This document shows, piece after piece, positions 1 through 64,000 of a DNA stretch of 64,000 nt. The DNA comes from Streptomyces sp. NBC_00683 (GTDB lineage Bacteria; Actinomycetota; Actinomycetes; Streptomycetales; Streptomycetaceae). The stretch spans positions 7,564,001 to 7,628,000 of the forward strand of contig NZ_CP109013.1 of NCBI RefSeq assembly GCF_036226745.1. Reading direction: 5' to 3'. The notes beneath the pieces are model-generated. The model did not search any database. It was not told the DNA's origin and saw only the letters and a list, made by a program, of their open reading frames with translations. Position 1 is the first letter of the stretch; each line of letters starts with the position of its first letter. A program made the translations under genes and the position numbers.

Positions 1-315
1 CCACAGCACCGTCTCCAGGTCCTCCTCCACGCCGGAGGACGCGAGCGCGCCGTCCGCGCCGCCGGTGTCCGTATCGGTCTCCGGCGGCGGCGGGGCGTGG
101 CTGTGGCGTCGTGCCCACCATGTGTGGAACGCGGCCGTGGCCGCGAGGGCCACGGCCGAAGCGACCAGCAGGTACGGGCCGTCGGGGGTGTGCCCGATCA
201 GATTGGCGATCGCGTCGGCCACCGCAACCGCTGTGAAGAGGGCGGCCAGCTCGATCAGGTCCCGCCGCCAGTGGTGGGGGCGGCGGGCACTCTTTGCGGA
301 TGTCACATCAGTCAT
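1..315 (-). CDS. Membrane protein, cut by the window edge
   Basis: Only the first 105 codons are present; the gene runs off the left edge. It starts with ATG at 315 and begins with a basic cytoplasmic stretch rich in Arg and His. Two hydrophobic segments of about 20 residues follow, roughly residues 20-40 and 46-66, joined by a short loop containing HTPDGPY. After them comes a Pro- and acid-rich soluble tail (PPPPETDTD). This looks like a small two-helix membrane protein with a cytoplasmic C-terminal part. I do not recognise the family. It lies 31 bp downstream of the DUF6493 gene on the same strand and may be co-transcribed with it. Confidence 0.55.
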   Translation of the reverse strand, partial: MTDVTSAKSARRPHHWRRDLIELAALFTAVAVADAIANLIGHTPDGPYLLVASAVALAATAAFHTWWARRHSHAPPPPETDTDTGGADGALASSGVEEDLETVLW

Positions 316-346
316 GTCCTCACTGTGACCGAACGGTGTTGCCTGA

Positions 347-3103
347 TCACGAACGCATTGTGACTGATGGGTTACGTGTGGATCTGGCGCCTATCAGTAC
401 CTTTTGGCTGTCCCCGTCGACGGGCTCCCCGCCGTACCCGGGTCCGGACGCCGCCAGCAGCCGGGCGGCCTGCCGCACCAGCTGCGAGGAGCCCCGCCGG
501 CCGGCGGTCGCGGCGAGGCCGGCGATCGGCTCCGGGGCCACCGGTCCGCAGCGTTCCGCGCACGCGGCCGCCACGGCCAGGATGTCGCCCAGCCCGTGCG
601 GCGCCTTCTCGTAGGCCAGCAGGCTCGGCAGCGCTGCCGTGAGCACCGTGAGGACCGTCCGGTACGCGCCCGTGGCGGCGGCTGTACGGGCCGAGTCCGC
701 GAGCCGGTTCGGCTTCACGAGATCGTGGTCGACGAGAATGGCAAGCTCCCGGCCGAGCAGTCCCGGGTCCAGGCGCCCCTGCGCGGCGAGTACGAGGAGG
801 GTGTCCACCGCCGAGAGGCGGTCCTCCGGATGGCGTGCCCCCAGCCCGTACGCCAGGGCGAGATGAATGGCGTCGGCGGCAGGTCCACCCGCCTCGGCGA
901 GTCCCGGCAGGACCCAGGCCCCGCCGTCCGGGCCGTCGTCGGCGCCGTGCATGAGGGTGGGTATCAGCCAGGCCGCGAGCGCCTCGCCGTCCTCGGGGAG
1001 GGCCGCGAGCCAGTGCTCCGAGCGGGCGGCGGCCCAGTGGTAGCAGGGGCTCTGATCGGGGTAGTGCGGACGGCCCAGCCAGTGGAACGCGCGTGGGAAC
1101 TCCTGCTGGATGTCGAGGCGTTCCTTCGTGGCGAGCAGCACCCGCCGGGTCCCGGTGGCGGACCGCTGCCACCAGGTACCGGGGGTCGGACGGTGGCTGT
1201 CGGACCCGTGCCGCAGTACGGGTGCGACCGGTGTGTCCGCCCGCAGCCACGAGGCGAGCCGGTCGCCCTCCGCCGTGCCGAGCAGGGCGGCGTCGGCCGC
1301 TGCCCGCAGGCTGTCGGTCCTTCGCACGCGAAGCAGCGCCTGCGCGAAGTCGGCGGGCCCCGGCCGGACGCCGAGCCGACGGTAGGCACGCAGCCTCTCC
1401 ACGAGCTCGTCGGCGTCCAGCGAACCGGTGTGCCAGGTCGGCGTGGCCAGCAGGAACGGCACCTGACCCGTTGCCGCGAAGGCGGCCGCCTCCCACAGCC
1501 TCGCGTACATCACCCCGTCCAGCGCGGCATGCGGGCAGGTGCCTGCTGCCGTCCAGCGGTTGCGTCCGTCGTGCACGGACCGGAACGAGATCCGGCCGAG
1601 CAGCGATGCCGCGACAAGATCGAGACCGCCGGGATTCCTGGTGAACCACCGGTCCACCTGCTCCTCGCGAAGGTCATCGAGCCACCATTGTCCGGCCATG
1701 GCCTCGCGCAGTGCCTCCGTCAGCGCGGCACGGTCGGTCCGGGCGTGACGGATCAGCCCGTCGAGCGCGCGCTCGAACGAACCGACCTCCCGCGAGCCGG
1801 AGTTCACGAGGGCGGCCACCTCCTCGACGAGCTCGGCCACCGTCCCCGGAGCCGGTCCGAGGAGACGCGCGGCAGGCACCGGGGGCAGGGTCTCCTCGTA
1901 GGGCTCCTCCGCGGGGCCCTCGTCCAGCAGGTCCCCGAACACCTCGTGGGCGGCAGCCCGGTGCATCGGTCCCAGCTGCGCCGCGGCAACGGCGAGATCC
2001 TCACGCACGGCCTCACCGGCCGCGCGGAGATGACGTGCCGTCAGTTTCAGGGCCCGCTCCTGGACGTCCATGTCCTCGTGCCCGAAGGCCTCGGCGACGA
2101 CCGGAAGCAGCTCATCGGCGGTGGACGCGTCCCGGCGGAGCGCCTTGCCGATCAGTATCAACTGGGTCCGCACCAGCTTCTTCTCCGTGCGGAACAGCAC
2201 CGAGCCCGAGACCTCGGCGAGCACACGCGTGGTCAGCTCCCCGCGGGCGTCCAGCCGGGAGAGGACCTCCTGCGCATGGCCCGCGACGATCGGAATGCCG
2301 TCCCCGGCCATCCCCGACCAGTCCGGGACACGCGCATTCTCCTCCTCCTCGGTCAGGCCGAGCTCACGCACCACGGCCAGGTAGAACCTCAGACTCCCCG
2401 GCTTCCCTCCGCGCAGCAGCCGCTTCACGGCCCCGTCGACCAGCACGGCACGGTCCAGCACCCCTTCGGCAGCCAGCGTCGCCAGTGCGGCCGGCCAATG
2501 ATCGCCGGAGTCCGGATCGTCGTACCAGTACAGAGCGGACGGCGGCTCGGACCCCTCGAACAGCCTCGGCACCATGGCCGTGAGATGCGGATCGGCGCGC
2601 AGGATCTCGATCAGGGGGTTCCGCTCGTTGCCGTGCCACCTGCTGGAACCGACGTACGACAGCCAGGCCTCCACGATGGTGTCCGTGACCGGCATCGGGC
2701 ACTGCGCGATGCGGACCAGTTCGGCGACGAACCGGTAGTCGGCGTCCGTCGAGGCCATCGACGGACGTGCGGCCAGCCGATGGGCGAGGTCGCCGAGCCA
2801 GGCCGGATCACGGTCCGCGAGGACCTTCAGGACCAAGGGGTACGGAGTGCTCGACCAGTCGCGCAGGTCTCTGCCGCCGATCCAGGCCGCGCAGGCCGCA
2901 GCGCCGGTGTGACACCCCGCGCCCGCCACCAGCAGCGTGTTCTGGACGGCTGCCCGCTGCTGCCAGTCCCAGCCCCGGGCCTCCTTGCGCATGGACTTCA
3001 ACTCGGCGAGGGCCGCCTTGCGTCCCGCGCGGTCGAGTCCGGCCACGAGTTCGGGCACGGCCTGCTTGCGGCCTTCCCGGACGGCCGTGAGGAGCTCCTT
3101 CAT
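347..3103 (-). CDS. DUF6493 family protein
   Basis: A 918-residue soluble protein with no signal peptide or membrane segment. It is made of repeated Ala/Leu-rich helices throughout, such as the stretch with ALKLTARHLRAAG, consistent with an alpha-solenoid. I recognise it as the DUF6493 type that Streptomyces carry next to a SWIM zinc-finger gene. Function is unknown. I chose the ATG at 3103 (MKELLTAVREG) over an upstream in-frame ATG at 3217, because it overlaps the stop of the SWIM gene by 4 bp (ATGA) and removes an implausible Arg/Pro-rich N-terminus. The overlap implies translational coupling to the SWIM gene, so the two products probably act together. Confidence 0.8.
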   Translation of the reverse strand: MKELLTAVREGRKQAVPELVAGLDRAGRKAALAELKSMRKEARGWDWQQRAAVQNTLLVAGAGCHTGAAACAAWIGGRDLRDWSSTPYPLVLKVLADRDPAWLGDLAHRLAARPSMASTDADYRFVAELVRIAQCPMPVTDTIVEAWLSYVGSSRWHGNERNPLIEILRADPHLTAMVPRLFEGSEPPSALYWYDDPDSGDHWPAALATLAAEGVLDRAVLVDGAVKRLLRGGKPGSLRFYLAVVRELGLTEEEENARVPDWSGMAGDGIPIVAGHAQEVLSRLDARGELTTRVLAEVSGSVLFRTEKKLVRTQLILIGKALRRDASTADELLPVVAEAFGHEDMDVQERALKLTARHLRAAGEAVREDLAVAAAQLGPMHRAAAHEVFGDLLDEGPAEEPYEETLPPVPAARLLGPAPGTVAELVEEVAALVNSGSREVGSFERALDGLIRHARTDRAALTEALREAMAGQWWLDDLREEQVDRWFTRNPGGLDLVAASLLGRISFRSVHDGRNRWTAAGTCPHAALDGVMYARLWEAAAFAATGQVPFLLATPTWHTGSLDADELVERLRAYRRLGVRPGPADFAQALLRVRRTDSLRAAADAALLGTAEGDRLASWLRADTPVAPVLRHGSDSHRPTPGTWWQRSATGTRRVLLATKERLDIQQEFPRAFHWLGRPHYPDQSPCYHWAAARSEHWLAALPEDGEALAAWLIPTLMHGADDGPDGGAWVLPGLAEAGGPAADAIHLALAYGLGARHPEDRLSAVDTLLVLAAQGRLDPGLLGRELAILVDHDLVKPNRLADSARTAAATGAYRTVLTVLTAALPSLLAYEKAPHGLGDILAVAAACAERCGPVAPEPIAGLAATAGRRGSSQLVRQAARLLAASGPGYGGEPVDGDSQKVLIGARSTRNPSVTMRS

Positions 3104-4490
3104 CGCACACCGCCCGCGACCGGGATGCCGCCGGCGACCGTGGCACCGCGGCGGACCATACGGACCGCCAAGGCGTGTTTGCAGGGGCCGCGGCGTCCTC
3201 GGTAGTCCGCCCACCACTGGCAGGTGCAGCTCAGCACTCCGTCCCTCTCCCGTACCTGATAACGGCGTTCGCCGGAGGAGACGGCCGCCAGCTCACCGTC
3301 GACGACGACCGCTCCCGAACCGGCCAGCTGCCGTGCCGCGACCAGACGAGGATTGTGCCGCTCGGCGCGGCGCGCGTCGTACGGAAGCTCCCGGTGGAAG
3401 TAAGCCGCGTTCGCGAGGTCGTACCCCACGCGCCCGGCCGTGCCCAACCGGGTGAGCGCCGCCCGGATCCGTTCCACCGTCAGCCCCGACTGCTCGGCCA
3501 GATCGGCGGGTTCGATCCTGGGCTCCCACGCCACAATACGGACACCAGTTCGGCATCCGCCGCTGCATCGTCCGTGGCCAGTGCCTCCAGCACTCCTCCC
3601 TCACCGGAGAATCCGCGGGACGCGTCGGGCGACAGGGTCAGTGTCAGCCGCATGCCCGGCAGCACCACCTCCCAGGCACTCGCCGTCGCCGCACCGTCGG
3701 CCACCGGACCGTAGATCCGCAGAGCCGTCGCATGCCGCAACACCCGCTGCAGCGCGACAAGTCGCTCCGGACCAGGCAGACAGACCGCGCCCGTCACGGG
3801 GCGGGTCGTCGGCCGCAGGGTCTTCCCGGCGGGCACGACCCACTGGGCTCCCCGCGAGGCGTTCCCCGAGGAGCGCGGCAGCGAACGGAGGAACCGGACA
3901 GCCTCCGCCGCCGGAAGCTCGGCCCTCAGATCGAAACCGGCGGACACCACCTGGGCCTCGGCGAAACCGCGCAGCCAGCGGCCCGGCAGCGGCACCTTCT
4001 TCTCCACCACGGGGCCGTCCATGGTGGTCACCGCCATCTCGTCGGGCCCGACCCGCAGATGCAGCGGATCGTCCGTGGTTATCCGCGAAAGCGCCTCACG
4101 CAAGGGGTGGTTGACATCCACGTTCGTCGTCCCGTGCCCCGTCTCCGCCCCGTCGAGGCCGTCCTGCAGCACATCGAGGCGCGCGTACACCCCGCAGCAG
4201 CCGGAGAACGACTCGAAGCGCAGCCGGTCGCCGTTGCCCGTGACCACCGGGTCGAGGGACGACGGCAGCATCCGCTGGTAGTAGCGGGCGGACGCCACAT
4301 CGGCGACGGCCAGGAGCCCCCGCGCGGCGATCCTCGGCGACGTGAGGAATCCGGAGAAGAACCGGGGGTGCGCCTCGGTGCCGCGCGGCGTGAGACCGCC
4401 TGCGGTCTCCAGTCCGAGCAACTGCCCGGCCTGCGAGGACTCCAGGACGGACGGGCGTGAGTAGGCCAGGGCCTGAACGGATCGGGTCAT
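3100..4490 (-). pseudogene. SWIM zinc-finger protein, apparent frameshift
   Basis: Two overlapping frames on the minus strand together encode one typical SWIM-family protein of about 460 residues. The first frame starts at ATG 4490 (MTRSVQALAY) and carries the family's N-terminal domain down to DAELVSVLW, then reads 12 unrelated residues to a stop at 3480. The second frame picks up the expected continuation (AWEPRIEPADLAEQSGL) at about 3535. It contains the SWIM motif C-T-C...C-K-H near 3180-3240 and ends at 3100. Loss of one base near 3531-3537 explains the break. No good ribosome site precedes the second half, so as written only a truncated protein lacking the zinc finger would be made. SWIM proteins bind DNA or protein through this finger. 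A sequencing error or a recent mutation are both possible. Confidence 0.72.
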
Positions 4491-4519
4491 GGGAAAACCG
4501 TAGGACCCGCCACTGACAA

Positions 4520-4545
4520 CGGCCCCGGACACGAACCCGGGGCCG
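4520..4545 (-). terminator. Hairpin after phoD
   Basis: A perfect 9-bp stem (CGGCCCCGG paired with CCGGGGCCG) with an 8-nt loop sits just after the phoD stop and before the SWIM gene start. A GC-rich hairpin with no long U-tract is usual for Streptomyces terminators. Confidence 0.6.
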
Positions 4546-4563
4546 GTCCTCACCGACGCCCGC

Positions 4564-6159
4564 TCACTGCCCCGTACGCCCCGGCTGCAGCACCTTCGTG
4601 AACAGAACCGTGCCGCCCTGCGCCCGGAGCCGCACCGTCAGTTCCCCGCTCCCGCCGTCGATGTCGACCTCTCCGAAGAACTGCGGGGACTCCATGGGCG
4701 ACACGTTCGCCCGGTCCGGCGCCCGGACGAAGACCCGCTCGGGGCCGAACGTGCCGTCGAGCGCGTTGGCGGGGAAGCCGCCTGCGGCCAGCGGGCCCGA
4801 GACGAACTCCCAGAAGGGTGCGAAGTCCTTGAACGCCGCCCGCTCGGGTGAGTAGTGCTGGGCGCTGGTGTAGTGCACATCGGCGGTCAGCCAGACCGTG
4901 CCCGTGATCCGCCGGTGCTTGATGTACCGCAGCAGCTCGGCGATCTGCAGCTCGCGTCCCAGCGGTGCGCCGGGATCACCCTGGGCGACTGCCTCGTAGT
5001 CCGTGGCTCCGTCGGGGACGACCAGGCCCAGCGGCATGTCCGCGGCGATCACCTTCCACACCGCGCGCGACTGCGCGAGTTCGCGCTTGAGCCAGCTCAG
5101 CTGCTCGGCGCCGAGGATGCCGGTGGTGTCATCGGGCCGGCGGCCGGGGGAGTTGGCGTTGCGGAAGGACCGCATGTCCAGGACGAACAGATCGAGCAGG
5201 GGACCGTGCCGCACGACGCGGTGTATGCGCCCTTCCCTGGACGAACCGTTCGCGGAGGAGCCGTGCAGGGCCGACGCGGGGAAGTACTCACGGAACGCAC
5301 GCATCGAGCGGGCGGCCAGGAGGTCCACGTTCTTCTCCGTGTAGCGCACGTCGTCGAGGATCTGACCGGGATACCAGTTGTTCCGGACCTCGTGGTCGTC
5401 CCACTGGATCACGGAAGGAACCTGCGCGTTGAACGCGCGCAGGTTGTCGTCCAGCAGGTTGTACCGGAAGTTGCCGCGGTACTCGTCGAGGGTCTCGGCG
5501 ACCTTCGACTTCTCCTGGGTCGTGATGTTGCGCCAGGTCCGGCCGTCGGGCAGTGCCACGCTCGGTTCGAGCACGCCGTCCGCGTAGATGTTGTCGCCGC
5601 TGCACAGGAAGAAGTCCGGGTCGAGGCGCCGCATTTCCTCGTACACCACGTAGCCGCCGATGTCGGGGTTGATGCCCCACCCCTGGCCCGCTATGTCACC
5701 GGACCACAGGAAGCGCACCCCCTCGCGGCGCCTGGCGGGGGCGGTGCGGAAGGTTCCGTACACCGGCTTGCCCGTACGGCGCGGGTCGTGCGGGTCCGCG
5801 AGCGTCACCCGGTAGTGCACCTGCTCGCCGGCGGGCAGACCGTACAGGGGGGTCGTGCCCGTGAAGTCCGTTCGGGGCCCGATCAGCGGACCGTGCCATC
5901 TGCGGGCCCTGCGGAAGGACTCGGTGGCCGACGTCTCGACCAGCATCCGGGCCGGACGGTCCGAACGCACCCAGACCAGCGCCGACGACGCCGTCACATC
6001 GCCCACCTGCACACCCCATGTCGCGCTCGGCCTGCCCGAGAGCGCGAAGGCGGGAGCGGCGGCCAGGGTCGTGGGAACGGCGACCGCGGCCGAGGCCAGC
6101 AGCGAGCCGCGCAGCACGGTGCGACGGCCCGGGGCCGGTACGCGAGGACGGTTCGACAT
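4564..6159 (-). CDS. phoD: PhoD-type alkaline phosphatase, Tat-exported
   Basis: A 531-residue secreted phosphodiesterase/alkaline phosphatase of the PhoD family, which takes phosphate from organic esters outside the cell and uses Ca/Fe in the active site. The N-terminus is a twin-arginine signal (GRRTVLRG, then a hydrophobic stretch ending APAFALS). An N-terminal Fn3-like domain is followed by the metallophosphatase domain with SGDN, WDDHE and TADVHY metal-binding motifs. The ATG at 6159 was chosen because it has a strong GGAGG ribosome site and places the Tat motif at the N-terminus; an upstream in-frame ATG would add 50 unlikely residues. It appears monocistronic. I found no clear PHO box upstream, so phosphate control is not shown by this sequence. 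Confidence 0.92.
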   Translation of the reverse strand: MSNRPRVPAPGRRTVLRGSLLASAAVAVPTTLAAAPAFALSGRPSATWGVQVGDVTASSALVWVRSDRPARMLVETSATESFRRARRWHGPLIGPRTDFTGTTPLYGLPAGEQVHYRVTLADPHDPRRTGKPVYGTFRTAPARRREGVRFLWSGDIAGQGWGINPDIGGYVVYEEMRRLDPDFFLCSGDNIYADGVLEPSVALPDGRTWRNITTQEKSKVAETLDEYRGNFRYNLLDDNLRAFNAQVPSVIQWDDHEVRNNWYPGQILDDVRYTEKNVDLLAARSMRAFREYFPASALHGSSANGSSREGRIHRVVRHGPLLDLFVLDMRSFRNANSPGRRPDDTTGILGAEQLSWLKRELAQSRAVWKVIAADMPLGLVVPDGATDYEAVAQGDPGAPLGRELQIAELLRYIKHRRITGTVWLTADVHYTSAQHYSPERAAFKDFAPFWEFVSGPLAAGGFPANALDGTFGPERVFVRAPDRANVSPMESPQFFGEVDIDGGSGELTVRLRAQGGTVLFTKVLQPGRTGQ

Positions 6160-6273
6160 CGAGTTGCCTCCAGGGGCGACGGGGCGGGCGGCCTGCCGGA
6201 ACGGCTGTGCACGCATGGCTGGTTGCCGACTCATGCCTAGTGCCTGGCGGCAGCCGGAACGCCAACCCCAGAT

Positions 6274-6290
6274 GAACAGGCGGCCTGTTC
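6274..6290. promoter_or_regulatory. Palindrome upstream of phoD
   Basis: A perfect 7-bp inverted repeat, GAACAGG and CCTGTTC with a 3-nt centre, about 115 bp before the phoD start. It could be an operator for phoD or part of the MocR-gene terminator region; the sequence does not decide between them. Confidence 0.3.
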
Positions 6291-6297
6291 CTTCCCC

Positions 6298-6321
6298 GGG
6301 ACGGAACATGCTGCCCGTCCC
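6298..6321 (-). terminator. Hairpin after the MocR gene
   Basis: A 7-bp stem (GGGACGG with CCGTCCC) and a 10-nt loop, a few bases beyond the stop codon of the MocR-type gene on the minus strand. Confidence 0.45.
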
Positions 6322-6325
6322 TTGC

Positions 6326-7783
6326 CTAGGACGCCTTGAGCCCGTGGGCCAGCAGACGGATCCCGTGCGCGATGTCGGACGGGGCCAGATGCGCGTAGCC
6401 GAGCACCAGACGGACCGCGGGGTCCTCGGCGCCGGCCGTCCCGTAGTCGCTCAGGGGGCGAAGGGCGATCCCGGCCGCCGCCGCCCGGACCAGGATGTCC
6501 GTCCGGGCCCCGCAGCGTTCGGGCAGACGGGCGATGATGTGCAGCCCCGCGGCGATCCCGCTGACCTCGGCCCCGGGAAAGTGTTCCGCCAGCGCAGCGG
6601 TCATGGCGTCCCGGCGCTCCCGGTAGGCGCGCTGGCAGCGGCGCAGGTGACGGTCGTAGCCGCCGCGGGTGACGAAGTCCGCGAGGACGGCCTGGTCGAT
6701 GGCGGGATTGCCGAGGTCCATGGTGCGCTTGCGGTCGACGATCTCGTCGGTCATCGACGCGGGGGCGATCAGCCAGCCCAGTCGCAGTCCCGGCGCCAGC
6801 GACTTGCTCACCGAGCCGGTGTACACGACATGCTCCGGGTCCAGTCCCTGGAGCGCCCCGACCGGCGCCCTGTCGTAGCGGAAGTCGCCGTCGTAGTCGT
6901 CCTCCATGATCACGGCCGAGGAGCTGCGGGCCCAGTCGAGGAGTCCGCTGCGCCGCTCGGCGGAGTAGGCGATCCCGGTGGGGAACTGATGCGCCGGGGT
7001 CGTGACGAGAGCGCGCACGCCGGAGCGCAGCAGCGGTGCCACAGCGAGTCCCTCGTCGTCCAGCGGAAGCGGTACCGTCCCGAGCCCGGCCGAGGCGAAC
7101 AGCGTGGCGTGCTCCGGGCTCCCCGGGTCCTCGACGCCGACCGCCGAGGCGCCGCGCGCCCGCAGCACGAACCCGAGCAGCGTCGTCGCCTGCGCCACCC
7201 CCGAACACACCACCAGCCGCTCGGGATCGGCCACCACCCCGCGGCGCCGCGTCAGCAGGGCGGCCAGTGCCTCGCGCAGCTCCGGAAGTCCGCGCGGGTC
7301 CGGGTAGCCGAGGGCACTGTGCGGCAACCGGCCGAGGACCGCGCGGTGGGCGGCGCCCCATGCGCTCCGCGGGAAGAGGGAGAGGTCGGGGGTGCCCGGG
7401 CGGAAGTCCACCCGTACGCCCGGCGCACGCGGCGCCAGGTCACGCGCCCCGTGGGCGGCCGGCCGCACCCCGCCGCTCACCCAGGTGCCCGCGCCTCGGC
7501 CGCTGCGCAGATAACTCTCGGCCGTGAGCTGCTCGTACGCCTCCGTCACCAGACCGCGCGACACCCCGAGGTCGGCAGCGAGTTCACGGCTTGCCGGAAG
7601 TCTGGTCCCGGCCGCGAGCCGGCCCGAACGCACGGCCTCGCGCAGCGCCGACTGCAGAGCCCGCCCGCGCTGGCGGGCTGGCGCGGAGACGGCGGGAACC
7701 AACAGCTCCCAGGCGGCGGTAGCGATGGGCGGCTCTTCCTGAACGCCCGGGTCGGGTCGCGAATTGGTCTCCGAAGACGTCAT
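6326..7783 (-). CDS. MocR/PdxR-type regulator (GntR + aminotransferase fold)
   Basis: A 485-residue transcription factor of the MocR subgroup of GntR regulators. Residues about 35-105 form a winged helix-turn-helix (LPASRELAADLGVSRGLVTEAY). The rest is a class-I aminotransferase-like domain with the PLP lysine in SVSKSLAPGLRLGW near residue 325, plus EDDYDGDF and TPAHQFPTG. These proteins sense PLP or amino compounds and usually control a gene read in the opposite direction. Here that gene is an EamA transporter starting 47 bp away, so it is the likely target. The start is ATG at 7783. Which ligand it binds cannot be told from the sequence. Confidence 0.9.
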   Translation of the reverse strand: MTSSETNSRPDPGVQEEPPIATAAWELLVPAVSAPARQRGRALQSALREAVRSGRLAAGTRLPASRELAADLGVSRGLVTEAYEQLTAESYLRSGRGAGTWVSGGVRPAAHGARDLAPRAPGVRVDFRPGTPDLSLFPRSAWGAAHRAVLGRLPHSALGYPDPRGLPELREALAALLTRRRGVVADPERLVVCSGVAQATTLLGFVLRARGASAVGVEDPGSPEHATLFASAGLGTVPLPLDDEGLAVAPLLRSGVRALVTTPAHQFPTGIAYSAERRSGLLDWARSSSAVIMEDDYDGDFRYDRAPVGALQGLDPEHVVYTGSVSKSLAPGLRLGWLIAPASMTDEIVDRKRTMDLGNPAIDQAVLADFVTRGGYDRHLRRCQRAYRERRDAMTAALAEHFPGAEVSGIAAGLHIIARLPERCGARTDILVRAAAAGIALRPLSDYGTAGAEDPAVRLVLGYAHLAPSDIAHGIRLLAHGLKAS

Positions 7784-7830
7784 GGAAGTGGACCTTAAAC
7801 CGGACCGTGCCCGAACCTAGCGTCGGTTCC

Positions 7831-9090
7831 ATGAACGCTACCGATCTGCGCGGCGCCCTCCTCGCTGCCTTCGCCTGCACCCTGGTCGGTGCCTCCTTCA
7901 CCGCGAACAGCCTCCTCGGCGACTACCCGTACGCTGGCGGGCAGGCACTGAGGTACGGCCTCGCCGCACTGCTGCTGCTCCCGCTCCTGCACAGCGGCGG
8001 CAGGTCGGGGCTCGCCCCTCTGCGTACCCTCACAGGCCGTCAGTGGGGCCGCCTCGCGGCCCTCGCGGCCATTGGCATGGTCGGCTTCAACCTGGCGGTG
8101 CTGGCCGCCGAACGCTCGGCGGAGCCGGCTGTTCCGGGCGTGTTCGTCGGCTGCGCACCCATCGTCGTGGGGGTCATGGTTCCTGCGCTGGAAGGCCGCC
8201 GTCCCTCGCGGACCGTCCTGTACGCGGCCGGCTTCGTCGCCGCCGGGGCGTTCACCGTCCAGGGCTGGGGCCGGACCGACCTGGCGGGCATCCTCTGCTC
8301 GACGGGCGCGCTCGCCGGTGAGGTCGGCTTCGCGGTACTGGCCGTGCCGGTGCTGCGTCCCCTGGGCCCGAAGCTGCTGTCGGCGACCGTCTGTGCCGTC
8401 GCCGCAGTGGAATCGGCGCTGCTCGGCGTACTGCTGGACGGGGCAGGGTTCGTACGGGTGCCCACGGCAGGGGAGGCGCTGGCCCTGTTGTGGCAGGCAG
8501 CCGTCGTCACGGTGATCGGATTCGTCTGCTGGTACAGCGGTATGCGGCGTATCGGTGCCGAGCGCGCCACGCTCTTCTCCGGACTGATCCCGGTCTCGGC
8601 CGCACTCACCGCGCCTGTCGTCGGTGCGGGGGCGTACGGCATCGCGCAGGGTGCGGGCAGCCTCCTGGTGGGCGCGGGTGTGGCCCTCGGCTCGGGCGTC
8701 CTGAGGCGCCGCCTTCCTGCAGCCGGGAGAGCTGGCGCTGCAGCAAGCGGTGCGGGCCGTTCCGGGACTGGGGCCACGGCTGCAGCGGCACTGCGCGCCG
8801 GGCGTTCAGCGGCTCGTGTCGAGGATGACGCGCGCCACGGGGGCGGGGTCGTCGTTCATCGGAACATGACCGCAGTCGGGGAGCCGTACGAGCCGGGCGC
8901 CGGGGATGAGGCTCTTGGCCCGGACTCCCTGCCGGCGCAGCAGCAGACGGTCCCGGTTGCCCCAGGCGATGGTGACCGGAAGATCCGGCACGTCGTCGGT
9001 GAAGGCGAGGCCCCGGCCGGCGGCAAGAGTCTGGTGGAAGCCCGTCGCCCCGCGCAGAGCGACCGTCTCCGACACGACGGCATCGGGTGA
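7831..9090 (+). CDS. EamA/DMT-family transporter, run-on C-terminus
   Basis: An inner-membrane transporter of the drug/metabolite (EamA) superfamily. About ten hydrophobic helices span residues 1-300, with the two-fold EamA repeat typical of amino-acid or metabolite exporters. It starts at ATG 7831, divergent from the MocR regulator, which probably controls it. The expected protein ends near GSGVLRRRLPAAG at about 8730. Instead the frame stays open to 9090, adding about 115 Ala/Gly/Arg-rich residues with no membrane character and reading 285 bp antisense into the neighbouring hydrolase gene. Either a stop was lost by mutation or frameshift, or the overlap is real. The transporter core is certain; the end is not. 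Confidence 0.8.
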   Translation: MNATDLRGALLAAFACTLVGASFTANSLLGDYPYAGGQALRYGLAALLLLPLLHSGGRSGLAPLRTLTGRQWGRLAALAAIGMVGFNLAVLAAERSAEPAVPGVFVGCAPIVVGVMVPALEGRRPSRTVLYAAGFVAAGAFTVQGWGRTDLAGILCSTGALAGEVGFAVLAVPVLRPLGPKLLSATVCAVAAVESALLGVLLDGAGFVRVPTAGEALALLWQAAVVTVIGFVCWYSGMRRIGAERATLFSGLIPVSAALTAPVVGAGAYGIAQGAGSLLVGAGVALGSGVLRRRLPAAGRAGAAASGAGRSGTGATAAAALRAGRSAARVEDDARHGGGVVVHRNMTAVGEPYEPGAGDEALGPDSLPAQQQTVPVAPGDGDRKIRHVVGEGEAPAGGKSLVEARRPAQSDRLRHDGIG

Positions 9091-9636
9091 ACGGCGGCCG
9101 GGCCGTGCGTAGATGGTGCTGGTCAGCGCCGCACGGCCGGCCGAGCTCCGCGAAAGCCGCTCGATCACGGGCATCGGCATCGTCAGCGCACCGCGGCGCA
9201 TCGTGCGCAGCACCCCGAAGGCGTAGCGGCGCTCACCCTCCGTCCAGAACCCGGCCGGGGACAGAGCCGTCACCGAGGATACGAGCTTCTCGCGGCCCAG
9301 CTCCAGCGCCAGGAGCCCTCCGAGGGAGTTCCCCGCGACGTGCGGACGCTCCACCCCGATCGCCTCGCAGAAGGCGGCGAGCACAGGGACCACGGTGTCC
9401 AGGTCGTAGGGGAGGCCGTCCGGCAGCGCCGGTGAGTCCCCGAACCCGGGCAGGTCCACGGCTATGACATCCCGCTCGGCGGCCAGGATCCGTACGACCG
9501 GGTCCCAGGCCTGACGGTGGTGACCGATGCCGTGGAGCAGAAGCAACGGCTCGCCGGACCCGGTTCGTTCGTACGCCATGGACACGGTGTGCCGGCCGAG
9601 GGCCGAATCGACTACGAACGAGACCGTGGTGGCCAT
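8806..9636 (-). CDS. Alpha/beta hydrolase
   Basis: A 276-residue alpha/beta-hydrolase-fold enzyme of the single-domain esterase/lactonase type. The oxyanion-hole HG lies in LLLLHGIGHH near residue 35, and the nucleophile Ser sits in GNSLGG near residue 105. The acid is probably Asp in GNRDRLL near 226, and the catalytic His is in DCGHVP near 256. There is no signal peptide, so it is cytoplasmic. The substrate cannot be told from the sequence. The gene is convergent with the EamA gene, whose frame overlaps its last 285 bp antisense, and divergent from the ECF sigma gene. In many genomes ECF41 sigma factors sit beside one metabolic enzyme, so a functional link with that gene is possible but unproved. 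Confidence 0.88.
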   Translation of the reverse strand: MATTVSFVVDSALGRHTVSMAYERTGSGEPLLLLHGIGHHRQAWDPVVRILAAERDVIAVDLPGFGDSPALPDGLPYDLDTVVPVLAAFCEAIGVERPHVAGNSLGGLLALELGREKLVSSVTALSPAGFWTEGERRYAFGVLRTMRRGALTMPMPVIERLSRSSAGRAALTSTIYARPGRRSPDAVVSETVALRGATGFHQTLAAGRGLAFTDDVPDLPVTIAWGNRDRLLLRRQGVRAKSLIPGARLVRLPDCGHVPMNDDPAPVARVILDTSR

Positions 9637-9743
9637 GCTGCTCCTCAGGTGATCCGTCCCCGGGCGGGCGGGGGATGAGTGGACAGGCCCCTCGTCAGCA
9701 ATGATTACCGCCCGGTAGCTTGTAGTTCAATAGGTGCGCCCGA

Positions 9744-9779
9744 TTCCTGCTGTTCCTGCTGTTCCTGCTGTTCTTGCTG
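9744..9779. repeat. Four 9-bp tandem repeats (TTCCTGCTG)
   Basis: Four head-to-tail copies of TTCCTGCTG, the last with one C-to-T change, end 33 bp before the sigma-factor start codon. They lie in the 5' region between divergent genes and would be transcribed in the leader if the promoter is upstream. Confidence 0.85.
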
Positions 9780-9812
9780 GACAGCGTCTGACGTGTCCGC
9801 TGGGATGGGGAA

Positions 9813-10715
9813 GTGACTGCCGACACCGCGACCGATCTCTTCGAAGAAAGCCGGCCCGTCCTCACCGGGGTCGCCTACCGCATGCTCGGCCGCATCGCCG
9901 ACGCCGAGGACGTGGTGCAGGAGGCGTGGCTCCGCTGGTCGTCGGCGGGACGCGAGGACGTGCGGGAACCGAGGGCCTTCCTCGTACGCATCACCACCAG
10001 GCTCGCCATCGACCGGCTGCGCCACCTGCAGTCCAGGCGCGAGGCGTACGTGGGGCCGTGGCTGCCCGAGCCAGTCGTCACCGAGTTCGGGCCTTCCGTC
10101 CCCGACACCGCGGAACAGGCGGTCCTCGCCGACTCCGTGTCCCTCGCCGTGCTGGTCGTCCTCGAGTCGCTCTCGCCGTTGGAGCGCGCGGTGTTCGTCC
10201 TCCGCGAGGCCTTCGGATTCCCCTACGCCGAGATCGCGGTCACCCTCGACCGGACCGAGGCTGCGGTTCGCCAGCTCGCCGGACGGGCCAAGAGGCACGT
10301 GGAGGAGCGCAAGCCGCGTTACGACGTGGATCCGGCCGTACGCCGTGATCTCACCGAGCGGTTCCTGTCCGCCGCGTCGGGTGGCGACTTCGAGAAGCTG
10401 CTCGACCTGTTGGCGCCCGATGTGCGGCTGGTCAGCGACAGCGGGGGCAAGTCGAAGGCGCCGCGGCGGATCATCGAGACCGCTGACAAGGTCAGCCGCT
10501 TCCTCTTCGCTGTCGGGCGGGACATGTCCGTGGAAATGGAGGCGCGGATCGTCGAGCTCAACGGTGGTCCGGCCGTGGCGTTGTTCATCGACGGAAATGT
10601 GGACACGGTCTTCCAGCTGGACGTCGAAGAGGGATTCATTCAATGTGTCTATATCGTTCGTAATCCAGACAAACTTTCCGGATTGTCCGTGAATTGGGCG
10701 GCCGCTCGCGGATAA
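9813..10715 (+). CDS. ECF41-family sigma factor with SnoaL-like C-terminal domain
   Basis: A 300-residue extracytoplasmic-function sigma factor. Sigma-70 region 2 spans about residues 8-75 and region 4 about 110-165, with helix-turn-helix EAFGFPYAEIAVTL. These are followed by a SnoaL-like domain of about 130 residues that replaces the usual anti-sigma factor. The signatures of group ECF41 are present: WLPEP in the linker, a degenerate DSGGK in place of DGGGK, and NPDKL near the C-terminus. In this group the tail regulates the sigma domain directly. The start is GTG 9813 behind a GGGG sequence. The usual partner, a carboxymuconolactone-decarboxylase-like or oxidoreductase gene, is absent; the divergent neighbour is an alpha/beta hydrolase. 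A 10-bp-stem hairpin ends the unit. Confidence 0.92.
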   Translation: MTADTATDLFEESRPVLTGVAYRMLGRIADAEDVVQEAWLRWSSAGREDVREPRAFLVRITTRLAIDRLRHLQSRREAYVGPWLPEPVVTEFGPSVPDTAEQAVLADSVSLAVLVVLESLSPLERAVFVLREAFGFPYAEIAVTLDRTEAAVRQLAGRAKRHVEERKPRYDVDPAVRRDLTERFLSAASGGDFEKLLDLLAPDVRLVSDSGGKSKAPRRIIETADKVSRFLFAVGRDMSVEMEARIVELNGGPAVALFIDGNVDTVFQLDVEEGFIQCVYIVRNPDKLSGLSVNWAAARG

Positions 10716-10774
10716 CCGTCCGCTTTCCTCGCCTCGGCCCTTCTCGCGGCACCTGCGAACCCGTGAGCCCCAAC

Positions 10775-10806
10775 GAGCCCCACGAGCCTCTTCGGACGTG
10801 GGGCTC
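10775..10806 (+). terminator. Hairpin after the ECF sigma gene
   Basis: A perfect 10-bp stem (GAGCCCCACG with CGTGGGGCTC) and a 12-nt loop, 60 bp beyond the sigma-factor stop. Confidence 0.7.
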
Positions 10807-10891
10807 AGTGCTGCGTACTGCCCACCGCTCCGCGAACGTCCTGTGAACGCTCTGCGGCAGTGGATCGTTTCGCTCTGTTACGGGGTGAGGA

Positions 10892-10905
10892 TTGGTCTTG
10901 ACCAA
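10892..10905. promoter_or_regulatory. DasR/GntR-type operator (dre-like)
   Basis: A perfect 14-bp palindrome TTGGTCTTGACCAA, 92 bp before the GntR gene start. It closely matches the known DasR responsive element core (TGGTCTAGACCA), which HutC-type GntR regulators bind in aminosugar and chitin genes. It could bind DasR itself or serve autoregulation by the adjacent GntR protein. Confidence 0.65.
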
Positions 10906-10996
10906 GGTGGTACGCCGCCCTAAGGTCTCCATGTTAAGACAGGGACCTTTAATAAATAACGTCGCGGAAAGACGCCGGGCGAATGCGGAGGACAGG

Positions 10997-11764
10997 GTGG
11001 GGACCACGCAGCTGGAATCGGTACAGGAGCCGAAGTACTGGCACCTCAAGACCGTGCTCAGTGAGGCACTCGACTCGGACTTTGCGGTAGGAGAGATCCT
11101 GCCCAACGAGCGTGACCTCGCGGCGCGTTTCGGAGTCGCCAGGGCCACGCTCCGACAGGCTCTGGAGCAGCTCGAACTCGAAGGCAGACTGCAGCGACGC
11201 CGGGGTGTCGGCACGACTGTCGCTCCGCCTCGCGTCGGTGTGGCCGTCGCTGCCGCACAGCACGACTGGGCGGGCGGGGGCTCGGACGAGGCCTGGCAGC
11301 CCGTCGAATGCACCGTCGCGACGGCTCCCGCCGCGGTTGCCGCCGTGCTGGAGTGCGACGCCGAGGAACCCGTGCACGTGGTGCGCCGCATCCGTGTCAC
11401 CCATGGGCAGTCGGTGGCGGCGGAGCTCCTGTACGTCCCCTCGTCGTCCGTACCCGAACTCTCCGCGATCGAAGCGCCGTCCGGGCCCACCCGGGCCCGC
11501 AGCGTCCTGCGCGAGCTGCACCGACTCGGCCTCGACGGCCAGGACCGCTCGGTCGAGCTCGGCTCGGCCCGCGCGGACGACGCCAAGGAGCTCGACCGGC
11601 TTCCGGGCGCCCCGGTTCTCGTGGTCACGACACGCTACTTCGCCGCCTCCGGTACAGCGGCCGTATCTGTCGCCACGTACCGGGCGGACACCTGCCGCCT
11701 GACCTTCGGGGACTCGGGGGCGCTGGAGATCAGCCACGACGAGCAGGAACGGCAGGCTTCCTGA
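10997..11764 (+). CDS. GntR (HutC-type) transcriptional regulator
   Basis: A 255-residue DNA-binding regulator. The N-terminal winged helix (LPNERDLAARFGVARATLRQAL, then a G-V-G-T wing) is followed by a UTRA ligand-binding domain, as in DasR/HutC proteins. These sense small molecules such as sugar phosphates or histidine-pathway compounds. GTG at 10997 was chosen because a GGAGGA ribosome site lies just before it and homologous N-termini begin near EPKYWHLK; the longer frame upstream would run through the operator-like palindrome at 10892. It is convergent with a ROK-family regulator gene 82 bp away, so two sugar-type regulators sit tail to tail with no sugar-use gene beside them. The ligand is unknown. 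Confidence 0.88.
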   Translation: MGTTQLESVQEPKYWHLKTVLSEALDSDFAVGEILPNERDLAARFGVARATLRQALEQLELEGRLQRRRGVGTTVAPPRVGVAVAAAQHDWAGGGSDEAWQPVECTVATAPAAVAAVLECDAEEPVHVVRRIRVTHGQSVAAELLYVPSSSVPELSAIEAPSGPTRARSVLRELHRLGLDGQDRSVELGSARADDAKELDRLPGAPVLVVTTRYFAASGTAAVSVATYRADTCRLTFGDSGALEISHDEQERQAS

Positions 11765-11846
11765 CCTGAGGGCGCCGCGGTTCCTGTCCCCGGCACCCGA
11801 GGCCGGCCGTTCGCTCGTGCCATGGCCAACGTGCGGCCCGTCGCAG

Positions 11847-13031
11847 TCAGCGGCGGGCCGTCACCGTTGCCTCCACCGCGAAGAGCTGCTCCTCGACATG
11901 GTCCAGCGCGAGCCGCAGGGCGCCGGTGGCCACGGCCGCCTCGCCCAGCAGCGACAGGGTCACCTTGGGCGGCCGCAGACAGTAGCGGGCCAGCTCGTCC
12001 CGGAGCGGGTCGAGGACACCGTCCAGGCCGGCGGCCCAGCCGCCGATGACCACGAGCTCCGGATCCAGCGCCAGCACCAGGGCCGCGACGTCGTGAACCA
12101 GACGCTGGATGAACCGCTCGACAGCGGCCTGCGCGCCTGCATCCCCGTGCTTGGCCTTCGAGAAGACGGCGGCCACGGCGTGCTCGTCCAGCGGGTCCAG
12201 CGGGGTGTCGGTCGTCGAGAGGAGATGCTCCGGGGTGACATCCCGGCCCAGCAGGTGCAGCGCGCCGATCTCGCCGGCCGCCCCGCCGAATCCGCGGTGC
12301 AGCCGCCCGCCGATCAGCGAACCCGCCCCGGGGCTCAAGCCCGCGAGAACGAAGACGATGTCATCGGACTCGGTTGCCGCACCCTTCCAGTGCTCGGCCA
12401 CCGCCGCGGCATTGGCGTCGTTCTCCACCAGCACAGGGCACCGGAAGGAGCGCCGCAGCTTCTCGCCGAGCGCCAGGCCGGTCCAGTCCGGCAGGGCGGT
12501 GCCCAGCCGCACGGTCCCGTCGGCCTCGACAATTCCTGGGCTGCCCACCCCGACCGCTCGCAGACTGCTCCGCGCCACTCCGGTACGCCGCAGTACATCG
12601 GCGATCACGGCCCTGACCTGATCGATCCTGTCATCCGCGCAAGCGGTCTCGGAGACCTCGCGCGAGCCCGCGCCCACGATTCTTCCGTCCAGCCCGGACA
12701 GCAGCGCGGAGACCCGGTGGGAGCCGATCTCGACACCCAGCAAGTACCCGGCCTCGGCACGGAACCGGAACCGCCTGGCAGGCCGCCCCTGCCGCCGTGT
12801 CTCGCTCTCGTCAGGCGAGGCCTCGACGACCAGACCTGCCTCGAAGAGGCCCTCGACGACTCCCTCGACGGTAGGACGGGACAGCCCCGTGAGTCGCGTC
12901 AGGTCCGTGAGGGTGGGTGACTGGGCCCCCCGCAGGGCGTGCAGCACCACCGCGGAATTGATCCGCCGGAGCAGAGACGGGTCCCCACCGGTCAGCCGGC
13001 CCACGGTTGTGTCCTCCCAGGTCGTGCGCAT
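11847..13031 (-). CDS. ROK-family transcriptional regulator
   Basis: A 394-residue repressor-type ROK protein. The N-terminal winged helix (LTDLTRLTGLSRPTVEGVVEGL) spans about residues 20-75. The rest is a sugar-kinase-like fold with an ATP/phosphate loop (LGVEIGSHRVSALL), VENDANAAA near residue 205, and a GGAAGEIG segment near 270. The ROK zinc signature (Cys-x-Cys-Gly-x-x-Gly-Cys) and its conserved His are missing; GALHLLGRDVTPE stands in their place. That makes sugar phosphorylation unlikely and suggests either sugar sensing without metal or a lost ligand function. It probably regulates sugar uptake or use, but no target is next to it. The start is ATG 13031. Confidence 0.9.
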   Translation of the reverse strand: MRTTWEDTTVGRLTGGDPSLLRRINSAVVLHALRGAQSPTLTDLTRLTGLSRPTVEGVVEGLFEAGLVVEASPDESETRRQGRPARRFRFRAEAGYLLGVEIGSHRVSALLSGLDGRIVGAGSREVSETACADDRIDQVRAVIADVLRRTGVARSSLRAVGVGSPGIVEADGTVRLGTALPDWTGLALGEKLRRSFRCPVLVENDANAAAVAEHWKGAATESDDIVFVLAGLSPGAGSLIGGRLHRGFGGAAGEIGALHLLGRDVTPEHLLSTTDTPLDPLDEHAVAAVFSKAKHGDAGAQAAVERFIQRLVHDVAALVLALDPELVVIGGWAAGLDGVLDPLRDELARYCLRPPKVTLSLLGEAAVATGALRLALDHVEEQLFAVEATVTARR

Positions 13032-13105
13032 GTCTGCCGGATCGTACTCGCTGACCCAGGCTGCGGCGACCGGCTCCGGAAGCCGGTACCGAGAGGTGAC
13101 CTGAG

Positions 13106-13756
13106 TCAGCCCGGGGCCACGAAGCCGGACTCGTAGGCGGCGATCACCGCCTGGGTACGGTCCCTGGCGCCCAACTTCGCCAGAACCGCGCTGACATGGC
13201 TCTTCACCGTCTCCACCCCGACCGTGAGCTTCGCGGCGATCTCCGAGTTGGACAGGCCCCGTGCCATCAACCGGAGCACCGCGGCCTCACGGTCGGTGAG
13301 AGCCGCACGGTCCATCGCCGCCCGCGCCTTGCTCGTTCCGTACTCCGCCGCGAGCCGGCGGACCGCAGCGGGGAACAGCAGCGACTCCCCCTCCGCCACC
13401 AACCGCACCGCGTGCACGATCTCCGCAGGCCTGGCGCGCTTGAGGAGGAACCCGTCCGCACCGGCACGCAGCGCCTCGTACACGTACTCGTCGTTCTCGA
13501 AGGTCGTCACCACGAGGATCTTCGGCGGATCGGCAACCGTGCGCAGCACCAGCCGGGTCGCCTCGATCCCGTCCATCAAAGGCATACGGACGTCCATCGC
13601 CACGACATCGGGGCGCAGTTGACGCACGAGGGGGATCACCGCGGCACCATCGGCCGCCTCACCCACCACGGTGATATCGGGCTGCGCCTCGAGGACCGCA
13701 CGCAGTCCCGTGCGTACGAGGGGCTCGTCGTCGACCAGAAGTACGGTAACCGGCAT
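13106..13756 (-). CDS. NarL/LuxR-type response regulator
   Basis: A 216-residue two-component response regulator. The receiver domain (residues 1-120) has the acidic pair in VDDEP, the phospho-accepting Asp in DVVAMDVRMP near residue 54, and Lys in FLLKRAR near 104. The C-terminal LuxR helix-turn-helix is at about 150-210 (LTDREAAVLRLMARGLSNSEIAAKL). It starts 4 bp after the histidine kinase stop, so kinase and regulator form one operon. The divergent ABC transporter operon is the obvious candidate target. The start is ATG 13756. Confidence 0.95.
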   Translation of the reverse strand: MPVTVLLVDDEPLVRTGLRAVLEAQPDITVVGEAADGAAVIPLVRQLRPDVVAMDVRMPLMDGIEATRLVLRTVADPPKILVVTTFENDEYVYEALRAGADGFLLKRARPAEIVHAVRLVAEGESLLFPAAVRRLAAEYGTSKARAAMDRAALTDREAAVLRLMARGLSNSEIAAKLTVGVETVKSHVSAVLAKLGARDRTQAVIAAYESGFVAPG

Positions 13757-13760
13757 CCGG

Positions 13761-14933
13761 TCAGCGTATGTGGTCCAGCGGGAGGCTCGCGTGCACCATC
13801 CACTCTCCTTCGTACGGGCCCGTCTTGGCCTTTCCGCCGAGCAGGGAGGCTCGCTCCCGTATGCCCCGCAGGCCGCTTCCGCCGCCCCGCACCTTCGATG
13901 ATCCGTCGAGCGGATTGGCCACCTCGAGCTCCAGCCACCCGTCCATCACCGCGAGCCTCACCCGGACGGGTACGGGGCCGGCGTGACGCAGCACGTTGGT
14001 GAGTGACTCCTGAAGAATTCGGTAACCCTCGCGGGACACGGGGTCGGGGACCAGACCCAGCGGCCCCGACACATTCGCTTTGATCGTCGCCCCGGCGCCG
14101 CGGGCCGAGTCCAGGAGCCTGTCGGCCTCGAGCAGCGTGGGCCGCCGGCTGACGGGGGTGTCCGATTCCCGCAGTACTCGCAGGACGCGCTCCAGGTCGT
14201 CCAGCGCGCTGCGGCCGGTCTCCTCGATGGCGGCGAGTGCCCGGTCGGTGAACTCGGGGTCGCGCGCAGTCCGAGCAGCCCCCGCCTGCACCACCGCGAC
14301 CGTCAGCGCGTGCCCGATCGAATCATGGAGCTCGCGGGCTATGCGGTTGCGCTCGAGCAACTGCTCGGTGCGCTCCTCCAGGGCGGTCATCCGCTCAACG
14401 GGTGACGGGCCGAGCAACCTGCGGGCAACAGCTGTGACCAGGTGGCCGAGCACGACGACCAGCCCGAGCAGCAGCAGGATCGGCAGGGGAGCGAGCAGCG
14501 CGAACCACCAGCCCGGCTCGATGCCACGGACCAGCCAGTCACCGCTCAGCGGGGTCCCGAACGAGGCGCTGACGAGGTCGACCGTCGTGGCAGGCAGCCA
14601 GACCGTTGCGAAGGTGGCCGCGGTCGCGAACAGCAGCCGTGCCTCCAGCCAGACCGCGGTGCGCCAGCGGTCCGCCCATGTCGCCGCGGGCGCAATGGAG
14701 ATCGCGGCGTCCGGGCGGCCGCGCTCCTGCGGTGTGAGGAGCAGCTGAGCCTGCACTCCTTCGGCGAGACGCATCGCGGGAATCAGCCCCACGGGAATCG
14801 CGAGGACGAAGGGAACCCACGGCCTGTCCGGGGAAATGAACAGCCACACGCTGACGACCGCGGACGGGATGAGCAGGTGAAGCCATCGGCTGTAGGTGGC
14901 GGGGACTGCCAACGGTCTGAGGAGGCGGCGCAT
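13761..14933 (-). CDS. Sensor histidine kinase (HisKA_3)
   Basis: A 390-residue membrane kinase, partner of the adjoining response regulator. The N-terminal half has four to five hydrophobic segments with little extracytoplasmic sequence, so it may sense something in or at the membrane. The HisKA_3 dimerisation domain has the phosphorylated His in RELHDSIGH near residue 218. A HATPase domain ends the protein (GGGSGLRGIRERASLLGG). ATG at 14933 (MRRLLRPLA) was chosen over an upstream ATG because it gives a normal N-terminus for a membrane protein. It lies 107 bp from a divergent ABC transporter operon, an arrangement often used for antibiotic or envelope-stress detection. Confidence 0.93.
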   Translation of the reverse strand: MRRLLRPLAVPATYSRWLHLLIPSAVVSVWLFISPDRPWVPFVLAIPVGLIPAMRLAEGVQAQLLLTPQERGRPDAAISIAPAATWADRWRTAVWLEARLLFATAATFATVWLPATTVDLVSASFGTPLSGDWLVRGIEPGWWFALLAPLPILLLLGLVVVLGHLVTAVARRLLGPSPVERMTALEERTEQLLERNRIARELHDSIGHALTVAVVQAGAARTARDPEFTDRALAAIEETGRSALDDLERVLRVLRESDTPVSRRPTLLEADRLLDSARGAGATIKANVSGPLGLVPDPVSREGYRILQESLTNVLRHAGPVPVRVRLAVMDGWLELEVANPLDGSSKVRGGGSGLRGIRERASLLGGKAKTGPYEGEWMVHASLPLDHIR

Positions 14934-15040
14934 GCTGCCATCGTGCCAGTGCCGAGCGGTCGGAGGCTCCCCCGTGAGAGGGAGAAGGTCCACTCGGGCG
15001 GGGGAGGCCATGCACCGTGGCCGGCGGCCAGTCTGGGGTC

Positions 15041-15976
15041 ATGACCAGCATCGACGTTCACGAGCTCACGAAGGACTACGGACCCACCCGCGCCGTGGAC
15101 CACCTCACGTTCAGCGTGCGGCCGGGCCGGGTGACGGGATTTCTCGGTCCGAACGGCGCCGGGAAGTCCACCACCATGCGACTCGTCCTCGGCCTGGACC
15201 GGGCCACGGGTGGTTCCGCCACGATCGGCGGACAGCCCTACGCCTCGCTCGGCAACCCGCTGCGCCGCGTCGGCGCACTGCTCGATGCGCAGGCGGCGCA
15301 CGGCTCGCGGACCGCGCGCAACCACCTGCTGGCGCTCGCCGCGAGCAACGGCATAGCCGGCAGCCGGGTCGAGAAGGTGCTCGAGGAAGCCGGTCTCGGC
15401 ACAGTCGGCGGAAAGCGGATCAAGACGTTCTCGCTCGGCATGCGCCAGCGTCTCGGTATTGCTGCGGCACTGCTCGGAGATCCGGAGGTGGTGATGCTGG
15501 ACGAACCGTCGAACGGACTGGACCCGGAAGGCATCATCTGGATCCGTGAGCTGATGCGGCGGCTGGCCCGCGAGGGCCGCACAGTCCTCGTCTCCAGCCA
15601 CTTGATGAACGAGACCTCTTCCTTCGCCGACCACCTGGTGGTCCTCGGCCGTGGCCGGCTCCTCGTCGATCTGCCGATGCAGGAGTTCCTCGACTCGCGG
15701 AGCCGTCCGCGCGTACGTCTCCGGACAACCGAATCCACGCGACTGAGGGATGTGCTGATCCGCAAGGGCTACGAGCCGGAGCAGGGAGACGACGGCCGCT
15801 GGACGGTGGAGGGAGTCAAGGCGGAGGAAATCGGTGCCGTGGCCGCCTTCGAAGGAATCCCCATCCTTGAGCTCATCGACGAGCAGGCCACCCTGGAACA
15901 GGCATATCTCGACCTCACCGCGGCCGAAACGGAATTCGCCGCCCCCACATCATCCACCGCCCGCCAGGAGGTCTGA
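15041..15976 (+). CDS. ABC transporter ATP-binding protein
   Basis: A 311-residue ABC ATPase of the DRA/NatA-type exporter group. Walker A is GPNGAGKST near residue 37, the signature is FSLGMRQRLG near 133, and Walker B is VVMLDEPSNGLDPEG near 155. The His switch is in VSSHLM near 187. A C-terminal regulatory extension of about 100 residues follows. It energises the downstream permease, whose gene starts 5 bp after its stop. The operon is divergent from a two-component system that may control it. The likely role is export of a peptide, lipid or antibiotic, but the substrate is not visible. Confidence 0.94.
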   Translation: MTSIDVHELTKDYGPTRAVDHLTFSVRPGRVTGFLGPNGAGKSTTMRLVLGLDRATGGSATIGGQPYASLGNPLRRVGALLDAQAAHGSRTARNHLLALAASNGIAGSRVEKVLEEAGLGTVGGKRIKTFSLGMRQRLGIAAALLGDPEVVMLDEPSNGLDPEGIIWIRELMRRLAREGRTVLVSSHLMNETSSFADHLVVLGRGRLLVDLPMQEFLDSRSRPRVRLRTTESTRLRDVLIRKGYEPEQGDDGRWTVEGVKAEEIGAVAAFEGIPILELIDEQATLEQAYLDLTAAETEFAAPTSSTARQEV

Positions 15977-15981
15977 CCGTC

Positions 15982-16725
15982 GTGACGATGTCGACAACTG
16001 CTGTTCTCCACTCCGAGTGGATCAAGATCAAGTCGGTGCGGTCCGTGTCCGGATCCCTGATAGCGGTCTTCGCCGCCACCCTCGCCATCACCGTGCTCGC
16101 GTTCGCCACGGTCGGACAGGCGGAGGCGGACAACGCCAACGCCGAGCCGGTCTTCGACGCCTTCTACGCCCTGAACTTCGGCCAGATCGCCGCCATCAGT
16201 TTCGGTGCGACCGCCCTGTCCTCCGAGTTCCTGAACGGAGCCCTGCGGATATCGCTGTCGGCCGTTCCACGCCGAGGTCTCTTCTACGCAGCCAAGATGT
16301 CCGTGGTCGGCGGGCTCGCTCTCGCCGTAGGCATGATCACCAGCTTCGCCACGTTCCTCGTGGGGCAGATGTTCATGGGCGACTACGCAATCGGTCTGGG
16401 AGAACCCGGCGCTCTGCGTGCGGCGTTCGGCGGGGGCATCTACCTCACGCTGATGGCGCTGTTCGCGGCGGGACTGACAGCGCTGCTGCGCAGTGCGGTT
16501 GCCGTGCTCAGTCTGCTCATCCCCTTCATCCTGATCGTCTCCTTCGTGGTCGGAGACATCGCGGGCGGCGTAGCGCAGTATCTTCCGGACCGGGCAGGGC
16601 AGTTGGTGCTCCACCAGACTCCCCAAGGAAGCCTCGGGCCGTGGACGGGGATGGCCGTCACCGCCGCATGGGCCGGTGCCGCGCTGTTCGCCGGCTGGTG
16701 GGCGGTGCGTAAGAGGGACGCCTGA
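15982..16725 (+). CDS. ABC-2 type permease
   Basis: A 247-residue integral membrane protein with six hydrophobic helices. The cytoplasmic N-terminus (VLHSEWIKIKSVRS) is typical of Streptomyces ABC-2 permeases. It is the partner of the ATPase just upstream. The GTG at 15982 is used with a GGAGG sequence about 11 nt before it; an ATG two codons later is equally possible. Convergent with the mug gene, with short tandem repeats between them. Confidence 0.9.
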   Translation: MTMSTTAVLHSEWIKIKSVRSVSGSLIAVFAATLAITVLAFATVGQAEADNANAEPVFDAFYALNFGQIAAISFGATALSSEFLNGALRISLSAVPRRGLFYAAKMSVVGGLALAVGMITSFATFLVGQMFMGDYAIGLGEPGALRAAFGGGIYLTLMALFAAGLTALLRSAVAVLSLLIPFILIVSFVVGDIAGGVAQYLPDRAGQLVLHQTPQGSLGPWTGMAVTAAWAGAALFAGWWAVRKRDA

Positions 16726-16738
16726 CCGGCGCCCGACG

Positions 16739-16778
16739 GGCTCAGGAGCTCAGGGCCCAGGGCCCAGGGCCCAGGGGC
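16739..16778. repeat. Short CAGGGCC tandem repeats
   Basis: Three perfect CAGGGCC copies (16751-16771) sit inside a wider run of CTCAGG/CAGGGG variants. They fill the gap between the convergent ABC permease and mug genes, up to the mug stop codon. Confidence 0.75.
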
Positions 16779-17363
16779 TCAGGGGATCTCAGGGGTGCAG
16801 CGGCCAGGGGCGGGGGGTACGGATGCCTCCTGTCCCACGGCCGTGCGCAGGCGGGCGAATTCCTCCGCCATCGTCCTCACGGTCCAGTGCGCGTTGAGCC
16901 CACTCGGGTTGGGCAGGGCCCAGACACGGGCGCCGCCGATGGTTCGCTCCTGCGGGCCGATCTGCGCTCGGCGTTCACCGAAAGCCGTGCGGTAGGCGGT
17001 GACGCCGACAACAGCGAGCCACGAAGGCCCGAACTGCTCCACCTTCGCCGACAGAAGTTCTCCCCCTGCGCGGAATTCCTCGGTGCTCAGCTCGTCCGCA
17101 CGTGCCGTGGCGCGGGCCACCACGTTGGTGATGCCGAGGCCGTGAGTGAGCAGCTCGTCCTGTTCCGACGGTTTCAGTTGCCTCGGAGTGAAGCCCGACA
17201 GATGCAGAACGGGCCAGAACCGATTGCCCGGGTGGGCGAAGTGGTGCCCAGTGGCCCCGGTCATGAGACTCGGGTTGATGCCGCAGAACAGCACACGCAG
17301 ACCACCCGCGACCACATCGGGGACGATGCGGTCGCGGGCGGCCAGGAGTTCCTCGGGTGTCAT
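16779..17363 (-). CDS. mug: G/U mismatch-specific DNA glycosylase
   Basis: A 194-residue base-excision repair enzyme of the Mug branch of the uracil-DNA glycosylase superfamily, which removes uracil or ethenocytosine opposite guanine. The catalytic motif I is FCGINPS near residue 26 (Mug-type, with Asn in place of the Asp of UDG family 1). The C-terminal minor-groove motif NPSGLNAHW is near residue 152. Length matches the family apart from a short Pro-rich tail. It starts 18 bp after purB on the same strand and is probably co-transcribed with it. Confidence 0.93.
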   Translation of the reverse strand: MTPEELLAARDRIVPDVVAGGLRVLFCGINPSLMTGATGHHFAHPGNRFWPVLHLSGFTPRQLKPSEQDELLTHGLGITNVVARATARADELSTEEFRAGGELLSAKVEQFGPSWLAVVGVTAYRTAFGERRAQIGPQERTIGGARVWALPNPSGLNAHWTVRTMAEEFARLRTAVGQEASVPPAPGRCTPEIP

Positions 17364-17381
17364 GCGACGGTGGTGGGACCG

Positions 17382-18824
17382 TCAGAGGATGGAACCGGGC
17401 GTGTAGCCGGCCGCTTCCGGGTGCTGCTTGGTGATCTCCTCGATCCGGGCCACCAGAGCGGCGACCTGATCGCCGGCCGCGCCGGTGAAGGACAGCTTGT
17501 CCGCCATCAGGGCGTCCAGCTGCCCGCGGTCGAGCGGGATGCGCTCGTCAGCGGCCAGCTTGTCCAGCAGCTCGTTGCGTTCCGCACCCTGCTCACGCAT
17601 CGCCAGCGCCGATGCGACAGCGTTCTCCTTGATCGCTTCGTGGGCGACCTCACGGCCGACTCCTGCCCGTACCGCGCCCATCAGCACCTTGGTGGTGGCG
17701 AGGAACGGGAGGTAGCGGTCCAGCTCACGTGCCACGACCGCGGGGAACGCGCCGAACTCGTCGAGGACCGTCAGGAAGGTCTCCAGCAGACCGTCGAACG
17801 CGAAGAACGCGTCCGGCAGTGCGACGCGGCGGACCACGGAGCAGGACACGTCGCCCTCGTTCCACTGATCGCCCGCCAGCTCGCCCGTCATCGACGCGTA
17901 GCCGCGCAGGATGACCATCAGGCCGTTGACGCGCTCGCAGGAGCGGGTGTTCATCTTGTGCGGCATGGCCGACGAGCCGACCTGACCCGGCTTGAAGCCT
18001 TCGGTCACCAGCTCGTGGCCGGCCATCAGCCGGATGGTCTTGGCGACCGACGAGGGTGCGGCGGCCAGCTGGACCAGCGCGGTGACCACGTCGTAGTCGA
18101 GAGAGCGGGGGTAGACCTGGCCGACCGAAGTGAAGGCCTGCGCGAAGCCGAGGTGACCGGCGATGCGGTGCTCCAGGTCGGCGAGCTTGTCCGCGTCGCC
18201 GCCCAGCAGGTCCAGCATGTCCTGGGCCGTGCCGACGGGGCCCTTGATGCCACGCAGCGGGTACCGGTCGAGCAGGTCCTCGAGCCGTCCGTAGGCCACG
18301 AGCAGCTCGTCCGCGGCGGTCGCGAAACGCTTGCCGAGCGTCGTCGCCTGTGCGGCGACATTGTGCGAGCGGCCCGCGATGACCAGCTCACGGTACTCGG
18401 CGGCCAGCTTGCCCAGGCGGGCCAGAACCGACACCGTACGGTCGCGCATGAGCTCCAGCGAGAGCCGGATCTGCAACTGCTCGACGTTCTCGGTGAGGTC
18501 CCGGGAGGTCATGCCCTTGTGCACCTGCTCATGGCCGGCGAGGGCGTTGAACTCCTCGATCCGGGCCTTCACGTCGTGCCGGGTCACCTTCTCGCGCTCG
18601 GCGATCGAGGCCAGGTCGACCTGGTCGATCACCCGCTCGTAGTCGGCGAGCGCTGCGTCGGGCACCTCGATCCCGAGGTCCTTCTGAGCGCGCAGCACCG
18701 CCAGCCACAGCTGACGCTCCAGCTTCACCTTCTGCTCGGGGGACCAGAGGACGGCCAGCTCCGTAGAGGCATAGCGGCCGGCCAGGACATTGGGGATGCG
18801 AGGCTTCGCAGACACAGCAGTCAC
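17382..18824 (-). CDS. purB: Adenylosuccinate lyase
   Basis: A 480-residue homotetrameric lyase acting twice in purine synthesis: SAICAR to AICAR plus fumarate, and adenylosuccinate to AMP plus fumarate. It shows the fumarase/aspartase signature SSAMPHKMN near residue 275 with the mobile catalytic serine loop. The GMTSRDLTENVEQLQ region and the His-bearing AGRSHNVAAQ are also present. The start was set at GTG 18824 (TAVSAKPRIPNVLAGRYAS), where homologues begin; the frame is open further upstream, but that sequence does not look coded. The downstream mug gene follows after 18 bp. Confidence 0.96.
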   Translation of the reverse strand: MTAVSAKPRIPNVLAGRYASTELAVLWSPEQKVKLERQLWLAVLRAQKDLGIEVPDAALADYERVIDQVDLASIAEREKVTRHDVKARIEEFNALAGHEQVHKGMTSRDLTENVEQLQIRLSLELMRDRTVSVLARLGKLAAEYRELVIAGRSHNVAAQATTLGKRFATAADELLVAYGRLEDLLDRYPLRGIKGPVGTAQDMLDLLGGDADKLADLEHRIAGHLGFAQAFTSVGQVYPRSLDYDVVTALVQLAAAPSSVAKTIRLMAGHELVTEGFKPGQVGSSAMPHKMNTRSCERVNGLMVILRGYASMTGELAGDQWNEGDVSCSVVRRVALPDAFFAFDGLLETFLTVLDEFGAFPAVVARELDRYLPFLATTKVLMGAVRAGVGREVAHEAIKENAVASALAMREQGAERNELLDKLAADERIPLDRGQLDALMADKLSFTGAAGDQVAALVARIEEITKQHPEAAGYTPGSIL

Positions 18825-18944
18825 GTGTCCAGATTCTACTGGCGGTTTCTGCAGGCCGACGCCGCGGGCCGGTGTGTGCTTTCCTACGAACGCGATGCCC
18901 GGCCTGATCCCAAGGCTTGTCATGGGGGGCCCTACCGCTTCGGC

Positions 18945-19739
18945 CTACCGCTTCGCGGCCACGAATCCCCACTGGTCGACCGGCTCACCGGTGGCGGGCT
19001 CCTCCGGGCGCCACAGGCTGATCGACCCGAAGCCCGGCTCGACCAGGTCCAGGCCGTCCGAGAAGGAGCGCATGATCTCCCTGGGCCGTGAGATGTAGGG
19101 CATGGCGCCACCGCTGGCGTAGTCGTCGGACGCCGCCCGGGTCTCCTCCGTCTCGATCGTGTCGCACAGCATCAGGAAACTTCCGGCGGGGAACGCGTCG
19201 AGGTAGCTGCGCAGAAGGGCGGCGGCCTCGCCCCCGTCCGCGATGTGCCCCAGGGTCGAGAGCACCATCAGGGCAACCGGTTGCTGGAGGTCCAGTGTCC
19301 TCGCGGCCTCCCGCAGCACCGTCCCGGAGTCCCTCAGATCCGCGTGCACGTAGTCCGTGGCGCCCTCGGGCCGGCTGGTCAGCAGGGCGCGCGCGTGGGC
19401 CAGCACGATGGGGTCGTGGTCCACGTAGACGATGCGGGCCGAAGGGGCGACCGCCTGGGCCACCTCGTGCGTCGCGTTCGCTGTCGGCAGGCCGGTGCCG
19501 AGGTCGAGGAACTGCCGTATCCCGGCTTCCTGGGCCAGATAGCGAACAGCTCGCGCCTGGAACAGGCGGGAGGCACGGGCGATGTCGATGATCTGCGGGT
19601 ACGACTCCTCCATGGCCGCGCCCAGGAGGCGGTCCACCTCGTAGTTGTCCTTGCCGCCCAGCCAGTAGTTCCAGACGCGCGCCGAGTGCGGTGTGCCTGT
19701 GTCGATCCGGTCCGCAGGCGGCGAGGTGTCGTCACTCAT
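18945..19739 (-). CDS. SAM-dependent methyltransferase, SAV2177/DUF574 type
   Basis: A 264-residue protein of the actinomycete-specific SAV2177-like methyltransferase family, which Streptomyces keep in many copies. The family opening is present (RVWNYWLGGKDNYEVDR), as are the SAM-binding Gly loop LDLGTGLPTANATHE near residue 77 and YVDHDP near 103. A conserved MVLSTLGHI stretch and a C-terminal SLWRPE follow. No substrate is known for the family. It stands alone between purB and an SGNH hydrolase gene on the same strand; the gap downstream holds a short duplicated 12-bp CTACCGCTTCGG. The start is ATG 19739. Confidence 0.9.
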   Translation of the reverse strand: MSDDTSPPADRIDTGTPHSARVWNYWLGGKDNYEVDRLLGAAMEESYPQIIDIARASRLFQARAVRYLAQEAGIRQFLDLGTGLPTANATHEVAQAVAPSARIVYVDHDPIVLAHARALLTSRPEGATDYVHADLRDSGTVLREAARTLDLQQPVALMVLSTLGHIADGGEAAALLRSYLDAFPAGSFLMLCDTIETEETRAASDDYASGGAMPYISRPREIMRSFSDGLDLVEPGFGSISLWRPEEPATGEPVDQWGFVAAKR

Positions 19740-19880
19740 CGTTCATCCCTGTCCTGGTGCCCAGGGTGCCCCTGCGCGATGGACGACCAGCCTGGCTCAT
19801 CCGCCCCTTGCGTACCAGGTGCAACTGCGCCAACTCGGCTGCTGGGCAATGACGTCGGGAAGCCATGGCCCGCAGTGGCG

Positions 19881-20717
19881 TCAGCTGTCCAGCCGACGCC
19901 ACTCCGTCACAGGGCCGGGGTTCGCCGCATCCGCAGGCGTGACGTAGAAGGCACGCCCGAGTCCGGCGTCGAACTGCGCGCCGGCCCGTCCGTCGCCGGA
20001 CGAGCGTCCGGTAAGACGCCGCCCGATCCAGGGCATCAGATGCTGGCGGGCAAACCTGACGTCATCGACGCGCCGCCTCGCCCAGCGCGCCGGCTGGGAA
20101 GCCGGTACAGGGGTCCGCCAGTCGCTCTCCGCAGGCAGTCCGAGCGTCTGCCAGACCGCCTCGGCGACCCTTCGGTGCCCCTCGGGCGTCAGATGCAGCC
20201 GGTCGACGTCCCACATCCGGGGATCCCCCAGGGAGGGTGCGCCGTACAGGTCGGCCACCACCGCGCCGTGCCGTTCCGCCAGGTCGTCGACCAGCGAGAA
20301 GAGCTCCTCCATGCGCGGACGGAAGCGTTCCATCACGGGACCGTTGCGCCCGGGGCTGCGCATCAGCACCAGCTGCTTGCACGACGGCGCGAGACGCTCG
20401 ACGGCCTCCTCCAGCCGACCCCGCACCATGCCCATGTCGCACTTCGGCCGCAGAGTGTCGTTGAGCCCGCCGACGAGCGTGATCACGTCGGGCTGCAGCG
20501 CTGCCGCGACGGCTACCTGCTCGTCGACGATCTGGCTGATGAGTTTTCCGCGCACGGCCAGATTCGCGTACCGGAAGCCGGGAGTGCGGGCCGCGAGCCG
20601 GGCGGCGAGGACATCGGCCCAGCCGCGGTAGGAACCGTTGGGCAGCAGGTCCGACATGCCCTCGGTGAACGAGTCGCCGACCGCGACAAGACTGGTGTAG
20701 GAGGCATTCAATTCCAT
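19881..20717 (-). CDS. SGNH/GDSL hydrolase
   Basis: A 278-residue esterase/lipase-like enzyme of the SGNH fold. Block I is AVGDSFTEG with the nucleophile Ser near residue 16. Gly of block II lies in the NLAVRGK segment, the Asn of block III is in GGLND near 85, and the Asp-x-x-His of block V is in DRLHLTPEGH near 173. There is no signal peptide, so it probably acts in the cytoplasm. A C-terminal extension of about 70 basic residues follows the catalytic domain. The physiological ester is unknown. The gene is followed on the same strand by the methyltransferase gene after 141 bp with no clear hairpin. Confidence 0.9.
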   Translation of the reverse strand: MELNASYTSLVAVGDSFTEGMSDLLPNGSYRGWADVLAARLAARTPGFRYANLAVRGKLISQIVDEQVAVAAALQPDVITLVGGLNDTLRPKCDMGMVRGRLEEAVERLAPSCKQLVLMRSPGRNGPVMERFRPRMEELFSLVDDLAERHGAVVADLYGAPSLGDPRMWDVDRLHLTPEGHRRVAEAVWQTLGLPAESDWRTPVPASQPARWARRRVDDVRFARQHLMPWIGRRLTGRSSGDGRAGAQFDAGLGRAFYVTPADAANPGPVTEWRRLDS

Positions 20718-20767
20718 GGCCGTGCAATCCTACCGTGGTGGGAACCCGCGGCCGGATCCCGCCGGAA

Positions 20768-20795
20768 GAGGGGCGCGATCGCAGCCGCGCCCCTC
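20768..20795 (-). terminator. Hairpin after the CNNM gene pair
   Basis: A perfect 10-bp stem (GAGGGGCGCG with CGCGCCCCTC) and an 8-nt loop, 25 bp past the stop of the second CNNM-type gene and upstream of the SGNH gene. Confidence 0.7.
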
Positions 20796-20819
20796 ACCCA
20801 CTCCCGCAGGACACCGGCG

Positions 20820-21842
20820 TCAGCGCGCCTGGGCCCTCCCCACCAGCTCACGCAGCACGTCCTCCATCGTGACCATGCCGACCAGCCGGTCGTTGTCCTC
20901 GTCCAGCACGGCTGCGAGGTGTGTGCGGCTCCGCCGCAGTGCGGTCAGGACGTCGTCGAGCGGCGTGTTGGCCCGCACCCGGGCGATCGGCCGCATCGCC
21001 GTCACCGGGAACGGAACGTCGCGAGGTGTGGCGTCCAGGGCGTCCTTCACGTGGAGGTACCCGAGAATCCGCTGCTCGCTGTCCATGACGGGGAAGCGGG
21101 AGAAGCCGGATTCCGACGAGAGCCTCTCCAGCTCTTCGGGCGTCGTCCCGACCCGGGTGTACAACACCCGGTCGACCGGCAGCAGGACGTCCCGGACCGG
21201 CCGTCGGCCGAGTTCCAGGGCATGCCGCAGCCGCTCCGCCGAGCGGTCGTCGACGAGGCCCGCGTCACCGGCGTCCTTGACGAGCCGGGCCAGCTCGTCG
21301 TCGGAGAAGGTCGCGGACACCTCGTCCTTGGTCTCCACCCGCAGGAGCTTCAGCAGGGCGTTGGCGAAGGCGTTGATGGTGAAGATCACCGGGCGCAGCG
21401 CCCTGGCCAGGGTAACGAGCGGTGGTCCGAGCAGCAGTGCCGTGCGGGCCGGTTCGGCCAGCGCGATGTTCTTCGGCACCATCTCGCCCAGCAGCATGTG
21501 CAGATAGGTCGCCACGGACAGGGCGATCACGAACGAGATCGGGTGCACCAGTCCGTGCGGCACCCCCACCGCGTCGAAGACGGGCTCCAGCAGGTGGGCG
21601 ATGGCGGGCTCGGCGACGATACCGAGCACCAGCGTGCAGAGCGTGATGCCCAGCTGAGCCGCGGCGAGGAGCGCCGACACATGTTCGAGGCCCCAGATGA
21701 CGCTGCGCGCCCGCCGGTTCCCGGCCTCGGCCTCCGGCTCGATCTGGCTGCGCCGTACGGAGATCAGTGCGAACTCCGCGCCGACGAAGAAGGCGTTCAC
21801 GACCAGGGTCAGCAGCCCGATGAAGAGCTGCACGGCGATCAT
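20820..21842 (-). CDS. CNNM/HlyC-CorC family membrane protein (second of pair)
   Basis: A 340-residue inner-membrane protein. The N-terminal CNNM (DUF21) domain has four hydrophobic segments with the conserved GAEFALISVR, AAQLGIT and GEMVPKN motifs. A CBS pair follows (near residues 200-330, with VDRVLYTRVGTTPEEL and MVTMEDVLRELVG). Proteins of this type are magnesium or related divalent-metal exporters in the families studied. The C-terminal CorC_HlyC transporter-associated domain present in its neighbour is missing, so this is the short version. Its ATG overlaps the stop of the upstream paralogue by 4 bp, so the two are translated together and may form a hetero-oligomer. Confidence 0.92.
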   Translation of the reverse strand: MIAVQLFIGLLTLVVNAFFVGAEFALISVRRSQIEPEAEAGNRRARSVIWGLEHVSALLAAAQLGITLCTLVLGIVAEPAIAHLLEPVFDAVGVPHGLVHPISFVIALSVATYLHMLLGEMVPKNIALAEPARTALLLGPPLVTLARALRPVIFTINAFANALLKLLRVETKDEVSATFSDDELARLVKDAGDAGLVDDRSAERLRHALELGRRPVRDVLLPVDRVLYTRVGTTPEELERLSSESGFSRFPVMDSEQRILGYLHVKDALDATPRDVPFPVTAMRPIARVRANTPLDDVLTALRRSRTHLAAVLDEDNDRLVGMVTMEDVLRELVGRAQAR

Positions 21843-23176
21843 CGTTCGTTCTCCGTCGGATCGTCGGTACCGGGCAGCGGTGCGTGCAGAAGGGCGCGCG
21901 CGGCGCGGTGCCCCGAGGCGTCCACCACATCGATCCGCCAGTTGGTGAGCTCAACGGTGTCGCCGACCACGGGGATGCGGCCGACTTCGGTGGCGATGAG
22001 CCCGGCGAGGGTCTCGTAGGGCCCGTCCGGGACCCGCAGCCCGATGGTCCGGAGCTGGTCCGTGCGTGCCGCACCGTCGGCGGACCACAGGGTGCGTCCG
22101 TCGGCGTCCTCGCCGGCGGGTGCGAGGTCGGGCGTCTCGTGCGGGTCGTGCTCGTCACGTACCTCGCCGACGACCTCCTCGACGATGTCCTCCAGCGTCA
22201 CGACACCTGCCGTGCCGCCGTACTCGTCGATGACGACAGCCATGGCGAGTTTGCCGGACAGCCGGTCCAGCAACCGGTCCACGGTGAGGGTCTCGGGCAC
22301 GAGGAGCGGCTCGCGCAGCATGTCCGACACCCGTTTGCGGGGCCGCTGCGCTGCCGGAATGGCCAGCACGTCCTTGATGTGCGCGACCCCCACGACCGAG
22401 TCCAGGCTGCCCCGGTAGACGGGGAAGCGGGAGAGACCGGTCGCCCGGGTGGCGTTCGCGACGTCCTCCGCGGTCGCCCGGATCTCGAGGGCGGTCACCT
22501 GGACGCGCGGCGTCATCACGTTCTCCGCGGTCAGCTCGGACAGGTTGAGGGTACGCACGAACAGTTCCGCGGTGTCGGCCTCCAGGGCGCCCTCCTTCGC
22601 GGAGTGACGTGCCAGGGCCACCAGCTCCTGCGGGCTGCGCGCGGAGGCCAGCTCCTCGGTCGGTTCGAGGCCGAAGCGGCGCACGATCCGGTTGGCGGTG
22701 TTGTTGAGGTGGCTGATGAACGGGCGGAAGACCGCGGTGAAGACCCGCTGCGGGGTGGCGACCACCTTGGCCACGGCCAGCGGGGACGAGATGGCCCAGT
22801 TCTTCGGGACGAGCTCGCCGACCACCATCAGGACCACGGTGGACAGGGCGGTACCGATCACGAGTGCCAGCGTGGATGCCACGCCGGGGGAGACCCCCAT
22901 GGCCTCGACCGGTCCCTGGATCAGCTTGGCGATGGACGGCTCGGCGAGCATGCCGACCACCAGATTGGTGACGGTGATACCGAGCTGCGCGCCGGAGAGC
23001 TGAAAGGTGAGGCTCCGGACAGCCTTGAGTGCTCCCGCCGCACCTCGTTCCCCTCGCTCGACGGCCCGTTCGAGCTCGCCGCGCTCCACGGTGGTCAGAG
23101 AGAACTCAGCCGCCACGAAGGCGCCGCAGGCGAGTGAGAGCAGTACCGCCACGAGGAGCAGAAGCACTTCGGTCAT
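21839..23176 (-). CDS. CNNM/HlyC-CorC family membrane protein (first of pair)
   Basis: A 445-residue membrane protein, the full-length partner of the following gene. It has a CNNM domain with four membrane segments (AAEFSLTTVERGELE, GAQLGITVTNL, GELVPKNWAIS), then a CBS pair. A C-terminal CorC_HlyC domain covers about residues 350-440 (ETLAGLIATEVGRIPVVGD). It is predicted to take part in Mg2+/Co2+ efflux, in the plasma membrane. The start is ATG 23176 with GGAGG close by. Older annotation as hemolysin is misleading. The 347-bp region upstream holds repeats but no recognisable magnesium riboswitch. Confidence 0.93.
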   Translation of the reverse strand: MTEVLLLLVAVLLSLACGAFVAAEFSLTTVERGELERAVERGERGAAGALKAVRSLTFQLSGAQLGITVTNLVVGMLAEPSIAKLIQGPVEAMGVSPGVASTLALVIGTALSTVVLMVVGELVPKNWAISSPLAVAKVVATPQRVFTAVFRPFISHLNNTANRIVRRFGLEPTEELASARSPQELVALARHSAKEGALEADTAELFVRTLNLSELTAENVMTPRVQVTALEIRATAEDVANATRATGLSRFPVYRGSLDSVVGVAHIKDVLAIPAAQRPRKRVSDMLREPLLVPETLTVDRLLDRLSGKLAMAVVIDEYGGTAGVVTLEDIVEEVVGEVRDEHDPHETPDLAPAGEDADGRTLWSADGAARTDQLRTIGLRVPDGPYETLAGLIATEVGRIPVVGDTVELTNWRIDVVDASGHRAARALLHAPLPGTDDPTENER

Positions 23177-23523
23177 CGGTTCACCTCCGTCCCATGATCG
23201 GGCAGGGTCAGGAGGTTCGCGCGATGTCGGCGGTATCTACTACTGGGAGGCTCGCCCATGGGCGGACGCTCACACCTTTCGAAAAGTGGGACGGTTGAGG
23301 ATCCATAGTAAAGGGTCGGCAAAATACCGGGTGCGCCGGGCGTTCCCGGAGGTCACCCATGATCGCAGTCGGCGAGGTGCTTCAGTCCTCTGCCCGCATC
23401 GGATTCCGGCATGCGCCGGAGGAGGGTCCGAATCCGCCGGAGGAGGGTCCGAATCCGCCGGGGCCGGGGCCGGGGCCGGGGCCGGGGCCGAATCCGGCGG
23501 AGGCAGAAGCGTCTCACGCGTGT
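23177..23523. other. Intergenic region, promoter of the CNNM pair and repeats
   Basis: No convincing gene lies in these 347 bp. The half nearest the CNNM genes is unusually A/T-containing for this genome (around 23270-23330) and probably holds their promoter on the minus strand; I could not fix -35/-10 boxes with confidence. The other half holds the 21-bp and GGGGCC repeats. I looked for an M-box or Mn-type riboswitch and saw no match to their conserved cores. Confidence 0.6.
23416..23490. repeat. Two 21-bp repeats followed by a GGGGCC tract
   Basis: Two tandem copies of a 21-bp unit (CCGGAGGAGGGTCCGAATCCG, starting near 23416 and 23437) run directly into five copies of CCGGGG, then a partial reversed unit. 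The G-rich strand is the plus strand and has runs of four G at 6-nt spacing, a pattern able to form a G-quadruplex. It lies just past the GNAT stop and upstream of the CNNM genes. Confidence 0.85.
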
Positions 23524-23970
23524 CTACAGCGCTTTCACCCATCGCCGCCAGTGATCCTCGCGGTGGTATCCGGTCGCCGCCCAGGTGCGGTGCGCCGTCT
23601 CGTTGGCCTCCAGGACCATGGCGTCGACCCGGCGCCCGCCCAGGGCGGCGAACCGCTGCTCCGCTGCGTCCATCAGGGCGGTGGCGATGCCTTGCCGGCG
23701 GCAGTCCGGGTGTACGGCGAGCCGGTAGGCGGAGCATCGCCAGCCGTCGAAACCGGCGATGACGGTTCCCGCGAGGACACCGTCGTGCTCTGCGAGGAGC
23801 AGGGCTTCCGGGTCTCTCGAGATGAGCCCGGCCACCCCGTCGTAGTCGTCACTGATGCTCGTTCCCTCTGCGGCCTCGCCCCAGAACCGCAGCACGGTGC
23901 CGATGTCGGCCGGAGTCGCACACCGGATCGCGAGGAGCGCGGAAGGGAAAGGGGTATGGAGATCGCTCAT
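23524..23970 (-). CDS. GNAT-family N-acetyltransferase
   Basis: A 148-residue acetyl-CoA-dependent acetyltransferase. Motif A is clear: YRLAVHPDCRRQGIATALMDAAEQ near residues 88-111, with the Arg-x-x-Gly-x-Gly/Ala pyrophosphate-binding turn. The motif B region ends ANETAHRTWAATGYHRE. ATG at 23970 (MSDLHTPF) was chosen; an upstream in-frame ATG would add 57 residues that read through the allophanate hydrolase gene. The substrate is unknown. It lies 64 bp downstream of the allophanate hydrolase gene on the same strand and may be read through from it. Confidence 0.9.
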   Translation of the reverse strand: MSDLHTPFPSALLAIRCATPADIGTVLRFWGEAAEGTSISDDYDGVAGLISRDPEALLLAEHDGVLAGTVIAGFDGWRCSAYRLAVHPDCRRQGIATALMDAAEQRFAALGGRRVDAMVLEANETAHRTWAATGYHREDHWRRWVKAL

Positions 23971-24034
23971 GGGGCGACCCAAGCAGAGCGCCGACCTGTT
24001 CTGCGAACCATTTCCTCGCCGGGGAACGGCGCGG

Positions 24035-25714
24035 TCATGAAGTGGCCGCGTGCCCTCCCACGCCGGTTTCCGCAGCGCGGTACGCGCGCCAGCCACCGTG
24101 GGCCGTGATGTCCGCGGCCCCGTGCAGCGCATACGGCTCACAGAGGAATCCAGGGGCCGTGGTGCCGTCGGCGAGGTCGATGCGGCCCAGCGTCATCGGG
24201 TGCGGGAGCTGCGCCGTCAGAGTGCCCAGCCCCTCCGGCGGCAGTTCCCAGATCTCCGTCTCGACGGCTGCACCGTCCTCGGCGACCCGTTCAAGGCCCG
24301 GCTTGGCGGGAGTCGTACGCAGCGCGCGCAGTCTGTAGGTGGGTGCTGTCCTCGTCGTACGGACGAGCCGGGCGCCGAGCGCGAGGAGCTGTGAGTTGAG
24401 CGGCTGGCCCGTCAGGTGGGCGCCGACCACGGCGAGCTGTACGGGCGGGGTCAGGAGTGCCGCGATCCTGGGCAGCCGTTCGTCGGTGTCCGCCGGGCCG
24501 ATCAGCATGACGCCGAAGGGCAGTCCCGCGATGTCGCCCGCGGGCACGGCGATCGCGCACATGTCGAACAGGTTCGTGGAGTTGGTGAACCGCCCCAGCC
24601 GGGTGTTCGCGCCGACGGGGTCGGCGGCCACATCGGCGAGGGTGGGGTGCCCGGGCGTGGTGGGGAGCAGGAGGGCGTCGGCGTCGCCGAGTGCGCGCAG
24701 TGCCGCCGTACGGAGACGTGCCAGGCGGTCCCGGTCGGTGAAGAGACGGTGCGCGGGGATGTCGCGGGCCGCGGAAATGATCGCGGCCACCGTGGGGTCG
24801 AGATCCGGAGGCGCGGGAGTGCTGTCGATGAAGTCACCCACGGCGGTGTAGCGCTCGGCCACGAACGCCCCCTGGTACAGCAGGGCCGCCGCCTCGGTGA
24901 ACGGGGTGAGGTCCAGCGGCCTGATCTCGGCACCCGCCGCGCGGAGCCGCTCGACGGCAGCCTCGTACGCCGCAGCCCAGCCGGGGTCGAGCGTTCCGAG
25001 CTGCTGGACAGGAGGGACGGCGACGCGCCAGGGGCCCGCTGTCCGGGGAGGGACGGCGCGCGGTGCGGGAGTGCTCATCAGGCCCAGAGCCTGCTCCGCC
25101 TCGGGGAGCGTACGGGCGAACACCGTGACGCAGTCCAGGCTCGCGCAGGCCGGCACCACCCCCTCGGTCGGGACGAGACCTCGGGTCGGCTTCACACCGA
25201 CGATGCCGTTGAACGCCGCGGGAACGCGCCCCGAGCCCGCGGTGTCCGTGCCGAGGGCCAGGTCGGCGATGCCCAGGGCGACCGCGACCGCCGACCCGGA
25301 ACTGGAACCGCCGCTGACGCGCGAGGGGTCGACGGCGTTGCGCACCGCACCGTACGGGGAGCGGGTCCCGACCAGACCGGTGGCGAACTGGTCGAGGTTC
25401 GTCGTGCCGATCACCAGCGCACCGGCCGCGCGCAGACGGGCCACGGCGGGAGCGTCGGCGGCGGGCTTGTACGCGTACGAGGGACAGCCGGCCGTGGTCG
25501 GCAGCCCGGCCACGTCGATATTGCCCTTGACCGCCAGGAGGCGGCCCGACAGCGGAAGCTGTTCGCCCGCCGCGACGCGGGCGTCCAGAGCGCGGGCCTC
25601 CTCCTCCAGATCGGCGAGCGGACGCAGGTCGATCCAGATCTCGGGCCGGTCGACCGCGAGGACACGCCCGTGGGCTGCACGGACCCGCTGGAGAACGGGG
25701 CTGGGGTCGGTCAT
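24035..25714 (-). CDS. atzF: Allophanate hydrolase
   Basis: A 559-residue amidase-signature enzyme that splits allophanate into ammonia and CO2. The Ser-cisSer-Lys triad is visible: Lys in LLAVKGNID near residue 63, and the Ser pair in SGGSSSGSAVAVA near 136-143. The C-terminal 130 residues are the extra domain of true allophanate hydrolases (YALHGAADITAHGGWRAY near the end), which separates it from glutamyl-tRNA amidotransferase. Its ATG overlaps the carboxylase stop by 4 bp (ATGA), so it is the last gene of a translationally coupled four-gene operon. It completes nitrogen release from the carboxylated substrate whether that is urea or guanidine. Confidence 0.95.
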   Translation of the reverse strand: MTDPSPVLQRVRAAHGRVLAVDRPEIWIDLRPLADLEEEARALDARVAAGEQLPLSGRLLAVKGNIDVAGLPTTAGCPSYAYKPAADAPAVARLRAAGALVIGTTNLDQFATGLVGTRSPYGAVRNAVDPSRVSGGSSSGSAVAVALGIADLALGTDTAGSGRVPAAFNGIVGVKPTRGLVPTEGVVPACASLDCVTVFARTLPEAEQALGLMSTPAPRAVPPRTAGPWRVAVPPVQQLGTLDPGWAAAYEAAVERLRAAGAEIRPLDLTPFTEAAALLYQGAFVAERYTAVGDFIDSTPAPPDLDPTVAAIISAARDIPAHRLFTDRDRLARLRTAALRALGDADALLLPTTPGHPTLADVAADPVGANTRLGRFTNSTNLFDMCAIAVPAGDIAGLPFGVMLIGPADTDERLPRIAALLTPPVQLAVVGAHLTGQPLNSQLLALGARLVRTTRTAPTYRLRALRTTPAKPGLERVAEDGAAVETEIWELPPEGLGTLTAQLPHPMTLGRIDLADGTTAPGFLCEPYALHGAADITAHGGWRAYRAAETGVGGHAATS

Positions 25715-28700
25715 GGTGCCACCTCGGGTCGGCGGGACAGGACGAGCAGTGGTGTTCCCGATTCCACCTGGGCGCCGGGCTTGGTGAGGATCCGGACGAC
25801 CGTGCCGTCCATCGGGGCATGAACGCGGGATTCCATCTTCATCGCCTCCAGGGCGAGCAGCGGCTGACCCGCCGTGACCGTGTCCCCCGCGGCCACATTC
25901 AACTGCCAGACGGATGCGGCGAACTCGGCTTCCAGCAGCCGGCCGCCCTCCGGTATCTCGATCTCCACCGGCACCTCGGCCGGGGCGGTTGCCGCCTCGG
26001 CCCTGGCGAACTCGCCGGCCTCCTCCCAGGCGTCACGCTCGGCGCCGAACGCGGCGCCCTGCCGGGCGCGGAACGCGGCGATCGACACGGCGTTCCCGTC
26101 GAGGAACGCCTGGTACCGCGCCAGCGAGAACTCGCCTTCCTCGATACGCGGTACGAAGCGCCCGGACGCGATGTCCGCACGGAGCTCGAGGAGTTCGTCC
26201 GCCTCCACCGGATACCACTTGATGCGGTCGAAGAAGCGCAGCAGCCAGGGCGAACCCGGCTCGAAGGCACCGCGCTGCTGCCAGCCCGACCACACCTGGG
26301 TCGTGCGGCCCACGAACTGGTAGCCGCCGGGGCCCTCCATCCCGTAGATGCACAGGTACGCGCCGCCGATGCCGACCGAGTTCTCGGCCGTCCAGGTGCG
26401 GGCCGGGTTGTACTTCGTGGTGACCAGCCGGTGGCGCGGGTCCAGCGGAGTGGCGACGGGCGCGCCCAGGTAGACATCGCCGAGCCCCATCACCAGGTAC
26501 TCGGCGTCGAAGACCGTGCGGTAGACCTCGTCCACGGAGTCCAGGCCGTTGACCCGGCGGATGAACTCGATGTTCCACGGGCACCAGGGGGCGTCGTCCC
26601 GGACCCCCGCCATGTAGCGCGCGATGGCCTCGCGGGTCGCCGGGTCGTCCCAGGACAACGGCAGATGCACGGTCCTGGACCGTACGACGAGGGCATCGGT
26701 CGGCGGGAGCGCGGCCTCGGTGCGGTGGAGCAGCTCCAGGAGGCGTTCCTGCGGAAGGACCGAGGGGTCGGTCTGGATCTGGAGCGAGCGGATGCCGGGC
26801 GTGAGGCCGGTGACGCCGGGGACGGCCTGCGCCGTCAGCGCCTCCATCAGCGCGTGGACGCGCATCCGCATCGCCAGGTCCAGCTGCATCGGCCCGTACT
26901 CGACCAGGACGTTGTCGTCACCGCTGCGGCGGTAGGTGAGGGTGCCGTCCTGGAACAGGATGCCGCCGTCGACGATCGCGGGGCGCGGCGCACCGGTGAT
27001 CGTCACCGGCTGGAAGCGGACCGTGTCGCCGGGGCGGAGCTGCCCCAGCTTCCAGCGTTCGCCCGTCACCACCGTCGCCGGGCAGACGAACCCGCCCAGC
27101 GAGGGCCCGTCGGGACCGAGGAGCACCGGCATGTCGCCTGTGTAGTCGACGGCGCCCACGGAGTAGGGCGTGTCATGGATGTTGGACGGGTGCAGGCCTG
27201 CCTCGCCGCCGTCGGTGCGCGCCCAGCGCGGCTTGGGGCCGACCAGACGCACACCGGTCCGGGCCGAGTTGAAGTGGACCTTCCAGTCGGCCGCGTAGAA
27301 GTCGTGGATGTCCTCCTCGGTGAAGAACTCGGGCGCAGCGTGGGGGCCTTCGGCCGCCCCGATCCGCCACACGGAACCGAAGTCCGGACGTGCACTCTCG
27401 GGGACGGCGGCGCCCGCGGCCGCGCCGGCCTCGTCGGTTGCGAAGGTCTCGTCGGTCCCGCAGTGCAGCACGTCGCCGGTGCGCAGCGCCCGCCCGCCGT
27501 GGCCGCCGAAGCCGCCGAGCGTGAACGTGGCGGCGCTGCCCAGGAAGCCGGGGACGTCCAGGCCGCCTCCCGCGAACAGGACGTAGGTCCGCAGTCCGTG
27601 CACTGCCGGGGTGCCGACAGCGAGCGTGGCGCCGGCCGGGACGGTCAGGGGCTCCCACTGCCCGACCGGCTCGCCGTCGAGCGTCACGGGGGCAGGTGCG
27701 CCCGTGACACAGACCGTCGTCGCACGGGTGAAGCGCAGAGTCGGGCCCTGGAGCGTGCATTCGAGGCCGGGCGCGCCCGGGGCGTTGTCCAGGGCGGTGT
27801 TGCCGAGCCGGAAGGAGAGGTCGTCCATGGGGCCCGAAGGCGGTACGCCCACCTGCCAGTAGCCCGTGCGACCGGGCCAGTCCTGCACGGTGGTGAGTGT
27901 GCCGCCCGAGACCACCTCGATACGGGGGGTCGGGTCCGTGACCGTGGCCAGGGTGGCGGTCGAGTGCGCGGCGCCCCTGACCCGGTCGTCGGCCAGGGCG
28001 GCCCGCACCAGGCCCAGATTGGTCTCGATGCCGTCCACCCGGGTCGCGGCGAGTGCCTCGTCCAGCCGGGTGAGAGCCTCGGCGCGGTCGGTGCCGTACG
28101 CGATGACCTTGGCCAGCATCGGGTCGTACGAGGTCGTCACCTCCGTACCCGTCTCGATCCAGGTATCCACACGGATGCCCTCGGCCTCGGGGAACGCGAC
28201 GCGGGTCAGCAGGCCGGCGCCGGGGCGGTGGTCGCGCGTCGGGTCCTCGGCGTACACGCGTGCCTCGACCGCGTGGCCGCGCGGCGCAGACGGCTCCTGC
28301 ACGACGTCGGTGTCGCCCTGCGCCAGGCGCAGCATCCAGGCGACGAGGTCGACACCGAAGATCTCCTCGGTGACCGGGTGCTCGACCTGGAGACGGGTGT
28401 TGACCTCCAGGAAGTACGCCTCCTCGCGGGCGGCGTCATACACGAACTCCACCGTGCCCGCCGAACGGTAGCCGACCGAGGCACACAACTCACGCGCCGA
28501 TGTGGCCAGTCGGCTGCGGACGTCGTCCGGGAGGCCCGGGGCGGGGGCCTCCTCCAGGACCTTCTGGTTGCGGCGCTGGAGCGAGCAGTCGCGGTCGCCG
28601 AAGGTGACCACGCGGCCCCGGCCGTCGCCGAAGACCTGCACCTCCACATGCCGCGCGTGCTCGACGAGCCGCTCCAGGAAGACCCCCGCCGAGGAGAAGG

Positions 28701-29271
28701 ACGCGGCGGCGACGCGCTGCACACGCTCCCAGGCGTCGGTCAGTTCCTCGGCGGAACGGCAGGCCGACATGCCGATTCCGCCGCCTCCTCCGGTGGCCTT
28801 GAGCATCACCGGGTAGCCGATGCGGTCCGCCGCGGTGAGGGCCGCGGGAAGGTCGGGCAGCAGCCCGGTGCCGGGCGCCAGGGGGACACCCGCCTCCTCG
28901 GCCGCCGCGCGTGCGGTGTGCTTGGCGCCGAAGAGTTCCAGCTGATCGGCGGTCGGACCGACGAAGACGATGCCGGCGTCCTCGCAACGCCGGGCGAACT
29001 CCGCGTCCTCGGAGAGGAATCCGTATCCCGGGTGGATGGCCCCGGCGCCGGTGTCCTTGGCGGCCTTGAGTACCAGGTCGGCGTCGAGGTACGACTCCTT
29101 GGCCGGCGCCGGGCCGAGGCGCACCGCCTCGTCGGCGAGCCGGACATGAGGGGCGGAGCGATCGGCGTCGGAGAACACCGCGACGGTACGCAGGCCCAGT
29201 TCGCGGGCCGTCCGGATGATCCGGACGGCTATCTCGCCGCGGTTGGCGATCAGGAGGGTGTCGAAGGTCAT
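25711..29271 (-). CDS. Biotin-dependent urea/guanidine carboxylase
   Basis: A 1,186-residue single-chain carboxylase. Residues 1-450 are biotin carboxylase with ATP-grasp (LLIANRGEIAVRI, KATGGGGGIGM). About 465-760 are the first carboxyltransferase half (PSGPMDDLSFRLGN) and about 780-1010 the second (GMEGPGGYQFVGRT). The last 80 residues are the biotinyl domain, with the biotinylated Lys in LEAMKMES. Annotated relatives are called urea carboxylase, but enzymes encoded beside DUF1989 pairs have been shown to prefer guanidine. Here both DUF1989 genes are directly upstream and a urease operon is elsewhere in the window, so guanidine is the better guess. The start is ATG 29271, overlapping the upstream stop by 4 bp. 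Confidence 0.95.
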   Translation of the reverse strand: MTFDTLLIANRGEIAVRIIRTARELGLRTVAVFSDADRSAPHVRLADEAVRLGPAPAKESYLDADLVLKAAKDTGAGAIHPGYGFLSEDAEFARRCEDAGIVFVGPTADQLELFGAKHTARAAAEEAGVPLAPGTGLLPDLPAALTAADRIGYPVMLKATGGGGGIGMSACRSAEELTDAWERVQRVAAASFSSAGVFLERLVEHARHVEVQVFGDGRGRVVTFGDRDCSLQRRNQKVLEEAPAPGLPDDVRSRLATSARELCASVGYRSAGTVEFVYDAAREEAYFLEVNTRLQVEHPVTEEIFGVDLVAWMLRLAQGDTDVVQEPSAPRGHAVEARVYAEDPTRDHRPGAGLLTRVAFPEAEGIRVDTWIETGTEVTTSYDPMLAKVIAYGTDRAEALTRLDEALAATRVDGIETNLGLVRAALADDRVRGAAHSTATLATVTDPTPRIEVVSGGTLTTVQDWPGRTGYWQVGVPPSGPMDDLSFRLGNTALDNAPGAPGLECTLQGPTLRFTRATTVCVTGAPAPVTLDGEPVGQWEPLTVPAGATLAVGTPAVHGLRTYVLFAGGGLDVPGFLGSAATFTLGGFGGHGGRALRTGDVLHCGTDETFATDEAGAAAGAAVPESARPDFGSVWRIGAAEGPHAAPEFFTEEDIHDFYAADWKVHFNSARTGVRLVGPKPRWARTDGGEAGLHPSNIHDTPYSVGAVDYTGDMPVLLGPDGPSLGGFVCPATVVTGERWKLGQLRPGDTVRFQPVTITGAPRPAIVDGGILFQDGTLTYRRSGDDNVLVEYGPMQLDLAMRMRVHALMEALTAQAVPGVTGLTPGIRSLQIQTDPSVLPQERLLELLHRTEAALPPTDALVVRSRTVHLPLSWDDPATREAIARYMAGVRDDAPWCPWNIEFIRRVNGLDSVDEVYRTVFDAEYLVMGLGDVYLGAPVATPLDPRHRLVTTKYNPARTWTAENSVGIGGAYLCIYGMEGPGGYQFVGRTTQVWSGWQQRGAFEPGSPWLLRFFDRIKWYPVEADELLELRADIASGRFVPRIEEGEFSLARYQAFLDGNAVSIAAFRARQGAAFGAERDAWEEAGEFARAEAATAPAEVPVEIEIPEGGRLLEAEFAASVWQLNVAAGDTVTAGQPLLALEAMKMESRVHAPMDGTVVRILTKPGAQVESGTPLLVLSRRPEVAP

Positions 29272-29906
29272 CGCGCGGCCCCCGTTGCCGCGGGGGCGGT
29301 GATGGTGGCCTCGACGGCTGTCGGGTCGAAGCCGTTGCACGGGTTGTTGATCTGGGGGCAGTTGGACACCAGGACCAGGACGTCCGTCTCGGCGCGGAGG
29401 GTGACCTTCAGGCCGGGCGCCGAGATGCCGTCCACGATGCCGAGGGTGCCGTCCTTCTCGACCGGCACGTTCATGTACCAGTTGATGTTGGAGACGAGAT
29501 CCCGTTTGCCGAGCCCGTGCCGGGCGCCCTCCGCGAGGAAGTTGTCCACGCAGGCGTGCTGCGACCAGGTGTGGTGTCCGTAGCGCAGGGTGTTGGATTC
29601 CTTGGAGCACGCGCCGCCCACGGTGTCGTGCCGGCCGCAGGTGTCCTCGGTGACCGTCATGAGCGGGGTGTGCTCGTTCGACATCAGCACGCTGCCGGTG
29701 GTGAGGAAGATGCTGCCCTGTGCGTGGAGGGTGTCCGGCGCGCTGTAGCGGACGGCGGTGTCCCGGGCGTCGTACACGAGGAAGTCGACGGCCTGATTGC
29801 CGTGCAGGTCGGTGAGGGTGAGGTGCTCGCCGGCGCGGACCACGGCGGACCACGCGGCCCGTGCGGGGATCGTGGCGGTGGTGGTCGTGGCGGTCGTCCG
29901 GGTCAT
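29268..29906 (-). CDS. DUF1989 protein, probable carboxyguanidine deiminase subunit (UAAP2 type)
   Basis: A 212-residue protein of the urea-carboxylase-associated family. Pairs of these proteins are known to form carboxyguanidine deiminase (CgdAB), which converts carboxyguanidine to allophanate and ammonia. The start is the ATG at 29906 (MTRTTATTTT). Conserved Cys and His residues that could hold the metal or catalyse are visible in EDTCGRHDTVGGACSKES near residues 87-104 and NCPQINNPCNGF near 182-193. It overlaps the upstream paralogue and the downstream carboxylase by 4 bp at each end, which argues for equal, coupled production of the subunits. Confidence 0.9.
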   Translation of the reverse strand: MTRTTATTTTATIPARAAWSAVVRAGEHLTLTDLHGNQAVDFLVYDARDTAVRYSAPDTLHAQGSIFLTTGSVLMSNEHTPLMTVTEDTCGRHDTVGGACSKESNTLRYGHHTWSQHACVDNFLAEGARHGLGKRDLVSNINWYMNVPVEKDGTLGIVDGISAPGLKVTLRAETDVLVLVSNCPQINNPCNGFDPTAVEATITAPAATGAAR

Positions 29907-30721
29907 GCTCGCCCCCTGGCGGTGAGGAAGTCGTACGTGTTGAGGAAGGCCCTGCGCCCCTCGGGTGCGGCGTCCCAGAGCGGGTCGCCGGGCCGCGTCG
30001 GCCGGGCACGCCAGGCGAGCACCTCCAGCGAGGTGCAGGTGTACTCCGGGCGGGGATCCAGCGGATGCGGGACGTTCGCGACGAGCACCGTCAGGTCCTG
30101 CTCGGCGCGCAGGGTCACGGCCGTGCCCGCTCCCGCCGAGCCGGTGAAGTCCAGGGCGCCGTCCTCGTGTATCTCCACGCCCTGGAAGAAGGAGAGGGAG
30201 GGCGGCAGATCCCGGGGCTCGAGGCCGTTCTTGGCGGCCGCGAGCTTCAGCAGTTCCCGCCCGGCGGGGGACCCGGACTGCGGAGTGCCGTCCCCGTACC
30301 GCGCGGTGTTGCGCAGGAGGGTCGACGTACCGCACAGCGCGTCGTGCCGGCCCGAGGAGTCGGCGATCACCGAAGCGAGGACGCGCCCCTGGTCGGAGAG
30401 GAGCAGCCGGTCCGCGCCGAGATAGGCATTCCACTGCACCTTGATCGTGTCGGCGGTGTTCAGCCGCTCCCACGGGCGGCCGTCCGCGTACAGGAGCACA
30501 TGGGCGCAGGCGTCGCCGTCGAGGTCCGTGAGGCGCAGTTCCGTACCGCGGGCGAGTACGCGGTGTGTGTAGTTGCCTCCCGCGACGGTCTCGGCCCACA
30601 CGGGCTCGCCCGGCAGGCAGGCGGGCCAGTCGGCCGCGGGCACCACCGGCATGTCACGGGTACGGGTGACGTGTTGGGAGCGGGCGTGCTCCCGCGCTCC
30701 GTGTGTTGTCGCTGTCGCCAT
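29903..30721 (-). CDS. DUF1989 protein, probable carboxyguanidine deiminase subunit (UAAP1 type)
   Basis: A 272-residue member of the same family, first gene of the operon. It has the parallel features to its partner: VLLYADGRPWERLNTADT, then DSSGRHDALCGTS with Cys and His near residue 120, and a C-terminal region of about 60 residues that the shorter partner lacks (YTCTSLEVLAWRA). The start was set at ATG 30721, preceded by a GGAGG ribosome site; the longer frame would run over the operator palindrome at 30782-30801. Expression should depend on the TetR protein encoded divergently 181 bp away. Together with its partner it is inferred to deiminate carboxyguanidine. Confidence 0.88.
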   Translation of the reverse strand: MATATTHGAREHARSQHVTRTRDMPVVPAADWPACLPGEPVWAETVAGGNYTHRVLARGTELRLTDLDGDACAHVLLYADGRPWERLNTADTIKVQWNAYLGADRLLLSDQGRVLASVIADSSGRHDALCGTSTLLRNTARYGDGTPQSGSPAGRELLKLAAAKNGLEPRDLPPSLSFFQGVEIHEDGALDFTGSAGAGTAVTLRAEQDLTVLVANVPHPLDPRPEYTCTSLEVLAWRARPTRPGDPLWDAAPEGRRAFLNTYDFLTARGRA

Positions 30722-30781
30722 GGCTGGACCTCCGGTCGGCGGTGGCATCACTGCGCGGCTCGCTTCGGGGCCCCGCGCCAG

Positions 30782-30801
30782 TTTCTGTCGCTCGACAGAA
30801 A
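30782..30801. promoter_or_regulatory. TetR-type operator upstream of the carboxylase operon
   Basis: A perfect 8-bp inverted repeat, TTTCTGTC and GACAGAAA with a 4-nt centre, between the divergent operon and TetR genes, 61-80 bp before the operon start. A near copy lies before the permease gene at 33202-33221, at almost the same distance from that start. This is the pattern expected for the site of the local TetR repressor. Confidence 0.75.
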
Positions 30802-30902
30802 TTAAGTCGCCCGGGATTCGGGTTCGTTGCCCGTCCATTGCGGGTGCGTTACCGACTGCTCACCAAGATCCGTACGGTCCGCGATGTGCGACGATCGGCC
30901 CC

Positions 30903-31538
30903 ATGCCTCCCACCGGAAGAAAGGTCGGTCGCCCGCGCGCCCAGCAGCGGCCCGACAGCGGTCTGTCCGCACGAGACGAACTGCTGGGCGCGGCCGCGGA
31001 GCTGTTCACCAGTCGCGGCTACTCGGCGACCACCACCCGGGCCGTCGCCGAACGGGCGGGCATGCGCCAGGCGACGATGTACCACTACGTCGCGGGTAAG
31101 GAGGATCTGCTCGCGGAGCTCCTCGAATCCACGGTCACCCCGTCCCTGGCGGTGGCCAGGCAGCTGCTCGCCGATGACGCGACCAGTGCGGAGGACCGGC
31201 TGTGGGAGCTGTGCCGCTCGGACGTGGCACTGCTGTGCGCGGGCCCGCACAATCTGGGCGCGCTGTACGTGCTGCCCGAGGTACAGGCGGAACGGTTCGC
31301 GGGCTTCCATCGCGTCCGGACCGAGCTCAAGGACGCGTACGGGCAGCTGCTGGCCGGCACGGAGGCGTGCGCGGATCTCGACAAGGGCGAGCTGGCGCTG
31401 CGTACCGATCTGGTCTTCGGCCTGATCGAAGGCGTGATCCTGGTGCACCGCTCGGACCCGGACAGGTCGGCCGACGTGTTCGCCGCCGCGACGGCGGACG
31501 CGGCGCTGCGGATCGCCGGGGCGCGGCGCGGCGGGTAG
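30903..31538 (+). CDS. TetR-family regulator of the carboxylase operon
   Basis: A 211-residue TetR regulator. The N-terminal helix-turn-helix lies at about residues 28-72 (AAELFTSRGYSATTTRAVAERAG, then MYHYVAGKEDLL). A C-terminal all-helical ligand-binding domain follows. It is divergent from the DUF1989/carboxylase/allophanate hydrolase operon and convergent with the permease gene, so it is the clear local regulator. The palindromes at 30782 and 33202 are its likely binding sites. The ligand could be guanidine, urea or a pathway intermediate. An ATG far upstream would extend the frame through the operator and the opposite gene, so ATG 30903 is used. Confidence 0.92.
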   Translation: MPPTGRKVGRPRAQQRPDSGLSARDELLGAAAELFTSRGYSATTTRAVAERAGMRQATMYHYVAGKEDLLAELLESTVTPSLAVARQLLADDATSAEDRLWELCRSDVALLCAGPHNLGALYVLPEVQAERFAGFHRVRTELKDAYGQLLAGTEACADLDKGELALRTDLVFGLIEGVILVHRSDPDRSADVFAAATADAALRIAGARRGG

Positions 31539-31548
31539 GGCACACGGA

Positions 31549-31586
31549 GGCCCCGGACACCGGCGGTTCTGCCGGGATCCGGGGCC
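31549..31586. terminator. Bidirectional terminator between TetR and permease genes
   Basis: A hairpin with outer 9-bp stem GGCCCCGGA/TCCGGGGCC and an inner CGGC/GCCG pairing fills the 54 bp between the convergent stops. It can serve both strands. Confidence 0.75.
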
Positions 31587-31592
31587 ATCGGG

Positions 31593-33134
31593 TCAGCGCG
31601 CGGAAGCTGCTCGCTTGTACGTGCGGTACGTGCGGTACGCGGCGCCCAGGGCGACCGTGCCGCTCAGGAACAGGACCGTGAACCACTGGAAGTACCAGTG
31701 GCCACCCGCCGGGTCGTAGACCTCTGCCCTGGGCCAGGCGAGGTTGACCGTCATGAACAGGCCGTAGAGCAGGGCGAGAACATTGACCGGCAGGCCCCAT
31801 CGCCCCAGTGAGAACAGCGGCTTGCCCGCCTCGTCCAGGGCATCGGTGCGGGAGCTGTACGTGCCGCGCAGCCGGCGGACCAGGAGCGGGCCGGTCACCA
31901 TCGAGTACGCGAGGTACAGCATCACGATGCACGTGGTGCCGATGGCCAGGAACGCGTCCGGCGAGGAGAAGTTGAGGAGCAGCAGGGCCGCGGCGAGTAC
32001 CCCGACGACCAGCGCGGGTGCGGTCGGCATCCCGGTGCGCCGGTTGACCTTGGACAGCAGGCCGGAGCAGGGCAACTGGCCGTCACGGGCCATCGAGAAC
32101 AGCATCCGGCACGCCGCCGTCTGGACCGCCAGCGTCGCCACCACGATGGCGACCACCACATCGGCCAGCAGAACCCGGCCCAGGCCGTCACCCAGACTGC
32201 TGGTCAGGACGTAACTCATGCCGTCGGCCGCGAGGTTCCCGTCCGTGAGGCTCGGTGCGGCCAGCAGCCCGCCCAGTACCAGCAGGCCGCCGAGCAGGCC
32301 CGCCGCCCCGAGCGCGGACAGGATCGTGCGCGGAGCGGTCCGGAGGGGATCGCGGGTCTCCTCGCTCATCTCCCCGGCGCTGTCGAAGCCGATCATCACG
32401 TACGCGGCCGTGAACGAACCCACCAGCAGGGCGCCGAACAGGCCCGTCTCCGCGCCACTCGTGTGAAAGGTGATGCCCGGACTGCGTTCGGAGTGCGTCA
32501 GCAGCAGTACCACGATGAGGACGGCGCCGATGATCTCGGCGGTGACCCCGATCCGGTTGATCACCGACATGACGCGGTTGTCGATGACGTTCACCCAGGT
32601 CGTCAGTACCAGCAGGAGCGTACCGAGGACTGCCGCGTTGGCCGCCCCGGTCGGCGACAGCGGTGACGGGTCGCCGCCGAGTATCTGGAAACCGGACCAG
32701 ATGGGCGGCATCACCATCTGGAGAGCCAGGGCCGCGGCTGCCACCACCACGACCTGGCCGATGACCATGATCCAGCCCGCGAACCAGCCGAAGGTGAGAT
32801 TGCTGAGCCGGGACGACCACTGGTAGATCGCACCCGAGATCGGGTAGCGGGCGGCGAGTTCGGCGAAGCACGCGGCGACCAGCAGCTGTCCGGCCAGCAC
32901 GGCCGGCCAGGTCCAGAAGAAGACCGGGCCGCCGAAGGCATAGCCGACGGCGAAGAACTGAAAGACCGTCGTCAGGACGGAGATGAACGAGAATCCGGCG
33001 GCGAAGGAGGCGTACCGGCCGAGGCTGCGGTGCAGTTCCTGTCGGTAGCCGAACTCCTCGAGGGAGGAGCCGGCTTCCGCGGCCGGGGGGACGGGCGGGT
33101 CGGGACGTAGGTCGGCGGGGGCGGTGGCGGCCAT
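31593..33134 (-). CDS. APC-family amino acid/amine permease
   Basis: A 513-residue membrane transporter with 12 hydrophobic helices and the APC (amino acid-polyamine-organocation) signature regions, such as FAELAARYPISGAIYQW near residue 90 and FDSAGEMSEETRDP near 245. Members of this branch occur beside urea carboxylase-type operons and are taken to import the nitrogen substrate. The same 20-bp palindrome that precedes the operon lies 68-87 bp before this start, and the last bases before both starts also match (AGGTCCAGCC then ATGG). That ties the gene to the TetR regulon. Substrate, inferred, is guanidine or urea, possibly another cationic amine. The start is ATG 33134. Confidence 0.9.
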   Translation of the reverse strand: MAATAPADLRPDPPVPPAAEAGSSLEEFGYRQELHRSLGRYASFAAGFSFISVLTTVFQFFAVGYAFGGPVFFWTWPAVLAGQLLVAACFAELAARYPISGAIYQWSSRLSNLTFGWFAGWIMVIGQVVVVAAAALALQMVMPPIWSGFQILGGDPSPLSPTGAANAAVLGTLLLVLTTWVNVIDNRVMSVINRIGVTAEIIGAVLIVVLLLTHSERSPGITFHTSGAETGLFGALLVGSFTAAYVMIGFDSAGEMSEETRDPLRTAPRTILSALGAAGLLGGLLVLGGLLAAPSLTDGNLAADGMSYVLTSSLGDGLGRVLLADVVVAIVVATLAVQTAACRMLFSMARDGQLPCSGLLSKVNRRTGMPTAPALVVGVLAAALLLLNFSSPDAFLAIGTTCIVMLYLAYSMVTGPLLVRRLRGTYSSRTDALDEAGKPLFSLGRWGLPVNVLALLYGLFMTVNLAWPRAEVYDPAGGHWYFQWFTVLFLSGTVALGAAYRTYRTYKRAASAR

Positions 33135-33201
33135 GGCTGGACCTGCTCTCAGGGGAGGGCGGACGGGTTCCGGGAGCGCGGGGCAGTCGGCCGAAGCCGT
33201 A

Positions 33202-33221
33202 TTCCTGTCGGACGATAGAAA
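33202..33221. promoter_or_regulatory. Second copy of the TetR-type operator, before the permease gene
   Basis: TTCCTGTC and GATAGAAA around a 4-nt centre, differing from the site at 30782-30801 at only two arm positions. The flanks also match: both sites are followed on the plus strand by ATTA. It is 68-87 bp upstream of the permease start. Confidence 0.72.
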
Positions 33222-33461
33222 TTAGGGAGAGGGTGTTTCCGCCGGATGACGCAGTCGTGTCCGCACGGAGCCGAAGCGCTCACGCCACGTGGGGCGCGCC
33301 CGTAGCCCGCAGGTGTGCGGCACTCGGGTGCGTGCGGCATCGCGGGGGGTGTGCGGCGGCGTTGTCCCAGCTCACCGGCGTCCCGCCGGGCGGTGCGGGG
33401 GCGCGCGTCCCGCGAGTGGTGGCACCGGTGCAGGGGGCACGCGCCGGTTCCTCTTGCCGGT

Positions 33462-33481
33462 GCTAGCGCAGGCACGCTAGC
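33462..33481. promoter_or_regulatory. Palindromic operator of the toxin-antitoxin operon
   Basis: A perfect 7-bp inverted repeat, GCTAGCG and CGCTAGC with a 6-nt centre, ending 8 bp before the antitoxin start codon. Ribbon-helix-helix antitoxins bind such sites to repress their own operon. Confidence 0.65.
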
Positions 33482-33489
33482 GTGATGGT

Positions 33490-33717
33490 GTGCCCAAGAC
33501 TCAGCTGAACGTTCGAGTGGACGAGGCCACCGCCGAAGCGGCGCGACAGCGCGCGCTGCAGCGGGGGATGAGCGTGAACCGCTACATAGAGGAGCTCGTC
33601 AAACAGGATGCGGGCGAGGTGGGACACACCTTCGTCGAGGCTGCGGCCGACTTCATGAAGCAGTACGAGTCGGTGTTCGCCGAGGAGTTCGGCACGGAGC
33701 GCAAAGGCAGCCGTTGA
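33490..33717 (+). CDS. Ribbon-helix-helix antitoxin
   Basis: A 75-residue protein starting with GTG 33490. The N-terminal 45 residues (PKTQLNVRVDEATAEAARQR, MSVNRYIEELVKQ) form a typical ribbon-helix-helix DNA-binding fold of the Arc/CopG type. The acidic C-terminal third (FVEAAADFMKQYESVFAEEF) is the kind of tail that wraps a toxin. The toxin gene overlaps its stop by 4 bp. The palindrome just upstream is the likely autoregulatory site. Confidence 0.85.
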   Translation: MPKTQLNVRVDEATAEAARQRALQRGMSVNRYIEELVKQDAGEVGHTFVEAAADFMKQYESVFAEEFGTERKGSR

Positions 33718-34085
33718 ACCTGCAGATCGACCTTTCCTGGCTGCTCATGGTCGCCGAGCACAAGACGCCCGGTGATCCGCAGGTCGTCGACTGGGGTGCG
33801 CTCGTCGCCGCGGTGGGCCGGCACGAGGCGGAGATCTTCGGCAGCCCCGTCTACAGCGATCCGCACTCCCGGGCTGCGGCTCTGCTGCAGCTGCTCCTTC
33901 ACGTACCGGCTCTGGAGCACTCCAACGCGATGTTCGCGTCCGCAGTCGCGTACGGCTATCTCGTCGCGTCGGGGCTGAAGGTCATCACGTCGCCCGAACA
34001 GGTGCGCGACCTGGCCCTGCTGGTGAAGGAGGGCAAGGCGGACGTCCGGGCCATCGCGGACGAACTGCGCCAGTGGACCCTGTGA
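33714..34085 (+). CDS. Fic/Doc-like toxin with degenerate active site
   Basis: A 123-residue all-helical protein starting with TTG 33714, overlapping the antitoxin stop (TTGA). Similar Streptomyces genes are annotated as the Fic-family toxin component of a toxin-antitoxin pair. The fold pattern resembles Doc: an N-terminal segment with HEAEIFGSP, then LLQLLLHVPALEHSNAMFASAVAYGYL. The Fic motif HPFxDGNKR, needed for AMP transfer or Doc kinase activity, is not intact: at the equivalent place only H-V-P-A-L-E-H-S-N remains, without the Gly and the Lys/Arg. Either it uses different residues or it is an inactive or retargeted toxin. Seven-bp repeats begin 17 bp after its stop. Confidence 0.78.
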   Translation: MNLQIDLSWLLMVAEHKTPGDPQVVDWGALVAAVGRHEAEIFGSPVYSDPHSRAAALLQLLLHVPALEHSNAMFASAVAYGYLVASGLKVITSPEQVRDLALLVKEGKADVRAIADELRQWTL

Positions 34086-34101
34086 CCGGGCAGGCTCCGC
34101 C

Positions 34102-34150
34102 CGCACGCCGCACGCCGCACGCCGCACGCCGCACGCCGCACGCCGCGTGC
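34102..34150. repeat. Tandem 7-bp repeats (CGCACGC)
   Basis: Six perfect head-to-tail copies of CGCACGC (34102-34143) followed by one variant CGCGTGC, between the toxin stop and the end of the convergent methyltransferase gene. Confidence 0.9.
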
Positions 34151-34220
34151 CCGAGCCCGTCGCGGCGCGCACCCGATTCCACGGCCGGAACCCTCCGTCC
34201 ACGGCCGCGCGCCGCGTCTC

Positions 34221-34913
34221 TCAGTCCACGGCCATGGGGCGCCGGGCCACCCCGAGCACGCAGGGTGAGGACGGCAGCTGCACACCCCGTTCCGGGATCC
34301 GCAGCCTGCGGTACGTCCCCAGCTCGAAGCCGGCTGCCTCGATCGCCGCAAGGGTGTCCCGCGCCGTGTGACAGCCACCGAAGAGCAGCGGCCAGACGGT
34401 GCGGTCCACCGCGCGCTGGGCGGTCGCCAGCGCCCGTCCGGACGCCAGCGTGTGCTCGAAGAAGCGCAGTTCACCGCCCGGCCGCAGCACCCGTTTGATC
34501 TCACCGAGGGCCCGGGGCAGGTCCCGGACGGTGCACAGGACGAGCGAGGCCACGGCCGCGTCGAAGGCCTCGCTCTTGACCGGCAGGGCCTCGGCCGTGC
34601 CCGGCACCACATCGACCGGGACCTCCGCACGCAGGCCGGCGCCGGCCGCCAGCTGGCGCAGGCTGCGCTCGGGTTCGATCGCCACCACCTCGGAGACGGC
34701 CCCGGGATAGTGCGCGAAGTTGAGGCCGTTGCCCGCGCCGATCTCGATGACCCGGCCCGAGAGCCCGGACAGGAGCTCCTCGCGGTGGGCGGCGATGCCG
34801 CCCTTCAGATCGGCGGTCACGCTCATCCGGGCGTAGAACCGGGCGAAGACCGGGTGGTGCACCGCGTCCCGTGGAATCTTCGTGCTGCGCAGGTGCGTGA
34901 CGGACCTCGGCAT
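34221..34913 (-). CDS. Class I SAM-dependent methyltransferase (UbiE/Methyltransf_11 type)
   Basis: A 230-residue methyltransferase. The SAM-binding motif I is VIEIGAGNGLNFAHYP near residue 54, the acidic end of strand 2 is VVAIEPE near 77, and motif II/III is FDAAVASLVLCTV near 117 with RVLRPGGELRFFEH near 141. The C-terminal part has CHTARDTLAAIEAAGF, a pattern found in thiol or small-molecule methyltransferases related to UbiE. The substrate is unknown. It lies 65 bp downstream of bioD's end on the same strand, but nothing suggests a biotin role; it is not the BioC type. The start is ATG 34913. Confidence 0.87.
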   Translation of the reverse strand: MPRSVTHLRSTKIPRDAVHHPVFARFYARMSVTADLKGGIAAHREELLSGLSGRVIEIGAGNGLNFAHYPGAVSEVVAIEPERSLRQLAAGAGLRAEVPVDVVPGTAEALPVKSEAFDAAVASLVLCTVRDLPRALGEIKRVLRPGGELRFFEHTLASGRALATAQRAVDRTVWPLLFGGCHTARDTLAAIEAAGFELGTYRRLRIPERGVQLPSSPCVLGVARRPMAVD

Positions 34914-34978
34914 GACGGGCCTCCTCGAGGGCAGGTACGGCTACCTCGATTCTCCCCCGTGCGGGCCCGCTCAGCCGT

Positions 34979-35668
34979 TCAACGGCCGTACCCGTCACCG
35001 CCGAGCTCCGGTGCCAGCCAACTCGCGGCCCGCGCACGGAAGTCGGCCGGAGGCAGCGATCCCGCCCCGGCCGGGACCGCGCCGAGCAGCGGGGCGCCCG
35101 CCGCGACCGGAAGGTCGTCGAGATTGCAGCGGGCGGCGAGATCCGGTTCGAGCGGCATGCTGCCCACCACCACGCCCAGGCACTCGATGCCGCGCGCCCG
35201 AAGCGCCTCGGCCGTGAGCGCGGTGGCGTTCAGGGTTCCCAGGCCCGCGGGTGTCACGATCAGCACGGGCGCCGCCATCAGGCGTGCGGCGTCCGCCAGA
35301 GTGGCACCCTCGTCGTCGAACCGGACCAGCAGTCCGCCCGCACCCTCGACGAGCACCAGATCGTGCTCCGTCGCCAGTTTCTGGGCGGCCTCGGCCACTT
35401 CGTACGGGCGTACGGGCGCCATGCCGGCGCGGCGCGCGGCCGTCGCCGGGGCCAGCGGCTCCGGGAAACGTGCCAGTTCGACCGCAGTCACATGGGCGCC
35501 CGCCAGCCGTGCCACCTCCGCGGCGTCCCCGGGCTCGCCGGGGGCCAGCCCGGTCTGGGCCGGCTTGAGCACCGCGACCCGGCGGCCCCGGAAGGCCGCG
35601 GCCACCGCGGCTGTCACGACCGTCTTGCCGATCTCCGTGCCCGTACCCGACACCACCAGAATCGTCAT
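34979..35668 (-). CDS. bioD: Dethiobiotin synthetase
   Basis: A 229-residue ATP-dependent carboxylase that closes the ureido ring: DAPA plus CO2 gives dethiobiotin. The P-loop GTGTEIGKTVV is near residue 9, the substrate lysine sits in VLKPAQTG near 35, and VEGAGGLLV near 110 is the family signature. ATG at 35668 was chosen because it is 1 bp past the bioA stop (tight coupling) and gives the normal N-terminus MTILVVSGTGTEIG. Last of bioB-bioA-bioD. Confidence 0.95.
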   Translation of the reverse strand: MTILVVSGTGTEIGKTVVTAAVAAAFRGRRVAVLKPAQTGLAPGEPGDAAEVARLAGAHVTAVELARFPEPLAPATAARRAGMAPVRPYEVAEAAQKLATEHDLVLVEGAGGLLVRFDDEGATLADAARLMAAPVLIVTPAGLGTLNATALTAEALRARGIECLGVVVGSMPLEPDLAARCNLDDLPVAAGAPLLGAVPAGAGSLPPADFRARAASWLAPELGGDGYGR

Positions 35669-35669
35669 G

Positions 35670-36974
35670 TCACCCTTCCCGCGCTGCCGCGCACACGGCC
35701 CGGCAGATCCGTGCCACATCGTCGTCGCCCGTCACATAGGGCGGCATGGTGTACACGAGGTCGCGGAACGGCCGCAGCCAGACGCCCTCGCGGACCGCGG
35801 CACGCGTCGCGGCCGCCATGTCCACCTCGTGATCGAGCTGTACCACTCCGATCGCGCCCAGCACCCGTACGTCCAGGACCCCCGGCAGCCCGGAGGCCTC
35901 CGCGAGGCCGTCGCGCAGTCCCGCGCCGATCCGCTTCACCTCCTGCTCCCAGTCCTGGCCCAGCAGCAGGTCGATGGACGCGGAGGCGACCGCCGTGGCG
36001 AGCGGGTTGCCCATGAACGTCGGCCCGTGCGCCAGCACCGGCACGTCCCCGCTCGAGATGCCCTCCGCCACCCGTGAGGTGCACAGCGTCGCGGCCAGCG
36101 TCAGATAGCCGCCGGTCAGAGCCTTGCCGACACACATGACATCGGGGGAGACCCCGGCGTGCCCGGCTGCGAACAACTGCCCCGTGCGGCCGAATCCCGT
36201 CGCGATCTCGTCGAACACGAGCAGTACGTCGTTCTCGTCGCACGCCTCGCGGAGCACCCGCAGGTACGCGGGCGAGTGGAACCGCATCCCGCCGGCACCC
36301 TGCACCACCGGTTCCACGATCACCGCGGCCAGTTCATCGGCGTGGTCCGCGACGGTCTCCCGCAGATGACGCACGTAGGCCTCGTCCGGCTCGGCGTCGA
36401 AGCCGTCCGGCGGAGCGTCCGCGAAGATCTGGCGCGGGAGGGCCCCCGACCACAGTTCGTGCATCCCGCCCTCGGGATCGCACACCGACATCGGCTGCCA
36501 GGTGTCCCCGTGATAGCCCCCGCGCCATGTCAGCAGCCGGTGTTTGGCGGGCCGGCCGGCCGAGCGCCAGTACTGCAGGCACATCTTCACCGCGACCTCG
36601 ACCGAGACCGATCCGGAGTCGGCGAGGAAGACGTGCCGCAGCGGCTCCGGAGTGATCTCCACCAGCCGGGTGGCCAGCCGGACGGCGGGCTCGTGGGTGA
36701 GCCCGCCGAACATCACATGGCTCATCCGGTCCAGCTGGCCGCGTGCGGCCTCGTTGAGAACCGGATGGTTGTAGCCGTGTACCGCCGACCACCAGGAGGA
36801 CATACCGTCCACCAGCTCGCGGTGCCCCTCAGCGGGCTCCGCGAGCCGGAGCCGTACACCTGACGCGGACTCCACGACCAGCGGCTCCTGACGGCCCGGC
36901 ATCGGGCCGTAGGGATGCCAGACGTGGGCACGGTCCAGGGCTCGCAGCCGGCTGGGCGTGAGCGGTTCAGGCAT
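35670..36974 (-). CDS. bioA: DAPA aminotransferase (adenosylmethionine-8-amino-7-oxononanoate)
   Basis: A 434-residue class-III PLP aminotransferase that converts KAPA to DAPA using SAM as amino donor. Seen are [10 protein letters not shown] near residue 17, the diagnostic HPYGP element of BioA, and [11 protein letters not shown] near 61. [14 protein letters not shown] precedes the PLP Lys in [11 protein letters not shown] near 278, and [11 protein letters not shown] near 312. The start is ATG 36974, overlapping the bioB end by 8 bp. It is the middle gene of the bioBAD operon. Confidence 0.96.
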
Positions 36975-38130
36975 TGGGCGCGAGGTCCGTACCGGCACCG
37001 CGGCGGCGGACCGCCACCAGATCCGTTCGCGCCGCCGGGACCTCGGCGTCGTCCGCGGCCGCCTCGGGGGCGTCACCGCAGGGTGCACAGCCGCCGTCGT
37101 GCGAACCGCAGCCGCCGCCCGCCTGGACGCGGTGCTCGGGAAGGGTCGTCGTGCCCGCCCCCTCCACCTCGAAACCGGCGTCCGCGATCATGTCGAGGTC
37201 GGTCTGGCCGGACTGGCCCTCACTGGTCAGGTAGTCACCCAGGAAGATCGAGTTGACCAGGTTCAGGGCGAGCGGCTGCATCGAGCGCAGATGGACCTCG
37301 CGTCCGCCCGCGAGACGTACCTCCACGTCCGGGCAGACGAACCGGACCATCGCCAGAATGCGCAGGCACCGCTGAGGGGTGAGGTGCCAGTCCTTGGCGA
37401 GCGGGGTCCCCTCCATCGGAATCAGGAAGTTCACCGGCACCGAGTCCGGGTTGAGCTCGCGCAGCGAGAAGACGACGTCCACCAGGTCGGCGTCGGTCTC
37501 GCCCATGCCCGCGATCAGCCCGGAGCACGCCGAAAGGCCGGCGGCCTGGGCCTGCTGCACGGTATCCACCCGGTCGGCGTACGTGTGGGTCGTCGTGATG
37601 TCGCCGTACGTACCCTCCGAGGTGTTGAGGTTGTGGTTGTACGCATCGGCGCCCGCGGACCTGAGACGGTCCGCCTGGCCCTCGGACAGCAGACCGAGGC
37701 AGGCGCACACCTCGACGTCCTCGTGCTGCTCCTTGATGGCCTCGATGGTCTTCGACACCCGGTCGACGTCCCGGTCCGTCGGTCCGCGGCCGCTCGCCAC
37801 CAGGCACACGCGCTTCGCGCCACCGGCCACTCCGGCGGTCGCGGCCTTCGTCGCCTCGTCCGGCTTGAGCCAGGTGTACTTGAGGATCTCCGCCTTGGAT
37901 CCCAGCCGCTGCGAGCAGTACGAGCAGTCCTCGGGGCAGAGCCCGGACTTGAGGTTGACCAGATAGTTCAGTTTCACGCGTCGCCCGAACCACTGGCGGC
38001 GCACCTTTCCGGCCGCGGCCACCACGTCGAGCAGTTCGTCGTCGGAGGTCGCCAGTACGGCGAGCGCTTCTTCACGGGTCGGCAGTTCGCGCCGCAGCCC
38101 CTTGTCCACCAGCGTGTTCAGCAGGTCCAT
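36967..38130 (-). CDS. bioB: Biotin synthase
   Basis: A 387-residue radical-SAM enzyme inserting sulfur into dethiobiotin. The [4Fe-4S] ligands are in [10 protein letters not shown] near residue 65. The usual auxiliary-cluster ligands are also present: Cys in RVCLVASG, Cys in VCACLGLL, Cys in [12 protein letters not shown] and Arg in LAGGREVHL. The C-terminus extends about 50 residues past the catalytic domain and contains a Cys-rich patch ([15 protein letters not shown]), absent from the 346-residue E. coli enzyme. ATG 38130 was chosen; earlier in-frame codons would lie in the bioF promoter region. First gene of bioBAD, divergent from bioF. Confidence 0.96.
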
Positions 38131-38273
38131 GGACCTGATCCTTACGTACGGCACGGCCTCCGGCCAAGGAGGAACCGGACAGGAGAGGCGGCCAAGGGTG
38201 TGTGTATTGCCACATCCTGACCTGCTGCGCACCGGGCTAGGGTCTGTGAGCTGCCTACAAAAGGGACCCTCCC
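38131..38273. promoter_or_regulatory. Divergent bioB/bioF promoter region
   Basis: A 143-bp gap drives bioBAD to one side and bioF to the other. A TAGGGT sequence near 38239 with CTGACC about 15 bp before it is a plausible bioF promoter. I saw no BioQ-like or BirA-like palindrome, so regulation is not shown. Confidence 0.45.
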
Positions 38274-39422
38274 ATGCCCTTCGCCCCGTTCGACTGGATC
38301 GATGACGAGGCCCGTCGCCGTGCCGCCGCCGGACTCGTCCGGACCCTGCGCCCCCGGCCGGCCGAAGCGGAACTGCTGGACCTCGCGAGCAACGACTACC
38401 TCGGCCTCACCCGGCACCCCGAAGTCACCGCTGCGGCGGCGGACGCGGCCCGGCGCTGGGGCGCCGGCGCCACGGGCTCACGGCTGGTCACCGGGTCCAC
38501 CGCGCTGCACGCCGAACTCGAACGCGAGCTCGCGGACTTCTGCGGGTTCGAAGCCGCCCTGGTGCTCTCGTCCGGGTATGCGGCCAACCTCGCCGCCCTC
38601 ACCGCACTCACCGGACACGGCTCGCTGATCGTGTCCGACGCGGGCAACCACGCCTCGATCGTCGACGGGTGCAGGCTCTCGCGGGCCGCCACGGCGGTCG
38701 TGCCGCACGCGGACCCCGACGCCGTGCGCAAAGCGCTCCAGGCGCACGACGGACGTGCGCTGACCGTCTCGGACTCCGTCTTCTCGGTGGACGGCGATGC
38801 CGCGCCGCTGGCGGAGCTCGCCGATGTCTGCCGCGCCGAGGGCGCGGCACTGCTCGTGGACGACGCGCACGGCCTGGGCGTGCTGGGCGAGGGCGGACGC
38901 GGAGCGCTCGCCGCCGCCGGGCTGGCGGGCGGCGAAGGCATCGTCGCCACGCTCACCCTCTCCAAATCCCTGGGCAGCCAGGGCGGTGCGGTCCTCGGCC
39001 CCGCCCGGGTCATCGACCATCTGGTCAACACGGCCCGTACGTTCATCTTCGACACCGGTCTCGCGCCGGCGGCGGCAGGAGCGGCCCTGGGCGCTCTCCG
39101 GCTGCTCCGCCGCGAACCGGAACGGGCGGACAGGGCCCGCGAGGTCGCCCTCGACCTCTACGGGCGGCTGACCGCGGCAGGTCTGACAGCGGTACGCCCC
39201 GACGCGGCGGTCGTCTCCGTCCGCGCGCCGTCCGCGGAGGCGGCGGTGCGCTGGGCGGCGGACTGCCGCACGGCCGGACTCGCGGTCGGGTGCTTCCGGC
39301 CGCCGTCGGTGCCGGACGGGATCTCCAGGCTGCGGCTGACCGCACGGGCGGACCTGAGCCGTGAGCAGATCGCGACCGCGGTGGCCACGATCGTGGCATC
39401 GGCACCCTCGCAGGTCAGCTGA
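38274..39422 (+). CDS. bioF: 8-amino-7-oxononanoate synthase
   Basis: A 382-residue PLP enzyme of the alpha-oxoamine synthase family that condenses pimeloyl-ACP/CoA with L-alanine to [15 protein letters not shown] is near residue 40, [16 protein letters not shown] near 67, and the PLP-binding Lys in [11 protein letters not shown] near 230. The Asp that contacts PLP is in [13 protein letters not shown] near 198. The start is ATG 38274. The gene is divergent from bioBAD, and its stop overlaps the convergent DUF397 gene by 8 bp. With bioBAD the late biotin pathway is complete; the pimelate-forming steps are not in this window. Confidence 0.96.
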
Positions 39423-39633
39423 CCCGGCGGTCACCCAGCCCGGCGACGAAGGAGGTCCAGGCCGTCGCCGAGAAGCGCAGCGGCGGCAGGTCCACGTCCT
39501 TGGAGTCGCGTACGGCGAGATGCTCGTCGCCGAGCCGGGCTGCTTCCACGCAGTTGTTCATCCCGGTGCTGCGGCTGCTGCGGCGCCACCGCAGTTGGTG
39601 CTGTTCGAGACGGTGTGCGAGACGGTCGGACAT
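39415..39633 (-). CDS. DUF397 small protein
   Basis: A 72-residue DUF397 protein with the family core W-R-R-S-S-x-S (RWRRSSRSTGMNNCVEAA) and VRDSKDVDLPPLRFSATAWTSF. In Streptomyces these small proteins almost always sit beside an XRE/DUF5753 regulator and act with it, probably as antagonist. Here the regulator gene ends 31 bp upstream on the same strand. The start is ATG 39633. It overlaps the end of bioF by 8 bp tail to tail. Confidence 0.92.
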   Translation of the reverse strand: MSDRLAHRLEQHQLRWRRSSRSTGMNNCVEAARLGDEHLAVRDSKDVDLPPLRFSATAWTSFVAGLGDRRVS

Positions 39634-39664
39634 CGTGCCCCCCTCGGGCAGTCTGTAGGTCCGG

Positions 39665-40522
39665 TCAATCGCCGCGGCTGACTGCGGCGATGAGGTCCAG
39701 CGATCGCTCCGGCGACAGTGCGTGAGCCTGCATCGTGCGGAAGGCCGAGCTGTACGCCTCAAGGTCTTCTCTCCGCTCCAGATAGAGACTACTCGTCAAA
39801 TGGTCAAGAACGACCACATCCAGATCAGAAATGTTCGGAAAGGAGAAGATAACGAAAGGCCCCGTGAGGCCGATGTAGCTGCCGGCCTCGAACGGCAGTA
39901 ACTGCAGTTGCACGTGGGGTAGTTGAGCTGCATGTGTCAGATGGTCGAGCTGTTCCCTCATCACCTGGGGGCCGCCGACTCCGCGCCGCAGCACGGCTTC
40001 GTCGAGCACGACGCTCAACTGCAGCGGGCGCTGCGCGTACAGCACCCCCTGGCGGGCGAGCCGGACCTCGACCAGGGAGTCCAGCTGTCCGGGCGGCAGT
40101 CCGTCCAGCGAGGACCGGGTCACCGCCCGTGCGTAGTCCGCGGTCTGGAGCAGCCCCGGGACCACCGAGGTCTCCAGTGTGCGGGCGGCTCCGGCCTGGG
40201 ACTCCAGGCTGATGAAGTCGCGGTACTGGGGCGGGATGAGGCCCCGGTAGGCGTGCCACCACCCGGTGCCCCCGCCGCCCGCCGAGCCCGCGAGCGCCTC
40301 CAGGAGGGACCGGAGGTGGACGTCGTCCACGTCGTAGGCGTCCAGCAACCGGGTCACATCGCCGGGAGTCACTCCGCTGGCACCCGTCTCGATCCGGCTC
40401 ACCTTCGACTGGTGCCAGCCCAGCAGACGGGCTGCCTCCCGGCTCGTCAGTCCCGTGGTGTGGCGCAGACTCCGCAGCTCCTCCCCGAGCTTGCGTCGGC
40501 GTACCGCTGGGCCGTGCCGCAT
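39665..40522 (-). CDS. XRE-family regulator with DUF5753
   Basis: A 285-residue DNA-binding protein. The helix-turn-helix at about residues 10-65 (LRHTTGLTSREAARLLGWHQSKVSRIE) is followed by the DUF5753 domain (ISLESQAGAARTLETSVVPGLLQTADYA near residue 100). This is the WhiJ/AbaA type of regulator paired with DUF397 proteins that influence development and antibiotic production in Streptomyces. The DUF397 partner follows after 31 bp, and a divergent anti-sigma-like ATPase gene completes the usual trio. The A/T-rich palindrome at 40636 in the shared promoter region is a candidate binding site. Confidence 0.92.
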   Translation of the reverse strand: MRHGPAVRRRKLGEELRSLRHTTGLTSREAARLLGWHQSKVSRIETGASGVTPGDVTRLLDAYDVDDVHLRSLLEALAGSAGGGGTGWWHAYRGLIPPQYRDFISLESQAGAARTLETSVVPGLLQTADYARAVTRSSLDGLPPGQLDSLVEVRLARQGVLYAQRPLQLSVVLDEAVLRRGVGGPQVMREQLDHLTHAAQLPHVQLQLLPFEAGSYIGLTGPFVIFSFPNISDLDVVVLDHLTSSLYLERREDLEAYSSAFRTMQAHALSPERSLDLIAAVSRGD

Positions 40523-40635
40523 GCCGGCCTCCTTCCGCTCGGCGGGGAGCCGGCCCGTACCGGGTTCGGCTCGGAAGGGGGCCAGTGTTGCGCCCGTATA
40601 CGGCTTCCGGGGCAGAGTTCACCGTATTGGGCGAC

Positions 40636-40651
40636 AGATATATGCATATCT
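40636..40651. promoter_or_regulatory. A/T-rich palindrome between XRE and ATPase genes
   Basis: AGATAT and ATATCT around a 4-nt centre, a perfect inverted repeat and one of the few A/T-rich spots in the window. It lies 114 bp before the XRE start and 104 bp before the ATPase start, so it may be the operator of the XRE regulator. Confidence 0.5.
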
Positions 40652-40754
40652 TGATGGATTGCCGTTACAGAGGGCGGCATCAGTGGCAATCTGGCGCGAA
40701 GCACAATCCAGGCCGATCGCAGGTCGGTCAGGGCGGGAAAGGGACGGCGTCGCC

Positions 40755-41186
40755 ATGGCAGACCATCAAGAAGCAACCGTCACTCTGCCGAGCGACCCGG
40801 TCTCGGTCTCCAGGGCCCGGAGGTACGTGGCCGGCGTTCTCGCCGGCTGGGGCCTCCCCGACGGGACCGACGCCGCCGACACGATCCGGCTGATCGTCTC
40901 GGAGCTCGCCACCAACGCCGTCCAGCACACCTTCGGGCAGTCGCCCACCTTCACGGTGGATCTCCGCCTCGACCGGGACGTCGAGCTGTATCTGGGAGTG
41001 ACGGACAGTCACCCCCGCTGGCCCCAACGGCTGCCCGCCGCCGTCCAGCAGGACAACGGGCGCGGGATGGTGATCATCAGGGCCCTCGCCAAGGAATGCG
41101 GCGGCCGGCTGAGCGTCAGCCCCACCCCGGACGGTGGCAAGACCGTGTCGATCGCCCTTCCCTGGGTCGTGCCCGCCCAGGCCTGA
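40755..41186 (+). CDS. Anti-sigma-like ATP-binding protein (RsbW-type HATPase)
   Basis: A 143-residue single-domain GHKL ATPase like RsbW/SpoIIAB-type anti-sigma kinases. The N-box is in LIVSELATNAVQHTF near residue 60 and the G-box region in NGRGMVIIRALAKECGGRL near 103. Streptomyces have dozens of these; most have no known partner. Its neighbours are the XRE/DUF397 pair, transcribed divergently. No sigma factor or anti-anti-sigma gene is adjacent. ATG at 40755 was chosen over upstream in-frame codons that would overlap the XRE promoter. Confidence 0.9.
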   Translation: MADHQEATVTLPSDPVSVSRARRYVAGVLAGWGLPDGTDAADTIRLIVSELATNAVQHTFGQSPTFTVDLRLDRDVELYLGVTDSHPRWPQRLPAAVQQDNGRGMVIIRALAKECGGRLSVSPTPDGGKTVSIALPWVVPAQA

Positions 41187-41188
41187 CG

Positions 41189-42106
41189 TCACCGCGCCCC
41201 CGTGGCGCGGCCGAAGCCGCTGCGCAGCAGAGCCCTGAGTGTCGCCGCCGCGGCCGTCGACCGGTCGCCGCGGTGCACCACGGAGATCGTCCGGCGGAAG
41301 GCGGAGGGTTCGAGGCGCCGCACGGCGAGCGGTGTCGGGGACATCGAAGCGACCATCTCGGGCACGACGGCCACGCCGACACCCGCACTGACCAGTGCGC
41401 ACACCAGCGCGTAACCGGGGGACTCGCACACCACGGCAGGAGTGGCCCCCGCGTCGGCCAGCGCACGCTCCACCCCCTGCCGGGGTGGATGCGCCGGTGC
41501 GCTGCTGATCAGCGGACGGCCCGCCAGCTCGGCCACCGGGAGCCGGCCGCTGCCCTCGGACAGCGCCTGCCCCACGGCCGTGATCAGTACGAGCTCCTCG
41601 ACCAGCAGAGGCTCGGCGGACACCCCGGAGGGCAGCGGATCGGCGACAGCCGGTTCGTACGCATGGGTCAGCGCCAGATCCACGTCGCCCGCGGCCACGG
41701 CTGCCACCCCGCCGGGCGGCTCGTAGTCCGTCACGGTGAGTTCCACGTCCGGGTGGGCACGCCGGAACGCACTGAGCACCGGCGGCAGCAGGTGGATCCC
41801 GGCCGTGGTGAACGTCCCGACCCGCAGCCGTCCTCCCGACAGCCCCGCGAGCCGGGCCAGCTCGTGCCGTGCCTGGTCCATCTCGTCCAAGACCCGTCGG
41901 GCACGCCCGGCCAGCAGCTCGCCGGCAGCCGTCAGGCGCGCCCCGCGATGGTGGCGAACCAGAAGCGCGGCGCCGGCCTCCCGCTCCAGTTTCGCGAGCT
42001 GCTGGGACAGGGCGGGCGCGGTGTAACCGAGCCTCGCGGCCGCCTTCGTGATCGAACCGGCCTCGGCGACCGCCACCAGTGCGGCCAGCCGCGTCGGATC
42101 GTACAT
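41189..42106 (-). CDS. LysR-family transcriptional regulator
   Basis: A 305-residue LysR regulator. The N-terminal winged helix is at residues 1-60 (LAALVAVAEAGSITKAAARLGYTAPALSQQLAKLE), followed by the periplasmic-binding-like effector domain. It starts at ATG 42106, 72 bp from a divergent LysE-type exporter gene, the classic LysG/LysE arrangement. It therefore probably activates that exporter in response to its substrate. Its stop lies 2 bp from the stop of the convergent ATPase gene. Confidence 0.93.
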   Translation of the reverse strand: MYDPTRLAALVAVAEAGSITKAAARLGYTAPALSQQLAKLEREAGAALLVRHHRGARLTAAGELLAGRARRVLDEMDQARHELARLAGLSGGRLRVGTFTTAGIHLLPPVLSAFRRAHPDVELTVTDYEPPGGVAAVAAGDVDLALTHAYEPAVADPLPSGVSAEPLLVEELVLITAVGQALSEGSGRLPVAELAGRPLISSAPAHPPRQGVERALADAGATPAVVCESPGYALVCALVSAGVGVAVVPEMVASMSPTPLAVRRLEPSAFRRTISVVHRGDRSTAAAATLRALLRSGFGRATGAR

Positions 42107-42178
42107 AAAGCATTCCTTTTGGCAGACCCAGAAGATTGCAAGTACACGCTAAAGGGCCGTCCGGGTCAGGGTGTACCC

Positions 42179-42817
42179 ATGGACGCACAACTGCTCGCTT
42201 TCATCCCGGTCGCCGCGGGAATGGTCGCCCTGCCCGGCGCGGACTTCACCGTGGTCGTACGCAACGCCCTCGCTTCGCGCCGGTCCGGCATGGCCGCGGC
42301 ACTGGGTGTCGCCGGGGGACTGCTCGTGCACACCGCGCTGGCCGTCGCCGGACTCGCGGCGGTGCTGGTGGCGATGCCCGTCCTGTTCCGCACCGTGCAG
42401 CTGCTCGGTGGTGCCTATGTGCTCTACCTGGGGGTGAGCGCCCTGTACGCGCTCAGGCGGCGGACCGCGGCGGGCGCCTCCGCTGCGGAGGAGGCGCCCG
42501 CCGCGAAGCTGGGGCCGGTACGGGCACTGCGTCAGGGCTTCCTGACGAACGCCCTGAACCCGAAGGCGCCTGTGCTCTTCCTGAGCCTGCTGCCCCAGTT
42601 CGTCCCCGAGGGGCAGCCGCCGCTTCCCAGGACCCTGCTGCTGGCGGCCGTGGTCGTGGTGCTGGCGCTCCTCTGGTTCCCGGCCGTGGCCCTGCTGGTG
42701 GACCGCCTCGGCCGTTGGCTGCGCCGGCCGCGTACCGCCCGCGCGATCGAGGGCGGCAGCGGCGCGGCTCTCACCGCGCTGGGGCTCGTGCTGGTGACCG
42801 GGCCGCTGCTGCACTGA
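42179..42817 (+). CDS. LysE-family amino-acid exporter
   Basis: A 212-residue membrane protein with six hydrophobic helices and the LysE/RhtB pattern: PGADFTVVVRNALASRRSG near residue 20, LGGAYVLYLGVSAL near 77, and QGFLTNALNPKAPVLFLSLLPQF near 122. It exports amino acids or related compounds across the membrane. The start is ATG 42179, divergent from the LysR gene that probably regulates it. The exported compound cannot be told from the sequence. Confidence 0.93.
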   Translation: MDAQLLAFIPVAAGMVALPGADFTVVVRNALASRRSGMAAALGVAGGLLVHTALAVAGLAAVLVAMPVLFRTVQLLGGAYVLYLGVSALYALRRRTAAGASAAEEAPAAKLGPVRALRQGFLTNALNPKAPVLFLSLLPQFVPEGQPPLPRTLLLAAVVVVLALLWFPAVALLVDRLGRWLRRPRTARAIEGGSGAALTALGLVLVTGPLLH

Positions 42818-42854
42818 CTCGGCGGGGCGGCCCCCGGCGGGACCGGCAGGAGCG

Positions 42855-42888
42855 GCTGACGGCGGTGTCAGCCGGGGCCGCCGTCAGC
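42855..42888. terminator. Bidirectional hairpin between LysE and NlpC/P60 genes
   Basis: A perfect 11-bp stem (GCTGACGGCGG with CCGCCGTCAGC) and 12-nt loop in the convergent gap. It includes the stop codon of the NlpC/P60 gene. Confidence 0.75.
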
Positions 42889-43354
42889 GGACCCGCCCGT
42901 ACCAGATGCTCTTCGACCAGATCCGTTCCAGCCGGACCACCGCCCCGGTCTTCGGCGAGTGCCAGATCTTGCCGCCGCCGGCGTAGATGCCCACGTGGTA
43001 GACACTCCGGCCCGCGTGGAAGAAGACCAGGTCGCCGCGGCGCCGTTGCGACGAGGAGATGTGACGGGTCTTGTTGTACTGCTGCTGGGCCGTGCGGGGG
43101 AGCTTCTTGCCCGCCTTCTTGAACGAGTAGAGCGTGAGGCCCGAACAGTCGAAGCGGTGGGGGCCGCTGGCGCCGTACCTGTAGGGCGAACCCTTCTTCG
43201 AGGCGGCGATGTCGAGCGCCCTCGTCGAATGGGCAGCGGCCTCGGCCTCGTTGACGAGGCCGGGGGCGAGCATGGTGGTGCCTACGGCGAATGTGAGAAC
43301 CGAGGCCGTACCGACCCGGGCGAAAAGAGACGGGACATGAACCTGCGCAGTCAT
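42884..43354 (-). CDS. NlpC/P60 cell-wall endopeptidase, secreted
   Basis: A 156-residue exported peptidase that cuts peptidoglycan peptide stems. A Sec signal (residues 1-40, ending NEAEAAAHS) precedes one NlpC/P60 domain. The catalytic Cys is in FDCSGLTLY near residue 69, His in YHVGIYAGGG near 121, and the third polar residue is probably His in IWHSPK near 132. No other wall-binding domain is present. ATG 43354 was chosen; the in-frame ATG upstream lies inside the riboswitch aptamer. Control is by a c-di-AMP riboswitch in the leader, as for several Streptomyces wall hydrolases. Confidence 0.93.
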   Translation of the reverse strand: MTAQVHVPSLFARVGTASVLTFAVGTTMLAPGLVNEAEAAAHSTRALDIAASKKGSPYRYGASGPHRFDCSGLTLYSFKKAGKKLPRTAQQQYNKTRHISSSQRRRGDLVFFHAGRSVYHVGIYAGGGKIWHSPKTGAVVRLERIWSKSIWYGRVR

Positions 43355-43365
43355 GCGCAACCCTT

Positions 43366-43548
43366 CGTCAGCCGCCTGTGAAGGATGACCTGTCGGGTTC
43401 GGGCTGGCGAAGTTGCCCGGCCGCACTTGGCGGCTTCACCCCGAGGGTCGAAGGGATATCCCGTCGACCCGTTGTGCTCGGGTCCTCCACTCCTGCCGAT
43501 CCACTTCTGTCGACCAGGCATCCGGGCAGCGGCAGGACTCGGCGTCCG
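43366..43548 (-). promoter_or_regulatory. c-di-AMP (ydaO-type) riboswitch
   Basis: The leader of the NlpC/P60 gene, read on the minus strand, shows the conserved ydaO aptamer blocks. The 5' segment has GCCGAGTCCTGCC, a central GGGGTGAAGCC follows, and the 3' block has CCCGAACCCGACAGGTCATCC then CACAGGCGG, about 15-50 nt before the start codon. This class binds cyclic di-AMP and usually turns expression off at high ligand. In actinomycetes it controls resuscitation-promoting and wall-hydrolase genes. The edges are approximate. Confidence 0.85.
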
Positions 43549-43968
43549 CCCGGACCGCCCCGCCGCGGTGGCGGGGGCTTGTCGTCCCAGGGATCTTTAC
43601 TCACGGACCGCCGGATTTCCGCTGTGAAGGTCGTTTTGTGAGAGTCATCACGACTGATCTGTTCGGGTGGACGGGGTGGGACCGAAGCTGAGGCGACGCT
43701 GCGTGACCGGCCTCGTACCAGCAGCGGAACGGTGAATTCCACTCAGTGTCCGCGCGGGATGCGCAAGTTGAGCTGTCCCCCGTGAGGGGGATGCTCTACG
43801 CCGAACGAGCGAGGAAAATTGATCTGCGCATCGGGCGTGTCCGGCCTCGGGGGACATCGGCACGGCCGTTGACACGACAACTGTTCGAAGACCCCGGCGG
43901 GCTCGCGGCGGCCGAGGAACCAAGGCTCGGGTGTGCGACGGTGACGGCACTGCCGCGTTCGAGGACAC
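43549..43968. other. Intergenic region upstream of the riboswitch
   Basis: These 420 bp have no gene I can support. The part next to the riboswitch should hold its promoter on the minus strand, where A/T-richer sequence lies near 43600-43660. A small CCCCC-GTGA-GGGGG hairpin lies at 43777-43790. Short open frames on both strands lack ribosome sites and family features. Confidence 0.6.
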
Positions 43969-44841
43969 CTACAGCCGTGCCAGCCCGTGGGCGTCGGCCC
44001 AGGTGCTGATCGCCGCGGCCAGTTCCGCGGGGCGGTCCTCCGGGGAGTGGTGGCCGGCCAGGCCGTGGCGGGAGACCTCCAGACCCGCGATGTTCTCCTC
44101 GCACCAGGCGACGGCCCCCTGGTCGGTCATCGCGCCGGGGCCGGGTTCGAAAGCGGCGAGCAGCTTGGGGACTTCGGGACTGGCGGCCAGCCAGGCGTCG
44201 TAGCGCTCGATGCGGGCCACGACATCGGCGGGCTCGGAGTCCAGCGGCATCATGCGCGTCCACGCCAGGATCGGGCGTCGGCTGTGCGGGGTCGGGAAGG
44301 GGCGGCGGTAGACCTCGAGATCGGCGGGGTCCATCGGGGTGGCGAGCGTGTCCGGGAACCTCTCGATGAACAGTGAGTTCTCCAGGATCATCTCCTCGCC
44401 CACCCCGGGGGTGCGCAGGAGAGTGAACAACTCCCGCCCTGCCGACGGGAATTCGTTGCCGACCAGCGGCTTGATGATCGTCTCGGTGAAGGCGAGGCCG
44501 CGCACGCTGCCCGGGAGGCGGGCCGCGCGGTCGAAGGCGAGCGCGCCGCCCCAGTCGTGGCCGACGATGACGGCCTCGGCAAGGCCGAGGGCGTCGAACC
44601 AGGCGTCGAGATAGCGTGCGTGGTCGTCGAAGGAGTAGGCGAGGTCGGGTTTGCCGGAGTCGCCCATGCCGATGAGGTCGGGGGCCAGGAGGCGGCGGCC
44701 GGGCGCTGCCACGCCCGGCAGGATGTTCCGCCACAGGTGGGAGGAGGTGGGGTTGCCGTGGAGGAAGACGAACGGCAGCCCGTCGGGGTCGCCGGACTCG
44801 CGGTAGTGGAGGGTGGAATCGAGGACGGGAAGGGTGGGCAT
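43969..44841 (-). CDS. Haloalkane dehalogenase-like hydrolase
   Basis: A 290-residue alpha/beta-hydrolase with every catalytic feature of HLD-II haloalkane dehalogenases such as LinB and DhaA. The halide-binding Asn is in HGNPTSSHLWRN near residue 29. The nucleophilic Asp and halide-binding Trp are in GHDWGG near 103, the acid Glu is in FTETIIKPL near 128, and the His is in LAGHHSPED near 267. These enzymes cleave carbon-halogen bonds hydrolytically; the natural substrate in Streptomyces is unknown. The start is ATG 44841. The three-gene stretch below (PPOX-type protein, NAD(P)-binding protein) is on the same strand 32 bp upstream, so the genes are probably one operon, with a divergent TetR gene as regulator. 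Confidence 0.88.
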   Translation of the reverse strand: MPTLPVLDSTLHYRESGDPDGLPFVFLHGNPTSSHLWRNILPGVAAPGRRLLAPDLIGMGDSGKPDLAYSFDDHARYLDAWFDALGLAEAVIVGHDWGGALAFDRAARLPGSVRGLAFTETIIKPLVGNEFPSAGRELFTLLRTPGVGEEMILENSLFIERFPDTLATPMDPADLEVYRRPFPTPHSRRPILAWTRMMPLDSEPADVVARIERYDAWLAASPEVPKLLAAFEPGPGAMTDQGAVAWCEENIAGLEVSRHGLAGHHSPEDRPAELAAAISTWADAHGLARL

Positions 44842-44873
44842 CGCGGTGTCACTTCGCTTTCTGTAAGGGAGAT

Positions 44874-45278
44874 TCAGAGGTTGAGGCTCAGGACGCGGTC
44901 GACGGCCATCTCGACGACGACCAGGTCCGGTGGGGCGGGCGGTGCCGTGCGGTAGCGGACGGTGTAGCGGCGAACGGCCTCGGCCAGGCGCGCGGGATCG
45001 TCGGTGACGGCGGCCCGGCCTTCGAGAGTGAGCCAGCGGAAGCCGTCCGCCTGGCAGAGCGCGACACGCGCCGCCGCGCCGCCTGCCGCCACGTTCCGGG
45101 TCTTGCGGGCTCCCGCCCGGGTGGTCACCCGGACCAGGCCGGTGGGCGCGTCGAAGGTGAAGCGGACAGGCGTGACGTGCGGGGTGCCGTCGGGACGGAG
45201 GGTGGTCAGCGTGGCCGTATGGGGAAGAGCGAGGAACGCCCCTGCGGCGGCCGGTAGTCCGACAGTCGCCCGGCTCAC
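44874..45278 (-). CDS. PPOX-class F420/FMN-dependent protein
   Basis: A 134-residue split-barrel protein of the pyridoxamine-phosphate-oxidase superfamily, probably F420-binding as is common in actinomycetes. The fold is shown by ATLTTLRPDGTPHVTPVRF near residue 24, a basic turn RAGARKTRNVAAG near 54, and FRWLTLEGRAAVTDDPARL near 83. The start is GTG 45278, overlapping the stop of the upstream NAD(P)-binding gene by 4 bp (GTGA). The substrate is unknown; deazaflavin-dependent reduction or simple cofactor binding are both possible. Confidence 0.86.
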   Translation of the reverse strand: MSRATVGLPAAAGAFLALPHTATLTTLRPDGTPHVTPVRFTFDAPTGLVRVTTRAGARKTRNVAAGGAAARVALCQADGFRWLTLEGRAAVTDDPARLAEAVRRYTVRYRTAPPAPPDLVVVEMAVDRVLSLNL

Positions 45279-45979
45279 TTCTTCTTCACGCCCTCGTTCC
45301 AGATCAGCTTGGCGATGTTCGGTCTCACGGCATCGGTGATGACACCCATGGCCGTACGGACGTACCGTCGCTCCTCCAGCTCGCGCAGCATGCTTGCGGC
45401 GAGGTCGGCACGGGCGGTGAAGACGCCGTCGGCGCTCGTCCCGGCGGTGTGGAAATCGGTGACGGTGGGGTGCTCGAAGAGGCCCGAGGGGCGGACGAGC
45501 GTCCAGTCGAGGTTCGTTCGGCGGATCGCGGCTTCCATGCGGCGCATGTCCTCGTGAAGGGTGCGGCCGAGGCGTCGGTTGACCAGCGGGTCGAGCACAA
45601 GGTTGAAGAAGTGCGCGCCGGAGGGCCGCCAGTCGGGGTCGGCGATGCTGGAGCTGACGGTGAGCAGCCGTTTGATGCCGTGGCGGGCCATGGCCCGGGT
45701 GATGGCCGTGGCGCTCGCCGAGTACGTGGTGATGGTCTCCTTGGAGAATTGCGTGCCCAGCGCGGAGAGGACGGCGTCCGTCCCGTCGACCGCGGCGTCG
45801 ACGGCTTCCGGGTCGGTGGCGTCGGCGACCGCCACGGTGAGGCCCGGCCGTGTGCGGAGGGAACCCGGGCGGCGGGTCACGGCGACGACCTCGTGGCCGA
45901 TCGCGAGGGCCTGCTCGGTGAGGTGGCGACCTGTCGGTCCGTTGGCGCCGAAGACTGCGATACGCATGGTGTGGGCCAT
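45275..45979 (-). CDS. NAD(P)-binding oxidoreductase (NmrA/atypical SDR)
   Basis: A 234-residue Rossmann protein. The nucleotide loop is IAVFGANGPTGRH near residue 7, with Arg in VTRRPGSLR near 34 suggesting NADPH. LLTVSSSIADPD and WTLVRPSGLFEHP are typical of NmrA-like atypical short-chain reductases. It lacks the classic Tyr-x-x-x-Lys of catalytic SDRs, so it may be a flavin or quinone reductase-like enzyme or a redox sensor. The start is ATG 45979 (another ATG four codons on is possible). First gene of a small operon with the PPOX-type and dehalogenase-like genes, divergent from a TetR gene. Confidence 0.88.
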   Translation of the reverse strand: MAHTMRIAVFGANGPTGRHLTEQALAIGHEVVAVTRRPGSLRTRPGLTVAVADATDPEAVDAAVDGTDAVLSALGTQFSKETITTYSASATAITRAMARHGIKRLLTVSSSIADPDWRPSGAHFFNLVLDPLVNRRLGRTLHEDMRRMEAAIRRTNLDWTLVRPSGLFEHPTVTDFHTAGTSADGVFTARADLAASMLRELEERRYVRTAMGVITDAVRPNIAKLIWNEGVKKK

Positions 45980-46042
45980 CCCTTGGTGTGGCTTCCGGAA
46001 CGCCCTTGACTGTGCCGACCGCGAAACGCAGGCTCAACGCTG

Positions 46043-46729
46043 ATGAATAACGCCGCCCCTGCCTCCGCCCGCCCCCGGGGCCGCCCCCGCGGTAACCCGC
46101 CGACCCGCGAGTCGATCGTCTCGGCGGCTCGTACGCTGTTCCTGGAGCGCGGCTACCGGCTCACCACCCTGCGCGCGGTGGCCGGGGCCGCCGGGGTCGA
46201 CCCGGCGCTGATCGCGTACCACTTCGGCTCGAAGAAGGGCCTGTTCGCAGACGTGATGCAGTTCCAGTGCGCCAACGCACTGGCGGTGGACGACGTCCTC
46301 GGCGGCGACCCGGCCACCCTCCCCGACCGCCTGATCGACGCCGTGACGGACCTGTGGGAGGACGCCGACTTCCGGCAGCTCACCACCCGGGGTGAGGAGG
46401 CGGCCGAGGTGATCCGCGAATACCTGGAACGCGAGTTGCTGGCCCGGCTTGTTGAATTTCTCGGCGGGCGGGACGCGACCGCCCGCGCCACGGCCGTGGT
46501 GACGATTCTCGGCGGCCTCATCTACACGCGCTACCTCAACCCGCTCCCCACCCCCGCGGCACTCACCCCGTCAGAGACCCGCCACGTCCTTGCGCCGGCG
46601 CTGCGCGCCGCGCTGGCCCCGAGGCCGCGCACCGCGGCGACCGGAGCGGACCGTCGGGGCGCGCGGGTCTCCGGGGGAGGCGCCGTGAAGCGGCGTCAGG
46701 ACGGCGGCCCGGCAGCGGAGCCGCACTGA
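46043..46729 (+). CDS. TetR-family transcriptional regulator
   Basis: A 228-residue TetR regulator with helix-turn-helix at about residues 23-67 (AARTLFLERGYRLTTLRAVAGAAGVD, then AYHFGSKKGLF). The C-terminal 30 residues are basic and disordered. It starts at ATG 46043, 63 bp from the divergent NmrA-type gene, which is its probable target together with the PPOX-type and dehalogenase-like genes. I found no convincing palindrome in that short gap. Tail to tail with the small gene at 46737. Confidence 0.9.
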   Translation: MNNAAPASARPRGRPRGNPPTRESIVSAARTLFLERGYRLTTLRAVAGAAGVDPALIAYHFGSKKGLFADVMQFQCANALAVDDVLGGDPATLPDRLIDAVTDLWEDADFRQLTTRGEEAAEVIREYLERELLARLVEFLGGRDATARATAVVTILGGLIYTRYLNPLPTPAALTPSETRHVLAPALRAALAPRPRTAATGADRRGARVSGGGAVKRRQDGGPAAEPH

Positions 46730-46736
46730 GGGGCGG

Positions 46737-47045
46737 TCAACTCGTCGATTCAGGGGGTACGGTGACCCGCCCCGCGCGACGCTCGCCGTCCAGTACCCGC
46801 AACGCGCGGGCCAACGTGGCCGCATGGATCTGGGCCTCGCCCCGCTCATGCATCAGCGCGAGCGCATCGCGCAGGGCGGTCGCCCGTGAGGCCAGCGCCT
46901 GGGCGGCCCGGAGCGCTCCGTAGGTGTCGCTGCCCCGGGCGGGGTTGATCCGGCCGACCTGGTCGAGCACCTCCAGGTAGCAGTCGATGAACTCTCCCTC
47001 GGCGCGGGTCAGCGCGGGGAGCGGCGGGAGCTGGGGGGAGAGCAA
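46737..47045 (-). CDS. Small helical protein downstream of clpP-like gene
   Basis: A 102-residue, mostly helical protein with no signal, metal motif or known domain that I recognise. It has LPPLPALTRAEGEFIDCYLEVLDQVGRINP near the start and RALRVLDGERRAGRV near the end. It begins 6 bp after the stop of the ClpP-like gene and is surely in the same transcript. It could be an accessory or adaptor for that protease, but this rests only on position. Confidence 0.75.
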   Translation of the reverse strand: MLSPQLPPLPALTRAEGEFIDCYLEVLDQVGRINPARGSDTYGALRAAQALASRATALRDALALMHERGEAQIHAATLARALRVLDGERRAGRVTVPPESTS

Positions 47046-47051
47046 CGGGGA

Positions 47052-47687
47052 TCACCTCGCGGGGTGTGGCGGCCGAATCGGTTTGCGGTTCTCCGTGATG
47101 TGGTCGACCAGTCCGTACGCCTTGGCGGCCGGGGCGTCGAGGATGGTGTCCCGCTCGAGGTCGGTGCCGATGTCCTGTGCGGAACGCCCCGTATGACGGG
47201 CCAGCATCGCGGTGAGCGAGTCGCGCTCACGCATTAGCTCGCGCGCCTGGATCTCGAGGTCGGAGGGCTGGCCCTGCACCGGCTCGTCGAGGGCCGGCTG
47301 CTGAATGACTACCCGGGCGCCGGGCAGAGCATGTCGACGGCCGGGTGCGCCGGCTGCGAGCAGCGCGGCGGCGTAGGAGCCCGCCTGGCCGAGGCAGAAG
47401 GTCTCCACCTCGCAGGACAGGTACTGCATGGTGTCGTAGACCGCCGCCATGGCGTTGAACGAGCCGCCGGGCGAGTTGATGTAGAGGGAGACCGGTCGGT
47501 CGGGCTCGGCGTACTCCAGGTACATGAACTGCGCGATGAGGTCGGTTGCCGCGGTGTCGTCGACGGGCGTGCCGAGAAAGACGATCCGTTCGGCGAGCAG
47601 CTTCGAGTACGGATCCAGCGTCCGGGTGCCGGTCGAGGTGCGTTCGGTGAACTCGGGCAGTACGTAGCGGGCGGAGGGACGGTGCAC
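47052..47687 (-). CDS. clpP: ClpP-family protein with altered catalytic triad
   Basis: A 211-residue member of the ClpP peptidase family. The fold is complete: [21 protein letters not shown] near residue 85, and the Ser region is [18 protein letters not shown] near 118-135. The third residue Asp is in [11 protein letters not shown] near 185. The position of the catalytic His, normally I-H-Q-P, reads V-V-I-Q-Q-P, so the His is Gln. Hydrolysis is then doubtful, and the protein may be a ClpR-like subunit that joins active ClpP rings. The start is GTG 47687 with an AGAGG site. Streptomyces have several extra ClpP paralogues and this is probably one of them. A TGTAC-N5-GTACA palindrome lies upstream. 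Confidence 0.88.
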
Positions 47688-47719
47688 GGCGTTGCCTCTT
47701 CCTCGGAGTCCGTAAAAAA

Positions 47720-47734
47720 TGTACAGGACGTACA
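47720..47734. promoter_or_regulatory. Palindrome upstream of the ClpP-like gene
   Basis: TGTAC and GTACA around 5 nt, a perfect inverted repeat 33-47 bp before the start codon, beside a run of six A. It is well placed for a repressor. It does not match the ClgR or HspR sites known to control clp genes. Confidence 0.45.
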
Positions 47735-47965
47735 GAAGGTTCTGATGGGGACTATGGCCCAGGGATCCAGGGGGAAGCAACCGGTCCGATGTGGTTTCGC
47801 TATCAGCGAGGGACGAAAGCTGACAACCCCTCATATGGCGGGCTGGGCAGGCCCGCGTCGACCCTGTGGGTGAGCGACACGCTGAACATTCCTGGAGAGC
47901 ACCGCTGTCCGTCGCCCGGCGGGTGAACTAAGGAGCGCAGAGACCCCACGAGAAAGGTCACTTCC

Positions 47966-48100
47966 ATGTCCGAGGCTGATGCCGTCACCGTCTGTACGAA
48001 GTGCGGCGGAACCATCGCTGTCTCTCCGGCCCGCCACGACCAGGCCGCACGTGTCCGCCACGTCGACGCGCCTGGTCAGCCCGAGAAGTGCCCTGACTAG
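47966..48100 (+). CDS. Small Cys-containing protein, 44 residues
   Basis: A short gene starting at ATG 47966 behind an AGAAAGG ribosome site and ending at TAG 48100. The product has a Cys-x-x-Cys pair (VCTKCGGT, residues 10-13), a third Cys three residues from the end, and two His-Asp/His-Val spots (RHDQ, RHVD). It could be a tiny zinc-binding protein. A strong terminator hairpin follows its stop by 17 bp, which supports it being a real transcription unit. Function is unknown. Confidence 0.6.
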   Translation: MSEADAVTVCTKCGGTIAVSPARHDQAARVRHVDAPGQPEKCPD

Positions 48101-48117
48101 GGGCGCTCGACAGGCGG

Positions 48118-48146
48118 AGCGAGGGGTACGCGGTGTGCCCCTCGCT
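48118..48146 (+). terminator. Hairpin after the 44-residue gene
   Basis: A perfect 9-bp stem (AGCGAGGGG with CCCCTCGCT), 11-nt loop, followed by TTC. Confidence 0.7.
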
Positions 48147-48269
48147 TTCGGTGCGCTGCCGCTGTCCCGGGCGGGTGCCTGCTGTTTGACACGGCATCGG
48201 GAAGAACGCAGCCCTCGCATCCGTTCCACCCGAGCAGTGAACACAAGATCCGGGCAGAAGGGTGACGCC

Positions 48270-48665
48270 GTGTCAGTAGCGTTCAACGAGGAGACGCGCA
48301 AGCTTCTGGACGGGAGGAACTTCGCCACCGTCGCGACGCTGAACCGGGACGGAGGGCCACAGACCTCGGTGGTCTGGGTAGCGAGGGACGGGGACGCGGT
48401 GCTGTTCTCCACCACGGCAGGGCGGCAGAAGGCCCGAAACCTCACACGGGACCCACGGGTCAGCCTTACCGTCTACGACATCGAGAACCCCTACCACTCC
48501 GTGGACATCCGCGGCACTGTCGAACTGATCGAGGACCGGGAAAAGTCGCTTCCGCGCGAGCTTTCGCAGAAGTACCTCGGAGAGGACCCGCCCGCCGAGT
48601 CGGACGATGTCCTGCGGCTGATCGTCCGGGTGACTCCGCAGAGGATCTCCGGCTTCTCCGTCTGA
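48270..48665 (+). CDS. PPOX-class F420-dependent oxidoreductase
   Basis: A 131-residue split-barrel flavin/deazaflavin protein of the type annotated TIGR03618-like F420 enzymes. It shows FATVATLNRDGGPQTSVVWV near residue 18, FSTTAGRQKARNLTRDPRVSLTVYD near 46, VDIRGTVELIED near 78, and a C-terminal RVTPQRISGFSV. In actinomycetes such proteins bind F420 and reduce quinones or other aromatics. The start is GTG 48270 behind AAGGG. It stands alone between the small Cys protein and an antitoxin gene, all on the plus strand. Confidence 0.88.
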   Translation: MSVAFNEETRKLLDGRNFATVATLNRDGGPQTSVVWVARDGDAVLFSTTAGRQKARNLTRDPRVSLTVYDIENPYHSVDIRGTVELIEDREKSLPRELSQKYLGEDPPAESDDVLRLIVRVTPQRISGFSV

Positions 48666-48826
48666 GGCCGACAACTCTGGGTGGACCACCGAAGGGGGCT
48701 GAACGGGCGGGCGCCCCGTCTCGCGCACACCGTACGCACCCAGAAGCCCGGCCCCGTTCGGAGATCGGTTCTTCTGGTGCCGCACGGGCCCCGGGGCCGT
48801 GGAACACGCGCCTTAAGCTGGGGGCC

Positions 48827-49114
48827 ATGGCCTACGAGATTCCGGTGACGCAAGCCCGAGCAGAGCTCGCCGAACTGATCAACCGCGTTGTCTACGGTGG
48901 TGAGCGAGTGGTCGTGACCCGGCACGGCAAGCCGCTCGTGGCTCTGGTGTCGGCGGCTGACCTGCAGCGACTCGAGAGCGACGAGGTGGTGGCCGAGGAG
49001 CAGATCGTTCGTACGGTGTCCTCGATCGGCTCCATGACGTCCGCCCCGGCCGAACGGCGCCGTTTCGGCATCGCCGCTGAGCACAGCGGCCACGACGACC
49101 GCCGGGACGACTGA
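48827..49114 (+). CDS. Phd/YefM-type antitoxin, no toxin beside it
   Basis: A 95-residue Phd/YefM-family protein. The DNA-binding N-terminus is clear: YEIPVTQARAELAELINRV, ERVVVTRHGKPLVALVSAADLQRLE. The C-terminal tail of about 40 residues is where such antitoxins bind a RelE/YoeB or Doc toxin. No toxin gene follows; instead a very strong terminator begins 22 bp after the stop. It may be an orphan antitoxin acting as a regulator or on a toxin elsewhere. The start is ATG 48827. Confidence 0.88.
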   Translation: MAYEIPVTQARAELAELINRVVYGGERVVVTRHGKPLVALVSAADLQRLESDEVVAEEQIVRTVSSIGSMTSAPAERRRFGIAAEHSGHDDRRDD

Positions 49115-49136
49115 CTCCGGGCAGCGCAACGACAGA

Positions 49137-49174
49137 GCCGTGCACCCCCGTCCGCTACGGCGGGGGTGCACGGC
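49137..49174. terminator. Strong bidirectional terminator
   Basis: A perfect 14-bp stem (GCCGTGCACCCCCG with CGGGGGTGCACGGC) and 10-nt loop between the convergent antitoxin and membrane-protein genes; the strongest hairpin I see in the window. Confidence 0.85.
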
Positions 49175-49193
49175 GGTACCGGTGCGGAGTCGC

Positions 49194-50186
49194 TCAGCCC
49201 GTGAGGGCGGGTGCGGGCTTCCGCTCGGAGGGTTCGGCGCGGTCGGGGTTCCCCTGCCGTGTGCGGCCGCCGATCAGGACGGCGGCCAGGCCGAGAACGG
49301 CCCAGATCGCCAGGGTCGCCATGGCCCCGCCGGCCGCACTTCCGTCGAAGAACGCCACGGATCGCAGCAGTGATCCGCCCGCGCCCGGCGGCAGCCACTG
49401 ACCGATCATGCCGACCGGTTCGGGCAGCAGCTCGGGGGCGCTGGTGACCCCGGAGAACGGATTGCCCAGCAGCACCATCAGCAGAGCGCCCAGTCCGATG
49501 CCCGGCGTGCCGATCAGGGCGGCGAGCCCCGCCACGGCCGCACCGATCGCCACCACGGTCAGCCCGATGGTGCCGGCCTCGGCCCACCAGTTGCCCGTGA
49601 TCACTCCGAGCCAGCTGTGGGCCACGGCCGTGGCGGCGACACCCACCAGCACGGCCGCGCCGGTCAGTGTCACGGCGGCACGGGCGCCGCGCAGTTTCAT
49701 GAGCGTCACCACCGCTCCGGAGGCGACTCCCGCGAGGGCCAGCGGCAGGATGCTCGCGCCGAGCACGCCGCCCCTGGGATCGGTCCCCGGCGCAGCGACG
49801 ACGTCGGTGACCGGCACCGCGGCACCCGCGGGGGCCGCGGCGGTGACCGCCTCGCGCAGCAGCTGGGAGACGATCGGGCTCGCCGCCGACGCCGTGAGCA
49901 GGTGCGGACCCTTCTCGGTGGCCACGACGGCGCCGTATACGACCCGGTCCTCGATGGCGGCACGGGCGGCGGCCGCGTCGTCGTAGCGGTGGATCTCGAA
50001 GGCGCCCTCGCGCCGCTCGAGCTGCTCCTGCAGCTGGTCGGCCGCCGGCGCGGTGCCGGCGACGCCCAGGGGCAGGTCCCGCGGTGCTGTGCGGGCGGCG
50101 GGCCACGAGAAGGCCCAGAGCGCCAGGGTCACCATCAGAGGTACGAGCAGGATGACCGCCACCGCGCGGCGGTTCTGTCCAGGCAT
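49194..50186 (-). CDS. ABC-2/YhgE-like membrane protein
   Basis: A 330-residue membrane protein. One N-terminal helix (residues 8-30) is followed by an extracytoplasmic domain of about 110 residues (DLPLGVAGTAPAADQLQEQL), then five hydrophobic helices with Pro/Gly-rich loops and a charged C-terminal tail. This is the layout of YhgE/Pip-like and ABC-2 permease relatives (for example DUF3533), often drug or lipid exporters, though the ATPase gene is absent. It is divergent from a TetR gene whose promoter region carries two copies of a TetR-like site, so repression by that protein is likely. The start is ATG 50186. Confidence 0.85.
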   Translation of the reverse strand: MPGQNRRAVAVILLVPLMVTLALWAFSWPAARTAPRDLPLGVAGTAPAADQLQEQLERREGAFEIHRYDDAAAARAAIEDRVVYGAVVATEKGPHLLTASAASPIVSQLLREAVTAAAPAGAAVPVTDVVAAPGTDPRGGVLGASILPLALAGVASGAVVTLMKLRGARAAVTLTGAAVLVGVAATAVAHSWLGVITGNWWAEAGTIGLTVVAIGAAVAGLAALIGTPGIGLGALLMVLLGNPFSGVTSAPELLPEPVGMIGQWLPPGAGGSLLRSVAFFDGSAAGGAMATLAIWAVLGLAAVLIGGRTRQGNPDRAEPSERKPAPALTG

Positions 50187-50208
50187 GACGAGCGCCTCAA
50201 TTCAAAGA

Positions 50209-50226
50209 GAAGGATCGTTCGTTTTA
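50209..50226. promoter_or_regulatory. First TetR-type repeat in the divergent promoter
   Basis: GAAGGATCGTTCGTTTTA, repeated almost exactly 57 bp away at 50266-50283. It contains the ATCGTTCGTTTTA half of typical TetR sites. Confidence 0.6.
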
Positions 50227-50265
50227 CGTTTCTCCCACTGTCCTGCCGGGTCGGTGCCTTGTCAA

Positions 50266-50283
50266 GAAGGAACGTTCGTTTTA
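50266..50283. promoter_or_regulatory. Second TetR-type repeat in the divergent promoter
   Basis: GAAGGAACGTTCGTTTTA, with a GAACGTTC palindrome at its core, ending 11 bp before the TetR start. One copy near each gene fits autorepression plus repression of the exporter. Confidence 0.65.
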
Positions 50284-50294
50284 GATTGGGCTCC

Positions 50295-50924
50295 ATGGCT
50301 CGTGTATCCCAGGAACACCTCGACGCCCGCCGCCGGCAGATCCTCGACGGCGCCGCACGCGCCTTCGCCCGTGACGGCTTCCACGGCACCTCGATGCAGG
50401 ACGTCCTGAAGGAGGTCGGGCTGTCGGCTGGGGCGGTCTACCGCTACTTCAGCGGCAAGGAGGACCTGATCGCGGCCATCGCGGGGGAGGCGGTCGGCGG
50501 CGTCCGCCAGGCCTTCGAGCAGGCGTCCCAGGACAGTCCGCCGCCCACTCCCGATGTCCTGATCGGCCGCGTGGTGCGCTCTCTTTTCGGTGACGGGACG
50601 GACAGGGCGGGCGGGCTGGACCGCAGGGCCTACGCCGGGCTGATCGTCCAGGTGTGGTCCGAGACCCTGCGCAGCGAGCGGCTGTCGGCCACGCTCGGTG
50701 AGGCCTACGCGGGTCTGCGCGTGGCCTGGGCGGAACTGGTCGGTGCGTACCGAGCCGCCGGAGTGCTCACCGCCGAGGTGCCGGACGAACACGTCGCCCG
50801 CACGCTGATCGCCGTCGCGCAGGGGTACATCGCCCAGCTGGCCATGTTCGGCGACGTCGGCCCGGAGATCCTCGAAAGCGGCCTGCGCGGGCTGATGTCC
50901 ATGGATCTGCAAAAGATCAGTTAA
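50295..50924 (+). CDS. TetR-family transcriptional regulator
   Basis: A 209-residue TetR regulator; helix-turn-helix at about residues 12-58 (RRQILDGAARAFARDGFHGTSMQDVLKEVGLSAGAVYRYF). A C-terminal TetR_C domain with LRVAWAELVGAYRAAGVL follows. It starts at ATG 50295 with the second repeat directly upstream. The divergent membrane protein gene is the probable target, suggesting a self-regulated drug-export system. The inducer is unknown. Confidence 0.93.
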   Translation: MARVSQEHLDARRRQILDGAARAFARDGFHGTSMQDVLKEVGLSAGAVYRYFSGKEDLIAAIAGEAVGGVRQAFEQASQDSPPPTPDVLIGRVVRSLFGDGTDRAGGLDRRAYAGLIVQVWSETLRSERLSATLGEAYAGLRVAWAELVGAYRAAGVLTAEVPDEHVARTLIAVAQGYIAQLAMFGDVGPEILESGLRGLMSMDLQKIS

Positions 50925-50981
50925 CGCGCCGGAAAAACTTCCGCCCTAACGTGCAATACCTGGCCGCGCGATCCGCTTCAT

Positions 50982-51012
50982 CGTTCAACAGAGTGTTGAA
51001 CGGGGATAGGGT
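50982..51012 (+). promoter_or_regulatory. ureA promoter with embedded palindrome
   Basis: A perfect 8-bp inverted repeat (CGTTCAAC and GTTGAACG, 5-nt centre, 50982-51002) overlaps a plausible promoter. TTCAAC at 50984-50989 as -35 is 17 bp from TAGGGT at 51007-51012 as -10. A repressor bound here would block RNA polymerase. The site does not match the GlnR consensus. Confidence 0.6.
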
Positions 51013-51060
51013 CCCGCTGCGCCCGGGCCGGTCCCGGGCGGAAGACGAAGAGGTGGAAGC

Positions 51061-51363
51061 GTGCAACTGACTCCGCACGAACAGGAACGCCTGCTCATTC
51101 ATGTGGCGGCCGATGTCGCCGAGAAGCGCAGGGCGCGCGGGCTGCGGCTGAATCACCCCGAGGCGATCGCCCTGATCACCTCCCACCTCCTGGAGGGCGC
51201 GCGCGACGGCCGGACCGTCGCCGAACTGATGGCCTCCGGCAGGAAGGTGCTCACCCGCGAGGACGTCATGGACGGCATCCCCGAGATGATCCACGACGTC
51301 CAGGTCGAAGCCACCTTCCCGGACGGCACCAAGCTCGTCACCGTCCACGATCCGATCGTCTGA
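51061..51363 (+). CDS. ureA: Urease gamma subunit
   Basis: A 100-residue structural subunit of nickel urease, which hydrolyses urea to ammonia and carbamate. Full-length match to the family: [21 protein letters not shown] at the start, [22 protein letters not shown] near residue 29, [24 protein letters not shown] at the end. The start is GTG 51061 with GGAAG upstream. First gene of ureABCFGD; a palindrome overlaps the promoter. Confidence 0.98.
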
Positions 51364-51378
51364 CGGGGGAGCGGCCGG

Positions 51379-51690
51379 ATGATTCCCGGAGAGATCCTGT
51401 ACGCGCAAGGCACGGTGCGGCTCAACGAGGGGCGCCCCGTCACCCGCATCACCGTCCTCAACGCAGCCGACCGGCCCGTCCAGGTCGGCTCGCACTACCA
51501 CTTCGCCGAGGCCAACCCCGGTCTGGACTTCGACCGCCGAGCAGCTCACGGGCTGCGGCTGAACATCGCAGCGGGTACCGCCGTGCGCTTCGAACCCGGT
51601 GTCCCGGTCGACGTCGAACTCGTCCCGCTCGCAGGCCTGCGCACCGTCCCCGGGCTGCGCGGCGAAACCGGAGGTTCCCTCGATGCCTGA
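51379..51690 (+). CDS. ureB: Urease beta subunit
   Basis: A 103-residue structural subunit that packs against UreC. Typical opening [40 protein letters not shown] near residue 31, and [17 protein letters not shown] near 52. Starts 15 bp after ureA and its end overlaps the ureC start by 8 bp. Confidence 0.98.
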
Positions 51691-53404
51691 GCTCAGCCGC
51701 GCCGTGTACGCCGACCTGTTCGGGCCGACCACCGGTGACCGCATCCGGCTCGCCGACACCGATCTCGTCGTCGAGATCGAGGAGGACCGCTCGGGCGGCC
51801 CCGGGAGGGCCGGTGACGAGGCGGTGTTCGGCGGTGGCAAGGTGATCCGCGAATCGATGGGCCAGGCGCGCACCACCCGCGCCGAGGGGGCACCCGACAC
51901 CGTCGTCACCGGCGCCGTCATCATCGACCACTGGGGCATCGTCAAGGCCGACATCGGTATCCGCGACGGCCGGATCACCGGCATCGGCAAGGCCGGCAAC
52001 CCCGACACGATGGACGGCGTCCACCCCGATCTGGTCATCGGCCCCGAGACCGAAATCATCGCGGGCAACGGCAAGTTCATCACCGCGGGTGCCATCGACG
52101 CGCACGTCCACTTCATCTCCCCGACCCTCGTCGACCAGGCGCTCTCCTCCGGTATCACCACGCTCGTCGGCGGCGGCACGGGACCGGCGGAAGGGACCAA
52201 GGCCACCACGATCACCCCGGGCCCCTGGCACCTCGCCCGGATGTTCGAGGCCCTCGAGGGCTATCCGGTCAACATCGGCCTGCTCGGCAAGGGCAACACG
52301 ATGTCCCGCGAGGCCATGCACTCCCAGCTGCGCGCCGGAGCACTGGGGTTCAAGATCCATGAGGACTGGGGCGCCACCCCCGCCGTCATCGACGCCTGTC
52401 TGAGCGTCTGCGAGGAGACCGGCGCTCAACTGGCCATCCACACGGACACGCTCAACGAGGCCGGATTCGTCGCCGACACCCTCGCCGCCATCGCCGGGCG
52501 CTCCATCCACGCGTACCACACCGAAGGTGCGGGCGGCGGGCACGCCCCCGACATCATCAGCGTGGTCTCGGAGCCGTACGTCCTGCCCAGCTCCACCAAT
52601 CCGACCCGGCCGCACACCGTCAACACGATCGAGGAACACCTCGACATGCTGATGGTCTGCCATCACCTCAACCCCGCCGTCCCGGAGGACCTGGCCTTCG
52701 CCGAGTCCCGGATCCGGCCCTCGACCATCGCGGCCGAGGACATCCTCCACGACCTCGGCGCCATCTCGATCATCTCCTCCGACTCCCAGGCGATGGGACG
52801 GATCGGCGAGGTGATCCTGCGTACCTGGCAGACCGCCCACGTGATGAAGCGGCGGCGCGGTTCCCTGGCGGGCGACGGGGCCGCCGACAACCACCGGGCT
52901 CGTCGCTATGTCGCCAAATACACCATCAACCCGGCGGTCGCCCAGGGCCTGGACCGGGAGATCGGCTCGGTCGAGACGGGGAAGCTCGCCGACCTCGTGC
53001 TGTGGGACCCGGCCTTCTTCGGCGTCAAGCCGCAGACGGTGATCAAGGGGGGGCAGATCGCGTACGCGCAGATGGGCGATGCCAACGCCTCGATCCCCAC
53101 CCCGCAGCCCGTGATGCCCCGCCCGATGTTCGGCGCCGTGGGGCGTGCGCCCGCCGCCAACTCCTTCAACTTCGTGTCCACGGCCGCCATCGAGGACGGG
53201 CTGCCGGACCGGCTGGGGCTGGGCAAGGCGTTCGTGCCCATCACCAGCACCCGTGGCGTCACCAAGGCGGACATGCGGGAGAACGACGCGATGCCGCGGG
53301 TCAAGGTCGACCCCGACAGCTTTGCCGTCACCATCGACGGGGAGCAGGTCGAACCTGCTCCGGCAGCCGAACTCCCCATGGCCCAGCGTTACTTCCTTTT
53401 CTGA
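51683..53404 (+). CDS. ureC: Urease alpha (catalytic) subunit
   Basis: A 573-residue nickel-binding subunit. The ligands are in place: His-x-His in DAHVHFIS near residue 138, the Lys that becomes carbamylated in GFKIHEDWG near 221, and His residues in [13 protein letters not shown] near 276. The Asp is in [12 protein letters not shown] near 365. The mobile flap with the active-site Cys and His is in MVCHHLNP near 322. It starts at ATG 51683 inside the end of ureB. Length matches the family, so the enzyme should be active once UreF, UreG and UreD load nickel. Confidence 0.98.
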
Positions 53405-53421
53405 GGGCGGGGCAGCACTCC

Positions 53422-54087
53422 ATGACGACGCGCGCCGCACTGCTCGTCCTCGCCGACGGCCGGTTCCCCGCCGGTGGCCACGCCCACTCGGGTGGCGCCG
53501 AACCGGCCGTCAAGGCAGGACACATCCGCAACGCCCAGGACCTGGCGGGCTTCTGCCTGGGCCGGCTCCACACCACCGGACTGACCTCGGCCGCACTCGC
53601 CGCGGCGGCGGCCCACGGCCTCGACCCGCTCGCACTCGACGAGGCCGCCGACGCCAGGACGCCCTCGCCCGCGCTGCGGGCCGTCGCACGCAAGCTCGGC
53701 CGCCAGCTGATGCGGGCGGCGCGGGCAACCTGGCCCAGCACCGAACTGGCCGCGCTCGCAGCAGCCCGGCCGCGTGGCGCCCACCAGCCCGTCGTCCTCG
53801 GCCTCACCGCCCGCGCCGCAGGCCTGGGGCCCGAGGACGCCGCACACTGCGCCGTGTACGAAGCAGTCAGCGGCCCGGCCACCGCGGTCGTCCGGCTGCT
53901 CTCCCTGGACCCCTTCGAGGCCACCGCCGTCCTCGCCCGCCTCGCGCCCGAACTCGACCGGGTCGCCGAACAGGCCACCGCGGCCGCGCTGGACGGCATC
54001 GACGCGCTGCCCGCCGCCTCCGCGCCGCTGCTCGACATCACCGCCGAAGCGCACGCGGCCTGGCCGGTCCGGCTGTTCGCGTCCTGA
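53422..54087 (+). CDS. ureF: Urease accessory protein UreF
   Basis: A 221-residue all-helical protein that acts with UreD and UreG in nickel insertion, as a GTPase-activating or fidelity factor. It has the UreF opening [24 protein letters not shown] near residue 8 and the C-terminal helix with [18 protein letters not shown]. The N-terminus is slightly short compared with enterobacterial UreF. It starts 17 bp after ureC. Confidence 0.95.
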
Positions 54088-54122
54088 GAACTCCACACCT
54101 GCCACCACCAGGAGTCACCCCC

Positions 54123-54796
<674 letters not shown>

Positions 54797-54800
<4 letters not shown>

Positions 54801-55582
54801 GCATCGAGGCCACCGCCCGCATCACCGCGGTCCCCGACGGGCGCGGTTCCACCGCGCTGCCCGTGCTGGAGAGCGCGGGACCGCTGGCCCTGCGCCGCAC
54901 CAGATCACCGGAGCCCGGACGCGCCCGCGTCACCGTGGTCGGAGCGATGAGCGCGCCCCTCGGCGGCGACCGCCTCGCCATCGAGGCGCGGGCCGAGGAC
55001 GGCGCACGGCTGGCGGTGGACTCCGCCGCGGCCACCGTGGCACTCCCCGGCGCCCGTCCGGACGCGGGCCGCGCCTCGTACGACCTGCGGCTGAGCGTGG
55101 GGGAGGGCGCGGAACTCCGCTGGCTCCCCGAGCAGCTCATCTCCGCGTACGGCAGCGAGCTCGACCAGAGCACCCGGGTCGAACTCGCCGCCACCGCACG
55201 TCTGGTGCTGCGCGAGGAACAGATCCTGGGACGGCACGGCGAGGTCACCGGCAGCCTCACCACCCGTCTGACGGTCCGCCGGGCCGGCCGCCCCTTGCTC
55301 GACCAACAGCTCGGGTACGGGCCCGGGGCACCCGGCGGATGGGACGGTGCGGCGGTCCTGGGGGGTCACCGGGCCGTGGGACAACTACTCGTCGTCCACC
55401 CCGGGTTCGAGGACGCCCTGCCTGAACCCCGGCTGCTGGGTCCCACTGCCGCGCTCGCCCCGCTGGCCGGTCCCGCCGTACTGGTGACAGCGCTCGCCGC
55501 CGACGCCCGGCTGCTGCGCGGTGTTCTGGACGAGGCGCTCGCCGGGCTGTTGGACGGACTCAAGGCCTTCCACGGGGCCTGA
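54797..55582 (+). CDS. ureD: Urease accessory protein UreD
   Basis: A 261-residue scaffold protein binding apo-urease and UreF/UreG. Family features: [15 protein letters not shown] start ([11 protein letters not shown]), [19 protein letters not shown] near residue 55, [16 protein letters not shown] near 112, and [16 protein letters not shown] near 135. ATG 54797 overlaps the ureG stop (ATGA). Last gene of the urease operon, order ureA-B-C-F-G-D with no ureE. Confidence 0.95.
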
Positions 55583-55731
55583 GTCCGCTCAGCGGGACGC
55601 GGTCACCGGTTATTGGTTCGGTAAAGAAACGTGCGTACGCCCTGTTCTCAGCAACCCCACAGACGAAAGGATCCGCTGGACATACGAACACCTGCGCCAC
55701 CAGCGGCGCATCACACAGGGGGAGGTTCCAC

Positions 55732-57309
55732 TTGAGACGCACAGCAGTGCTCGGCTCGGCCGGCACTCTGATCGCGGGCACGCTCATAGCGGGGGCGATA
55801 GCCGCACCGGCAGCCAGTGCCGACGGCCGTCACCACGGCGGTTCCGAGGCGCGCGGCGTCCAGGTCGCCGCGGCCCGTGCGGCGACAGCCGGTATCGACT
55901 GGGCGGACTGTCCGGCCGACTGGGCGATCGTCACACCCATCCAGTGCGGATGGGTGACCGTGCCGCTCGACTACGCCAGGCCGAACGGCAAGCAGATCAA
56001 GCTCGCCGTCGACCGGCACGTCAGCACGGGCACGAAAGAGGAGCGCCAGGGCGCGCTCCTCTACAACCCCGGTGGCCCCGGCGGCTCCGGTATGGCGTTC
56101 CCGAGGCGCATCGTCACCAAGAACCCGCTCTGGGTGAAGGCGGCGAAGGCATACGACTTCGTCGGCTTCGACCCGCGCGGTGTCGGCCACTCGGCGCCGA
56201 TCTCCTGCATCGACCCGCAGGAGTTCGTGAAGGCCCCGAAGGCGGACCCCGTACCCGACAGCGAGGCCGACAAGCGCGCGCAGCGCAAGCTCGCCGCCGA
56301 GTACGCGGACGGCTGCGCCGAACGCAGCGGCGACATGCTGCCGCACATGACCACGCTCAACACCGCGCGCGACCTGGATGTCATCCGCGCCGCGCTCGGT
56401 GAGAAGAAGCTCAACTTCCTGGGCGTCTCCTACGGCACCTACCTGGGCGCGGTCTACGGCACGCTGTTCCCGGACCACGTGCGCCGCATGATCGTCGACA
56501 GCGTGGTCGATCCTTCGAAGGACAACATCTGGTACGAGGCCAACCTCAACCAGGACGTCGCCTTCCAGGTGCGCTGGGGGGACTGGAAGGCGTGGGTCGC
56601 CAAGAACGACGCCGTCTACCACATCGGCGACACGCCCGAGAAGGTCGAGCAGGCGTGGCTGAAGCTGCGCGCGGCGGCCAAGAAGGACCCGATCGGCGGC
56701 GTCGTCGGCCCCGCCGAGCTCATCGGGTTCTTCCAGGGTGCGCCGTACTACGACTCCGCCTGGGCACCCACCGCCCAGGTCTGGAGCGACTACCTGGGCG
56801 GCGACACCCAGGCGCTGATCGACGCCGCGGCCCCCGACCTGTCGGACACCAAGGGCAACGCCTCCTCGGAGAACAGCAACGCCGTGTACACGGCGGTCGA
56901 GTGCGCGGACGCCAAGTGGCCCACCAGCTGGTCGAAGTGGGACCGCGACAACACCAGGCTGCACAAGGACAACCCGTTCATGACCTGGGCGAACGCCTGG
57001 ATGAACCTGCCCTGCGCGACCTGGCCGACGAAGCAGCAGACCCCGCTGGACGTCAGGACCGGCAAGGGCCTGCCGCCCGTGCTGATCGTGCAGTCCACGC
57101 GTGACGCCGCCACTCCGTACGAGGGCGCCGTCGACCTGCACAAGCGCTTCAAGGGCTCCCGCCTCATCACCGAGAAGGACGCCGGCTCGCACGGTGTCAC
57201 CGGCCTGGTCAACCCCTGCATCAACGAGCGGGTGGACACCTACCTGCTCACCGGGAAGACCGACCCGCGTGATGTGACGTGCACCCCGCACGCCACACCG
57301 AAGCCGTGA
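55732..57309 (+). CDS. Secreted tripeptidyl aminopeptidase-like alpha/beta hydrolase
   Basis: A 525-residue exported serine peptidase of the Streptomyces Tap/SlpD type, S33 family. A signal peptide (residues 1-34, RRTAVLGSAGTLIAG to AASA) leads to the hydrolase domain with LLYNPGGPGGSG near residue 106. The nucleophile Ser is in LGVSYGTYLGAVYG near 231. The acid Asp is in VQSTRDAATPYEGA near 459 and the His in DAGSHGVTG near 486, both in the C-terminal TAP-like domain. The start is TTG 55732, with a strong GGGGGAGG just before it. It likely trims peptides outside the cell. Monocistronic, closed by a hairpin. Confidence 0.92.
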   Translation: MRRTAVLGSAGTLIAGTLIAGAIAAPAASADGRHHGGSEARGVQVAAARAATAGIDWADCPADWAIVTPIQCGWVTVPLDYARPNGKQIKLAVDRHVSTGTKEERQGALLYNPGGPGGSGMAFPRRIVTKNPLWVKAAKAYDFVGFDPRGVGHSAPISCIDPQEFVKAPKADPVPDSEADKRAQRKLAAEYADGCAERSGDMLPHMTTLNTARDLDVIRAALGEKKLNFLGVSYGTYLGAVYGTLFPDHVRRMIVDSVVDPSKDNIWYEANLNQDVAFQVRWGDWKAWVAKNDAVYHIGDTPEKVEQAWLKLRAAAKKDPIGGVVGPAELIGFFQGAPYYDSAWAPTAQVWSDYLGGDTQALIDAAAPDLSDTKGNASSENSNAVYTAVECADAKWPTSWSKWDRDNTRLHKDNPFMTWANAWMNLPCATWPTKQQTPLDVRTGKGLPPVLIVQSTRDAATPYEGAVDLHKRFKGSRLITEKDAGSHGVTGLVNPCINERVDTYLLTGKTDPRDVTCTPHATPKP

Positions 57310-57330
57310 GCGTCATCTGAAGTGAGCGAG

Positions 57331-57360
57331 CGGGCGGCCGGAGATCCAACCGGCCGCCCG
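57331..57360. terminator. Bidirectional terminator after the peptidase gene
   Basis: A perfect 11-bp stem (CGGGCGGCCGG with CCGGCCGCCCG) and 8-nt loop, followed by TT, between convergent genes. Confidence 0.8.
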
Positions 57361-57375
57361 TTCCGCCGACCGGGC

Positions 57376-58425
57376 TCAGGCCCCGCGGTCGTACTCCGCC
57401 AGCCAGGCGTCCTCCGCCGCGTAGTCGAAGAGGGTCTCGCCGTAGTTCCGCGCCATCTTCGGGAAGGCCTCCGTCCACTTCCGTCCGTGCAGTTCGGACG
57501 CGAGCCACTCGACGGTTGCCGGAAGCGAGTCCGCATAGTCCGTCACCGGCACATAGCCGAGATCGTGCCGGGCGGACGCCATGTCGTAGACGATGGGATG
57601 AGCGCTGGTCCACGGTGTCTCGCCGACGTGACCCTCGGGTGGGGCACCCGCCACCAGGACCGTTTCGGTCTTCCGGCCGAGCACGTCGTCGATGGCCGCG
57701 GCGATCTCGGAGACGGTCGGCGCCTGTGGATCCCCGGCGTTGAGCACCCGCGAAGCAGGCCGCAGAGCGGCGAGACGTATCAGCTCGGCGAGGTTGGACA
57801 CATGGACCGGATGGAAGCGGGACATCCCGTCGTACGCGAGCACCCGCCGCGCGCGTCCGTCGAGCAGACGCTTGACGAAGTACAGCTCGCGCGGCGTGCG
57901 GCAGTACTCCCCGTGAATCGCACCCGCCCGCAGCAGTGTCACCGGAAGTTCGCCGCCGGCCGCGAGCAGCTCCTGCTCCAGCTGGATCTTCCGTGTCGCG
58001 TACGTCGTGTCCCCGGGGGCCACCGTGCGCTGTGTCTCCGGGATCGGCAGCGGATAGTGAGGAGCGCCGTCGGGCTCGCCCTGGGTGTCGAAGCCGCGTC
58101 CCCTGTCGTCCTCGTAGACCGCACCGCTGGATATGACGACGGCCGAACCGACCCGGCCGGTGAGCCCGGTCAGCTGCCGGGCGTGGGCGCCGTCGAACGC
58201 CACCATGTCGACCAGGACGTCGCAGCCGTTACCGAGCACGGCGGCCAGCGCCCCCTCGTCCTCACGGTCGAGGGACACGCTGCGGACGTCCGGCCCCCAC
58301 GTGCTGTCCGGGCCGCCCCCGCGCGACCCCGCCGTCACGTCCCAGCCGTCCTCCGCCAGGGCCCGCACCGCGGCCCGGCCGACCTGCCCCGTCGCGCCCA
58401 GTACGAACGCTCGTCCTCTGCTCAT
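57376..58425 (-). CDS. NAD-dependent epimerase/dehydratase-like protein
   Basis: A 349-residue extended-SDR protein. The nucleotide loop is FVLGATGQVGRA near residue 8. VVISSGAVYEDDRG near 97 and TTYATRKIQLEQ near 140 carry the Ser/Thr-Tyr-x-x-x-Lys triad; the Tyr and Lys are in YATRK. ILRAGAIHGEY-like LLRAGAIHGEYC and FHPVHVSNLAELI mark a sugar-nucleotide epimerase or reductase fold. The substrate is unknown. It starts at ATG 58425 and lies 64 bp downstream of the acyltransferase gene on the same strand. Confidence 0.9.
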   Translation of the reverse strand: MSRGRAFVLGATGQVGRAAVRALAEDGWDVTAGSRGGGPDSTWGPDVRSVSLDREDEGALAAVLGNGCDVLVDMVAFDGAHARQLTGLTGRVGSAVVISSGAVYEDDRGRGFDTQGEPDGAPHYPLPIPETQRTVAPGDTTYATRKIQLEQELLAAGGELPVTLLRAGAIHGEYCRTPRELYFVKRLLDGRARRVLAYDGMSRFHPVHVSNLAELIRLAALRPASRVLNAGDPQAPTVSEIAAAIDDVLGRKTETVLVAGAPPEGHVGETPWTSAHPIVYDMASARHDLGYVPVTDYADSLPATVEWLASELHGRKWTEAFPKMARNYGETLFDYAAEDAWLAEYDRGA

Positions 58426-58489
58426 ACGGAAACGCTACGGGGCGCCACACCGCCGGGCCAGGGAGATCTGCCAGGAGCAGACTCCACGC

Positions 58490-59212
58490 TCAGCGTTGCC
58501 GCCGCGGGAACTTTCTGGACTGCTCCGCCTGCGCGGCCTTCACCTTGACCGCGTACTCGTCGACGTACTCCTGCCCGGACAGGCCGAGGATGGCGTACAT
58601 GATCTCGTCGGTGACCGCGCGGATCGCCGCCTTCTGGTCCTCCAGCCCGGCGTAGCGGGAGAAGTCCAGGGGCTCGCCGAAGCGGATGGTGACCCGCTTG
58701 ATCCGGGGCACGACCTTCCCGGGCGGCTGGATCTCGAACGTACCGACCATCGCGCACGGGACGACCGGGACGCCTGCCCTGATCGCCATCACGGCGACCC
58801 CGACCTTGCCCTTGTACAGACGCCCGTCGTGCGAGCGGGTGCCCTCCGGATAGATCCCCAGCAGCTCACCCTTGCTCAGCACCCCCAGCCCCTCGCGGAT
58901 CGCTGCCTGACCGGCCTCCTTGCCCGACCGGTCCACCGGAATCTGCCCGATGCTGTGGAAGAAGGCCGCGGTGAGCTTGCCCTTGATGCCGGGGCCGGTG
59001 AAGTACTCGGCCTTCGCGAGGAACGTGATGCGCCGCTTGATGATCGCGGGCATCAGGAAATGGTCGGAGAACGACAGATGATTGCCCGCGACGATGGCCG
59101 CGCCCTCGGCAGGAATGTGCTCCAGTCCTTCGATACGGGGCCGGAACCCCAGCCGGAGCAGTGGTCCGAGCACGACATATTTCAGGACGTAATAGAACAA
59201 GATCTCTCCCAC
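58490..59212 (-). CDS. 1-acyl-sn-glycerol-3-phosphate acyltransferase (PlsC-like)
   Basis: A 240-residue membrane-associated acyltransferase. Motif I His-x4-Asp is in GNHLSFSDHF near residue 44, motif II region FLAKAEYF near 64, motif III YPEGTRS near 121, and motif IV VPVVPCAMVG near 150. A hydrophobic N-terminus anchors it. It adds the second fatty acid to lysophosphatidic acid in phospholipid synthesis; several paralogues exist in Streptomyces, so the exact acceptor is uncertain. The start is GTG 59212 (MGEILFYYVLKYVV). Confidence 0.92.
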   Translation of the reverse strand: MGEILFYYVLKYVVLGPLLRLGFRPRIEGLEHIPAEGAAIVAGNHLSFSDHFLMPAIIKRRITFLAKAEYFTGPGIKGKLTAAFFHSIGQIPVDRSGKEAGQAAIREGLGVLSKGELLGIYPEGTRSHDGRLYKGKVGVAVMAIRAGVPVVPCAMVGTFEIQPPGKVVPRIKRVTIRFGEPLDFSRYAGLEDQKAAIRAVTDEIMYAILGLSGQEYVDEYAVKVKAAQAEQSRKFPRRQR

Positions 59213-59356
59213 TCTGGATCGGGCTGGTGACCGTGTTCAGCCAGGTCACAGGAGACAACCTTGCACATCGCCGATCGGCGTGTGTGATCGCCCGCGGCCA
59301 GGCCCCACCGGTCATGTGCGGCACCAATCGGTTGCCCTGTAAGACACGGACGTAAC

Positions 59357-59515
59357 TCAGGTGTCGCGGGTGGCCACCATCCCCAAGGTGGCCAGCCCCA
59401 GGACCACCCAGCCGAACCAGAGCCAGCCGTTGCTCCCCAGCGCCACCGTGTACGCCGTCACCGCAACCAGCGCCCCGACGGTAAGCACTCCCATGGTCTT
59501 CGTGGATCCGGACAT
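59357..59515 (-). CDS. Small two-helix membrane protein downstream of ctaG
   Basis: A 52-residue protein starting at ATG 59515 behind a GAGGAG ribosome site, 66 bp after the ctaG stop on the same strand. Residues 8-26 and 31-48 are hydrophobic (MGVLTVGALVAVTAY, WFGWVVLGLATLG), so it should be a hairpin in the membrane. The tail is Thr-Arg-Asp-Thr. It may be a small accessory to cytochrome oxidase assembly, but that rests only on position. Confidence 0.7.
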   Translation of the reverse strand: MSGSTKTMGVLTVGALVAVTAYTVALGSNGWLWFGWVVLGLATLGMVATRDT

Positions 59516-59581
59516 GAGCGCACGCTCCTCATCGGCCGCACGGCCGTTGAAGCCATGGTCACCCCACAGGCGTGCCTGCCG

Positions 59582-60532
59582 CTACTGTCCGCGTGCCTGC
59601 AATGAGGCGAGATAGGCGTTGTACGCGTTCAGCTCGCGGTCGCCGTCGCGGTCGGCTGCCCGGTCCGCACGCTTTGCCGTCCGCTGCTCGGAGCGGTACC
59701 ACTGGAAGACCAGCGCGATCAGGACCAGCACCGACGGGATCTCGCTGAACGCCCAGGCGATGCCGCCCGCCCAGTTCTGATCGCTCAGCGGATCGATGCC
59801 GAGGGACGCCGGAGGCGTCTTGTACGTCTCCACCATCGGCCCGCTCGCCATCATCAGGGCGATGCCGAAGAACGCGTGGAACGGCATGCCCGCGAAGAGC
59901 TCCAGCATCCGCATCACATAGCCGGGCCGGTGCGGCCCGGGGTCCACGCCCATGATCGGCCAGAAGAACACCAGGCCGACGCCGAGGAAGTGCACCATCA
60001 TCGCCAGATGGCCGGTCCTCGACCCCATCAGGAAGTCGAAAAGCGGCGTGAAGTAGAGCCCGTACAGGCTGGCGATGAAGAGCGGGATCGTGAACACCGG
60101 ATGCGTGACGATCTTCATGTAGCGGCTGTGCAGCAGCATGAGCAGCAGTTCACGCGGCCCGGTGCGGTCCCGCCCCGCGACCGGCAGCGCCCGCAGCGCC
60201 AGCGTCACCGGGGCGCCCAGCAGCAGGAGAATCGGCGACAGCATGCTGATCACCATGTGCTGCACCATGTGCACGCTGAACATGACCATGCCGTAGTCGT
60301 TGAGCTTGGTGCACATCACCAGGGCGATGGACAGCACGCCGACGACGAAGAAGACGATCCGGTTGACCGGCCAGCCGTCGCCGCGCCTGCGCAGCCGCAG
60401 CACCGCGTACCCGTAGAGGGCCAGTGCGGCGACGGAGCCGACGAGGAAGAACGGGTCCGCGGAGAATTCGAGCCCGCGTCCCAGCGTGAACGGCGGCAGA
60501 TCCATGTTCATGCCGTGCCCGCTGTGATCCAT
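59582..60532 (-). CDS. ctaG: Cytochrome c oxidase assembly protein (caa3_CtaG type)
   Basis: A 316-residue membrane protein of the caa3_CtaG (DUF1404-like) family, with about seven hydrophobic helices and conserved His residues. It has a Met/His-rich N-terminus (MDHSGHGMNMD), FSVHMVQHMVISMLSPILLLLG near residue 85, LAMMVHFLGVGLVFFWPIMGVDP near 173, and FAGMPFHAFFGIALM near 213. It takes part in oxidase maturation, probably copper delivery to the oxidase; the Met/His head could bind copper. A small membrane protein gene follows 66 bp downstream. The start is ATG 60532. Confidence 0.9.
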   Translation of the reverse strand: MDHSGHGMNMDLPPFTLGRGLEFSADPFFLVGSVAALALYGYAVLRLRRRGDGWPVNRIVFFVVGVLSIALVMCTKLNDYGMVMFSVHMVQHMVISMLSPILLLLGAPVTLALRALPVAGRDRTGPRELLLMLLHSRYMKIVTHPVFTIPLFIASLYGLYFTPLFDFLMGSRTGHLAMMVHFLGVGLVFFWPIMGVDPGPHRPGYVMRMLELFAGMPFHAFFGIALMMASGPMVETYKTPPASLGIDPLSDQNWAGGIAWAFSEIPSVLVLIALVFQWYRSEQRTAKRADRAADRDGDRELNAYNAYLASLQARGQ

Positions 60533-60587
60533 CTGTTCACTCCCGCCGGGGCGTCCCCGATTCGTGCCGGTTGTCCGGTCCAGACTA

Positions 60588-60625
60588 GAACCGCCCCCGA
60601 CCGCGGTTGCGGGCGGGGGCGGTTC
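60588..60625 (-). terminator. Hairpin after pfkA
   Basis: A perfect 12-bp stem (GAACCGCCCCCG with CGGGGGCGGTTC), 14-nt loop, 18 bp past the pfkA stop on the minus strand. Confidence 0.8.
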
Positions 60626-60642
60626 GTGGACCTATGTGTCGG

Positions 60643-61668
60643 TCAGAGCACGCACTGGGCCTCGGCGTAGCGCTCGGCGGGGACCGTCTTCAGGGTCTCC
60701 ACGGCCGCCGCCAGCGGGACCATCGTGATGTCCGTGCCGCGCAGTGCCGTCATCATGCCGAACTCGCCGCGGTGAGCGGCCTCCACCGCGTGCCAGCCGA
60801 AGCGGGTGGCGAGGACACGGTCGTACGCGGTCGGGGTGCCGCCGCGCTGGACGTGGCCGAGGATCACCGGGCGGGCCTCCTTCTCGAGGCGCTGCTCCAG
60901 CTCGATGGAGAGCTGCGTCGCCACACCGGCGAAACGCTCGTGGCCGTAGATGTCCTTGGTGCCCTGGTTGAACTCCATGGAACCCGCGCGCGGCTTCGCA
61001 CCCTCGGCGACGACGACGATCGCGAACTTCTTGCCGGCGGAGAAACGCTGCCCGACGAGCGCGGTCAGCTCGTCGATGTCGAAGGGCCGCTCGGGGACCA
61101 CGATGGCGTGCGCGCCGGCAGCCATGCCGGAGTGCAGCGCGATCCAGCCGGTGTGCCGTCCCATGACCTCGACGATGAGCACCCGCTGGTGCGACTCGGC
61201 CGTGGTCTTCAGCCGGTCGAGAGCCTCGGTCGCGACGCCGACAGCCGTGTCGAAACCGAAGGTCACATCGGTGGAGGCGATGTCGTTGTCGATGGTCTTC
61301 GGCACACCGACGATGGGCAGCCCCGCCTCGGAGAGCAGGTTGGCCGCCTTCAGCGTGCCCTCGCCGCCGATCGGGATGATCGCGTCGAGGCCGAGGTCGG
61401 CGACATGGCCCTTGGCCCGCTCCACCCCGTCACGCAGGTGGGCCGGCTGCACCCTGGAGGAGCCGAGGATCGTGCCGCCGCGGGCGAGGATACCGCCGAC
61501 CGCATCGAGGTCGAGCTTGCGGTAATCGCACTCGAGGAGGCCCTTCCAGCCGTCGTGGAAGCCAATGACCTCGTCGCCGTGATCTACCACCGCGCGGTGC
61601 ACGACGGAACGGATGACGGCGTTCAGGCCGGGGCAGTCGCCGCCGGAGGTGAGCACACCAATTCGCAT
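60643..61668 (-). CDS. pfkA: 6-phosphofructokinase
   Basis: A 341-residue glycolytic kinase making fructose 1,6-bisphosphate. The nucleotide loop is VLTSGGDCPGLNAVIR near residue 4. The catalytic region is PKTIDNDIASTDVTFGFDTA near 124, with IDND at the gamma-phosphate. VMGRHTGWIALHSG near 167 and the GGEGTLKAA stretch near 102 help choose the donor; Gly after the acidic residue favours ATP over pyrophosphate. Streptomyces have several pfkA paralogues and this is one of them. ATG 61668 gives the usual N-terminus (MRIGVLTSGG). A hairpin follows. Confidence 0.95.
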   Translation of the reverse strand: MRIGVLTSGGDCPGLNAVIRSVVHRAVVDHGDEVIGFHDGWKGLLECDYRKLDLDAVGGILARGGTILGSSRVQPAHLRDGVERAKGHVADLGLDAIIPIGGEGTLKAANLLSEAGLPIVGVPKTIDNDIASTDVTFGFDTAVGVATEALDRLKTTAESHQRVLIVEVMGRHTGWIALHSGMAAGAHAIVVPERPFDIDELTALVGQRFSAGKKFAIVVVAEGAKPRAGSMEFNQGTKDIYGHERFAGVATQLSIELEQRLEKEARPVILGHVQRGGTPTAYDRVLATRFGWHAVEAAHRGEFGMMTALRGTDITMVPLAAAVETLKTVPAERYAEAQCVL

Positions 61669-61812
61669 TGCCCGGGAAACCTTTGCAACGTGGGCCGACG
61701 ACCGGACCACGTCGTCCGGTTGGATCCCCGCCACCCTACCGGCGCAAGGTGGCCGGACCGAACCCACCGTCCGCCTGCTGGACGTCCACCGGCCGTACAC
61801 GAAACCCCACAG

Positions 61813-61846
61813 CTACGGGCAGCCTGTCAACAGGGCGTGCCCGTAG
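61813..61846 (-). terminator. Hairpin after gatD
   Basis: An outer 9-bp stem (CTACGGGCA with TGCCCGTAG) enclosing an inner CCTG/CAGG pairing, just past the gatD stop. Confidence 0.75.
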
Positions 61847-61872
61847 GGGAGACCGTGACGGCCGGGAGGAAG

Positions 61873-62601
61873 TCAGGCAGGCTGCGTCGCCGCGGCGATC
61901 CGCTCGGAGCGGAGTGCCTCGTACCAGCGGTCGTCGCACGGCGGCAGCGCGTTCACATCGAGGGCCAGCTTCAGCAGGTGGTCCGCGATCAGCGGATTGC
62001 GTGCCAGCACGGGGCCGTGCATGTACGTGCCGAAGACCGTGTCGTTGTACGCGCCCTCGGTGCCGTCGCCCGTGCCGTTGCCCCGCCCGATCCGGGTGCG
62101 GGCGAACGGCCGGGCCGTCGGGCCGAGGTGGGTGATGCCCTGGTGGTTCTCGAATCCGGTCAGCGGCGGGAGCCCCAGGTTCGGATCGATGTCACCGAGC
62201 ACGTCGCCGACGCACCGGGCGCCCTCGCCGCGCGTGGAGACCACATCGAGCAGCCCGAGGCCGGGCTCGCGCTCGCCGAGGTCGTTGATGAACTCGTGAC
62301 CGAGGATCTGGTAGCCCGCGCAGACCGAGAAGATGATCGCGCCGTTGGACGCGGCCCTGCTCAGCCCGCCGTCACGGCGCAGCCGCTCCGCGGCAAGACG
62401 CTGCGGACGGTCCTCACCGCCACCGATCAGATAGATGTCGCCCGAGGTGGGGATGGGCTGGTCGCTGCGCACGTCGACACGCGACACGTCGAGACCGCGC
62501 TGCCGTGCCCGGCGCTCCACCACGAGGGCGTTGCCCTGATCGCCGTAGGTGCTGAGGAGGTCGGGGTACACCCACACCAGCCGCAGGCCGTTGTTGCTCA
62601 T
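61873..62601 (-). CDS. gatD: GatD, glutamine amidotransferase subunit of lipid II isoglutaminyl synthase
   Basis: A 242-residue class-I glutamine amidotransferase that frees ammonia for MurT. The nucleophile Cys is in FSVCAGYQILG near residue 94 and the catalytic His in GTYMHGPVLARNP near 189. N-terminal GDQGNALVV and LIGGGEDRPQ match GatD rather than CobQ. With MurT it turns D-Glu of lipid II into D-isoGln in the cytoplasm. The start is ATG 62601, 34 bp after murT on the same strand. Confidence 0.93.
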   Translation of the reverse strand: MSNNGLRLVWVYPDLLSTYGDQGNALVVERRARQRGLDVSRVDVRSDQPIPTSGDIYLIGGGEDRPQRLAAERLRRDGGLSRAASNGAIIFSVCAGYQILGHEFINDLGEREPGLGLLDVVSTRGEGARCVGDVLGDIDPNLGLPPLTGFENHQGITHLGPTARPFARTRIGRGNGTGDGTEGAYNDTVFGTYMHGPVLARNPLIADHLLKLALDVNALPPCDDRWYEALRSERIAAATQPA

Positions 62602-62635
62602 GCTTCGTCCTCTCCGGGGGTGGCCGGCGCCGGGG

Positions 62636-63874
62636 TCAGTTGCCGACACGACGGCGCAGGTCCTGGAAGGCGGTGTAGTTGGCGATGACTTCGATGCGGC
62701 CGGGAGGAGCCATCTGGACGGCCTCGTCCAGGGTCTCGCAGACACGGAAGTCCAGTCCGGCAACCTCGAGCCGCACCGCGAGGTCCAGCTTGCGGTCACC
62801 GAGCACGAAGATCGGGTGCCCGTACAGCTGGGTGTAGTCGACGTCCCACAGCCAGGAGGTGTCCGTACCGTCCGCGCCTCGGGCGTTCACGGAGAGGATC
62901 ACCGGGGTGGGCGGGGGGTCGATCAGGGAGAACGTCTCGAGCCAGCCCGCCGGGTTCTTCGCCAGCAGGAGCCGCAGCTCGCGGCCGAGGAAGGTCACGA
63001 CGTCGTAGCGGCCCGCGACAGCCTGCACCTGGTACATCCGCTCCAGGGCGACCTGCGGCGGCACACCGAAGACCGCGGCGACCGCGGCCGAACTGGTGGC
63101 GTTCGCCTTGTTGGCCCGGCCCGGCAGCTGGAGGTGGATCGGCCACGCGGACCCGTGCGGGTCCAGGACGTAGTCGCCGTTGAGCGCCCAGCTGGGGGCG
63201 GGACGGCGGAAGCCGCACTCGCCGCAGAACCAGTCGTCGCCGGGGCGCTGCATCACACCGCCGCAGGACGGGCAGGACCAGGCGTCGTCCTTCCACGCCT
63301 GTCCGGCCGCGACCCACACCACGTTGGGGGAGGAGGACGCCGCCCAGACGATCAGCGGGTCGTCCGCGTTGGCGACGATCACGGCCTTCGAGCCGGAGAG
63401 GCCCTCACGCCACTTCTCGGCCAGCATCCGGGTCTCCGCGGCGCGGTCCAGCTGGTCGCGGGAGAGGTTGAGCAGCGCGATCACCTTCGGCGTCGTATCG
63501 CGTGCGACGCCGGCGAGATACTTCTCGTCGACCTCGATCACGCCGTACTTCGCGTCCGATCCGCCGGCCAGCGCGGAGGTGATTCCCGCGGGCATGTTGG
63601 CGCCGAGCGCGTTCGACACGACGGGCCCAGCGGCCCGGAGTGCCTCGGCGATCAGCCGGGTGGTGGTCGTCTTGCCGTTCGTCGCGGACACGAGGATCAC
63701 GTCCAAGTGCTGCGCCAGCCGCCCCAGCAGGTCGGGGTCGAGCTTGAGCGCCACCCGGCCGCCGATCACCGATCCGCTGCCGCGCCCCGCAGCGCGCGAC
63801 ACCGCCGCCGCGGCCTTGCCCGCCGTCACGGCGAGCTTGGCCCGCGGCGACAACGGCTCCGTGTTGCCTGCCAT
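62636..63874 (-). CDS. murT: MurT, ligase subunit of lipid II isoglutaminyl synthase
   Basis: A 412-residue Mur-ligase-like enzyme. The ATP loop is VSATNGKTTTTRL near residue 62, the central domain has EVDEKYL near 111 and NLSRDQLDR near 133, and the family's zinc ribbon is CPSCGG...CGECG near 204-229, unique to MurT. The C-terminal DUF1727 domain follows. It uses ATP and GatD's ammonia to amidate lipid II. ATG 63874 was chosen over an upstream ATG because an AGGAGG site lies directly before it. Confidence 0.94.
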   Translation of the reverse strand: MAGNTEPLSPRAKLAVTAGKAAAAVSRAAGRGSGSVIGGRVALKLDPDLLGRLAQHLDVILVSATNGKTTTTRLIAEALRAAGPVVSNALGANMPAGITSALAGGSDAKYGVIEVDEKYLAGVARDTTPKVIALLNLSRDQLDRAAETRMLAEKWREGLSGSKAVIVANADDPLIVWAASSSPNVVWVAAGQAWKDDAWSCPSCGGVMQRPGDDWFCGECGFRRPAPSWALNGDYVLDPHGSAWPIHLQLPGRANKANATSSAAVAAVFGVPPQVALERMYQVQAVAGRYDVVTFLGRELRLLLAKNPAGWLETFSLIDPPPTPVILSVNARGADGTDTSWLWDVDYTQLYGHPIFVLGDRKLDLAVRLEVAGLDFRVCETLDEAVQMAPPGRIEVIANYTAFQDLRRRVGN

Positions 63875-64000
63875 CGTCCTAGATCCTCCTTGCATCAGTC
63901 CGCGCCCAGCCTATCGATGTCCGGCGCGTCGACCGCACCTCGGCACCACCGGGAACGTGGAGGTCACGTGGAACGTACGCTTCTCCCCATGCGAAACCGC

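Follow-up and report, generated by a model that had tools for sequence, protein, structure and literature searches.

The reactions of the carboxylase, of CgdAB and of allophanate hydrolase are known chemistry of their enzyme families, and they are assigned here by family membership and signature residues. In 2013, Chen et al. reportedly placed an operon of this type in S. avermitilis under the control of AmtR, and treated it as urea genes, to judge from the title and the quoted consensus. As described in the parts of a further 2013 study drawn on here, AmtR of M. smegmatis binds the msmeg_2184 promoter and represses orthologous genes, whose induction needs GlnR, and the same operon with amtR is listed for ten actinobacteria including S. 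avermitilis (PMC4222082, Table 3). A preliminary description of the locus analysed here regarded a TetR repressor with two operators as a possibly distinct solution of Streptomyces; this is not supported, because the protein is AmtR and its control of such an operon had already been published for M. smegmatis. For the carboxylase, the consulted sections of two papers give a rule, namely that Asp at K. lactis position 1330 marks a guanidine carboxylase and Asn a urea carboxylase (PMC11410670, PMC12186494). The gene set and the AmtR switch of our locus are thus already known, and it looks as though the function served and the signal sensed should be re-read as guanidine.

Organization of the locus and its enzymes

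The window, that is, the whole stretch of DNA analysed, comprises 64,000 nt of Streptomyces sp. NBC_00683 (NZ_CP109013.1, positions 7,564,001 to 7,628,000), and all coordinates refer to it. The six genes of the preliminary description (four coupled genes, a divergent TetR gene and an APC permease gene) were all found in place. The coupled genes, all on the minus strand, encode an allophanate hydrolase of the AtzF/AH type (24035..25714; PF01425), a biotin-dependent carboxylase of 1186 aa that is annotated as urea carboxylase and read here as a guanidine carboxylase (25711..29271), and two DUF1989 proteins (PF09347), UAAP2 (29268..29906) and UAAP1 (29903..30721), which are likely the carboxyguanidine deiminase subunits CgdB and CgdA, respectively. 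Each adjoining gene pair between 24035 and 30721 overlaps by 4 bases; the start codons of cgdA and amtR were picked by eye. In profile searches, the carboxylase scored 1818.9 bits against TIGR02712 (cut-off 1303.85), UAAP2 329.5 bits against TIGR03424 (cut-off 284.7), UAAP1 309 bits against TIGR03425 (cut-off 205.95) and the hydrolase 684.6 bits against TIGR02713 (cut-off 511.05). The adjacent UAAP1 and UAAP2 pair that defines CgdAB is therefore present, with both members over cut-off, and the hydrolase combines an amidase with an AH C-terminal domain (TIGR02713, PF21986). The carboxylase is a full-length enzyme of the urea-carboxylase type, with biotin carboxylase, carboxyltransferase A/B and C/D, and biotinyl domains, and its Pfam domains are in order. 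Furthermore, the urease genes ureA, B and C lie at 51061-53404 in the same window, at a distance of 18 kb.

The sixth gene encodes an APC-superfamily permease, a putative guanidine importer (31593..33134, minus strand). Its score against TIGR03428, named 'permease, urea carboxylase system', was 656 bits and fell short of the curated cut-off of 740.45; the protein is treated as no more than a likely relative. In two other genomes (G230 and G170), permeases 54% and 56% identical to it lie downstream of guanidine-I riboswitch matches, with starts approximately 70 and 130 nt away, which we counted in favour of guanidine utilization.

AmtR, its operators and adjacent GlnR-type boxes

The best PDB match of the divergent TetR-family protein (30903..31538, plus strand) was M. 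smegmatis AmtR, 5e57 (E 1.2e-35). Six PDB sequences stood at the top (5e57, 5dy1, 5dy0, 5dxz, 5mqq and 6gy3; E 1e-35 to 6e-26), and the next followed at 2e-12. Among them, 5e57, 5mqq and 6gy3 are labelled AmtR, while the 5dx/5dy entries are labelled only as TetR family and are presumably C. glutamicum AmtR. No AmtR model in NCBIfam gave a match to the protein. Judged by its closest relatives, the TetR protein is AmtR.

Two operators claimed earlier were also located, one at each promoter, and they are predicted AmtR sites: TTTCTGTCGCTCGACAGAAA between cgdA and amtR (30782-30801) and TTCCTGTCGGACGATAGAAA upstream of the permease gene (33202-33221). By eye, they agree with the published consensus TAtCTGTCa-n2-cGACAGATAT, as quoted in the portion of PMC8864220 available to us. 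A search pattern, TTYCTRTCRNNYGAYAGRAA, was built from the window's own two sites. With up to 2 mismatches it found just these sites in the window and none in 100 shuffles, and with up to 1 mismatch it found just these sites in the 8.5-Mb genome, where a control pattern found none. The 33 further Streptomyces loci that have a close AmtR all carry an operator of the same type between cgdA and amtR. Of 13 permease promoters inspected, the window included, 12 have one; the 13th (L098) carries a variant site. With a strict pattern, the operator went undetected in 7 of the 36 loci with AmtR and UAAP1. In the aligned promoters, a conserved TAATTT runs into operator 1 (30799..30804, minus strand) and may be a -10 element.

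A GlnR-box-like site, GTAAC-n6-GCAAT (30837..30852, minus strand), starts 51 nt upstream of operator 1. This candidate fits the GlnR box t/gTAAC-n6-Gc/aAAC, given in the part of PMC10704036 (Table 2) seen here, at 9 of 10 positions. If C or T is accepted at the last position, 31 of 34 Streptomyces promoters have a GlnR-type box whose distance to the AmtR operator is exactly 51 nt, against a background of 0.0009 per 70 nt. A second box-like site, GTCAT-n6-GAAAC (33235..33250, minus strand), lies upstream of the permease operator. Similar sequences of the form 'GTCAC/GTGAC ... GAAAC' were spotted by eye in other permease promoters. The conserved GlnR-type box beside the operator had gone unremarked in the preliminary description.

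Riboswitches and distribution of AmtR

A search with all Rfam 15 families returned no guanidine riboswitch in the window at gathering score, as had been supposed for the operon. RF00442 had no match in the whole genome, and the single RF01763 match lies 2.2 Mb from the operon. On these three results, riboswitch control of the window operon was rejected. Likewise, none of the 36 loci with AmtR and UAAP1 had a guanidine riboswitch at gathering score. Two AmtR-less genomes do have guanidine riboswitches ahead of the operon, and a third has one at threshold. The guanidine-III riboswitch of the window's own genome precedes a gene of the SMR family, an exporter family; the earlier account had missed it.

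UAAP1 was over cut-off in 39 of 150 Streptomyces genomes, and an AmtR homologue was found in every one of these 39 (E<=1e-20). Across 394 Actinomycetes genomes, AmtR (E<1e-50) was found in 36 of the 41 genomes that have UAAP1 and in 6 of the remaining 353 (Fisher p 2.6e-39, shared ancestry ignored). Without the 12 of these 36 that had contributed rows to the AmtR alignment, the count was 24 of 29 (p 9e-28, shared ancestry again ignored). The cut-off was set after a gap between 3.8e-55 and 2.5e-32 had been seen, and five further genomes between 1e-25 and the cut-off were left out of the count. Genomes with sub-cut-off UAAP1 matches, three in Streptomyces (G068, G085 and G144) and 30 in the class survey, were not counted as operon-bearing.

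Ten of the 49 AmtR-bearing Streptomyces genomes have neither UAAP1 over cut-off nor an operator in the fetched stretch around amtR; AmtR-like proteins thus serve other roles too. AmtR paralogues with the same operator type adjoin an oligopeptide/nickel-type ABC transporter and an isochorismatase-fold hydrolase. The neighbours of lone AmtRs were also considered as a hint to the effector; by eye, 5 of 10 viewed loci have a helicase-like neighbour, which is no informative partner.

Substrate of the pathway and signal for AmtR

The carboxylase was aligned to 5i8i, and positions were counted along the alignment rows. D709 corresponds to K. lactis 1330 (N1330 to D) and D932 to 1584, where Asp is kept, and both guanidine-carboxylase signature residues (Asp1330, Asp1584) are present. 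The Asp/Asp pair recurs in 37 of 37 readable carboxylases from 38 fetched Streptomyces loci (L089, interrupted by a contig end, was left out), and in 36 of 36 from Actinomycetes genomes with AmtR and UAAP1. Asp is not the sole guanidine-linked state, since carboxylases with Met1330 sit in operons behind guanidine-I riboswitches.

The names of TIGR02712 and TIGR03428 refer to urea carboxylase, and the AmtR literature, in the parts consulted, assigns such genes to urea metabolism (PMC4222082, PMC5137332). It is nevertheless very improbable that the locus encodes a genuine urea amidolyase route (urea carboxylase plus allophanate hydrolase), and with it a second urea pathway beside urease. A urea carboxylase would be expected to carry Asn1330, whereas Asp was found; the UAAP genes would be superfluous, yet none of the 38 UAAP1-bearing Streptomyces loci fetched lacks either of them; and urease genes are already encoded in the window. 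Moreover, in a published effector test with urea and amino acids, M. smegmatis AmtR was released by neither, according to the portion of the report used (PMC4222082). The earlier claim of guanidine breakdown instead of a second urea pathway is thus well supported by the signature residues, the UAAP pair and the separate urease genes. If this is a guanidine operon, guanidine is the obvious next candidate for the AmtR ligand.

Whether AmtR itself reads guanidine is less clear. We tentatively suggest, as a serious possibility that falls short of probable, that AmtR outside Corynebacterium is a repressor responsive to guanidine (or to carboxyguanidine or allophanate), and hence a protein counterpart of guanidine riboswitches. 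It is conceivable, to a similar degree, that guanidine use is right and that AmtR answers a general cue of nitrogen status, such as a PII/GlnK protein in the manner of C. glutamicum, or else some other small molecule. In the accessible text of PMC8864220, C. glutamicum AmtR is without a known small-molecule effector and its release is thought to be due to adenylylated GlnK; our literature search on AmtR, within the portions of papers it covered, found no effector. Against a general signal, AmtR targets in M. smegmatis keep nitrogen control without AmtR and lose it without GlnR, as far as PMC4222082 was available, so that this signal seems to come via GlnR. Furthermore, where other AmtRs have E126 and E176, the C. 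glutamicum chain has I and M, so that its mechanism need not carry over. Of 67 operon-linked AmtRs, the window included, 67 have kept D107, 66 E126 and 67 E176. All three residues also recur away from the operon: among 12 copies not beside it (11 taken from UAAP1-less genomes, the other being L082, an additional copy in G062), the respective counts are 11 of 12, 12 of 12 and 11 of 11 readable, and the paralogues L157-L161 have them as well. The acidic residues are thus not specific and were rejected as proof of guanidine sensing; their occurrence outside the operon speaks for AmtR answering something other than guanidine or a pathway intermediate.

Taken together, the locus is very probably a self-contained guanidine-utilization unit, with its permease, carboxylase, CgdAB and hydrolase under predicted AmtR repression and GlnR activation. 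Guanidine would be imported by the APC permease and converted to carboxyguanidine by the ATP- and biotin-dependent carboxylase; CgdAB would yield allophanate and ammonia, and allophanate hydrolase two more ammonia and CO2. Going by the predicted sites and the published M. smegmatis work, AmtR at its two operators may silence the cgdAB-carboxylase-hydrolase operon and the permease gene, and GlnR, bound just upstream at the conserved boxes, may activate both promoters under nitrogen limitation. Release of AmtR would most likely require guanidine or a pathway intermediate, and urea would be left to a separate enzyme, the urease whose genes also lie in the window. The guanidine reading would mean reannotating an operon that occurs in many genera of actinomycetes. 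If AmtR is also guanidine-responsive, a protein sensor would be added to a riboswitch-based field, what the literature treats as the 'AmtR urea regulon' would be one for guanidine, and actinomycetes like this Streptomyces would read guanidine twice, through a guanidine-III riboswitch for export and GlnR-gated AmtR for assimilation.

Comparison with known systems

The nearest relative is the AmtR operon of S. avermitilis (sav6697-6701, permease sav6709), which, as far as the cited material goes, has the same gene set, a divergent amtR and a related operator. Its permease gene lies elsewhere (PMC4222082, Figure 7 legend), whereas that of the window is next to amtR. For S. avermitilis and nine other actinobacteria the published reading, in the parts consulted, is urea, while the evidence from the window points to guanidine. 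C. glutamicum AmtR is a TetR-family relative of the window protein (5dy1, E 7.8e-29) with a related box, CTAT-N6-ATAG, in the section of PMC8864220 used; it is described as controlling 30 to 35 genes, with a proposed release by GlnK, in contrast to the two sites of the window genome. In Nitrospira inopinata, an APC-superfamily permease beside guanidine genes has likewise been proposed as guanidine importer, a likeness drawn from partial descriptions (PMC11410670, PMC12186494), but it is accompanied by a guanidinase and a riboswitch, unlike the window locus. The guanidine carboxylase pathway of Pseudomonas, Klebsiella, Raoultella and Vreelandella has four enzyme steps in common with the window locus, and Asp1330 is its published signature, compared here by description. 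In the parts of the reports consulted, those systems are controlled by riboswitches and use ABC importers (PMC12186494, PMC12508155, PMC11410670); the window locus instead has AmtR operators, GlnR-type boxes and an APC permease.

Gene content and carboxylase type

The six genes and two palindromes named in the preliminary description were recovered in place. Four minus-strand genes (24035-30721), encoding UAAP1 (CgdA), UAAP2 (CgdB), a carboxylase and an allophanate hydrolase, overlap by 4 bases at each junction, and all four proteins pass curated NCBIfam cut-offs. The carboxylase (1186 aa) is a biotin carboxylase of the urea-carboxylase type. A TetR gene (30903-31538, plus strand) diverges from this operon, with an APC permease gene behind it on the minus strand (31593-33134). 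Operator 1 (30782-30801) lies between cgdA and the TetR gene, and operator 2 (33202-33221) upstream of the permease. With a search pattern derived from these two sites themselves, they were the only matches in the window at up to 2 mismatches (0 in 100 shuffles) and the only ones in the 8.5-Mb genome at up to 1 mismatch. Two short adjoining plus-strand genes at 33490-34085 resemble, by eye, a toxin-antitoxin pair; the second (33714-34085) had no Pfam or NCBIfam match.

According to PMC11410670 and PMC12186494, Asp in place of Asn at K. lactis position 1330 sets guanidine apart from urea carboxylases, and Asp 1584 is required. Comparison with the K. lactis enzyme 5i8i, made by counting along the printed alignment rows, placed Asp at both positions (residues 709 and 932 of the window enzyme). 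The same pair occurred in 37/37 readable carboxylases from 38 loci of other UAAP1-bearing Streptomyces genomes (that of L089, whose locus ends at the contig end, was left out) and in all 36 carboxylases of genomes carrying both UAAP1 and AmtR in the Actinomycetes survey. The window also holds the urease structural genes ureA, ureB and ureC (51061-53404, plus strand), 18 kb past operator 2. Given the Asp pair and these separate genes, a second urea route in addition to urease appears unlikely, and the sequence favours the original reading of guanidine rather than a second urea pathway. Antisense inside ureC lies an Rfam match to RF02514, the 5' ureB small RNA (51847-52134, minus strand).

AmtR, its operator and a GlnR-type box

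The closest PDB match of the TetR protein was M. smegmatis AmtR (5e57, E 1.2e-35), followed by five further AmtR chains, with the next protein only at 2e-12; the 5dx/5dy chains, labelled just as TetR family, we take to be C. glutamicum AmtR. Its closest named relatives were nearly all from Streptomyces. AmtRsav, of S. avermitilis, was reportedly the subject of a study by Chen et al. in 2013, and the published consensus is quoted in PMC8864220.

Among 150 Streptomyces genomes, UAAP1 exceeded its cut-off in 39, all of which carried an AmtR homologue (E<=1e-20); 10 more had AmtR without UAAP1 over the cut-off. The operator was present between cgdA and amtR in 33/33 fetched loci where a close AmtR (at least 63%) adjoins the operon. 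In five further loci a distant AmtR (about 40%) is the final gene of an operon beginning with the permease, and a cousin palindrome, TACCTGTC-N4-GACAGGTA, lies upstream of that permease. Of the 13 permease promoters inspected, 12 also carry the operator, and L098 has a variant site. Exactly 51 nt upstream of the operator, 31 of 34 operator-aligned promoters, including that of the window, carry a GlnR-type box (background 0.0009 per 70 nt), of the kind in Table 2 of PMC10704036; the promoters of L088, L093 and L105 are off the pattern, by eye 1-2 bases away. The operon likely serves guanidine assimilation under AmtR and GlnR.

Across 394 Actinomycetes genomes, UAAP1 was over its cut-off in 41, AmtR (E<1e-50) in 42 and both in 36 (Fisher p 2.6e-39, ignoring shared ancestry). 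Leaving out the 12 genomes that supplied rows to the AmtR alignment gave 24/29 (p 9e-28, shared ancestry likewise ignored). Five genomes had UAAP1 without AmtR at E<1e-50 (G164, G230, G255, G311 and G333), and six had AmtR without UAAP1 over the cut-off (G196, G284, G431, G473, G517 and G519). A strict core-palindrome search returned a site in 29/36 loci with AmtR and UAAP1 (24/31 and 4/4, plus the window), none in L122, L125, L136, L139, L145, L146 and L148, and none in six AmtR-less loci. In L133 and L134, the loci of G255 and G333, cgdAB stands together with allophanate hydrolase; the 19.5 kb fetched gave no match for a carboxylase, and neither genome has AmtR at E<=1e-25.

Of the acidic residues in the ligand domain, D107 is conserved in 67, E126 in 66 and E176 in 67 of the 67 AmtRs linked to the operon; the C. 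glutamicum AmtR chain has E, I and M at these positions. These residues were rejected as a guanidine marker because AmtR copies away from the operon carry them too; they mark an AmtR subfamily. Five such paralogues (L157-L161) have the same operator type as operon-linked AmtR and sit next to what seems to be one ABC transporter of the oligopeptide/nickel type, together with a hydrolase of the isochorismatase fold; the family scans covered four proteins at two of the five loci (L159 and L161). Other Streptomyces homologues (L069-L079 and L163-L165), 56-77% identical and from genomes without UAAP1 over the cut-off, had no operator in the fetched stretch.

Riboswitches and the permease

No guanidine riboswitch reached gathering score in the 36 loci of genomes with AmtR and UAAP1, window included; for the window this agrees with the proposal of a protein repressor with two operators in place of a riboswitch. 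In G164 and G230 the operon is preceded by a guanidine-I riboswitch; in G170, where UAAP1 is below its cut-off, one search gave a match of 63.0 bits, equal to the gathering score, and another did not list it. AmtR was absent at E<=1e-25 from these three genomes, and their carboxylases (L140, L141 and L142), like that of G311 (L128), all in UAAP operons, have Met rather than Asp or Asn at position 1330. The kind of switch thus tracks the kind of enzyme, and part of this pairing is surely common descent.

The permeases of G230 and G170 are 54% and 56% identical to the window permease, itself below the cut-off of its family, and start roughly 70 nt (G230) and 130 nt (G170) beyond the guanidine-I match, a placement that supports guanidine as the probable substrate of the window permease.

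Elsewhere in the genome, 2.2 Mb away from the operon, stands a single guanidine-III riboswitch (L156:1501-1572; G000:C1:5374662), directly upstream of a small-multidrug-resistance (exporter-family) gene (1585-1929; PF00893) whose best NCBIfam model is SugE, with a score below the SugE cut-off. If AmtR responds to guanidine, the cell would have two guanidine sensors. Matches to the guanidine-III family, RF01763, occurred in 175 of the 394 genomes, over the cut-off in 168. The window also carries a c-di-AMP (ydaO/yuaA) riboswitch at 43358-43530 (minus strand).

Comparison with known systems

PMC4222082 lists the operon with permease and amtR for ten actinobacteria, S. avermitilis (sav6697-6701) among them. 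The same paper describes M. smegmatis AmtR as binding at the msmeg_2184 promoter and acting as a repressor, with induction that needs GlnR and binding unaffected by urea and amino acids. Since the TetR protein matches AmtR and AmtR control of this operon is published there, the "distinct regulatory solution" envisaged for Streptomyces is AmtR, a regulator already described. In 3 of the 36 survey genomes (G290, G323 and G524) AmtR is encoded elsewhere than the operon, as in M. smegmatis. Literature covered by title or abstract, mostly outside subscription journals, gave no link between AmtR and guanidine, or between guanidine carboxylase and Mycobacterium. What is useful here lies in reading the AmtR regulon as one for guanidine, and in the testable ligand that this suggests for AmtR.
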